From: Phycisphaerales bacterium
GTDB lineage: Bacteria > Planctomycetota > Phycisphaerae > Phycisphaerales > UBA1924
Direction: 5' to 3'
DNA length: 36,458 nucleotides
Assembly: GCA_026982335.1 (NCBI GenBank)
Contig: JALSHH010000054.1
Location: forward strand, 1 to 36,458
The notes beneath the pieces are model-generated. The model ran no database searches and was not told the origin of the DNA. It saw only the letters and a list, made by a program, of their open reading frames with translations. The translations under genes and the position numbers were made by a program. Positions 1 through 36,458 of the stretch are shown here, one piece after another (position 1 is the stretch's first letter; every line of letters begins with the position of its first letter).

Positions 1-1
1 C

Positions 2-79
2 ATTCATCCATCAGAGGCCTGCTCCGCTACGCTCCGCAGCCCTCTGATGGGACAAAGGAACGCCACTGCCCTAACATAG
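2..79 (+). pseudogene. 3' tip of an IS3-family transposase OrfB (cut by window edge)
   Basis: The frame reads [20 protein letters not shown] followed by ATALT and a TAG stop at 77-79, just before a terminal inverted repeat ending at 108. The DNA at 12-61 matches, in inverted orientation, the end of the IS copy at 510-1699, apart from a 5-bp difference. The stop-then-terminal-repeat layout is what an intact IS3-family right end should look like, so this is probably the native OrfB C-terminus and the other copy is the altered one. Only about 25 codons lie in the window, so it cannot be told whether the upstream part is intact. Confidence 0.6.
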
Positions 80-90
80 GGAGTGGTACA

Positions 91-108
91 GAATATGGGG
101 GCAGGTCA
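91..108 (+). repeat. Terminal inverted repeat of the left IS3 copy
   Basis: The outer end reads GGGGGCAGGTCA, ending at 108. The same end sequence closes the other IS copy at 1699. Read inward it is TGACCTGCCCCC, with the TG start usual for IS3-family ends. Both ends lie in the same orientation on the plus strand because the left copy shows its 3' end and the right copy its 5' end. Confidence 0.6.
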
Positions 109-124
109 AGCAATAGACAGGTAG

Positions 125-274
125 TGTGTCCAAAATAGAAAATATACGCTTCCGCCTGAGTTCCAAAATGAGTTCCAGATCGATGTCTCAAGAATGGCAA
201 AGAACGGCAAAAACTGGCAAAGACTCGGAATGAAAAAATGGCTTCTTGATTCAGAAACGCCGATTTATATCTAA
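125..274 (+). other. Possible C-terminal remnant of a site-specific recombinase
   Basis: An open frame without a start runs from the TAG at 122-124 to the TAA at 272-274, reading EFQNEFQIDVSRMAKNGKNW and on to KKWLLDSETPIYI. The style resembles the low-complexity tails of planctomycete integrases from memory, and it lies just before a tRNA-3'-end-like sequence, where an integrase gene of an integrated element would end. No catalytic residues are visible. It may equally be non-coding, so this is weak inference. Confidence 0.2.
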
Positions 275-301
275 AACCAGTGATTGCAAAACACCATACG
301 G

Positions 302-319
302 CGAATCCCCCCCTCTCCG
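302..319 (+). other. tRNA-Ser 3'-end-like sequence (possible att core)
   Basis: The 18 bases CGAATCCCCCCCTCTCCG match the T-loop end, T-stem 3' strand, acceptor 3' strand and discriminator base of a bacterial tRNA-Ser. No 5' acceptor half (GGAGAGA type) or anticodon arm lies in the 90 bases upstream, so this is not a complete tRNA gene. Such isolated tRNA 3' ends are typical attachment-site remnants of integrated elements, and the strong terminator immediately downstream fits. Chance resemblance cannot be excluded at this length. Confidence 0.4.
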
Positions 320-322
320 TTG

Positions 323-356
323 AACCGCGTTCTTGTTGAAAGAACGCGGTTTTTTT
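323..356 (+). terminator. Rho-independent terminator
   Basis: A perfect 11-bp stem (AACCGCGTTCT / AGAACGCGGTT) with a 7-base loop is followed by a run of T. It lies directly after the tRNA-Ser-like 3' end and would end a transcript on the plus strand. No intact gene precedes it in the window. Confidence 0.8.
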
Positions 357-509
357 GCGGGAATTTGGGGGGGAGTTTCAAAAGAGTTTCAAATCAGGCG
401 TTTTTCGCGCCTCGAAGGAAGTTTCAAAATGTTCTTCGCCAAGTGTGTGGATTCAGAAAGAAAGCTGGACAAAGTTTCCGTATTGACAACAGGGTTCTTT
501 TCTGGCTGT
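357..509. other. Short region between terminator and IS remnant
   Basis: This stretch holds repeated GAGTTTCAAA-type words at about 372-395, echoing GAGTTCCAAAATGAGTTCC at 158-177. The read-through tail of the inverted IS transposase also crosses it (to 424). No gene of its own is recognised. Confidence 0.3.
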
Positions 510-1398
510 GTTCCTTTGTCCCATCAGAGGGCTGCGGAGCGGAGCAGGCCTCTGGTGGGTGATTGACCACCCGGGTGATCCGTGTCTCGGGTGCTGGCGG
601 ACGATACCCCAGCGACGAATGAGGCCTCACCGTGTTGTAGTGAATCCGCCAACGATTGATCAAGATCTTGGCTTCACGCAGCGTGTAGAAGATCTCGCCG
701 TTGAGCAACTCGTCTCGGAGTTTGCCGTTGAAGCTCTCGATGTACCCGTTCTCCCATGGACTCCCGGGCTCGATGTACAGCGTGGACACGCCCACTTTGC
801 TCAACCAGTTCCGCACCACATTGGCGGTGAACTCAGATCCATTATCCGAGCGAATATATTTCGGTACGCCCCGCGTGGCCATCAGCCAGGCCAATCGCTC
901 AAGCACATCATCGCTGCGGAGATTCCTCGCCACATCAATCGCAAGACACTCCCTCGTGTGCTCATCGATCACCGTGAGCATCCGAAAGCTCCGACCGTCA
1001 TGTGTCCTGGCATGGACAAAGTCGTAACTCCAGACATGGTCCTTGTGCTCGGCTCGCAGCCGGACGCACGATCCACCACCGAGCACCAATCGACATCTTT
1101 TACGCTGCTTTTTCGGCACCTTGATCCCTTCCTTCTTCCAGATTCGCTCGACCCGTTTGTGATTGACGCGCCTGCCTTCAAGCCGGAGCATCGCGGCGAT
1201 CCGGCGGTAGCTGTATCTGCCGTACATGCACGCGAGCTCGATGATCCGCTGTGTTAATGTCAACTCGTCATCTCTTATGCAAGGCAAATACCGCTGCGAT
1301 GCTCGTGGTTGTTTCAAGAGTTTGCACGCCCGCCGCTCGGAGACTTTGAAGCAGTCAAGGATCACCTCGGCCGCTTCACGCTTCCGGTGTGGGTTCAA
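424..1398 (-). CDS. IS3-family transposase OrfB, DDE core intact, C-terminus altered
   Basis: This is the DNA strand-transfer subunit of an IS3-type transposase. The protein (324 aa from a TTG start) has an HTH_21-type region at about residues 40-95 and an rve integrase core with D126 (in WSYDF), D185 (in RSDNGSEF) and E221 (in ENGYIESFN). The last two are separated by 35 residues, the DD(35)E spacing. In IS3 elements OrfB is made by a -1 frameshift from OrfA, and here the OrfB frame stays open upstream of the TTG into the OrfA overlap. After PPEACSAP the frame departs from the left copy because 5 bp are missing at about 537, so the last 40 or so residues are read-through into non-IS sequence, ending at 424. 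The core looks usable, but OrfA is broken. Confidence 0.85.
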
Positions 1399-1621
1399 AA
1401 GTGTGCTGCGCAGCGCGAAGACGCGGTCCCGAAGCGACTTCCTGCAGCATCGCTTTGTCGAGGCTGAGATCTGCCACCAACTTCTTGAGCCGGGCGTTTT
1501 CTTTTTCGAGATCCTTGAGCTTGCAGGCCACTTCGGGGACGCTCATCCCTTGGCCGAGATGGACTTCTGCTTCTCTGAGTTTGTTGATGATCTATTCTGC
1601 CGAATGTCGTTTTCTGGCCAT
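1376..1621 (-). pseudogene. IS3-family transposase OrfA, nonsense-mutated and internally deleted
   Basis: The ATG at 1621 opens MARKRHSAE and then meets a TAG at 1592-1594 where family members continue with a Glu. Beyond the stop the frame resumes [20 protein letters not shown], then jumps directly into [20 protein letters not shown]. Intact members carry about 30 further residues there, the second half of the helix-turn-helix region. The leucine-zipper-like part is kept. The frame ends at 1376, overlapping OrfB as in intact elements. OrfA normally supplies DNA binding to the terminal repeats, so this copy should be inactive unless complemented. Confidence 0.8.
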
Positions 1622-1682
1622 GATTGCCTGCCTTCCAAATATGCCTATTCTACGAGAATACTCGCATAAAGAATGGACTAGG

Positions 1683-1699
1683 TTTTGGGGGGCAGGTCA
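1683..1699 (-). repeat. Terminal inverted repeat of the right IS3 copy
   Basis: Read inward on the minus strand it starts TGACCTGCCCCCC, matching the left copy's end at 91-108. It marks the 5' end of the element, upstream of OrfA. Confidence 0.65.
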
Positions 1700-2003
1700 A
1701 GATTGCCCGGTGCGTGGATGACTTCGAGGAGGAGGATGTGTGTGGTTTTCAAGGTTGATTTCCTTTGTGTGTGGCATGCTTTGTATCGGCACATAGGTTT
1801 CCAGGCGGTAGTTTGTGCCCGAGCGGACACAGATGTGAGGGATATTTGGGTTGGAGATTGGCATGTAACATTGAAAGCTGCCGTTTTATTCCCATCGAAC
1901 CGGGTCAATGGAGGAAAGAATCTTCTCAAAATACTCTGCAATAGAACTGAACATCGACGGGTTGTCTCTGGGGGCAGGAAACTTTTCACGGGAAGCAGAG
2001 TCC
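1700..2003. other. Intergenic region upstream of the copper ATPase operon
   Basis: About 300 bases between the IS end and the chosen copA start. The region is G/T-rich on the plus strand. I see no convincing -35/-10 pair, no CueR- or CopY-type operator, and no recognisable gene fragment. The ATPase frame is open back to an ATG at 1908, so part of this region could be translated. Confidence 0.5.
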
Positions 2004-4331
2004 ATGCAGATGCACACACAGATGACCGATCCGGTTTGTGGCATGTCCATTGATGGGCAATCGGCAGTCGAATCGTTTGAATATGACTCAGCGACTTATC
2101 ATTTTTGTAGCCAGAAATGCGCCGACAAGTTTCGGGTCGATCCCGAGCATTACCTCACATCAGTTGAAGATGGATCAAAGGCCGATGTGTCGAAAAAAGA
2201 TGTGCCTAAAGATGCGATCTATACCTGTCCGATGCATCCAGAGGTTCGACAGGTTGGTCCGGGTTCGTGTCCCAAGTGTGGGATGAATCTTGAGCCAGTG
2301 GATGTCAGTGTTGAGCAAGATGATGCCGAGCTGCGTGATATGACCCGTCGATTTGTGATCTCGGCGATTTTTACGATTCCGGTGGTGATCGTTGCGATGG
2401 GCAATCTGCTTCCTGGTCAACCGATCGACAAGATTATGGGGCATGCGGCGGCGCGGTGGAGTGAGCTGATTTTGGCGACGCCTGTGATTGTGTATTGCGC
2501 CTGGCCTTTTTTTGTGCGGGCGGTGGAATCGGTCAAGCATAAAAGCCCCAACATGTTCACACTTGTCGGGATGGGTGTGGGCGTGGCGTATCTCTTTAGT
2601 GTGGTTGCGACTTTGACTCCGGGGATTTTTCCCGAGGCTTTTCGCAATGAAACCGGTTTTGTCGCGGTGTATTTCGAGGCGGCAGCGTTCATTACCATGC
2701 TTGTGTTGTTGGGACAAGTTCTCGAACTTCGCGCACGATCTCAAACGGGCTCGGCGATTCGCGAGCTCCTCGAACTCGCTCCGCCGACGGCAATGCGCAT
2801 CGGCGACGATGGCACCGATACCGAAGTGGCAGTTGAAGAACTTAAAAAAGGAGATCGTGTGCGCGTTCGTCCGGGGGACAAAATTCCGATCGATGGCATC
2901 GTGACCGACGGGCGATCAACCGTTGACGAATCCATGATTACCGGGGAACCCATTCCTGTCACCAAAGAACAAGGTGATCAAGTGACCGGAGGCACCGTCA
3001 ATATGACGGGGTCGTTTGAGATGGCGGTTGAACATGTTGGATCGGACACCATGCTTGCGCAGATTGTACAGATGGTTGCTGACGCCCAGCGTTCGCGGGC
3101 GCCGATTCAGAAACTTGTTGATGCGGTTGCTTCGTGGTTTGTCCCTGCGGTGATTGTGATCGCGATTGTGTCGTTTATTGTGTGGTCACTTGTCGGTCCG
3201 TCGCCGGCGATGGCGTATGCGTTGATCGCGGCGATTTCGGTGTTGATTATCGCCTGTCCGTGTGCGCTTGGTTTGGCGACTCCGATGTCGATCATGGTCG
3301 CTGCGGGTAAGGGGGCGCAGAACGGTGTGTTGATCAAGGATGCCGAGGCACTCGAAACATTCGAAAAGATCACCACGATTGTTGTTGATAAGACTGGCAC
3401 ACTCACGGCGGGGAAACCCAAGCTTGTCAATGTACGGACGATTGATGGTGTTGATGAACGCCGGATGCTCTCGATGGTCGCTGCTGCTGAGCGATTGAGT
3501 GAGCATCCATTGGCCAGTGCGATTGTCAGCGGTGCCAACGAGCGAGGTATTGATCCGATGGAGGTGAAAAACTTCGAATCGGTCACGGGCAAGGGCATCA
3601 AAGCAACGGTCGATGGGGTTGAAATAGGGATCGGTTCGCCCAAGATGATGGTTGCGATGGAACTTGATCCATCGCCCTTGCAAGCTGCTGCTGATGAAGC
3701 GAGAAAACAAGGGAAGACGGCGATGCTTGTGGCAGTGGGTGGGCATCTTGCTGGGATGATTGCGGTCGCTGATCCGATTAAGGAATCGACTCCGGGTGCG
3801 ATCGAGGCGATGCACAAACTTGGGTTGCGTGTGGTGATGTTAACGGGGGATAATGAAACCACTGCCCGGGCCATCGCTGCGACACTCAATATTGATGATG
3901 TCAAGGCCGATGTTCTTCCTCAGCAAAAGGCGGAAGTTGTCAAGGAGTTTCAGTCCAAGGGTGATCGTGTCGCTATGGCTGGCGATGGGGTTAACGATGC
4001 GCCTGCATTGGCCCAAGCGAACATTGGTATTGCGATGGGTACCGGTTCGGGTGTTGCGATTGAGAGTGCAGGCATGACCCTTATAGGTGGCGATTTGCGA
4101 GGCTTAGTTCGCGCCCGTAAACTCAGTATCTCCACGATGCGTAATATTCGGCAGAACCTATTCTTCGCCTTTGTGTATAATGCGGCGGGTGTGCCGATTG
4201 CGGCCGGGGTGTTGTATCCACTCTTTGGTAAGGCTGCTTTGCTCAGTCCGCTGATCGCTGCGGTTGCGATGAGCCTGAGCTCGTTTTCGGTGATTGTCAA
4301 TGCGCTTCGGCTTCGCCGGGTGAAGCTTTGA
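2004..4331 (+). CDS. copA: Copper-type P1B heavy-metal-transporting ATPase (CopA-like, YHS-HMBD N-terminus)
   Basis: An inner-membrane pump that exports a soft metal, most likely Cu(I), using ATP. The protein of 775 aa has a YHS domain at residues 8-50 (DPVCGM start), an HMBD-type metal-binding domain at 72-98 ([16 protein letters not shown]), eight predicted membrane segments, TGEP at 313, the metal-binding CPC at 418-420, DKTGTLT with phosphorylated D462, SEHPLA near 500, GDNETTA and GDGVNDAP. Tail motifs YN in FVYNAAG and MSLSS fit the P1B-1 (copper) class. There is no HMA domain with a CxxC. The ATG at 2004 is preferred because YHS begins right after it. The ATG at 1908 would add 32 unconserved-looking residues. 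It heads an operon with the next two genes. Confidence 0.92.
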
Positions 4332-4352
4332 GTCTTCCTATAAAGGAATCCC

Positions 4353-5000
4353 ATGGATAATGCGGTTACACTCATCCAGGCCTATCTTCGACTCAATGGT
4401 TACTTCACCGTTACCGAGTTCCCCATCGTTGAAGCAATCAAACACGGCGGGCATCGCACCGTGACCGATATTGATGTGCTTGCGTTTCGATTTCCCAGCG
4501 CCGGTCGGCTCATTACCCAAAAGGGCAAAGGCGCTCAGAAGGACCGCCTGATTGGAAGGATTGATTCGGCTTTGGGGATTTTGGACGATGGGGCCGACAT
4601 GATCATCGGCGAGGTTAAAGAAGGGCGCGCCCAGATCAATCACAGTGCACGCGACCCGGCGGTGCTTCGCGCTGCGTTGACGCGATTTGGGTGCTGTCAC
4701 GGCGATGAGGATAGAGATGGGCATGGAGATGGGGTGGATGCGTTGGTCGAGTCTCTGATTCGCAAAGGACAGGGCACGACTGAGGACGGGCACCGCGTCC
4801 GCATCGTAGCCTTTGGATCGGTTCTTCCCGAAACCGACCCGGGATACCACACGATCAGCTTGGGGCAGGTGATTGCGTATGCCAAGGCGTATTTGAACGA
4901 CCATTGGGAAGTGTTCCGGGTTGCCGAGCTCAAAGACCCGGCGTTGGGGTTCTTGGCCACGATGATTAAATCGGAAGCCGAGTCTACAGTTGCCCCATGA
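4353..5000 (+). CDS. Hypothetical protein with possible PD-(D/E)XK nuclease-like core
   Basis: I do not recognise this 215-aa protein as a named family. What can be seen: LNGYFTVTEF near residue 14, acidic TDIDVLAF with D39 and D41, and a strand IIGEVKEG with E87 and K89. This D...E-x-K arrangement is the minimal signature of the restriction-endonuclease-like fold, so a nuclease or decayed nuclease fold is possible. A Gly/Asp/His-rich segment (CHGDEDRDGHGDG, about 115-128) could be a flexible or metal-binding loop. It has no signal peptide and is probably cytoplasmic. A good ribosome-binding site (AAAGGA at 4342-4347) supports the start. It follows copA by 21 bp and overlaps the next gene by 4 bp, so it is in the operon, though nothing in it says why. 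Confidence 0.7.
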   Translation: MDNAVTLIQAYLRLNGYFTVTEFPIVEAIKHGGHRTVTDIDVLAFRFPSAGRLITQKGKGAQKDRLIGRIDSALGILDDGADMIIGEVKEGRAQINHSARDPAVLRAALTRFGCCHGDEDRDGHGDGVDALVESLIRKGQGTTEDGHRVRIVAFGSVLPETDPGYHTISLGQVIAYAKAYLNDHWEVFRVAELKDPALGFLATMIKSEAESTVAP

Positions 5001-5755
5001 AACCCAGAAAAATAACTTATATCGTCCATCGTTGGATCGGGCTCGTCATCTCGCTTCAGCTCTTGGCCTGGAGTGTTGGGGGGCTGATCTTTAGCGTATT
5101 GGATATCAATGAGGTGCGAGGGCACAATGATGCGGTGAGACAAGGCTTTGTCCCCATCGATCAAGAAACGATCCACGCGCTTCCTGTTGCTGTTCAAGAT
5201 GCACTTGGTCTTTATACGCCCGGCGAGATTGCCAGTGTCAATCTCGTCGATCGTGGGCTTGGTGCGTTCTGGGAGGTGCGCAATCGTGAGTCGGAGTTGT
5301 TGGTTCGGTTATATCCATTGGGTGAAGAATCAGGGATGATTACTCCGGAGCAAGCGCAGTTTATTGCCATGAATGATTTCATACCCGAAGCGGAAGTACA
5401 GCGCGTGGAACTTATTGAAGACAATCCGCCGGGCGAATATCGGGGAGGGGCGTTGCCGGTGTATCGTGTTGATCTTGCGCATCCGAAGAATCCACATATC
5501 TATGTTGATGCGATGACTGGGCGGATCAATGCTCGACGAAACGATGCTTGGCGTACATTCGATTTTTTTTGGATGTTACACATCATGGACTACAAGGAGC
5601 GAAGCGATTTTAACCACCCGCTGCTCATCATCGCCAGTATATTTGCAGTCGCAGCATCGGGAACTGGAATCGCACTTTGGGGATGGCGATTGATTCCCAA
5701 GTTCTTCTCGAACCGCAAGCGCACGAAGAGCATTCAGAACACTACCGCACCGTGA
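4997..5755 (+). CDS. PepSY-type membrane protein
   Basis: A 252-aa inner-membrane protein. Near the N-terminus, VHRWIGL (His 11) is followed by a hydrophobic segment at about 14-37. The last quarter has a second at about 206-227 followed by a basic tail. The long loop between them contains two PepSY-like beta/alpha units (around 115-180, with HIYVDAMTGRINARR). This layout matches the PepSY-TM family, members of which often accompany metal or siderophore uptake and respiratory genes. The ATG overlaps the stop of the preceding gene (ATGA), indicating translational coupling. Placement in the copA operon suggests a metal-related role, but the biochemical function is unknown. Its last 14 bp overlap the convergent adenine deaminase gene. 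Confidence 0.8.
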   Translation: MKPRKITYIVHRWIGLVISLQLLAWSVGGLIFSVLDINEVRGHNDAVRQGFVPIDQETIHALPVAVQDALGLYTPGEIASVNLVDRGLGAFWEVRNRESELLVRLYPLGEESGMITPEQAQFIAMNDFIPEAEVQRVELIEDNPPGEYRGGALPVYRVDLAHPKNPHIYVDAMTGRINARRNDAWRTFDFFWMLHIMDYKERSDFNHPLLIIASIFAVAASGTGIALWGWRLIPKFFSNRKRTKSIQNTTAP

Positions 5756-7502
5756 TGGGCACCACACATTGTTTTTGGACATCAATCAGCCCCATGTCTG
5801 TCAGTTTGAGCCTAGGGATCACAGGCAAAGGCAAGAAACTCAAAGGCATAAAGGGATCTTCGATTAGGCATCCGATGGTTTGGACACTTTTGAGTAGGGC
5901 ATCTTGTTGGTCGATGATTTTTTGAGCAGGCGCATCTGAAATCAGCCCGGCGATGGGTAAGGGCAAGAGACACAAAACCTGTCCATTTTTGACCACACAC
6001 TGCCCACCGTGCGCCTTTTCAAGTGCGCGAGCGGCGATGAGCATGTCCTCATCGTTGGTGCCGATTACCGCAAGGTTGTGTGCATCGTGTCCGACGGTGC
6101 TTGCCAGTGCGCCATTGGCGAATCCAAATCCGGTGACGAATCCAAGCCCGATTTGGTCAGAGATGCCATGTCGAGCGATGACTGCCATTTTGAGCAGATC
6201 ACGCGATGGATCGGTAACGAGGCATCCATTTTTGATTGTCGGCTCGATGTGTATCTCGCCGGTGATGAGCTGATGGGGGGTGGCCTGGATCGCACGGATG
6301 AGTTTGGTATCAGGCTCGGCTTTGATTTCAAATGATGCGATCGACAAGCTTTGGGGCAGTGTCACCGAATCTCGGCAGGGCGCATCGTTCGGATCCGACG
6401 CATGTTCGAGCATGCGCTCAACGATTGTGCCGTTTTGGGCAACGAGTTGACCTTGCCAGTATATAGTCCTCGGGCGGATATCGGTCAGGTCATCAAAGAC
6501 CATCAGATCGGCCTGGCGTCCGGGGGCGATCGCGCCCAGATCGGGCAACCGATAGTGCTCAGCAACATGCAGCGAGCCCATCGCTAAGGCTGTTGCGGGA
6601 TCGAGTCCCAGTGCAATGGCTTTGCGCACCACATGGTCGATGTGTCCCTGGCGATGCAGATCGCCGGGATGGCGATCATCGGTACACAGGCAGAATCGGG
6701 TTGCGTTTTGAGGGGTGATCGCAGGGATCAAGGCTTCGAGATTTCTCGCTGCACTTCCCTCACGGAGAAAGACCCGAAGCCCGAGTTTGATTTTTTCAAG
6801 TGCTTCGTCGCTCGTCGTGGATTCGTGATCGGAACTGATTCCCGATGATGCATATGCGCACAGATTCGATCCTGTGAGTCCGGGGCAGTGCCCATCGACG
6901 ATGGCTCGGTCGAGTCCGAGTTGGACTTTGGCGAGGATATCGGGATCGCCCATGAACACTCCTGGGAAGTTCATCATTTCGGCTAGGGCGATGACTCGTG
7001 GGTCATCGAAGAGTGGTGCGAGGTCATCCGCTTCGAGTTTGGCCCCACTGGTTTCGAAGCGCGATGAGGGCACGCACGATGAAGCAGCGAACATGATGTT
7101 CATTGGGAGGCCGGCGCTGGCGTCCATCAGGAATCTGATCCCTGCGATTCCAAGCACATTGGCGATCTCGTGTGGGTCGAAAACCACGCCGGTGGTGCCG
7201 TGAGGTGTTGCCATGCGGACAAACTCCCTAGGGATCATCATGGTGGACTCGACATGCATATGGGCATCAATGAGACCTGGAGCAAGGTATTGTCCTTGGA
7301 GGTCGATGGTTTTAGAGGCTTGGATCGGGTTTGAACTCAAGGCAGCGATCCGCCCGCCAAAGACTGAAACGGAAACCGTTTCGATGGTTCTGGTGAACAC
7401 ATTGACCACCTGCCCATTGATAAAGGCCAAGTCGGCCTGTCGATCACCGCGAGCGACCGCCATTAGTTCCGGGTTTGTTCGTGAAACCAATGGTGGGGTC
7501 AT
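5742..7502 (-). CDS. ade: Adenine deaminase
   Basis: Converts adenine to hypoxanthine and ammonia in purine salvage (EC 3.5.4.2), in the cytoplasm. The 586-aa protein has the amidohydrolase layout. An N-terminal beta sandwich leads into APGLIDAHMHVEST with metal ligands H81 and H83, then GTTGVVFDPHEIANV, a GHCPGLTG strand, CTDDRHP with the metal-site Asp, and a C-terminal domain characteristic of Ade (SIASFEIKAEP... to GFGFANGALASTVGHDAHN). The ATG at 7502 is chosen because GAGGAG lies 7 bases upstream. The open frame continues 104 codons further but looks non-coding there. It is convergent with the PepSY gene (14-bp overlap) and divergent from the next gene. No purine riboswitch was noticed upstream. 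Confidence 0.93.
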   Translation of the reverse strand: MTPPLVSRTNPELMAVARGDRQADLAFINGQVVNVFTRTIETVSVSVFGGRIAALSSNPIQASKTIDLQGQYLAPGLIDAHMHVESTMMIPREFVRMATPHGTTGVVFDPHEIANVLGIAGIRFLMDASAGLPMNIMFAASSCVPSSRFETSGAKLEADDLAPLFDDPRVIALAEMMNFPGVFMGDPDILAKVQLGLDRAIVDGHCPGLTGSNLCAYASSGISSDHESTTSDEALEKIKLGLRVFLREGSAARNLEALIPAITPQNATRFCLCTDDRHPGDLHRQGHIDHVVRKAIALGLDPATALAMGSLHVAEHYRLPDLGAIAPGRQADLMVFDDLTDIRPRTIYWQGQLVAQNGTIVERMLEHASDPNDAPCRDSVTLPQSLSIASFEIKAEPDTKLIRAIQATPHQLITGEIHIEPTIKNGCLVTDPSRDLLKMAVIARHGISDQIGLGFVTGFGFANGALASTVGHDAHNLAVIGTNDEDMLIAARALEKAHGGQCVVKNGQVLCLLPLPIAGLISDAPAQKIIDQQDALLKSVQTIGCLIEDPFMPLSFLPLPVIPRLKLTDMGLIDVQKQCVVPITVR

Positions 7503-7628
7503 CTGAGGCTCCTCATGATAGAGAGATCCTATCGGCGCTCGAGGCTCACGCCCAGTACGCAATATGGCCGATATGAGCGATGATTCGGGCGATTGGGTTG
7601 AATCGCCGGGTTGTTCTGGAGTGTGCTT

Positions 7629-9776
7629 ATGCTTTCTCGTTTGACCAGTTCCCCCTCTTCGCAGCTCGAATGCATCTCTGCCCAAGAACGCCTGAGCATT
7701 TTGATCAAGAATCTTGCTCGGATTGATCTGCCGGGTATGTCTCCTGAGCGTCTTGCGCATTGGCAAGCATGTACCAATGCGTCTCACGAGGCTGAGGATG
7801 TCCGCCGAGCGCACACTGAGCTGCTCGCCCCTCTGCTTGCTCGGCTCAGTGGACGGAACATGCCACCGATCATTCTTGAAGGGGTCGATTCGCCTTGGAT
7901 GCTCAAATCGCTCGTCGATGCACCTCCGCCCAAGGGTTCCTTGGGTTTTCGTCAGCGTGTACTCGTTATGCAGGCCGATTGGAACGAGTTTTTCGATGGA
8001 TTGGCGCGTTTGGATTTGGGCGATGGACTTGGCGATTCACGATTCGTCTGGTTCGTCGGCGAGGATGCGCCTGATCGGCTTGTCGAATGGGTCGATGCTC
8101 GGATCGACGATGCGCCGCCTGCGATGGCAGTGCAGTGCCCATCGCTGGGTAAAAAAGCGTCGCCGGATGCTCCCGAGCTTATTCGCGAGATCGATGCGCG
8201 GTGGACACGCAATGCTCAAGTACTCAAAGCCAAGGTTGCCAGGCGAGGGGTACGGGATCAATCGTGGTGGGCCAAGCGATTTGATTGCATCAACGACCCT
8301 GACGCTTGCGGTGAACCGATCCGGGTGCTGATTCCTGTTTCCCGGTATACGACCTACCTCAAGCACGCTGCAGAGGACCTTGCAGCATCATTTTCGGCCC
8401 GAGGGTGCCAGTGTCAGGTGCTGATGGAAACCGATGATTCTTCGATCATGTCCGAAAGCAGCACCCTGCGGGCGATCGACAAGTTTGATCCCGATTTGAT
8501 TGTGTCGATCAATTACACGCGCAGCTCGCTGGGCAGCAATATTCCCAAGGACATCCCGCATGTGTGCTGGATCCAAGATGCGATGTCTCACCTTTTTGAC
8601 GCCAAGGTCGGCAAGGCTTTGGGCAAATTGGATTTTGTTGTTGGGATGGTGAGTGATGAGTTGATTGAGCGACATGGTTATCCAAAGGCGCAGACCCAGT
8701 GGATGCCAATGGTTGCATCCCGGTCGAAGTTCTGGTCCAAGTCAATCACTGATGGGTTTGATTCCGAGATTGCATGGGTGACACACCAAAGCGAGCATCC
8801 CGATGTATTTCGCGATCGGATGGTCGAGGAAATGGCAACCAATGCGCCTGATGCTGCCTGCAAGTTTGCGCAAGTGCTCAGAGAAGTTGAATCAATGGTG
8901 ACGACAAATTCTCGTGCGCTGGTGTTTAACAGATTCCGTGAACTTGTCGATGATGCTTTTTTTCCTACAGGCGTTCCCGATGGTGCTTTTGAATTACGAT
9001 CGAGCTTGCTCCAAGGTATGGTTATTCCTTATGCGGAGCGTGTTTTTCGTCATCAAACTGCTTTGTGGGCAGCGAATATTGCAATACGCCGAGGATGGCG
9101 ATTTAAGCTCTACGGCAATGGGTGGGAAAGGCACCCTCAACTCAGTATGTTTGCTGCAGATCAACTCGAGCACGGTCCGGCATTGTGCAGATGCTATCGT
9201 GATTCGGTGGTTCATCTTCATGCCTCAATTAATCAGGTTACCCATCAACGCGTGAGCGAGTGCCTGCTCTCAGGTGGGCTTCCATTGTGCCGGATTGTGC
9301 GAGATGCATTTGGAATTATTCAGGCCAAGTTTCTTGATCGATGTTATCGGGAAAACATTGGATCATTGGTCGACGATCCAACCGTTGCGGAGAGCTCGAG
9401 TTCGGAGCAATGGCGTGTTGAGATCAAATCGTGCGATGAACTTCAGGAGTTGGTGAATGATTTCCATCGACTCAATTTGTATGATGAAGCAGCGTTCGAT
9501 TCGGGATGGATGATGTGGAATACAAAAGAGTTCGCCAGAGCTCGAGAGTTACTGGCCAGTCCAAGTAAACGAAGAAATGCGGAAATGATTCGTTTGATCA
9601 AGGATTTCTTTTTTACCAGTGAGGCACAACTTGAATCTCTTGTCGAACAGGCGATCAAAGATCGGATGTGGCGCCAAGATCGTATTGAATCGGTAAGACT
9701 CAATCTGTCCAGCGAACTTACATTCGATGGGTTTGCCAAAGGTGTGCTTAATTTGGTGAAGCGAAGGCTTGGTTGA
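7629..9776 (+). CDS. CgeB-like glycosyltransferase family protein
   Basis: A 715-aa protein, probably a cytoplasmic GT-B-fold glycosyltransferase of surface-glycan assembly. The clearest part is the C-terminal half. IRVLIPVSRYTTYLKHAAED opens a Rossmann-type domain near residue 232, PDLIVSINYTR follows, and RGWRFKLYGNGWE with HLHASINQVTHQRVSECLLS and GGLPLCR matches the Glyco_trans_1_2/CgeB signature. The N-terminal 220 residues (with RFVWFVGEDAPDRL) are unassigned. The ATG at 7629 has GGAG 8 bases upstream; a TTG at 7611 is the alternative. It begins a block of glycan genes, divergent from ade and convergent with the next glycosyltransferase. Donor and acceptor are unknown. Confidence 0.75.
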   Translation: MLSRLTSSPSSQLECISAQERLSILIKNLARIDLPGMSPERLAHWQACTNASHEAEDVRRAHTELLAPLLARLSGRNMPPIILEGVDSPWMLKSLVDAPPPKGSLGFRQRVLVMQADWNEFFDGLARLDLGDGLGDSRFVWFVGEDAPDRLVEWVDARIDDAPPAMAVQCPSLGKKASPDAPELIREIDARWTRNAQVLKAKVARRGVRDQSWWAKRFDCINDPDACGEPIRVLIPVSRYTTYLKHAAEDLAASFSARGCQCQVLMETDDSSIMSESSTLRAIDKFDPDLIVSINYTRSSLGSNIPKDIPHVCWIQDAMSHLFDAKVGKALGKLDFVVGMVSDELIERHGYPKAQTQWMPMVASRSKFWSKSITDGFDSEIAWVTHQSEHPDVFRDRMVEEMATNAPDAACKFAQVLREVESMVTTNSRALVFNRFRELVDDAFFPTGVPDGAFELRSSLLQGMVIPYAERVFRHQTALWAANIAIRRGWRFKLYGNGWERHPQLSMFAADQLEHGPALCRCYRDSVVHLHASINQVTHQRVSECLLSGGLPLCRIVRDAFGIIQAKFLDRCYRENIGSLVDDPTVAESSSSEQWRVEIKSCDELQELVNDFHRLNLYDEAAFDSGWMMWNTKEFARARELLASPSKRRNAEMIRLIKDFFFTSEAQLESLVEQAIKDRMWRQDRIESVRLNLSSELTFDGFAKGVLNLVKRRLG

Positions 9777-9801
9777 GTTTAATGATTGACACTTGAGAAA
9801 T

Positions 9802-11364
9802 TCAAGGTTCTTGCAAGGCAGCACGCACGATCTCAGATGGTGGGGTATTTTGGGTTGGGTAGAGTCGATGCAATCGCACTCCCATGGATTCGATTGTTTC
9901 TTTTTTGGACCAGATGGTGTCCTCATAAATCCAGCTTGAGATTACCAGATCGGTTGCGCCCAACTTCGGGATCATGCCGGAAGGGTAGATTGGGTATCCG
10001 ATGAGCCCAGTACCGGCTTTGGATGGATCATCATCGACGATGCCAATAATTTGAGCGGGTGAGTCATTGATCGTTTTGCTGATATCTTTGGTGTGTTGTC
10101 CAGAGCAGAAAATCAATACTTTTTTGCCTGCCAATGACTCGAGCATGGTTTTCATCCGCTGGGCAGCATCAGGAGGGGTTGAGCCATCGAGTTCTGCAGC
10201 TTTGGCGCTATACGATGGGCGAAGGTGGTTGGGCCAAGGGCGATCAGGGCGCGAGGTTGTCCGGTCAATTAGGGCAACAAGCTTGTCGATGTGTGTGGGG
10301 ATGCTGTGGTTTTTGAGTGCAAGCAGGTGAGCGTTGCGGGCAATGGCAGGCATATCCATTTTCATAAGAGAAATGATGGCACCACATAACCTTGAAGCGA
10401 TTAATTGGGTCGGAGTATTCCATTGCGTGTCAACGCTCATTCCAGTGTGCCCGTTGATTACGGCATCGCTGGCACCCGAACGCACCTTGGTGACCACCGG
10501 AATACACCCTAGTGAGAGTGCTTCGAGCATTGCGACGCTTTGCCCTTCGTATCGCGAGGGCAATATCCAGAGATCTGCCCATCGCAGATGCTCAGGAATT
10601 TCTTCAGGAGGTACTGTTCCGATGTATTCGACATGATCATTGGAAGCGATTGCCTGGAGTAGTTTTTCTTTCTCAGGTCCATCACCCACAATTCGGAATT
10701 CAAAGTCAATGCCTCGATCACGCAGTGCATCGGCAAGGTGGGGGAGCACACTGACGCGTTTTTGTTGTTCGTGGAGACGCCCTGTATAGACAAGTCTCAA
10801 TGCTCGTCGTTCCATTGGTAGACGAGCCGGGCAATGGGGGGGGACTTCGACGCAGTATGGGATATGAAAAATATCTCGGATTCTTCCGGGTATGGCGCGT
10901 TCGGCGATTGAGTAGAGCTCGCTACTGACGGGGACAATCGCATGAATCATCGGCTCGTAGCGTTTGGCAACGGCGATATCGTATTCGTTGTCTGAATGAA
11001 TCCATGAAGCAACGCGGACAAGGTTGGGGTGGTTTTGGGCAATGGTTGCGATGGCACCGTAGCAATCGCCGTGGAGATTAGGGGAGATTATCACTGGTTT
11101 TCCAGTGATTGCGTACATTTCTTGAATTGCATGGAGGTAGACGGCGACAAGGGGGTCAAGGCATCCACGCAGATGGTGGATTGATGGGGCGTTGCGCACA
11201 GTAGCCGCAATGTAGGGTTGAAGAAATTGAGGAGGTGATTCGCCGGGCGGTGTATGGACAATGAGGCCTGCGGGAATGGATCGTTCTCGCAGGCCTTTGA
11301 TTGCGCGCAAAGCCCATGTGGTGACGCCGCTGACACATAGATGATCTGGTAGAATGATGAGCAT
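9802..11364 (-). CDS. GT4 glycosyltransferase with C-terminal GxHT Rossmann-like module
   Basis: A retaining GT-B glycosyltransferase (520 aa). The first domain opens with MLIILPDHLCVSGVTTWALR. The second contains LRLVYTGRLHEQQKRVSVLP near 218, FRIVGDGPEKEKLLQAI and PSRYEGQSVAMLEALSLGCI, the E-x7-E donor-binding signature of GT4 enzymes. After about residue 410 comes an extra domain (KKVLIFCSGQHTKD ... IIGIVDDDPSK ... DLVISSWIYED ... LHRLYP) not part of standard GT4 enzymes. The same module is present in the next two genes (see findings). It is divergently transcribed from the neighbour at 11477 across a 112-bp gap. The sugar and acceptor are unknown. Confidence 0.88.
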   Translation of the reverse strand: MLIILPDHLCVSGVTTWALRAIKGLRERSIPAGLIVHTPPGESPPQFLQPYIAATVRNAPSIHHLRGCLDPLVAVYLHAIQEMYAITGKPVIISPNLHGDCYGAIATIAQNHPNLVRVASWIHSDNEYDIAVAKRYEPMIHAIVPVSSELYSIAERAIPGRIRDIFHIPYCVEVPPHCPARLPMERRALRLVYTGRLHEQQKRVSVLPHLADALRDRGIDFEFRIVGDGPEKEKLLQAIASNDHVEYIGTVPPEEIPEHLRWADLWILPSRYEGQSVAMLEALSLGCIPVVTKVRSGASDAVINGHTGMSVDTQWNTPTQLIASRLCGAIISLMKMDMPAIARNAHLLALKNHSIPTHIDKLVALIDRTTSRPDRPWPNHLRPSYSAKAAELDGSTPPDAAQRMKTMLESLAGKKVLIFCSGQHTKDISKTINDSPAQIIGIVDDDPSKAGTGLIGYPIYPSGMIPKLGATDLVISSWIYEDTIWSKKETIESMGVRLHRLYPTQNTPPSEIVRAALQEP

Positions 11365-11476
11365 GAAAGAGCACTTCTACTGGGATATTCTCAACTTTTG
11401 GATGATTGTACCGCTGGGGATCGATCATGCAAGGCGATTGCATACCAGAAACAGGTCATTTTTATTGTAAGATTCT

Positions 11477-13552
11477 ATGTCTACACGCTTGAACAAAAGT
11501 TTTTCATCGAGATGCACGGTGTTGATCGTTGCGCCTGGGATGCGGGCCTATCACTTTGACGGGGTTGCCCAGGCGCTCGCTGAAAGTGGGTTGTCCGCAT
11601 GTTCCGAGACGATGCAGATTGGGCAAACTATTCATTTGACCCCCATGATGCTGCAGCAGGCAAGCGTGATTGTCCATGCTGATGGTGTGGGAATCAATGC
11701 GGTTATGGTTCATGGCAAACCGATCGAACCATCTCAACCAATTGTCCTTCAAATGGATGGTGTGCTCGAGTATGCCAACACTTTTCTTAATGCACATGCC
11801 GGGGAACGATTTCTTCAGCCTTCCCATGCCAATTTGGTTTTGGCATCTGGTCAGCACGACCGGGACATTCTGCGGGCACTGGGCAACCGTGCTGTTGCAA
11901 CGGGGCTTCCGAGACTTGACGGATTTGTCGATCGTGTGCGTCGGCAAGCAATGCGATCATGCCATGGCATACTTGTTGCCAGTGCCAATCAGCCGGCTTT
12001 TACCCCGGGGGCTCGATCCCGATTGATGGCATCGTTCAGAAGGGTCAAGGCTTACGCGACGAAACAGAATTTGTCGATTCGTTGGCGAATTGAGTCAGAA
12101 ATGGCCTGTGAGTTGGGTATTGAAAACGATGAAACGGATCTTGACGAGTTGTTGGCGAAGGTACGGTGTGTTTTGACCAGCGCATCGACATTGGCGATTG
12201 AATCCATGATGGCCAACAAACCCACTGCAATCCTTCATCCTCATCCGTGGGATTTATGGATTCCATGCGCATGGCGGTATGATGGGGACGCTTTGGATGG
12301 GATCGAAGAGGATCAAGCAGCTATGAATGCATTGCAGGGGAAGGACCATCGGGCCAATGTTGTAGCTTCCAATTCGATCGCCAAGATATGCGCCCAAACA
12401 ATCCCGATGACGACCAAGTCAATACCCGAGCTCTTTGATGCGTTGATGACCCCTTGCGCTGAGCTTATGGCTCTTCAAGAGCGCATCGTTGAACACTACA
12501 CTTGTACGGATTCTGCAAGACGGGTGGCCAGGGTCATTGGGCGGGTTGTGTCGTCGAATACAGGTTGTCGAAAATCAAGTAAGATTTCTGCACACGCAAT
12601 AGAGCCCAATAGTCGAATCATTGAAACCTTCGATGCGATCCGCAAAGCCCAATCATCGCGTGTTACGATCATTGCAAGTCGAGCACCTTCACTCGAGCTT
12701 GCCACACTCGTTGAACATCGGTTCGCAGAAATTGAAAGGTTCATTGTGCTTGGTGAACCAGATGGTGCTTCTTTTTTAGGTGTTGGGGCATTGAGTTTTT
12801 CGCAAATTCAAGAGCTCGGCATTTTGGACCAGTCTTTGCTGATTGTGCCTCAAGGTGATTGTGCCTTGGTGGTTGCTTTGCAAACTTTGGGTGTGTCAGT
12901 ATTTCATTCGTGTGTCTATAGCGATTGTGAGTTGATGCTGCATATTGATGAAGTGATGAAAAATATCCGAGAAGCAAGCTTGCGAGGGGAGGTGCGCACT
13001 ACGCTCAAAGAGACATTTATTGAAGGGGCTGAGCAGTATTCGTCTGCTCAAATTCTTCGTGGCAATCGGCCCGCGATGATTGTACTTCAGGGTGAGGAGA
13101 TTGATTTTGATCTTTATCAGAGGTCACATGGTTGGCGAGATCAGGGAACGATTGTCCGTTCGCTTGGGTGGAGTGATGCGGAGCTTTCTTCGCCGGAGTA
13201 TTTTGGATCGTTGGTGAGAAGTTTTGGCGATCAATCCTATGCGATTTATGGGGGCGGACTTCATACCCGCCGACTTCTTAGATATTCTGGACTCATACAT
13301 AGGCCTTGCATGATCCTTGATGATCAAGTTTCTCGTGGCGATGGCAAGATGCTTGATGGTATTCCAGTGGTTCACCCACAAGATATTCGGACAAACGAGG
13401 TTAATTTTCTGGTTCTCTCTTCATTTGTTCATGAGGAATCGTTGTGGAAAAGAGCAGCTTGTTTTCGTCAGATGGGTATGGGCGTCTATCGGCTTTATGG
13501 ATCCTCTGGGAAGATCGAGTCATCGCTCGGCAAACCAAGGTCCGGTGTATGA
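11477..13552 (+). CDS. Large GT-B-like protein with C-terminal GxHT module
   Basis: A 691-aa protein of uncertain function. The N-terminal 350 residues have the rhythm of a GT-B or capsule/teichoic-type transferase: VLIVAPGMRAYHFDGVAQAL, AVATGLPRLDGF, and CVLTSASTLAIESMMANKPT followed by AILHPHPWDLWIP, the sort of segment that binds a nucleotide sugar. Residues about 395-490 (RVTIIASRAPSLELATLVEH ... LLIVPQGD ... LQTLGVSVF) look like a degenerate Rossmann unit. Residues 584-675 (AIYGGGLHTRRLL ... MILDDQ ... FLVLSSFVHEE ... GVYRLYG) are the module shared with both neighbours. No clear ribosome-binding site precedes the ATG. Context places it in surface polysaccharide synthesis; the reaction is unknown. 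Confidence 0.65.
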   Translation: MSTRLNKSFSSRCTVLIVAPGMRAYHFDGVAQALAESGLSACSETMQIGQTIHLTPMMLQQASVIVHADGVGINAVMVHGKPIEPSQPIVLQMDGVLEYANTFLNAHAGERFLQPSHANLVLASGQHDRDILRALGNRAVATGLPRLDGFVDRVRRQAMRSCHGILVASANQPAFTPGARSRLMASFRRVKAYATKQNLSIRWRIESEMACELGIENDETDLDELLAKVRCVLTSASTLAIESMMANKPTAILHPHPWDLWIPCAWRYDGDALDGIEEDQAAMNALQGKDHRANVVASNSIAKICAQTIPMTTKSIPELFDALMTPCAELMALQERIVEHYTCTDSARRVARVIGRVVSSNTGCRKSSKISAHAIEPNSRIIETFDAIRKAQSSRVTIIASRAPSLELATLVEHRFAEIERFIVLGEPDGASFLGVGALSFSQIQELGILDQSLLIVPQGDCALVVALQTLGVSVFHSCVYSDCELMLHIDEVMKNIREASLRGEVRTTLKETFIEGAEQYSSAQILRGNRPAMIVLQGEEIDFDLYQRSHGWRDQGTIVRSLGWSDAELSSPEYFGSLVRSFGDQSYAIYGGGLHTRRLLRYSGLIHRPCMILDDQVSRGDGKMLDGIPVVHPQDIRTNEVNFLVLSSFVHEESLWKRAACFRQMGMGVYRLYGSSGKIESSLGKPRSGV

Positions 13553-13620
13553 AGTTCGGTAGGTTTTGAGTTTTCGGTTTTGGTGTGCAACTTTCTCTTT
13601 TTTTGACTATGATTTCGCCT

Positions 13621-14796
13621 ATGAGAACTCAAACCGATTCTGTCGATTCCAAACTTGCAGCGAGTTTTGCCCATCGCATGCGAAATCCGGGATCACCTGC
13701 TCTTCCCCTTCTTCAGGCCCTCCGCAATCAAGTGCTTGAGCGCACTGCTGCCATGTTTCGTGCTCAAGGGATTACTGATATCGCACTTTTTGGTGCCGGT
13801 GGTCATACGCGTCCGATCGTTCGTCAGCCTTGGACACGCTATGGCGTTTCAGTTCGTGTAATTTTCGATGATCATCCGACTCGGCCGGCAATGGGAGGCA
13901 TTCCGATTGCCAAGCCTTGTCGAGAGGATCTTCCCGATGTGGTAGGGGCCATTGTCATCAGTTCTCAATGCTACGAGCACAAGCTTTTTGGCCGAGCCAG
14001 CAAAATTTTTGCTGAGTTTGATCTTCCCATTGTCAAGCTTTATACCACCGACGACGCGCCTTATCAGGCGGATCGTACGCTTGAGCGTTTGGCTTCTCTT
14101 CCGGATCTTACCTTAGACGAGGCGCGTTGGCTTGTTGAAAATCGAGGGGAACGACATGATGCGCTTCTTCCGATGCTTCCTCCTGCGCGCACTGAGCTTC
14201 ATATCAGACGATATGAATTGGCTGCGGATTTGATTGATCGCATCGACGCATCCATTGTTGCTGATCTTGCTTGTGGAACGGGTTATGGTTCGACAGTTCT
14301 CGCGCATGATCATGACATAACCTATTTGGGTGTGGATATTGATCTGCCAACGATTCGATATGCTCAAAAGCGCTATGGATCACCAACACACCAATTCCAC
14401 TGCGCCTCGGCGATCGAACTTCCGATTGGTGATAGTGAGGTTGATCTGATTGCCAGCTTCGAAACGATTGAACACATTGAGGAGACCGAAAAACTCTGTG
14501 CTCAGTATGCCAGGATACTCAAACCTGACGGGCTTCTCGTGGTGAGTACTCCTCACAAACTTGGGCCGACTCCGCATCATGTTTACGATTGGGACCTTGA
14601 AGAGTTTATCAATGCCCTTGAGCCGAATTTTAAAATCATTGAGCTTATCGGTCAGCTTCCTGTTGACGAAGTTTTCGACCCCAGCCTCCCCCCCGGTATG
14701 TGGTACCTCGACCCAACCCAATCCGGCAATCAACCTAATATTCAACCCACAGTCCGTCGTCCCGACTTCCTCATCGCCATCGCGAAACACTCATGA
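13621..14796 (+). CDS. SAM-dependent methyltransferase with N-terminal GxHT module
   Basis: A 391-aa fusion. Residues 50-142 carry the shared Rossmann-like module (DIALFGAGGHTRPIV, VIFDDHP, AIVISSQCYEH, IVKLYT). Residues 190-390 are a class I methyltransferase: motif I VADLACGTGYGST at 213-225, an acidic strand TYLGVDIDL, LIASFETIEHIEE, and ILKPDGLLVVSTPH. It probably methylates a glycan precursor or sugar. The start is uncertain. The ATG at 13621 is chosen; an ATG at 13609 and a GTG at 13585 are in frame, and none has a good ribosome-binding site. The stop overlaps that of the convergent next gene in the six bases TCATGA. Composition changes from T-rich to C-rich near 14680, within the gene. 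Confidence 0.82.
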   Translation: MRTQTDSVDSKLAASFAHRMRNPGSPALPLLQALRNQVLERTAAMFRAQGITDIALFGAGGHTRPIVRQPWTRYGVSVRVIFDDHPTRPAMGGIPIAKPCREDLPDVVGAIVISSQCYEHKLFGRASKIFAEFDLPIVKLYTTDDAPYQADRTLERLASLPDLTLDEARWLVENRGERHDALLPMLPPARTELHIRRYELAADLIDRIDASIVADLACGTGYGSTVLAHDHDITYLGVDIDLPTIRYAQKRYGSPTHQFHCASAIELPIGDSEVDLIASFETIEHIEETEKLCAQYARILKPDGLLVVSTPHKLGPTPHHVYDWDLEEFINALEPNFKIIELIGQLPVDEVFDPSLPPGMWYLDPTQSGNQPNIQPTVRRPDFLIAIAKHS

Positions 14797-16065
14797 GCAC
14801 GAAGCCGGTGCTTGTGCCCAATGGGCGATCTCAGGGTCTGTATCAACAAGCGCATACCGATCGTCATACCAGCACGATCGCGGACGCCCCGCGAGCCTCG
14901 CAGTGATCAAATCCTCATCCGCCGATCGCATCATCTGCACATCGTGCTCAACTGATACCACCTTCTTCATCCGCCGAGACGCCTGAAACTGCTCGATCAC
15001 AGGCTCGCAGTCCCCATACTTCGCCTGCGTTTCAAGATCAAATATCTTCGCATAACTCGGAGGCAACCACATCGTCCGCAACGCGTGCCTCGCTGCCACC
15101 CGCTCCCATGCGGTGTCAAGGTGAATCTGATCCCACACATCAGGTGCACGCTGGCATTCTTCAACCCACGCATCAAGCACCCGCTGAGCGTTCTCGGTCC
15201 GGTTGAAGTAGGTTGTTCCACTGGCAAACTGCCACCCGCCAGCCTTTGACACTGCAAAGTCCATCTCCGCTCCGCCCAAGAGCAGCGGGGGCGAACGCAG
15301 CACCGCGTCCGCATCGACCCAAAGCACCGGACGCGTATATTTCTCCGAACAATCCTTCACAAACTGTGCCTTCATCGCGCAGTTGCGTTCCCAGCTCCCG
15401 CGTGATGCAACCCCCTCGATGAAGTGCTCAATCCCAAGCTCAACACACGAACGCCTGAGGTTTTTCACCTCTTCTTCATAAGGCGTATCAAGTGTAAAAT
15501 ACGAAATCACCAACGGCACCGAGGCCGCGCTGCATTGGGCAATCTCAGGCTCAAGCCCACCATACCAGAGCATCGGCCCGGGATAATCTGCGCATGACCC
15601 AATCATCCCATGTTCAATATACAACGCCTTGGCATCGTCATACCAATGCCGCTGCGCATCATGGACGAACAGCACCCCGCCGGGCGCAAGCAATGATCGC
15701 GCATGCGCCATGCACGCCGAGCGGGCTACTCCATCGACGATAATCACATCAAACACTTCGCCGTCAACTGCATGGATGTAGTCATCGAGATGCGTCGGAT
15801 CCTCTTCCGCAATCGTCGCATTCGCCCCCGGCTCTCCATCGGCGGGGCAGCAGATCAACCGAACATGCTCACGCTTTCCGACTTTGCCCACAACAGTCTT
15901 GTGCCAACCGGCATGATGCTCTATGCTCGTCAGGTGCGCATCAGGCGGCAAAAACTCCGCCAACCAAAGCGTTGATCCCCCCGAACCCCACTCAAGCACC
16001 CGCCCCCCCGGCTTGATGTGCCTCAAAATACACTCACGATGATCTCGCCCTGTTATACATCTCAT
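14791..16065 (-). CDS. Methyltransferase-like domain fused to a glycosyltransferase-like domain
   Basis: A 424-aa two-domain protein. Residues 1-175 are a class I methyltransferase-like fold with RVLEWGSGGSTLWLAEF at 22-38 as motif I, LTSIEHHAGW, VFDVIIVDGVAR and LLAPGGVLFVHDAQ. Residues 185-420 resemble nucleotide-diphospho-sugar (GT-A) transferases. VISYFTLDTPYEEEVKNLR opens the domain, PVLWVDADAVLRSPP gives a D251-A-D253 metal/donor motif, and FASGTTYFNRTENAQ and DQIHLDTAWE follow, similar to DUF616/GT77-type enzymes. The fusion suggests a modification and a transfer acting on one glycan. The strand is opposite to both flanking methyltransferase genes. The family match of the first domain is by pattern only. 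Confidence 0.72.
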   Translation of the reverse strand: MRCITGRDHRECILRHIKPGGRVLEWGSGGSTLWLAEFLPPDAHLTSIEHHAGWHKTVVGKVGKREHVRLICCPADGEPGANATIAEEDPTHLDDYIHAVDGEVFDVIIVDGVARSACMAHARSLLAPGGVLFVHDAQRHWYDDAKALYIEHGMIGSCADYPGPMLWYGGLEPEIAQCSAASVPLVISYFTLDTPYEEEVKNLRRSCVELGIEHFIEGVASRGSWERNCAMKAQFVKDCSEKYTRPVLWVDADAVLRSPPLLLGGAEMDFAVSKAGGWQFASGTTYFNRTENAQRVLDAWVEECQRAPDVWDQIHLDTAWERVAARHALRTMWLPPSYAKIFDLETQAKYGDCEPVIEQFQASRRMKKVVSVEHDVQMMRSADEDLITARLAGRPRSCWYDDRYALVDTDPEIAHWAQAPASCS

Positions 16066-16164
16066 ACGCCAATCATCGTACCCTCAACCCTGTTTTCTCT
16101 CAAATCTCAACAAAAAATCACCTGAACGCCGATTCCAAGCTTCAACCACACGGAATACATAATC

Positions 16165-16875
16165 ATGAACACCCTTCTCGCCGACACCCCGCAGTCAGAT
16201 TTTCATTCGTGGAGATACCTCCGAAACACCGCCCGAAGGCTCGAACACCTCGCGACGCTCGGGCTTGAGTTCAATGGAAAAACCATTCTCGAACTCGGCG
16301 CAGGCATCGGCGATCTCTCCACATTTTTCCTCGATCGCGGAGCAATCGTCCACGCAACCGAAGGCCGACCCGAGAACTATGCCTTCCTCAAAGACCGCTT
16401 CGAGGACGAACCAAACATCACCACCCAACTCATCGACCTCGATCCTCCACCAGCAGACTTCGAGAAAACCTTCGACATCGTCATGTCCTATGGCCTGCTC
16501 TACCACCTCTCCGATCCAGCTGCCGGATTAGATTTCATGAACCAATCCGCCCGAGACCTTCTCCTTCTCGAATCAATCTGCCTCCCCGGCGATGAACTCA
16601 GCATCAATCCGTACGAAGAGATTCAGACACAAGCCGGTGCTGCCTATTCAGGAATGGGGTGTCGCCCAACCCGAAAGTGGGTTTTTAAACAACTCAAAGA
16701 ACGATTCAACTATGTCTATCTCCCCACGACCCAACCATCACATATTGAGTTCCCAACCGATTGGACTCGAAAATCCCATCCTGCAGCCACCCGCTCAGTC
16801 TTCATCGCTTCAAGAACCTCGCTCAACAATCCGTTGCTCACCCAAGATCTCCTCACGATTCAGACGCCAGTCTGA
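16165..16875 (+). CDS. Class I SAM-dependent methyltransferase
   Basis: A 236-aa cytoplasmic methyltransferase. FNGKTILELGAGIGDLSTFF at about 36-55 is motif I, VHATEGRPENYAFLKDRF holds the acidic residue of motif II, FDIVMSYGLLYHLSDPAAGL is motif IV, and LLLLESICLPGD is a later core strand. The C-terminal part (RKWVFKQLKERFNYVYLPTT) is a substrate-side extension. The substrate is unknown; the position at the end of the glycan block suggests a sugar or glycolipid. It is divergent from the fused methyltransferase/glycosyltransferase gene with a 99-bp gap. Confidence 0.82.
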   Translation: MNTLLADTPQSDFHSWRYLRNTARRLEHLATLGLEFNGKTILELGAGIGDLSTFFLDRGAIVHATEGRPENYAFLKDRFEDEPNITTQLIDLDPPPADFEKTFDIVMSYGLLYHLSDPAAGLDFMNQSARDLLLLESICLPGDELSINPYEEIQTQAGAAYSGMGCRPTRKWVFKQLKERFNYVYLPTTQPSHIEFPTDWTRKSHPAATRSVFIASRTSLNNPLLTQDLLTIQTPV

Positions 16876-17011
16876 CACCGTTTTATCCTTTTGTAGACAG
16901 TTGCACCCACCATATGTGATTGCGACGAAACTGATCCCGCTCAGATCGGGTAGAATATCAAGAACGATTGGTTATTGATTTGATCCTTCATCCCTAGGCC
17001 CGGAGCGAATT

Positions 17012-18289
17012 ATGATTTCCTTCAAAGCAACCTGCCCCCTCCTCGCCTCTGCCGGCGTGCTCGCAATCGCATGTGCAGGGGCTGTCCTTATTGCTTCGCC
17101 GACCGAGCCAGCTTCACCGGGCCCCTACGCCCGTGTCACCCAATTTACCAAAGGTGTCGTCACCCTTGAAATGTGCGAACGCTCCTTCAAACCAATCACA
17201 GACTCAGGCCCACGCATTCACCTCATCGCGGCTATTCACATCGCCGACCAATCCTTTTACCAAGCCATGCAGGCCCGGCTTGATTCCTATGACATCGTCC
17301 TCTTTGAAGGCGTCAAACCCGCTGGGCTCGATCCCATCGATCCCCTGCTCGATGACCAAGCCAAAGCAAACGCCACCGCTGATCGGCTTGATTTGTTGAT
17401 CGACATCGTTGCTCGGTATTACGATCATGTGGGCAAGCTTCCCGAATCATTTGACGATCTTCTTGCCAGCGATGATCCACGCATCACAGCCATTGTCGAG
17501 TCCATCAGCACTGATGGATGGGGGCAACCGATCAAACTCGATCAAATCACCACTGCCCTCACCGATGCGCCAACCCGCTCCATCCGCTTGATTTCCACAG
17601 GCGCTGATTTTATCCCTGGTGGCGAAGAGTTCAAGGCCGACATCAAACGCGTCTGGAACCCATCACCCAAAGGCGCAAAGGAATCCTCCCTCCAAGGAAT
17701 CCAGTCCCAACTCGCCCGGGCCTTGCGCGTCTCCTTTCAGCTCGATGAGATGGAGATGACCAATCCAAGATGGATCAACGCCGACATTGACATCAACGAA
17801 CTCCAGGCCCAGCTCGACGAAATGGGCGAGGACAACGCAATGATCCTCAAGCTCATCGAAGGCGAATCTTTCCAAGCCAAGCTCATTGGATTCGTGCTCA
17901 AGTTTATTGAACGCTCCCCGACCATGTCTTCAATGATGAAGCTGGTGATGATGGACATGCTCGTACTGGCCGAAACCACCGAGATGCTTTCTCAGTTTGA
18001 AGCCATCGAACAAGTCATCCTTCATGGACGAAATGATATCGTCATCGAATACCTCAAAGAAGCACTTGCTTCGAACCCTGACGCCAAGGATATCGCCATC
18101 TTTTATGGTGCTGCCCACATGCCCGGGATCGAAGAAGTGATCCTCAACGAGCTTGGCTACACCTTTGACTCCAATACTTGGACCCCCGCGATGCGCGTTA
18201 ATATCAAAGACACTGGGCTGGGGGACGGGCAGATTGAAATGATGCGCGGAATGATCAAAAACTCACTCAAAGAACAAGCAGGCCAATGA
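17012..18289 (+). CDS. TraB/GumN-family protein with a GspG-like insertion
   Basis: A 425-aa protein with an N-terminal hydrophobic segment (about 8-30) that is a signal peptide or anchor, so it is probably periplasmic. IHLIAAIHIADQSFYQAMQ at 69-87 and YDIVLFEGV at 93-101 are the N-terminal signature of the TraB/PrgY/GumN/TIKI fold, and DIAIFYGAAHMPGIEE near 365-380 is the matching C-terminal histidine motif. TIKI members are metalloproteases. Residues about 128-212 interrupt this fold with a segment that looks like a type II secretion pseudopilin (GspG) C-terminal region: GKLPESFDDLLASD, DGWGQPIKL, SIRLISTGADFIPGG. The start follows CGGAGCG at a workable distance. It overlaps the next gene by 4 bp. 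Confidence 0.78.
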   Translation: MISFKATCPLLASAGVLAIACAGAVLIASPTEPASPGPYARVTQFTKGVVTLEMCERSFKPITDSGPRIHLIAAIHIADQSFYQAMQARLDSYDIVLFEGVKPAGLDPIDPLLDDQAKANATADRLDLLIDIVARYYDHVGKLPESFDDLLASDDPRITAIVESISTDGWGQPIKLDQITTALTDAPTRSIRLISTGADFIPGGEEFKADIKRVWNPSPKGAKESSLQGIQSQLARALRVSFQLDEMEMTNPRWINADIDINELQAQLDEMGEDNAMILKLIEGESFQAKLIGFVLKFIERSPTMSSMMKLVMMDMLVLAETTEMLSQFEAIEQVILHGRNDIVIEYLKEALASNPDAKDIAIFYGAAHMPGIEEVILNELGYTFDSNTWTPAMRVNIKDTGLGDGQIEMMRGMIKNSLKEQAGQ

Positions 18290-18684
18290 GCGTCTACCGA
18301 ATTATCCCAATGAAACGGAGCAAGTATCTCAATCCGCCGATCTGGCCTTGTGTCTTGTTCCTGATGATGATGGTGATGAGTCAATGGGAGGGCATGCAGA
18401 CATCTTCCATGGATCGAGCCATCTCGTTGGGCATCTTTGCGATGGGATCGCTTGGCGTGCTCTGGTGGGGAGGGCGATCACTAAGGCGGGGACTGAAAGC
18501 CGAAGCCCTGTTTCGAGCTGGGCACATCCTTTGTCCATACTGCATCTACATCCTCGACAAGCATGCCTGGCCCCAACGGTGTCCGGAATGTGGCACCCGT
18601 CATACACGCGAAGATGTTTACAATTATTGGAATCCTCATGTCAATGTGAACAAGGCATTTGGTCATGATCCCGATCAGTTCTGA
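18286..18684 (+). CDS. Small membrane protein with a zinc ribbon
   Basis: A 132-aa protein of unrecognised family. Two hydrophobic segments (about 17-33 and 45-63) are followed by a four-cysteine zinc-ribbon motif, CPYC at 83-86 and CPEC at 99-102. The ATG overlaps the stop of the TraB-like gene (ATGA), so the two are probably co-translated. A second in-frame ATG lies at codon 9. The zinc ribbon presumably faces the cytoplasm after the second membrane segment. Its role is unknown; it may serve the TraB-like protein. Confidence 0.7.
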   Translation: MSVYRIIPMKRSKYLNPPIWPCVLFLMMMVMSQWEGMQTSSMDRAISLGIFAMGSLGVLWWGGRSLRRGLKAEALFRAGHILCPYCIYILDKHAWPQRCPECGTRHTREDVYNYWNPHVNVNKAFGHDPDQF

Positions 18685-18695
18685 TTTCGATTGGC

Positions 18696-19964
18696 TCATT
18701 CATGTCTCAGCGCCACGATAGGATCAAGATTCGCTGCGCGCATCGCCGGGTACATTCCAAAGATCATCCCCACCCCGATACTAATCACCACGCTGAGGAG
18801 CACACTCCAGAGCGTCACGATCGTAGGCATGTCGGCGAACATCGTAATTAACCAGGGAATCAGCACGCCGATCCCGATCCCAATAAATCCGCCTGTGACC
18901 GAGAGTACTATGGTTTCGATGAGAAACTGCCCGATGATTTGCTTTCGGCGTGCACCGATCGCCCGACGGATGCCGATCTCGCGGGTTCGCTCGGTTACTG
19001 AGGCGAGCATGATGTTCATGATTCCGATCCCACCGATGAGCAGGGAGATTCCTGCGATCGATCCAAGCACAATATTGAAAGTCCGCTGAGTTGCCTCGGC
19101 CTGCCTCAACAGGGCCAAAGGCACGCTGATTTTGTAGTCCTTCTTGGGACGGAAGGTCATGAGCATGCGTTCGATCCCCGCAGCGGTCGCCTCGACATGT
19201 TCGATTGAATCGACTTGGACGATCAATTGATGCAGTTCGACCTTTTCGCGTGAGCGCGAACCCTGGCCGCGTATTGTGGTGATATCCCCGAATCGCTCGA
19301 TTGCGACATTGAGTGGAATATACGCATCAATTTTTTCGTCAGGTGTTTGCATGGACCCCGAATCGGTGCTTTCGGATTTGATGATCCCAACCACCTCGAA
19401 GTATCCTTGGTTGATCTTTACCTTTGTTCCGATGGGGTCCTGCCCGGCAAGAAGCTTGCGCGCCCCGTGCTCGGTGAGCACCACGATATTGGCATTGGTC
19501 TCCATATCTCGCGGCACCATCACCCGCCCGGCGATCCGTTCGCGATCGACAAGCTCGAACCAATTGGGTGTGGTGCCCACCAGCCGAAGCTCAAGGGCGC
19601 GTCCACCAACTCGTCCAGTCCCTCGGATCAGCTTGGCAGGCACCGCTCGCTCGACATGTTTGAAACTTTGCGTGATCCGATCAAGATCATCATACAACAG
19701 CCCATAGATATTGAGACGAATCCGCATCGACCCCGACCCCGATCCTTGGGCAGGTTTTTGTGAGGTGATGATGATATTTTGGCTTCCCAATCGTCGAATC
19801 TGATCGAGCGCCTCCTTGCTCGCACCTTCGCCTACTGCAAGCATTGCGATCACCGCACCGACTCCAAAGACCATTCCCATCATCGTCAAAATAGACCGCA
19901 TCTTGTGGAGCATCAGCGTCTTGATGCCAAGACGAACATTGCGAATGAATCGGGTGTTCAGCAT
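18696..19964 (-). CDS. ABC transporter permease, MacB/FtsX type
   Basis: A 422-aa inner-membrane subunit of a tripartite export system. Hydrophobic helix 1 lies at about 22-44 (ILTMMGMVFGVGAVIAMLAV). A large periplasmic MacB_PCD-type domain follows to about residue 290. Three helices in the FtsX domain then contain IAGISLLIGGIGIMNIMLAS and VTERTREIGIRRAIGA, the conserved cytoplasmic coupling motif of this family. MacB-type systems use mechanotransmission rather than substrate passage through the membrane. The ATPase is encoded separately upstream, overlapping this start by 7 bp, unlike E. coli MacB where both are one protein. It is the last gene of the operon. The substrate is unknown. Confidence 0.92.
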   Translation of the reverse strand: MLNTRFIRNVRLGIKTLMLHKMRSILTMMGMVFGVGAVIAMLAVGEGASKEALDQIRRLGSQNIIITSQKPAQGSGSGSMRIRLNIYGLLYDDLDRITQSFKHVERAVPAKLIRGTGRVGGRALELRLVGTTPNWFELVDRERIAGRVMVPRDMETNANIVVLTEHGARKLLAGQDPIGTKVKINQGYFEVVGIIKSESTDSGSMQTPDEKIDAYIPLNVAIERFGDITTIRGQGSRSREKVELHQLIVQVDSIEHVEATAAGIERMLMTFRPKKDYKISVPLALLRQAEATQRTFNIVLGSIAGISLLIGGIGIMNIMLASVTERTREIGIRRAIGARRKQIIGQFLIETIVLSVTGGFIGIGIGVLIPWLITMFADMPTIVTLWSVLLSVVISIGVGMIFGMYPAMRAANLDPIVALRHE

Positions 19965-20698
19965 GGTGCATCATTCTTCAAAGAGGCAATCCCCGACGGG
20001 CAGGTATGGTTCTCAATAATCGAGGCGATCTTTCCATCGCGCATCGTCAGCTGGAACTGCGCATAGGCTGCGATCTCAGGCTCGTGCGTTACCATGATAA
20101 TCGTTCGACCCTGATTGTGGAGTTCGGTGAGCAATCCCATAATCGCATCACCCGTCGCCGTATCAAGATTGCCCGTCGGTTCATCGGCCAACAAAACCGA
20201 AGGCTCATTGCTCAGTGCTCGTGCGATGGCCACTCGTTGTTGCTGACCGCCCGAGAGTTCTGTAGGGCGATGTTTGAGTCGATCACCAAGCCCTACGCGA
20301 TTTGCGATTGTCCGCGCCCGATCGGCTGCAATGTGTGCATCAATCCCTTGATAAAACAACGGCAGCTCGATGTTTTCTTGCACCGTCAACTGGGGGATCA
20401 AATTAAAACTCTGGAACACGAAACCCAGATGTTTGAGCCGAAGGTCGGAGAGTTCATCATCGCTCATGCTCGAAATACGCTGCCCTTCGAGGGCATACGA
20501 CCCGCTCGTTGGGCGATCGAGACATCCCAGCAAATTGAGCATGGTGCTTTTGCCCGATCCACTGGCACCCGAGATTGCCCAGAAGCTCCCGCGTTTGATT
20601 TCCAGATCAATCCCCGCCAAGGCGTGGACATCCTGATCGCCCATGCGATAGGTCTTCCAGACTTCGTGGAGTTCGATCACCTGATCGTTCTTGGCCAT
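19958..20698 (-). CDS. ABC transporter ATP-binding protein, LolD/MacB type
   Basis: The 246-aa cytoplasmic ATPase of the export system. Walker [10 protein letters not shown] lies at 44-52, the Q-loop is in [14 protein letters not shown], the ABC signature LSGGQQQR sits near 146, Walker [13 protein letters not shown] follows, and the H-loop is in MVTHEPEIA. It closely fits the LolD/MacB/FtsE clade. The ATG at 20698 is preferred because AAAGGA is just upstream; a TTG 21 bases earlier is the alternative start. It lies 17 bp after the adaptor gene and overlaps the permease gene by 7 bp. Confidence 0.94.
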
Positions 20699-20715
20699 GT
20701 TTCCTTTGACCTCAA

Positions 20716-22281
20716 TCAAGGGCGACTCCCATTTGGTCGACGCTGACCCGAAGGCGGAGTGGTAGGTTTTGTGTTTTGGGCAGCACCGTCGACCGATTGG
20801 TTTTTCTTGCGCCGTTGCTCATTACCATCGAGTGGTGGGGTCAAAAGTACCTTTTCTCCTTCTTCAAGCCCAGAAAGAATGTGCACCACCGCATTGTTGT
20901 CCATCCCGATCTCGACTGCCCGCGGGAGGGCCTGCCCGTTTTCGATGACATATACCACCGATTCACTTGAGCGCCCCACAACAGCCTGGATTGGGACCGA
21001 GAGGGCATCGTCATATTGGGCAATCAGGATTGTTGCTTTGCCGCTCATTCCTGTTCGCAGTTCTTGGTGAATCCCATCAACCATAATTTGTGTGTCGTAC
21101 ACCTTGAGATCAGGGTTCATGAATACCGAGGTCGCATCGGGGAGCGGTGCGATTTTCGCCACCCGTCCCGAATACTGTTTTCCGGGAAGTGCATCGATTG
21201 CAATTTGTACCTCCTGTCCGAGTTCTACTTTTCCAAGGGCTGATTCCTGAATTCGGATCACCAGCATCATGGAATCGGCTGTTGGCAGGTGAATTAGCTC
21301 TTGGCGCTCCCATACTTCTTGTCCTTCTTTCAAAGGTTCGGTGTCACCGCGCCAGCTGAACTCGGCGCTCGTTGCGTATACCACCATTCCATCAGCGGGC
21401 GCGAGTATTTTTGTTTTGGCGATCTGATCTTCGATTTTGCGTAATCGATTCCGTTGGCGATTCTGCTCAGCTTTGAGTGCGCGAAGTCGGGCCTGGGCTT
21501 GTACGAGACTGCTTGCAGATTCACGGGTAACACGCTTGAGGGCCAGTTCTTTTTGTTTAATATTCGAGTCAAGTTCAGCGAGTTTTCGCATATGGGTGTA
21601 TTGCGTAAGTAACTCAAGATTCTCCTTGGCCAATGCGACTTGAAGCTCGGCTCGCTTAAGGGCAAGCTCGTCAGCACGATACTGTGTTTCTGAAAGATAT
21701 TTTTCGGCGTAGAGTTTTTTTGACCATCCAAAATTGTCGGTTGCACGCCGAAAGTCTTCTTGGGCCAATGTGACATCTGCCTGCGCCTGCATTAACTCCT
21801 TGGGCCAGTCGCCCTCAAGATACTTGGTTTTGTCTTCGATTGCAAACTGGTTTTCAAGCTCGGCCTTGGCGATATTGCTTTGCGATTGAATTTTAGTGAC
21901 TTCGAGATTCTCTTGGGCCGAGATAAAATTTGCATCTGTATTTTCAACTTGAATTTGCTGATCCACAAGCCGATCTTGAAGTTCGCTTGAGTCAAGCTCA
22001 ACCAACAGCTCGCCTTTTTTAACCACAGCACCCTCGTCGATGACATAAATCACTGAAGTTCGCCCTTCAACCTCGCTTTTGACAATGAACTGGTCTCTGG
22101 ATTTGATCGTTCCTGACTCTGTAAGACTGATCGTTAATGGGCCACGCTCTACGGTAAAGACCGCCTCTGTATCGAGTTTGTTCGATCCTCGAGTGTTTGT
22201 TGCAGAGACCGCAGCGATCGTGCTCCCGATGATGATCAGAATCACCATCAGCACAATCAGATTTTTCGTTGCTCGCTTCAT
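20716..22281 (-). CDS. Periplasmic adaptor (membrane fusion) protein, MacA/HlyD type
   Basis: A 521-aa adaptor bridging the permease and the outer-membrane channel. It has an N-terminal anchor at about 7-27, a first lipoyl half (VKSEVEGRTSVIYVIDEGAV followed by VKKGELLVELD), a long coiled-coil hairpin at about 95-305 rich in Gln, Glu, Lys and Ala, the second lipoyl half (ILAPADGMVVYA), then beta-barrel and membrane-proximal domains (GKVELGQEVQIAIDALPGKQ, AVVGRSSESVVYV, VEIGMDNNAVVHI). The coiled coil is longer than in E. coli MacA. It lies 25 bp downstream of the outer-membrane component gene, in the same operon. Confidence 0.92.
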   Translation of the reverse strand: MKRATKNLIVLMVILIIIGSTIAAVSATNTRGSNKLDTEAVFTVERGPLTISLTESGTIKSRDQFIVKSEVEGRTSVIYVIDEGAVVKKGELLVELDSSELQDRLVDQQIQVENTDANFISAQENLEVTKIQSQSNIAKAELENQFAIEDKTKYLEGDWPKELMQAQADVTLAQEDFRRATDNFGWSKKLYAEKYLSETQYRADELALKRAELQVALAKENLELLTQYTHMRKLAELDSNIKQKELALKRVTRESASSLVQAQARLRALKAEQNRQRNRLRKIEDQIAKTKILAPADGMVVYATSAEFSWRGDTEPLKEGQEVWERQELIHLPTADSMMLVIRIQESALGKVELGQEVQIAIDALPGKQYSGRVAKIAPLPDATSVFMNPDLKVYDTQIMVDGIHQELRTGMSGKATILIAQYDDALSVPIQAVVGRSSESVVYVIENGQALPRAVEIGMDNNAVVHILSGLEEGEKVLLTPPLDGNEQRRKKNQSVDGAAQNTKPTTPPSGQRRPNGSRP

Positions 22282-22306
22282 TACAAAATCCTCAGGGCAT
22301 CATTGC

Positions 22307-24271
22307 TCAGTTCATGACATGGTTGCTTGTTTCGCTGTGACTATTTGGTTCCAACATATCCAATGATGCTTTGGGTTGGGGAATTTCATAAGTGCTGGGA
22401 TCAAACTCGACCCAAAGTCCATCGCTGGTAACATCAAGGACACCAAGATCACGCTGGAGTTCGAGTTCGCCGATCCGATAGTTGACCACTGCGCTGGTAA
22501 GAGCATCTTGCGCAGCATTGAGGGCGTTTTGTGCCTCGAGTAAATCACGAATTTCGGCTCGCCCGGCTTGGAGAAACAAATCCGTTGAGTCTACCCGGCG
22601 CTGGGCAACACGAACGGCCTCGGCCTGGATACGGATCGATTCACGCGCTTCGAGTAAATTTCGGAGTACATTGCGCACATCAAGCTTGACGGAGTCCTCA
22701 ACATCCTGAAGACTACGCACCGTTTGTTCGTAGTCGATCAAAGCACTGCGATAACTGTTACGCTCGGCAGTACGCTCAAAGGGGAGATCAATCCCAAGCA
22801 GAAGCGAGTAAAAACCACGATCAGTCCGCAGTTGAGCGTTATTGCTGCCCGTGGTGCTCAGTGACCGGCGCTCGCCGATCGATGCCGAGCCCAAAAGCGT
22901 GATATCAGCGCGAAGATTGTCAGCAGCGATGACCACCCCACGCTGGGCATCAATGATTTGTCCAACTGCGACACGAAGGTCAAGCCGATTCATCAATGCG
23001 ATGAGAATTGCATCTGATTCATCGAGCTCCATTGGCCCAGCATCGTTCTGGGAGGGTGCATCAAGAACCACCGGTGCATCAGCAGGTGGAACAACCAACT
23101 CGAGGTCGATCTCCCGAGGTGCTAAATATCGTGTGTACCGATCTGAGTTCAGAAGCCGATCAAATTCCGATGGATCAAGCTCAATTTGCGCATCGGTGGC
23201 AAGCCCAAGCGATATCTTGAACCGATCGAGCGATCGCTCATATGCCTGAGCTGCGCTGATCCATGAATTGCGGGCGCGGAGTTCATCTTGGACCGATTGG
23301 TCCACCTGAATTTCAGGAAGCCGACCTGCGTCGGCCAGTCGACGGGCTCTTCGGGTTGATGAGATCACCCGCTCATAGTTGGCTTGGGCGTTGCCTACTC
23401 GATCGAGTTGTTGGAGCACAGAGAGGTAGTCACTGGCAATTCCGACGGCAAAAATTCGTTTGAAACGCTCGAAAGTATAAATTGCATATACCACATCACG
23501 TTGGGCTTGTGTTAAAGGTTCCGCGACAACAAATCGGCTTGAACCACGCAGGAGAGGGATTGACAAACTTGTATCGAGCGATATTCCTGTCGAGCCATCT
23601 TGTGATCCACTGAGAAGCTTGGCAAGGTCAATTGCCAAGAGTCCGAGGAATTGCGATCCATCTTTGAATCGGCGGGATACGGAGACTGAATCCTGATTGA
23701 GGATGCCTGTCGTTTCGGTGCTGACACCCAAGTTGGAGCTTACGGTTGTATCGAGTACACCAGCCCAGATTGAACGGAAGGTATTGCGCTCAAGATCAAG
23801 CCGAAGTGCTGTTTGGTAGACAGTTTCCTTTTGTGATTGGTAAAGTCGGCTGTTGCTCGCAGCGATTATGAGTGCATCATTCAATGAGATTTTCGGTACT
23901 TGTCCATGATCAAGTTTGGTTGCTGCATGACCGTCGACTCGACGATCGACAAAGTACCGGGCATCGGGCCATTGTTCGATGAGTACATCATCACCGGACC
24001 CAGCACTGGCAGGGACCCGCATTGGAAGGTGTTGATCGAGCAAAAGCCGACGCCGAAGGGTATCGCTGGCGGGCTCAATTGTGAACTCCTCTTCCGTTCG
24101 CCCCATCGCCGCCTGCCAAGATTCATCAAGAATCTTCTCCGCTACATCATCGGCCTCGATGCGATACGATTCAGGCGATCGGCACCCGCTGAGGGCCAAG
24201 AAGACACAGGAGAAGGCACACGAGATAACCATCCCTCGTTCGATCATGTGATGAACACCCATATGCGCCAT
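22307..24271 (-). CDS. TolC-family outer-membrane efflux lipoprotein
   Basis: The outer-membrane channel of the export system (654 aa). The N-terminus is a lipoprotein signal with lipobox LSGC (Cys 30 from the chosen start), as in NodT/OprM-type proteins. Two outer-membrane-efflux (OEP) repeats follow, with helical segments such as AQANYERVISSTRRARRLAD and VRVAQRRVDSTDLFLQAGRA, then EIRDLLEAQNALNAAQDALT. Of several in-frame ATGs, 24271 is chosen because AGGAAG lies 8 bases upstream; 24289, 24262, 24247 and 24232 are alternatives. It is the first gene of the four-gene operon. It is longer than TolC (about 470 aa), mainly through the N-terminal part. Confidence 0.9.
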   Translation of the reverse strand: MAHMGVHHMIERGMVISCAFSCVFLALSGCRSPESYRIEADDVAEKILDESWQAAMGRTEEEFTIEPASDTLRRRLLLDQHLPMRVPASAGSGDDVLIEQWPDARYFVDRRVDGHAATKLDHGQVPKISLNDALIIAASNSRLYQSQKETVYQTALRLDLERNTFRSIWAGVLDTTVSSNLGVSTETTGILNQDSVSVSRRFKDGSQFLGLLAIDLAKLLSGSQDGSTGISLDTSLSIPLLRGSSRFVVAEPLTQAQRDVVYAIYTFERFKRIFAVGIASDYLSVLQQLDRVGNAQANYERVISSTRRARRLADAGRLPEIQVDQSVQDELRARNSWISAAQAYERSLDRFKISLGLATDAQIELDPSEFDRLLNSDRYTRYLAPREIDLELVVPPADAPVVLDAPSQNDAGPMELDESDAILIALMNRLDLRVAVGQIIDAQRGVVIAADNLRADITLLGSASIGERRSLSTTGSNNAQLRTDRGFYSLLLGIDLPFERTAERNSYRSALIDYEQTVRSLQDVEDSVKLDVRNVLRNLLEARESIRIQAEAVRVAQRRVDSTDLFLQAGRAEIRDLLEAQNALNAAQDALTSAVVNYRIGELELQRDLGVLDVTSDGLWVEFDPSTYEIPQPKASLDMLEPNSHSETSNHVMN

Positions 24272-24423
24272 AAAGTCAGCTTCCTGCATGTGAAGAGACA
24301 CACCAAACCTGAGCTTGGGCTGCACACCCAAGTTCTTGCCAAACAAGCCTCTTGAGTCAAGCACCTGTTTCTTGGACAGTATCCTACATCCCAAATCCAC
24401 CTGGGTTGCAAGCCTTCAAAGAA
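24272..24423 (-). promoter_or_regulatory. Probable promoter region of the tripartite export operon
   Basis: A 152-bp gap between the upstream dehydratase gene and the outer-membrane lipoprotein gene. On the minus strand TTGACT is followed 17 bases later by AAGAAC, and TTGCAA by TAGGAT at 19 bases. Both are imperfect sigma70-like pairs. No operator palindrome was recognised. Confidence 0.3.
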
Positions 24424-25365
24424 TCAGTCTGCTTTCGCACGCATTGTCTCGAGCACCGCAATCAGTTCGTCGGCCAGTTCGCCGGCAATCATCCCGCCGC
24501 GGCCGCCATGCGATTCAATCCATCGCTCACCAGCGATTGCATGGGCCTGCACTCCGATCGCGCAGCTCATAAAAAGATCACCGCCTTGGGCAATTAATCC
24601 TCCGATCACCCCGCTCAGCACATCGCCGGTGCCTCCGACGCCCATCGCCGAGCACCCCCGGTTGCACACCCATACACGCCGACCGTCTGAGACGACGGTT
24701 CTTGATCCTTTAAGTACGACGAGGCACCCAAGCCTTTGGGCGATGCCGACGCAGACTTCGAGTCGTTGAGTTTCATTTCCCGCCGGGTCGCCTGCAATGG
24801 ACAGGTTGTCCATTAATCGCTTGGCTTCGCCGGGATGAGGCGTAAGCACCAGATTCGCCCGTACATCGCGCCCAAAGTCGGGCATTGCTGCCAGTGCATT
24901 GAGTCCATCGGCATCAACCACGACCGGTGTCTCTTCCTGTCCAACAAGACGAACCACAATTTGCCCAACCTCGTGTCCCGTGCCCATGCCCGGGCCGATG
25001 ACGATCGCATCGCTTGTGCGCACCAGCTCGTCGATGATTGCTGCAGCACTCGAGGGGATCATCGCTCGGTGATCATTGACCTCGATCCCGAATCCGGTGG
25101 CAAATGGCACCAGTGTCAGTACCGCGTTGATGATTGGCATCGGTGTTACGATTTTGACAAGCCCGCACCCCGATCGGATCGCGCCCATTGCGGTCAAGGC
25201 CGGCGCGCCGAGCATCGTGGCGGCGAAATCTTCATTGTGGTGCCTTCCTGCCGACCCACCGATGATTCCGACGGTGCCAAAGGTGCCCTTATGCCCTTCA
25301 TCGGGTCGCCGGGAGAGTGTTTCGAGTGTTTCGATCCGTTGTGCATCCATACCTGATTGTTGCAT
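24424..25365 (-). CDS. nnrD: ADP-dependent (S)-NAD(P)H-hydrate dehydratase
   Basis: Repairs hydrated NADH/NADPH (NADHX/NADPHX) using ADP, in the cytoplasm. The 313-aa protein has the ribokinase-like fold of the YjeF C-terminal domain: GTFGTVGIIGGSAG near the N-terminus, AIVIGPGMGTG, PVVVDADGLNAL, NLVLTPHPGEAKRL, LVVLKGSRTVV and SAMGVGGTGDVLSGVIGGL with the catalytic Asp. The N-terminal epimerase domain found in E. coli YjeF (NnrE) is absent, so it is the stand-alone dehydratase form. The ATG at 25365 is a choice between this and the ATG at 25350. The open frame runs further upstream without looking coding. It is divergent from the TatD gene. Confidence 0.9.
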   Translation of the reverse strand: MQQSGMDAQRIETLETLSRRPDEGHKGTFGTVGIIGGSAGRHHNEDFAATMLGAPALTAMGAIRSGCGLVKIVTPMPIINAVLTLVPFATGFGIEVNDHRAMIPSSAAAIIDELVRTSDAIVIGPGMGTGHEVGQIVVRLVGQEETPVVVDADGLNALAAMPDFGRDVRANLVLTPHPGEAKRLMDNLSIAGDPAGNETQRLEVCVGIAQRLGCLVVLKGSRTVVSDGRRVWVCNRGCSAMGVGGTGDVLSGVIGGLIAQGGDLFMSCAIGVQAHAIAGERWIESHGGRGGMIAGELADELIAVLETMRAKAD

Positions 25366-25511
25366 ACCCAAGTGGTGCTGATGATAAATTGACCCCAAGG
25401 AACGATCCTTTTCGCATTCTCCGGAGGTTCGGGGGGAGGCAAGGAGCATGTATTGAACTGTTCAAGACAATCCACCGTTCAACTTCCCACTGGCAACCCT
25501 ATCATTGTTTC

Positions 25512-26336
25512 ATGATCGACACCCACGCCCACCTGACCTTTCCCGATTACGCCGGTCGGATTGACGAAGTGCTCGAACAGGCTGCTTCGGTTGGCGTCAC
25601 CGGGATCATCACCATCGCCACAACCACTGTTGATGCCCATGACGCCCTGCGTGTCGCGTGCGCATACGACCATGTCTGGTGCACAGCGGGGGTGCATCCT
25701 TTATACAGCGACCAAGACCCTCACGATTGGAACGCCATCCGTGCAATTGCCAAGCATCCAAAGTGTGTTGCTTGGGGCGAGCTCGGGCTCGACAACAAGC
25801 ATGCAAAGCCCGTTCGCTCTATTCAAGATTCCGTCTTGGCGACCCATCTTGCCTTTATCGAATCGTGCAAAGCCGACGGCATCGACCTTCCGATCATCAT
25901 TCATTGCCGAGAGGCCTTTGATGATATTCTCCCCGTCCTCCGCGCAACGACCCTCGATCCATCCCGGTTCGTCTTCCATTGTTTCACCGGCAACCCCGAC
26001 CAAGCCCGTGCCGTGCTTGATTTCGGCGCAATGATCTCTTTTACAGGGGTTGTCACTTACAAAAACGCCAAAGAGGTCGCCGAGTCGGCTCAGCTCGTCC
26101 CCGCCGATCGCATCATGGTTGAGACCGATTCGCCTTTCCTTTCGCCCGATCCCAAACGAGGCACCCGTCCCTGTGTCCCCGCCTATGCCCGGTACACTGC
26201 CGAGTTCATCGCCACCATTCGGAGCACTCCCTTCGAACGGTTCCACGAGCAAATTGACACCAATACCCAGGCATTTTTTGGCATCAGAGCCCCTCAACCT
26301 GCCGATGAAATTTTGATGAATCCTTGCACATGCTAA
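25512..26336 (+). CDS. tatD: TatD-family metal-dependent deoxyribonuclease
   Basis: A 274-aa TIM-barrel hydrolase of the TatD/YcfH group, acting as a 3'-5' DNase or related phosphoesterase in the cytoplasm. Metal ligands are visible: H5 and H7 in MIDTHAHL, E90 in WGELGLD, H131 in IIHCRE, H156 in FHCFTG and D206 in METDSPFLSP. The length is normal. The ATG at 25512 is chosen because the His-x-His motif must lie at the N-terminus; the frame is open 65 codons further upstream. The last 7 bases overlap the start of lgt, so the two genes are probably co-expressed. Confidence 0.93.
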   Translation: MIDTHAHLTFPDYAGRIDEVLEQAASVGVTGIITIATTTVDAHDALRVACAYDHVWCTAGVHPLYSDQDPHDWNAIRAIAKHPKCVAWGELGLDNKHAKPVRSIQDSVLATHLAFIESCKADGIDLPIIIHCREAFDDILPVLRATTLDPSRFVFHCFTGNPDQARAVLDFGAMISFTGVVTYKNAKEVAESAQLVPADRIMVETDSPFLSPDPKRGTRPCVPAYARYTAEFIATIRSTPFERFHEQIDTNTQAFFGIRAPQPADEILMNPCTC

Positions 26337-27454
26337 CACTTGCCATCTTCCAATCCGCATCGGCTGTTGTTCAAGCCAATCTTGGCGGATGGTTCCACGA
26401 TCTTTCGCCTTTTCTCGTCAAATTCACCCCGACTTTTGGCATTCGGTACTACGGGCTTTCCTATGCCCTAGGTTTTACCTTCGCTTATCTTCTGCTCCGA
26501 TTTCTTGCCCGTCGAAATGCCACGCTCATTCCCTACGAACGGATCGGCGACGCGATGATGTACCTCATCGTCGGCGCCATCATCGGCGGACGGCTCTTCT
26601 ATGTTATTGGGTATGAACCTTCGCTCCTGATCGACTTTTCAAGTTCTGCGCCGTGGTGGGGGGTCTTGGCCATCAACAACGGGGGCATGGCCTCGCATGG
26701 AGGCATCATTGGATGTGCGGTTGCAGCTTGGCGTATTTCGCGCGGGTTCAAGGACCAAATGGGCAAGATCGTCGGGCGATGTTCACCTTTGCATGTCTTT
26801 GATATGGCCGTCCTGATCGCACCGATGGGCTTGTTCTTTGGGAGGATGGCCAATTTCATCAATGGCGAACTCTTGGGCGCCATTGTTGCCAATCCCGGTG
26901 AAAAAGCACCCTGGTGGGCGGTTCGCTATCCGCAAGAAATCACGACCCTCGATCCGAACCAACTTGCCCAGACCCCCGAGCAGTTCGACCAGATCATCGA
27001 GCTCTCAATGAAGCACATGCTCCCCAATGAATCATACTGGGAGTCAGGCTACGCCCGCGTCCTCAATCTCATCCAGCACGGCGACGATACCCTCAAAGCC
27101 CAGCTCGAACCCTTGATCGCAGCAAGATACCCCACCCAACTCTTGCAGGCCTTGCTCGATGGGCTTTTGGTCATGGCGGTCGTTTGGATCATTGCCATGA
27201 AACCCCGCAAGCCAGGTTTGATCGCCGGTGCTTTTGGCATCACCTACGCCTTGGGCCGAATCCCCATGGATTTGATCCGCCTCCCCGACGCCGGCGTTTC
27301 CCAGTTTGGTCCACTGACCCGAGGCCAAACCTACTCTGCGATGACACTGATCGTGGGGATTGTGTTGGTGGTTCATGCGATGCGATCGTCTGCTCCCAAA
27401 CTCGGCGGGTGGATGAAGAGCAGCAAAGCGAGAGAGCAGCAAAGCAGCAAATAG
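26330..27454 (+). CDS. lgt: Prolipoprotein diacylglyceryl transferase
   Basis: The first enzyme of lipoprotein maturation. It moves diacylglycerol from phosphatidylglycerol to the lipobox cysteine in the inner membrane. Signature residues are present: H123 in NNGGMASHGGIIG, and R172, N175, N178 and E180 in FFGRMANFINGELLG. Seven or so membrane segments are predicted. At 374 aa it is longer than the E. coli enzyme (291 aa), mostly by an inserted soluble stretch at about 205-275 (TTLDPNQLAQTPEQF onward). The C-terminal tail KSSKAREQQSSK is encoded by a short dispersed repeat. It overlaps tatD by 7 bp. Several lipoproteins encoded in this window are likely substrates. Confidence 0.95.
   Translation: MLTLAIFQSASAVVQANLGGWFHDLSPFLVKFTPTFGIRYYGLSYALGFTFAYLLLRFLARRNATLIPYERIGDAMMYLIVGAIIGGRLFYVIGYEPSLLIDFSSSAPWWGVLAINNGGMASHGGIIGCAVAAWRISRGFKDQMGKIVGRCSPLHVFDMAVLIAPMGLFFGRMANFINGELLGAIVANPGEKAPWWAVRYPQEITTLDPNQLAQTPEQFDQIIELSMKHMLPNESYWESGYARVLNLIQHGDDTLKAQLEPLIAARYPTQLLQALLDGLLVMAVVWIIAMKPRKPGLIAGAFGITYALGRIPMDLIRLPDAGVSQFGPLTRGQTYSAMTLIVGIVLVVHAMRSSAPKLGGWMKSSKAREQQSSK
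27417..27454 (+). repeat. Dispersed GCAGCAAAG-type repeat forming the lgt 3' end
   Basis: Built from AGCAGCAAAG units and ending GCAGCAAATAG, whose last three bases are the lgt stop. It is nearly identical over about 38 bases to 32941-32979, upstream of the sulfotransferase gene. Confidence 0.7.
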
Positions 27455-27486
27455 GAAAAGCCGGGGTATTCGGGTGGGTATTCAAG

Positions 27487-28536
27487 TTAAGTATGTTTTC
27501 TCTGCGCCTTTTTACCGCCTTTAGGTCCTCTGCGCACATCTTGCTTTTCTCTCTTCTCCTGCCCGAGTCTCGCAATCCCAACCGTCCCGCCAAATCCAAG
27601 CACGATCAATCCAAGCGAGCCAGCGATCTGCATTCCGTTGGGTTGAAACGCTTTCTGCGCCCAGTCTTTCGCATTGTCGGGTGATTGCATCTGGGCTAAG
27701 TTTTCTTCGGTGACGAGTTCGCCTTTGATCACATCACCGATGACAGGCAACATCCCATCACGAAACGGATACAACCCTGCCGGAGCTGCGAGAATCAATC
27801 CCAACAGCACCCCGAGCGTGACGCGCTCATACCGGTGGAGTACCCACTTGAGCACATTGCTTACAATCGCCACGCCCAAAATCACGCCGATGCCGACGGG
27901 GATGATGATGTTCATCTGGTCGATGACGCCGGAGATATCAGCATCTTTGAGCGCCGAGATCGTGTCTTTGATTGCCCCGATGATTGGTTCGTAGAGCCCG
28001 AGCAAGAGCAGAAGGAACGCCCCCGAGACTCCGGGCAGGATCATCGCGCTTGCAGCAGCAGCTCCGCCGACGATGAACCCGACGGTGCCCGACATCCCGA
28101 TGCGCTGCCCTCCCATTTCTTGAAGAGCGACGAGCGCGCCCATCATCAGCACGCCGATGACGATGCCGATGATTGAGTCTTTTTTGATGGGCTTGGCCAT
28201 GTGCCAGAGGATCGGGACACCTCCGAGGGTGAGCCCGATGAAGATGCTGAACATCTCCCACCGATGGTTGACCAGTGCCCAGTGGATCAAGTTCGCTAGT
28301 CCGCCGATGGCTCCGATGGCGCCGAGGATGACCATCCCCAGCACGAGGATTGTTTTCCGGGAGAATCGCAGTCGGGTGGCATCAGAGATTGCGTCAATGA
28401 AGAGGGTGTAGATGCCACAAGCGACGAGCATGGTACCTCCGGAGATTCCTGGGACGAGATTGGCGAGTCCCATGAAGACGCCTCCGAGTCCGCATCGAAT
28501 CAGAGGCACCCTGGTTTTTTCTTGTGTCTGTGTCAT
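27487..28536 (-). CDS. DUF368 polyprenyl-phosphate transporter (PopT-like)
   Basis: A 349-aa inner-membrane protein of the DUF368 family. Members named PopT have been reported to return undecaprenyl phosphate across the membrane for reuse in peptidoglycan and polysaccharide synthesis. Eight or more hydrophobic segments are visible. The twofold-repeat signatures are GLANLVPGISGGT at about 24-36 and ILPGVSGAFLLLLLGLYE at about 190-207. The charged C-terminal tail (KQDVRRGPKGGKKAQRKHT) is encoded within a CTCTGCG-type repeat and may not be original. It is convergent with lgt and divergent from the hydrolase gene. Lipid carrier recycling fits the glycan genes in the window. Confidence 0.88.
   Translation of the reverse strand: MTQTQEKTRVPLIRCGLGGVFMGLANLVPGISGGTMLVACGIYTLFIDAISDATRLRFSRKTILVLGMVILGAIGAIGGLANLIHWALVNHRWEMFSIFIGLTLGGVPILWHMAKPIKKDSIIGIVIGVLMMGALVALQEMGGQRIGMSGTVGFIVGGAAAASAMILPGVSGAFLLLLLGLYEPIIGAIKDTISALKDADISGVIDQMNIIIPVGIGVILGVAIVSNVLKWVLHRYERVTLGVLLGLILAAPAGLYPFRDGMLPVIGDVIKGELVTEENLAQMQSPDNAKDWAQKAFQPNGMQIAGSLGLIVLGFGGTVGIARLGQEKREKQDVRRGPKGGKKAQRKHT
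27497..27536. repeat. CTCTGCG-type dispersed repeat in the 3' end of the DUF368 gene
   Basis: TTCTCTGCGCC and CCTCTGCGCAC flank a short spacer. A related unit lies at 33659-33697. It encodes the basic tail of the DUF368 protein on the minus strand. Confidence 0.55.
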
Positions 28537-28659
28537 GCCAATCCATTCATCTTGGGTTGCGTGTCCATTTTTCGTCAGCCGGGGGGGACAATATCCGGTA
28601 TCATCGACAGAGCGCCGTGCCGATGTCCATTTGGTTCGGCATATTCTGGGAGATTATCC

Positions 28660-30147
28660 ATGAACCATCTATTCGTAAAGCCCCGCTTACGGACCATTGC
28701 CGCCATGTTTTGGGTTATGTTTTTAGCTATGTTTTTAGGCGGGGGGTGTCGATCCGTCCAGAACGCGGCCTATGCCCCAGATTCGACTTCACCATCGCAT
28801 TCGTCGGTGGTGACTCGGGCATCGGTACCGTCTTCAGAATCTCCGTCCGTGCTGTCATCGCGTTGGCCGATTCGTTGGGGCAACAACCCCGACAAACCCG
28901 GTACGATCATCGAACTTGACCCGGCCGATCCTTTGCGTCCGGTTCATCTCTCGCGGTTTCACCAGTTCCGTTCGACTGATGTTGAGTACGGCGATGCCAA
29001 TCAACTTGCTGCTGATATGGGGATTACGACAGGATTCAAGTTCAAAGCCGAAGGACCGGGTTCGTTTCTGTTTATTCCCAATCCCAAGAGTGAATCCACA
29101 CCCGATCCCATCAAAGACTCAGGCAAGCAAAGAAAGTCGGATATTCCTGATTTGGCGTTCAAGTTTGTTTCAGCAACCAAAATAGAAACGGAAGAGATGA
29201 TTCCCGAGGTTACGGCAACGGATGATTCTGATGCTTCGGGAAAAACCAAGATCATTGTGACCCGTAAGGGTATCAATGGGATGCCCATTGCGAAGATACC
29301 ACCCGACGAGGATCATGTCGAACTTCAGCGTACCTGGTTTACTTATCGCGATCCAAAGCTTCGGATTCAAGGGGATGATCCGCTCGGGACCATCATTCTT
29401 TTACCTGGAATGTTCGGCACACCTGATCCGATTGTCGATGCCCTTGAAAATTATTGGCACCATCAGGGCTACGCTGTTTTGCGTATGCGCTCGCATCCAT
29501 CACGATTCACCGAGAGCGTCGTTTTTACGGGTTCTCCTGAACAGGCAATTCATGTTGCAGGCACGGTGGCGGATATGAATGATGAACGCGTTGCCGAGGG
29601 CGCTTATGCCACCAAGGCGGCTCTTGATTATCTGTATACCAAGCGTCCCCATCTCGTTGATAAGCCCACAGTACTCGTGGGTATGTCCGGTGGAGCGATG
29701 ATACTCCCGACCGTTTATGCGTATGCGCCGGATCGTTATGACGCAGCGGTACTTATTGCAGGGGGGGCAGACTTTCTCACGATTGCGATCAAGTCCAACT
29801 ACAAATCATGGATCGACGCGATCACTTTTGATTTCGATCCCGATTCGAGCAAAATGGGGAGTATCAGTGATGAACAACTCACAGCATTTTCACAGAAATA
29901 TCTTCAGCATTCCAAGCTCGATGCCTACCACACTGCGACTGAGATGACCGATATTCCGGTGTTGATGCTTCATGCGAGCTTTGATCAGGCGGTTCCTTCA
30001 TCGACTGGCGAGCTGCTCCATCATCAACTTGGACGCCCAGAGCGCTGGGTCTATCCTTTGAGTCATGAGCTGATTTTCGCAGGGTTGCCGACGCAGGTGG
30101 TGCGGATTGACCAGTGGCTGAGGAAAGAGCTGGAAACGCGAGAATAG
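28660..30147 (+). CDS. Alpha/beta-hydrolase lipoprotein
   Basis: A 495-aa secreted lipoprotein with a signal peptide ending in GGGC (Cys 30), then a low-complexity Ser/Pro linker. Residues about 240-490 are an alpha/beta-hydrolase fold. TIILLPGMFGTPD supplies the oxyanion region, VLVGMSGGAMILPTVYAYA the nucleophile elbow (G-x-S-G-G), MLHASFDQAVPSS the acidic residue, and LSHELIF the catalytic His. The substrate could be an ester or peptide, and cannot be named. The ATG at 28660 is preceded by GGGAG at 7 bases and places the signal peptide correctly. The frame is open 46 codons upstream. It is divergent from the DUF368 gene. Confidence 0.88.
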   Translation: MNHLFVKPRLRTIAAMFWVMFLAMFLGGGCRSVQNAAYAPDSTSPSHSSVVTRASVPSSESPSVLSSRWPIRWGNNPDKPGTIIELDPADPLRPVHLSRFHQFRSTDVEYGDANQLAADMGITTGFKFKAEGPGSFLFIPNPKSESTPDPIKDSGKQRKSDIPDLAFKFVSATKIETEEMIPEVTATDDSDASGKTKIIVTRKGINGMPIAKIPPDEDHVELQRTWFTYRDPKLRIQGDDPLGTIILLPGMFGTPDPIVDALENYWHHQGYAVLRMRSHPSRFTESVVFTGSPEQAIHVAGTVADMNDERVAEGAYATKAALDYLYTKRPHLVDKPTVLVGMSGGAMILPTVYAYAPDRYDAAVLIAGGADFLTIAIKSNYKSWIDAITFDFDPDSSKMGSISDEQLTAFSQKYLQHSKLDAYHTATEMTDIPVLMLHASFDQAVPSSTGELLHHQLGRPERWVYPLSHELIFAGLPTQVVRIDQWLRKELETRE

Positions 30148-30175
30148 TGGGACGATTTTCGCATGCTCGGCATGC

Positions 30176-30664
30176 TCATTCTTCCATTGGACATTGTTTC
30201 AGCCGATAGATTTCCAAAAGGGTTCCGCCCGCTACAAGTTCTTCGTGATCAATCCGAATCACCGCAACTTCTCCGGTGTGTAGCGATGATGCCTGGGCTG
30301 TGGGGCCCTCGGTGAGTAGCGTACGGAGCCGGCCAACGGTGGGCATATGACTGATGATGGCGATGGCTTCTTGGTGGTGTTGATCTTCAAGCACCGCGAG
30401 CATCTCGGTCAATCCCCGATCTGCTCCGAGCCGATCGTCGGTTTCGATGCCGATCGAGAGTGCATCGGTTATGGTTTGGGCGGTTTGCTGGGCCCGCACA
30501 AACGGCGAAGTAATGATCTGTGTGGGCATCGGCCGACATCCCGCCAAATACACCCCGATTGCTCGGGCTTGTTGGTGTCCGAGCTCGGTGAGGATTCGAT
30601 CCTGATCGCATCCTGTTTTCGATTGAAGTTCCGCATCGCCATGGCGAACAATATAGACCAACAT
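30176..30664 (-). CDS. SixA-type phosphohistidine phosphatase
   Basis: A 162-aa histidine-phosphatase-superfamily protein of the short SixA type. It opens MLVYIVRHGDAEL with the catalytic RHG (His 8), followed by LTELGHQQARAIGVYL, ITSPFVRAQQTAQTI and a second catalytic His in AIISHMPTVGRLR. SixA enzymes dephosphorylate phosphohistidine proteins. The exact target here is unknown. It lies 3 bp after crcB on the same strand, so both are probably on one transcript. Confidence 0.88.
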   Translation of the reverse strand: MLVYIVRHGDAELQSKTGCDQDRILTELGHQQARAIGVYLAGCRPMPTQIITSPFVRAQQTAQTITDALSIGIETDDRLGADRGLTEMLAVLEDQHHQEAIAIISHMPTVGRLRTLLTEGPTAQASSLHTGEVAVIRIDHEELVAGGTLLEIYRLKQCPMEE

Positions 30665-30667
30665 CCA

Positions 30668-31075
30668 TTACCCTCCAGAGATCACCAACCCGAGCGTATG
30701 ACCGCTCCATGCGGCAAAGATTCCAATTAAAACGCTGATCAGCACATAGGCCATTGCCGTGCCGACGCGTCCGTTATTCATGAGGTCGAGCGTTTCCCAT
30801 CCAAATGCAGAAAAGGTGGTAAATCCGCCGAGCACGCCAACGACCAGCACCACTCGAAGTAACTCGGTACCTTCTTCAGGTTTTCCAAGCATCCCCCATG
30901 CAAACCCAATGAGCGCGCAGCCGATGAGATTCACCAGTAAGGTGGCTGCCGGGTACATCGAAAGCCAGTGGGGGGTGTCGGCCTGAGGGGGGGTCAATCG
31001 ACCAATCAAAATCCCGGTCGAGTACCGAAGTACTGACCCGATCCCCCCCCCAAGAAAGACCAACAGAAGTTTCAT
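30668..31075 (-). CDS. crcB: CrcB/Fluc fluoride channel
   Basis: A 135-aa inner-membrane fluoride exporter that works as a dimer of inverted subunits. Four membrane segments are visible, with GGGIGSVLRYSTG near the N-terminus, PAATLLVNLIGCALIGF, and the GGFTTFSAFGWET signature that lines the fluoride pathway and the central sodium site. The ATG at 31075 is chosen over a TTG six codons upstream because conserved MKLLLVFLGGGIG begins there. No fluoride riboswitch is visible upstream. Confidence 0.94.
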   Translation of the reverse strand: MKLLLVFLGGGIGSVLRYSTGILIGRLTPPQADTPHWLSMYPAATLLVNLIGCALIGFAWGMLGKPEEGTELLRVVLVVGVLGGFTTFSAFGWETLDLMNNGRVGTAMAYVLISVLIGIFAAWSGHTLGLVISGG

Positions 31076-31133
31076 CGCCAAAGTGTACCCCAAACAGGGG
31101 AAGATATGGGGTTGATTTTAAAGACAACCAAAG

Positions 31134-31151
31134 GAGGGGCAATTTCCCCTC
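31134..31151 (-). terminator. Weak terminator-like hairpin after the sulfotransferase gene
   Basis: A 6-bp G/C stem (GAGGGG / CCCCTC) with a 6-base loop lies 45 bp beyond the sulfotransferase stop. The T-rich tract after it on the minus strand is poor, so it may be only a partial barrier. Confidence 0.35.
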
Positions 31152-31195
31152 TTATGAAATGCAGAGAGACAAGATCTGCTGGGGAACAGCTACCA

Positions 31196-32899
31196 TTATT
31201 TGTGCACCTTCGGGTCTGTTTTTGATGGTCTTCCCGGAATGGGGATGTCATTGGCAACCCCATGCCGATACGCCGTCACCGCTCCAAGCACAATAAACAC
31301 CATCGACGCCACACTTCGCAAACCTTCAAAGCCATATTTGGCATTGTGATAGAGCCAATCCTGTGTGGTATAGCCGGGGGTGCTGGCGAAGTTGTAGTTG
31401 ATGACCGAAACCGGAAACGCCACACTCACCACAACAAACACCGTCAAGGCCGAAGCTGCGATGCCAAGCCCGACCGATCCATTCCCCGCTGCTTTGCGAG
31501 CACCCATCCCAATCACCGCCCCGCAGACCCACACCGCCGGGATCAGCCGAGGGTGGAAGCCAGGCCAGATCGAATGCACCGCCCACACGGCTCCGAGCCA
31601 AAGAGCGATACACCCAATCGCAACGAGCATACCCGACCCAATCCCCCGCCAAGTCTTGGCCGATTCATCCTCAACATGCTCGATCTCAACACGAGCAATC
31701 GGTTCAGCATCCAACTTGTACCGCTCAATCATCTCCGCCTTGATCGTTTCTTCGTTGCCCGTCACCTCACCAAGTTCGATCACTTCTTTTGTCGATTCAT
31801 ACGCCCCGAGTTGACCAAGATACCCCTCCACCGATGCTTGGGCCCGTTCATCAAAGTCCATTCCAAGCGTGCCGTAGATGCTTCGCATCGTCCCGATCGC
31901 ATCGTTCCTCAAATCCTGATACCGCACCCGCACGAACCGACCCGAACCAATCGCCTCCGCTTCTTGACAGCATTTCGTTTCGGTTTGCGCATACTCCTCG
32001 ACGATCCGATCCCGCAAAGTCTGCACATCAGGCCCATCTTCGAGCAGGTGCCCCGCCAACGATTCGTGCAGCCGAACATTCGAATCAATCACCGCCCCCG
32101 GCTCACGCACCAGATGCACAAACTTCACACGCCCGTTGAACAGCCGATCCAACTCCGCAATCCGCGCCGTATGGCTCGGCGTCTTGAGCAAGACCACTCG
32201 ATCCCGATTCTGCTTCCCCCGCGTGATCTTCCACACAAACATCGCCATCAGCGACCGCCAACGATTCATCTCCTTGTCGCTCAATCCTTCAAGCCCATGC
32301 CACCGCTTCCAGTCATCCCATCGGCTCGGCCAAATAAACCGACCCGGGATCGAAGAGCATCCACCCCAGGAACACAGCGCAAAGTCATCCTCCCCCGGCC
32401 AGTTGGGCCCGAACCCCACCGCATCCTGCGGCCTCGTCTGCCCCAGAAATGGCACCAACACAAATCGAATCATCGCCCACCCAAACACAAACCCTTGCCC
32501 CGCCAAACACTGCGACCACCTGGGCGTGACGAACCGGCCATCACAACTCATCAGATTCTGCAAATGCGTCGTCCCCGTTCGGTAATACCCAACAATCACC
32601 ACTGCCCCGGGTTCATGCTCGATCTGGTTTTCTTGGTGGGATGGGCTTCCAGCCCGTCTCTTCTTCTTATTCCTCACCCACCAAAGCAAACTCAGCACCA
32701 CCCGCTCATGCACAGTCGCAATCGTCCCCACAAAGCTGGTTATGAGGATAAACCCCAGCCTCAACCAATACCGCGGCCGAACCCCCCCCGACCGAACAAT
32801 CATCCGAACCCACACATCAACCGGCGCCAACGCCAACACATGCCCCACCGGCCAAGCGATGCCCCGTCTCCTCCGCGATGATCGATCATTGATGCTCAT
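31196..32899 (-). CDS. PAPS-dependent sulfotransferase fused to a C-terminal membrane domain
   Basis: A 567-aa protein. Residues 99-400 are a sulfotransferase domain with the 5'-phosphosulfate loop GYYRTGTTHLQNL at 104-116, the LLKTPSHTARIAEL segment, and a 3'-phosphate-binding stretch VKFVHLVREPGAVIDSNV, as in Sulfotransfer_3-type enzymes. An N-terminal hydrophobic segment (about 45-63) and four C-terminal ones (about 420-440, 455-472, 483-505, 530-550) make it an integral membrane protein, unusual for the family. The acceptor could be a lipid or surface glycan. Residues 79-87 are encoded by a copy of the GGGCTTCCAGCCCGT palindrome found also at 36244-36309. The start is the ATG at 32899. 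Confidence 0.85.
   Translation of the reverse strand: MSINDRSSRRRRGIAWPVGHVLALAPVDVWVRMIVRSGGVRPRYWLRLGFILITSFVGTIATVHERVVLSLLWWVRNKKKRRAGSPSHQENQIEHEPGAVVIVGYYRTGTTHLQNLMSCDGRFVTPRWSQCLAGQGFVFGWAMIRFVLVPFLGQTRPQDAVGFGPNWPGEDDFALCSWGGCSSIPGRFIWPSRWDDWKRWHGLEGLSDKEMNRWRSLMAMFVWKITRGKQNRDRVVLLKTPSHTARIAELDRLFNGRVKFVHLVREPGAVIDSNVRLHESLAGHLLEDGPDVQTLRDRIVEEYAQTETKCCQEAEAIGSGRFVRVRYQDLRNDAIGTMRSIYGTLGMDFDERAQASVEGYLGQLGAYESTKEVIELGEVTGNEETIKAEMIERYKLDAEPIARVEIEHVEDESAKTWRGIGSGMLVAIGCIALWLGAVWAVHSIWPGFHPRLIPAVWVCGAVIGMGARKAAGNGSVGLGIAASALTVFVVVSVAFPVSVINYNFASTPGYTTQDWLYHNAKYGFEGLRSVASMVFIVLGAVTAYRHGVANDIPIPGRPSKTDPKVHK
32643..32663. repeat. GGGCTTCCAGCCC palindrome inside the sulfotransferase gene
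   Basis: The sequence GGGCTTCCAGCCCGTCTCTTC matches the core and flank of the palindromic units at 36244-36268 and 36284-36309. Here it lies within codons 79-86 of the sulfotransferase. Confidence 0.65.
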
Positions 32900-32940
32900 A
32901 AACAGTGCCTACACAATACGCCCTCCGATCGAGCAATGGA

Positions 32941-32979
32941 AAAGCAGCAAAATGAGAGATCAGCAAAGCAGCAAATAAG
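32941..32979. repeat. Second copy of the GCAGCAAAG-type repeat
   Basis: About 39 bases nearly identical to 27417-27454, also ending GCAGCAAATA. It lies about 40 bp upstream of the sulfotransferase start. Confidence 0.7.
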
Positions 32980-32992
32980 AGGAGGAGGGTGC

Positions 32993-33061
32993 CCTGCTCA
33001 CGCGCAGCTTGAGCAGGTTGGAGGGTTTCAAGATCATGCTTAAGGCTTCGCCGTAAGCATG
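32993..33061. repeat. Two adjacent REP-like palindromes
   Basis: CCTGCTCA (32993-33000) pairs with TGAGCAGG (33010-33017). CATGCTTA (33035-33042) pairs with TAAGCATG (33054-33061), with an inner GGC/GCC pair. They lie in the gap between the upstream end of the sulfotransferase gene and the 3' end of the small lipoprotein gene, and may act as terminators or be mobile REP-type sequences. Confidence 0.7.
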
Positions 33062-33087
33062 GCGCCCAGATTGTTGTAGTATCTGGG

Positions 33088-33507
33088 TTATTGAGCTCTC
33101 ATGCCATTCACGCTTTCCAGTTTGATTTCTTCATACTGGTATTTTCGATCAACCGTTGAAATAAACATGGCGTCGAATCGCCACTTTCCACCTTCACTTA
33201 ATGAGCCTGTCGTGGCGTGTGCACTTGATATTTTTACTCCGTCTTGATCGTAAGCCCCAAATTCAATTGTGAGCACCCGAAGCGCATGTCCGGACTCATT
33301 CGTTGCAAGCCCAGAGATGCCAATGATGGGGTATAGCAAGGATGATTGTCGGTAGGTCTTTTCAATATCAATCCGAATACCTTTTACTACGGTAGATTCT
33401 GGAGTTTTGATATTGAGGGCTGATTGCGTAGAACATCCAGTAATGGCTGTAAATATCGAGGCCAACAAAATGACGAATACAAGTCGAGAAGGAAAGAAGT
33501 TGTGCAT
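33088..33507 (-). CDS. Small lipoprotein, possibly FxLYD-like
   Basis: A 139-aa lipoprotein. The signal peptide (hydrophobic 8-24) ends in the lipobox ITGC with Cys 25. The mature part is an all-beta-looking domain (GISGLATNESGHALRVLTIE, AYDQDGVKISSAHATTGSL, GGKWRFDAMF), the pattern of FxLYD domains: polar Asn turn, Gly-rich edge, final aromatic. The family match is by pattern only. The function is unknown. The ATG at 33507 is chosen over one 21 codons upstream because it sets a normal signal peptide. Confidence 0.75.
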   Translation of the reverse strand: MHNFFPSRLVFVILLASIFTAITGCSTQSALNIKTPESTVVKGIRIDIEKTYRQSSLLYPIIGISGLATNESGHALRVLTIEFGAYDQDGVKISSAHATTGSLSEGGKWRFDAMFISTVDRKYQYEEIKLESVNGMRAQ

Positions 33508-33773
33508 GCGTGGCCTGCTTTCTTGTCGCTGAGATTTTGATCTTCCAGTTTCGAAATGATTATACCACATTTCGCTCCAACGGGCGAAGATGGATTTTCA
33601 CCATTCCTCCTTCCTCTCCCCCCGTCGAGCCCTCCGCCATCTTCGCGTTCAAAAACATCTTCTCTGCGCCCTTCGCGCTCTCTGCCCCTCTGCGTACCTC
33701 TTTTCTGCTCTTCCTCTTGCCTATTGCCCACTGCCCATTGCCCTTCCCCCTTTCCCCCGCATATCCTTGCCCA
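33508..33773. other. Repeat-rich gap between lipoprotein and aldehyde dehydrogenase genes
   Basis: The plus strand is strongly C/T-rich. It includes the CTCTGCG-type repeat at 33659-33697 and a run of CCCATTGCCC-type words at about 33725-33750. The dehydrogenase reading frame happens to stay open through it, but the translation is low-complexity and not convincing. Confidence 0.5.
33659..33697. repeat. CTCTGCG-type dispersed repeat
   Basis: Two CTCTGCG words (TTCTCTGCGCCC and CCTCTGCGTA) flank TTCGCGCTCTCTGC. It is related to 27497-27536. Confidence 0.55.
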
Positions 33774-35321
33774 ATGACACACCCACTCCTCACCAAACTC
33801 AACCTCACCAACCACCCCCGCATCGTCACCGACATCACAGGCGATGAAACCCCAGAGAAGGACAACATCGTTCTCTCGTACAACCCCGCCACCGGCAAGC
33901 CCATCGCAGGCATCCGCCTCGATTCCAAAGAAGACTACGAAGCCGTCACCGCCAAATCGGTCGAAGCATTCAAAGCCTTCCGCAAACTCCCCGCGCCCAA
34001 GCGAGGCGAGATGGTTCGCCAGATCGGCAACGCCTATCGAGAAGTCCTTGAAGAACTCGGCTCATTGGTTTCACTCGAAATGGGCAAAATCAAGGCTGAG
34101 GGCATCGGGGAGGTGCAGGAAACCATCGACATCGCAGACTTCGCCGTCGGACAATCCCGCCAACTCTGCGGCATCACCATGCCATCCGAACGCCCAGAAC
34201 ATGCGATGAAAGAACAATGGCTCCCGCTTGGCCCAGTCGGGATCATTACCGCGTTCAACTTTCCCAATGCCGTGTGGGGGTGGAACGCGATGCTTGCGGC
34301 GATTGGTGGCGATTCTTGCGTCTGGAAACCTTCGCTTCTGGCACCACTGACCGCGATTGCGACCAATGACATCGCTCAGCGTGTGGCATCGGAGATGGGG
34401 TACGACAACCTCTTCCAACTTGTCATCGGCACCGACGACATTGTTGGCGAATCCATGATCCGTGATCGGCGATACCCACTGATCTCGGCGACGGGTTCGT
34501 GTCGAATGGGTCGTCATGTTGGCTCGGTGGTTGCTGGTCGATTGGGCAAATCGCTCCTCGAACTTGGCGGCAACAACGCGGTCATCATTGAGCCCGATGC
34601 GAATCTTGATCTTGCGCTCAAGTCTACCGTGTTTGGTTCTGTGGGCACTGCTGGGCAACGATGCACCTCGACGCGCCGATTGATCCTCCACGAATCCATC
34701 GCGGACGATTTCTGCAGCAAGTTAGTCAAAGCCTACGAAACCGTCCGCATCGGTGATCCACTTGACGAAACCACGCTTATGGGCCCGCTGATCAACGAGC
34801 AGGCGGTTGCAGGCTATGAGCACGCGGTGAAAACGGCGTGCGAGCAAGGTGCGACCCTGCTCACTGGCGGCTCGCGCGTCACGAATCTTGATGGTGATCT
34901 ATCCACCGGGCACTTTGTTATGCCTACGATCATCCGGGCGCCCAAGGACAACAACCTCCCCATGGCACTCGAAGAAACCTTCGCCCCGATCCTGTATGTC
35001 TTTACCTATAAGACACTCGATCAAGCGATTGAGATGCAGAACAGTGTTGTTCAAGGGCTTTCATCGGCGATCTTCGCTGGCTCATCGAACGCGGCCCAAA
35101 GATTCCTCGACCCATGCGGAACGGGTTCGGATTGTGGGCTTGCCTATGTCAATCTTGGCACCTCGGGCGCAGAAATCGGTGGGGCATTCGGAGGCGAAAA
35201 AGACACCGGAGGTGGACGAGAATCCGGCTCCGACGCATGGAAGGCGTACATGCGACGCCAGACATGCACCATCGGGTTTGGAGAAACACTTGAACTTGCA
35301 CAGGGGATCCGCTTTGAGTGA
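33774..35321 (+). CDS. ALDH7-type aldehyde dehydrogenase (aminoadipate-semialdehyde dehydrogenase-like)
   Basis: A 515-aa NAD-dependent aldehyde dehydrogenase. It has the N-terminal Rossmann fold with PLGPVGIITAFNFPNAVWGW near 151-170, catalytic E263 in LLELGGNN and nucleophile C297 in GTAGQRCTSTRR. The C-terminal run GTSGAEIGGAFGGEKDTGGG then RESGSDAWKAYMRRQT is diagnostic of the ALDH7/antiquitin clade, whose members oxidise alpha-aminoadipate semialdehyde in lysine breakdown (AmaB, Pcd). No other lysine catabolism gene lies in the window, so the substrate is inferred from the family. The ATG at 33774 is chosen because conserved sequence starts there. Its stop is 19 bp from the next ATG. Composition switches strand bias near 34215. 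Confidence 0.93.
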   Translation: MTHPLLTKLNLTNHPRIVTDITGDETPEKDNIVLSYNPATGKPIAGIRLDSKEDYEAVTAKSVEAFKAFRKLPAPKRGEMVRQIGNAYREVLEELGSLVSLEMGKIKAEGIGEVQETIDIADFAVGQSRQLCGITMPSERPEHAMKEQWLPLGPVGIITAFNFPNAVWGWNAMLAAIGGDSCVWKPSLLAPLTAIATNDIAQRVASEMGYDNLFQLVIGTDDIVGESMIRDRRYPLISATGSCRMGRHVGSVVAGRLGKSLLELGGNNAVIIEPDANLDLALKSTVFGSVGTAGQRCTSTRRLILHESIADDFCSKLVKAYETVRIGDPLDETTLMGPLINEQAVAGYEHAVKTACEQGATLLTGGSRVTNLDGDLSTGHFVMPTIIRAPKDNNLPMALEETFAPILYVFTYKTLDQAIEMQNSVVQGLSSAIFAGSSNAAQRFLDPCGTGSDCGLAYVNLGTSGAEIGGAFGGEKDTGGGRESGSDAWKAYMRRQTCTIGFGETLELAQGIRFE

Positions 35322-35340
35322 GCGACAGAGCCAATCAAAA

Positions 35341-36036
35341 ATGACCAATACCTTGGTCGATCCCCTCGCCAGCGCAGCGATCGCGCAGGTTGAATCGGGT
35401 ATGAAGGTCGGGCTCGGTGCCGGTCGAACCGCATCACGGGGGATTGAACTCCTCGCCCAGCGTGTCATTGCTGAAGGACTCGACATTGAATGTGTCGCAG
35501 CTTCTGAACGAGCCGAAGACCTCGCCCGCGAAAAGGGGCTCAAAATCATCGACTTCGCCATGATCGAAGAACTCGACATCCTCATCGACGGCGCCGATGC
35601 AGTCGATCGTCAGATGCGGGTGATGAAAGGTTCACGCGGCGCGATGACCCGCGAGCGCATCCTCTGTTGGGCATCCAAGCTGAACATCTTTATGGTCGAC
35701 GCCAACAAAGTTGCTCCAATCCAGATCGGCACCGACACCCCGCTTCCGATTGCCATTATGGCTTTCGGACTCGTCTCGACCCGCAAAGCACTCCGCCACA
35801 TCGGAATCAACGGCGTCATCCGCCAAGACATGAACGGCCAACTCTTCATCACCGACAACGGCAACCTCGTGCTCGACGCCACGCTCAACGGCTCAGAAAA
35901 CCTTGCCCAACTCACCAAAGAACTCAACGACATCCCCGGCGTGATCGACCACGGGCTTTTCATCGACGAAGCCGACATCATCCTCATCGAAAATGAAGCC
36001 GGCGAAATTGAACGCCTCAACCGTACCGCCCGCTAA
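35341..36036 (+). CDS. rpiA: Ribose-5-phosphate isomerase A
   Basis: Interconverts ribose 5-phosphate and ribulose 5-phosphate in the pentose phosphate pathway. The 231-aa protein has VGLGAGRTAS at 23-32 (family GLGTGSTA), DGADAVD with catalytic D83 and D86, K96 and E105 in MKGSRGAMTRERI, NIFMVDANK, TPLPI, TDNGNLVLDA and IPGVIDHGLF. The usual Glu of DGADE is Ala here, and GGGGAL is GSRGAM. These are departures from E. coli RpiA that leave the main catalytic residues in place. The ATG at 35341 is preferred; a TTG at 35314 would overlap the dehydrogenase by 8 bp. Close spacing implies co-transcription with the dehydrogenase gene. Confidence 0.92.
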   Translation: MTNTLVDPLASAAIAQVESGMKVGLGAGRTASRGIELLAQRVIAEGLDIECVAASERAEDLAREKGLKIIDFAMIEELDILIDGADAVDRQMRVMKGSRGAMTRERILCWASKLNIFMVDANKVAPIQIGTDTPLPIAIMAFGLVSTRKALRHIGINGVIRQDMNGQLFITDNGNLVLDATLNGSENLAQLTKELNDIPGVIDHGLFIDEADIILIENEAGEIERLNRTAR

Positions 36037-36149
36037 TCACTTCCTTCCCTGGTGGCACAGGCATCCCCTCTGTGTTCTTCATCTTTCATCTCGCATTCAA
36101 CGAGCCGCAACGGTGAGGGAGCGTTTTTTCCTATTCTGGGTGCCCTGTC

Positions 36150-36167
36150 GGATCCGTCTTCGGATAC
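36150..36167. repeat. Short hairpin
   Basis: GGATCCG and CGGATAC pair around a TCTT loop. It is the first of three hairpins between rpiA and the IS fragment. Confidence 0.45.
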
Positions 36168-36188
36168 TTCAGGCGAATACCCTAATCT

Positions 36189-36218
36189 CCCGAAGGAGCA
36201 TCGGAATGCTCCATCGGG
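36189..36218. repeat. 30-base imperfect palindrome
   Basis: CCCGAAGGAGCAT pairs with ATGCTCCATCGGG around a short centre, with one mismatch in the arms. It is REP-like. Confidence 0.65.
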
Positions 36219-36243
36219 CCACCCGCCCTCTATTTTCCTCGGG

Positions 36244-36309
36244 AGAACGGGCTTCCAGCCCGTTTCTTTCTGAATCACAACACAAGAAAACGGGCTGGAA
36301 GCCCGTTCT
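36244..36309. repeat. Paired REP-like palindromes in inverted orientation
   Basis: AGAACGGGCTTCCAGCCCGT (36244-36263) recurs in inverse as ACGGGCTGGAAGCCCGTTCT (36290-36309), each itself palindromic at its core. The 15-base gap between the extended arms makes a large possible cruciform. The same core is inside the sulfotransferase gene at 32643. Confidence 0.75.
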
Positions 36310-36339
36310 ACCAAAGAGCCACCAGGCACAGCTTAGAAA

Positions 36340-36458
36340 CTATCTCAAAACGGTCAATCGTTGAAGTCTTCTGTACCAGATCAGGATACAAGCGAGTTTG
36401 ATCGAAGCGAGGTCGTTCGATGACTTCTTCGCATAACGCACCAAAATACCACGCCATT
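36340..36458 (-). CDS. IS5-type transposase, C-terminal fragment (cut by window edge)
   Basis: The minus-strand frame entering from the right edge reads WRGILVRYAKKSSNDLASIK then LACILIWYRRLQRLTVLR and a TAG stop at 36340-36342. This is the C-terminal signature of IS5-family DDE transposases (R-Y-x-K-K ... L-A-x-x-L-I-W-Y-R-R-L). About 38 codons are visible; whether the full gene is intact lies outside the window. Confidence 0.75.
   Translation of the reverse strand, partial: WRGILVRYAKKSSNDLASIKLACILIWYRRLQRLTVLR

Follow-up and report, generated by a model that had tools for sequence, protein, structure and literature searches.

Could one small domain be reused by several enzymes of a single glycan gene cluster, and if so, what would it do there? 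This question is raised by a 36,458-nucleotide stretch of DNA from a Phycisphaerales bacterium (GenBank assembly GCA_026982335.1, contig JALSHH010000054.1), called the window below, in which a GT4 glycosyltransferase (P0001), a second protein (P0002) and a class I SAM methyltransferase (P0003) are encoded side by side (Table 1). A first-pass annotation had proposed that the three proteins, otherwise unrelated, carry the same module, at the C-terminus of the former two and near the N-terminus of the latter. The module was indeed found at these places. The two-sequence blastp E-values are 8.2e-8 for GT4/P0002, 2.5e-7 for P0002/methyltransferase and 2.8e-4 for GT4/methyltransferase, and the local alignment scores are 92, 88 and 61 versus 46, 48 and 57 for the best of 1000 shuffles, respectively, the last pair beating its shuffles narrowly. 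Fourteen columns never vary across the three aligned modules, among them those of G-x-H-T, I-x-DD, G-x-P, V-x-SS, E and LY, in agreement with the motif given in the first-pass annotation; the P0002 and methyltransferase modules are 22–25% identical to the GT4 copy. By these alignments, the segments of the three proteins are homologous. When the three-sequence profile is run against the 2.56-Mb genome of the same organism, the strong matches are the three window copies only, and the next match (E 5e-4) lies at the site of the genome's only PglD_N match at E ≤1e-6.

As to the rest of the proteins, the description "otherwise unrelated" is certain for the methyltransferase alone, since outside its module P0002 shares stretches with longer proteins, several of which have a GT4 domain further on. 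In addition, P0002 may contain a decayed second module at residues 393–478, judged solely by the alignment with residues 269–357 of an L082 protein (E 1.5e-2; 36.2 bits in a more sensitive search), where the module is decayed yet detectable. The module profile gives no match at this P0002 segment.

Table 1. Coordinates of the module-bearing genes, their modules and the neighbouring genes in the window.
Feature	Coordinates	Strand	Evidence
GT4 glycosyltransferase P0001, module-bearing	9802..11364	-	Pfam Glyco_trans_1_4, E 1.8e-24
Module at C-terminus of GT4 protein P0001, residues ~409-505 of 520	9850..10140	-	blastp, alignment, profile, AF2 model
Second module-bearing protein P0002 ("GT-B-like" is the label of the first-pass annotation)	11477..13552	+	No Pfam domain over cut-off
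Module at C-terminus of P0002, residues ~581-675 of 691	13217..13501	+	blastp, alignment, profile
Possible decayed second module in P0002, residues ~393-478, lacking H-T and DD (tentative)	12653..12910	+	Alignment with decayed L082 module
Class I SAM methyltransferase P0003, module-bearing	13585..14796	+	Pfam Methyltransf_11, E 3e-18
Module near N-terminus of methyltransferase P0003, residues ~56-153 of 403	13750..14043	+	blastp, alignment, profile, model
Neighbour with Methyltransf_24 and sub-threshold Nucleotid_trans, without module	14791..16065	-	Pfam; comparison with relatives
Neighbour P0004, ~720 aa, sub-threshold Glyco_trans_1_2 match, without module	7611..9776	+	Pfam; homologue search
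Neighbour, small SAM methyltransferase without module	16165..16875	+	Pfam; comparison with relatives

Then, what kind of domain is it? AlphaFold2 predicts, with confidence, a Rossmann-like fold for the GT4 module (pLDDT 92.1, pTM 0.83). In the full-length model of the methyltransferase (pTM 0.63), the module part has the same strand order, and SAM methyltransferase-type matches occur among the best 50 of its fold search. For the GT4 module, Foldseek places the N-domain of 3nkl, which we take to be the N-terminal domain of FlaA1/WbpM-type proteins, in front (E 1.8e-4), followed by Rex repressors and, lower, by KijD1 (E 2e-3, TM by query up to 0.65), TcaB9, the FkbM enzyme 2py6 and a perosamine N-acetyltransferase; 10 matches reach E 1e-3, every one of them 3nkl or Rex. 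In the profile search against PDB sequences, 3nkl is again the best match (E 1.6e-7), followed by the perosamine N-acetyltransferase 4ea7 (3.6e-4) and 7txp (0.01). The weaker matches to KijD1 (0.017), TcaB9 (0.041; the E-values for TcaB9/KijD1 span 0.017–0.074), the mycarose C-methyltransferase (0.086) and 2py6 (0.15) carry no significance by themselves, because seemingly unrelated chains score better in the same search, namely 4p99 (0.0025) and a designed protein (0.0044).

The profile–profile comparison with hhalign gives a probability of 97.7 over 104 columns against the C-terminal domain of sugar C-methyltransferases (9 rows) and of 96.9 over 45 columns against PglD_N-type domains (30 rows), while three control alignments of partner enzymes give 0.1, 2.8 and 0.6. 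Therefore, the resemblance noted in the first-pass annotation, to the N-terminal domain of PglD (a UDP-sugar-binding domain), holds over the first half of the module, in predicted fold as well as in profile, and the closest full-length kin, as far as profiles can tell, is the C-terminal domain of sugar C-methyltransferases. In genomes scanned with both, a 111-row module profile (at most 11 candidates scored per genome) reaches two of five Methyltransf_14 loci (E 2.6e-8 and 4.8e-8, in G077 and G198) and misses those in G220, G325 and G352; one PglD_N locus is reached (E 9.4e-7, G077) and most are missed. On this evidence the module is a Rossmann-like domain of about 95 residues, which forms its own lineage-expanded branch of the superfamily comprising PglD_N and Methyltransf_14.

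The same profiles were used to follow the module across genomes. The three-sequence profile matches 36 of 392 genomes of the phylum at E ≤1e-4, and its matches below 1e-10 come from the organism's own family and one genome of the order. With the 111-row profile, 106 of the 392 match at 1e-6; E-values below 1e-18 are confined to the own family and two further genomes, one from the order and one from elsewhere in the phylum, and beneath this group lies a long tail of weaker superfamily matches shading up to 2e-15. Because matches below 1e-18 are so confined, more than generic Rossmann similarity is involved, and the module is, by its profile matches, a specific domain subfamily. Generic Rossmann similarity alone was considered and ruled out on the same distribution. 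Within the own family, a 23-row profile matches 130 of 163 genomes and 62 of 74 genera at E ≤1e-5, mostly with 1–4 copies per matching genome and 6 at most. A scan of a genome collection, seeded with a pattern requiring GAGxHT, gave 149 stretches and 106 relatives, the best 80 of which were kept and yielded 77 loci. According to the record titles, 58 of these loci are planctomycete, 4 are unspecified and 15 belong to other named groups (Lentisphaerae, Spartobacteria, Deltaproteobacteria, Desulfobacterales, Pelobacter, Magnetospirillum, Romboutsia, Schekmanbacteria, Omnitrophica and an uncultured proteobacterium). One module matches three plasmid records, which are annotated as nucleoside-diphosphate sugar epimerase/dehydratase. 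The scan of viral contigs with the three-sequence profile gave 44 pattern stretches and zero relatives.

The reuse at different ends of different glycan enzymes, noted in the first-pass annotation for three proteins, extends far beyond the window. In the window and loci L036–L155 (with L001–L035 left out, and the loci cut and partly overlapping), 176 distinct modules were counted in 169 ORFs of 106 loci. Their partners, classed by clustering, with a one-by-one Pfam scan of 61 module-bearing proteins, are GT4-type for 62 modules, a class that takes in P0002-type proteins without a Pfam GT4 match, MT11/23 for 32, GT2, MT24/TylF and GT-A-like for 12 each (the last label being read from sequence because Pfam gave no enzyme match) and FkbM for 11. 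Rarer partners are radical SAM enzymes (6), GSCFA (3), GDSL-like proteins (3, with Pfam scores below the cut-off) and methyltransferase-deacetylases (2); a sulfotransferase, a glycerophosphotransferase and a sulfatase occur once each, and 18 modules have no class given. The module lies on the C-terminal side in 131 of 152 rows of the module tree and on the N-terminal side in 21, and tandem modules are present in single proteins of L126 (three), L136 and L109 (two each). These partner enzymes probably assemble and decorate a surface glycan.

If the module binds a ligand, which residues would form the site? In a PglD-type enzyme (PMC8040287), two Asp residues make the contacts to uracil and ribose, and right next to the sugar lies Cys13, the equivalent of His15 in PglD. 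In the hhalign alignment, the H and the D-D of the module fall on these positions, and the Asp-Asp and the His are present in all three window copies. In the GT4 copy, H and D-D are spaced as in PglD (20 and 21 residues), and the other two window copies are off by one. The module has Gly where PglD has a Ser that contacts ribose and can reach a phosphate, and the next Gly is variable; thus the phosphate loop differs from that of PglD.

Since the 77 loci were seeded with a GAGxHT-requiring pattern, the copies matching the pattern were counted apart. Among 53 copies found by profile, which lean to the consensus because they are top-scoring matches, H is kept in 49, T in 51, D1 in 53, D2 in 51, S1 in 50, S2 in 29, E in 46 and Tyr in 46. 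In the pattern-seeded loci, 48 copies deviate from the HT pattern; in this set, which leans away from the consensus, the numbers are 38, 31, 47, 41, 38, 33, 31 and 35, respectively. D1 is kept in 175 of the 176 modules, across all partner classes; T is kept in only 7 of 12 modules on GT2 partners and E in none of 3 on GSCFA partners, and the copies in L101 and L113 have no H-T at all. Nine of the 10 most conserved polar columns are located at or just after strand ends, a zone of 32 among 90 mapped positions (P 2e-4, with the zone drawn by us and the tenth column mostly gaps).

The site would thus be a cleft at the C-terminal edge of the sheet, made up of the G-x-G-x-H-T loop after strand 1, the D-D after strand 2, the S-S-x-x-x-E after strand 4 and the Tyr after strand 5. 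It may bind a nucleotide diphosphate or a nucleotide-diphosphate sugar in the manner of PglD, the Asp pair contacting ribose and base and the His lying close to the sugar. Enzymes that use unlike donors (NDP-sugar, SAM, sulfate donor) have much the same site, and for this reason the ligand is likelier to be a handle on a substrate that they share, or a regulator common to them, than the donor of each. In the former case, the module would anchor the shared substrate and concentrate it locally at each active site, and it perhaps holds a sugar intermediate common to the pathway. Because the site residues are kept on unlike enzymes and lie along the sheet's C-terminal edge, an accessory site for a nucleotide-type ligand is favoured. 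On balance, then, we think it somewhat probable that the module is an accessory nucleotide-type ligand-binding domain on glycan enzymes, which anchors their common substrate. Against this reading, a donor-binding glycosyltransferase has no obvious need for a second nucleotide site, and Rossmann-like folds also bind NAD, SAM or CoA; Rex stands above KijD1 in the fold ranking. The altered phosphate loop, the copies lacking H-T and the Methyltransf_14 and PglD_N loci missed by the module profile weigh on this side too.

The first-pass annotation had left the choice between docking and ligand binding open. If the modules bound one another or a common scaffold, the enzymes of one glycan cluster would form a complex and the conserved edge would be a protein interface, which we consider unlikely on the whole. 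Module-bearing genes do adjoin: in the 77 loci, which span at most about 12 kb and are in many cases cut by contig ends, at least two module genes are found in 37 and at least three in 20, and among the matches listed a module pair lies within 12 kb in 25 of the 37 family genomes with at least two copies. The tandem copies also fit docking, as does the set of partners, which seem to have the kind of pathway in common and not the kind of donor. However, a single module gene is present in the other 40 loci, cut as they are, and the neighbour at 14791–16065 is without the module that its 50–53% identical relatives in L107, L120 and L135 have at the C-terminus. The module tree bears on the same question. 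For 152 modules, in a tree with 66 of 149 inner branches open, the partner class needs 38 changes versus 91.7 after shuffling. In the 81 rows from multi-module loci, it needs 22 versus 47.6, whereas the locus needs 65 versus 70.7, a slight grouping (0 of 100 shuffles as low) that counts for docking and also fits local duplication. Modules mostly travel with their enzyme, more than with their locus; the enzyme signal is by far the stronger of the two, and so strong locus-specific matching is absent. Moreover, it is the polar residues of the Rossmann ligand edge that are conserved, and ligand binding is consequently favoured over docking.

Two other readings concern the ligand itself. A sensor that binds a metabolite, such as a nucleotide or a UDP-sugar, and tunes each glycan enzyme allosterically would also account for a site much alike on enzymes with unlike donors. 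Rex repressors, which are NAD(H) sensors, are among the nearest folds, and a homologous enzyme can lack the module. On the other hand, the kindred domain of the C-methyltransferases is a substrate-holding part rather than a regulator. The same applies to the characterised PglD-type kin (PMC8040287), and we regard such a sensor as decidedly improbable. Still less credible, and in our view very improbable indeed, is an inert structural add-on spread by duplication and binding no ligand. Decayed-looking copies exist, as in L082, by alignment in P0002, and in L101 and L113, but D1 is invariant and H nearly so in the profile-found copies despite the low identity among the window copies, and the module is present in 130 of 163 family genomes.

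The neighbourhood of the module also includes genes without it. P0004 has a homologue in 141 of the 163 family genomes; among the matches listed, it lies within 12 kb of a module in 57 of the 102 genomes with both, and more than 12 kb away on the same contig in 7. A link to flagellin glycosylation was considered and set aside: flagellin-family matches in the organism's own genome are on contigs C7 and C46, while the window is on C54. The ORFs of the retrieved loci yielded none resembling a flagellin, a weak negative since the query frames (the longest ones of L158, L159 and L160) look unlike flagellins.

Returning to the accessory ligand-binding domain, a more specific form of it can be imagined, in which the family's planctomycete glycosyltransferases, methyltransferases, radical SAM enzymes, sulfotransferases and acyl-type enzymes of one pathway would all use the module to recognise a single tethered intermediate by its nucleotide or diphosphate end. 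The module would then act as a "handle reader" of a glycan assembly line, comparable to the use of a carrier protein in polyketide synthesis, a proposal that we hold to be quite doubtful. In any case, most genomes of a large planctomycete family contain this accessory domain, which is attached to glycan enzymes of many unlike kinds. If the common ligand is real, the genes marked by the module would belong to one shared pathway, probably for a surface glycan, in a phylum that has been little studied, and a single test of binding could disclose the pathway's chemistry. A literature search, judged at the level of result listings, found no description of the module. Judged by sequence, what is new is a branch of its own in a known superfamily, with H-T plus D-D, an unusual breadth of partners and a planctomycete expansion.

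How does the module compare with known systems? The N-domain of 3nkl, which heads both the PDB sequence and the fold ranking, is without H-T. The N-terminal part of the FkbM methyltransferase structure 2py6 matches in fold (E 2.8e-3) and, over residues 51–108, in sequence; however, the similarity is weak, and on FkbM proteins the H-T branch is mostly C-terminal. PglD_N (PF17836; perosamine N-acetyltransferase, VioB) has the glycine-rich loop with His and the D-D after strand 2, but the module has Thr after the His and the kinship covers the first half only. In addition, PglD_N enzymes have a left-handed beta-helix acyltransferase, to which there is no match in the three window proteins; the Thr and the missing acyltransferase had both been pointed out in the first-pass annotation. 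Methyltransf_14 (PF08484; TcaB9, KijD1) is homologous over the whole module and matches in fold, and one cluster of module proteins likewise places the module behind a SAM methyltransferase, with L116, L128 and L147 there over the cut-off. However, Methyltransf_14 has A-K-G and a single D where the module has H-T and D-D, and the partners of the module reach far beyond methyltransferases. None of the Pfam models reaches its cut-off on any window copy: the GT4 module scores 17.5 versus 23.4 bits for PglD_N and 12.3 versus 23.5 bits for Methyltransf_14, and the other two match neither. Among the relatives, a few (in L091, L109 and L126) pass the PglD_N cut-off and some (in L116, L126, L128, L136 and L147) that of Methyltransf_14; thus the module links both families.

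The glycosyltransferase-like protein next to the module genes (about 720 aa), whose match to Glyco_trans_1_2 in the Pfam scan was sub-threshold, has a homologue in 141 of the 163 genomes of the organism's own family, mostly in single copy, and module genes often adjoin this homologue there. It is likely that this is a core glycan gene. The amidohydrolase-like ORF, as listed, overlaps its start, and a homologue of that ORF is also present in L123, one of the loci from other genomes with module relatives.

Coordinates of the features discussed
Sequence	Position	Strand	Feature
Window	7611-9776	+	glycosyltransferase-like protein
Window	5742-7814	-	adenine-deaminase/amidohydrolase-like ORF (assigned by eye from sequence)
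L126 (Lentisphaerae)	5011-7044		GT2 protein, three modules in tandem
L151 (Romboutsia)	4818-5840		TylF-type protein adjoining module gene
L151 (Romboutsia)	10843-12018		second gene, very weak match only

Short module proteins, with an N-terminal region of about 200-270 aa, were found in L065, L067, L075, L051, L054 and L037 (sequence clusters 8 and 9); no enzyme family was matched in the Pfam scan of four such proteins (L037, L054, L071 and L075). On the Lentisphaerae GT2 protein, near whose gene radical SAM/SPASM genes are located, PglD_N and Methyltransf_14 both exceed their cut-offs. The TylF-type protein of Romboutsia scores 22.2 bits against PglD_N, slightly below the cut-off. Since it begins with a related GAG-type stretch lacking H-T, its sequence hints at a family wider than the module.
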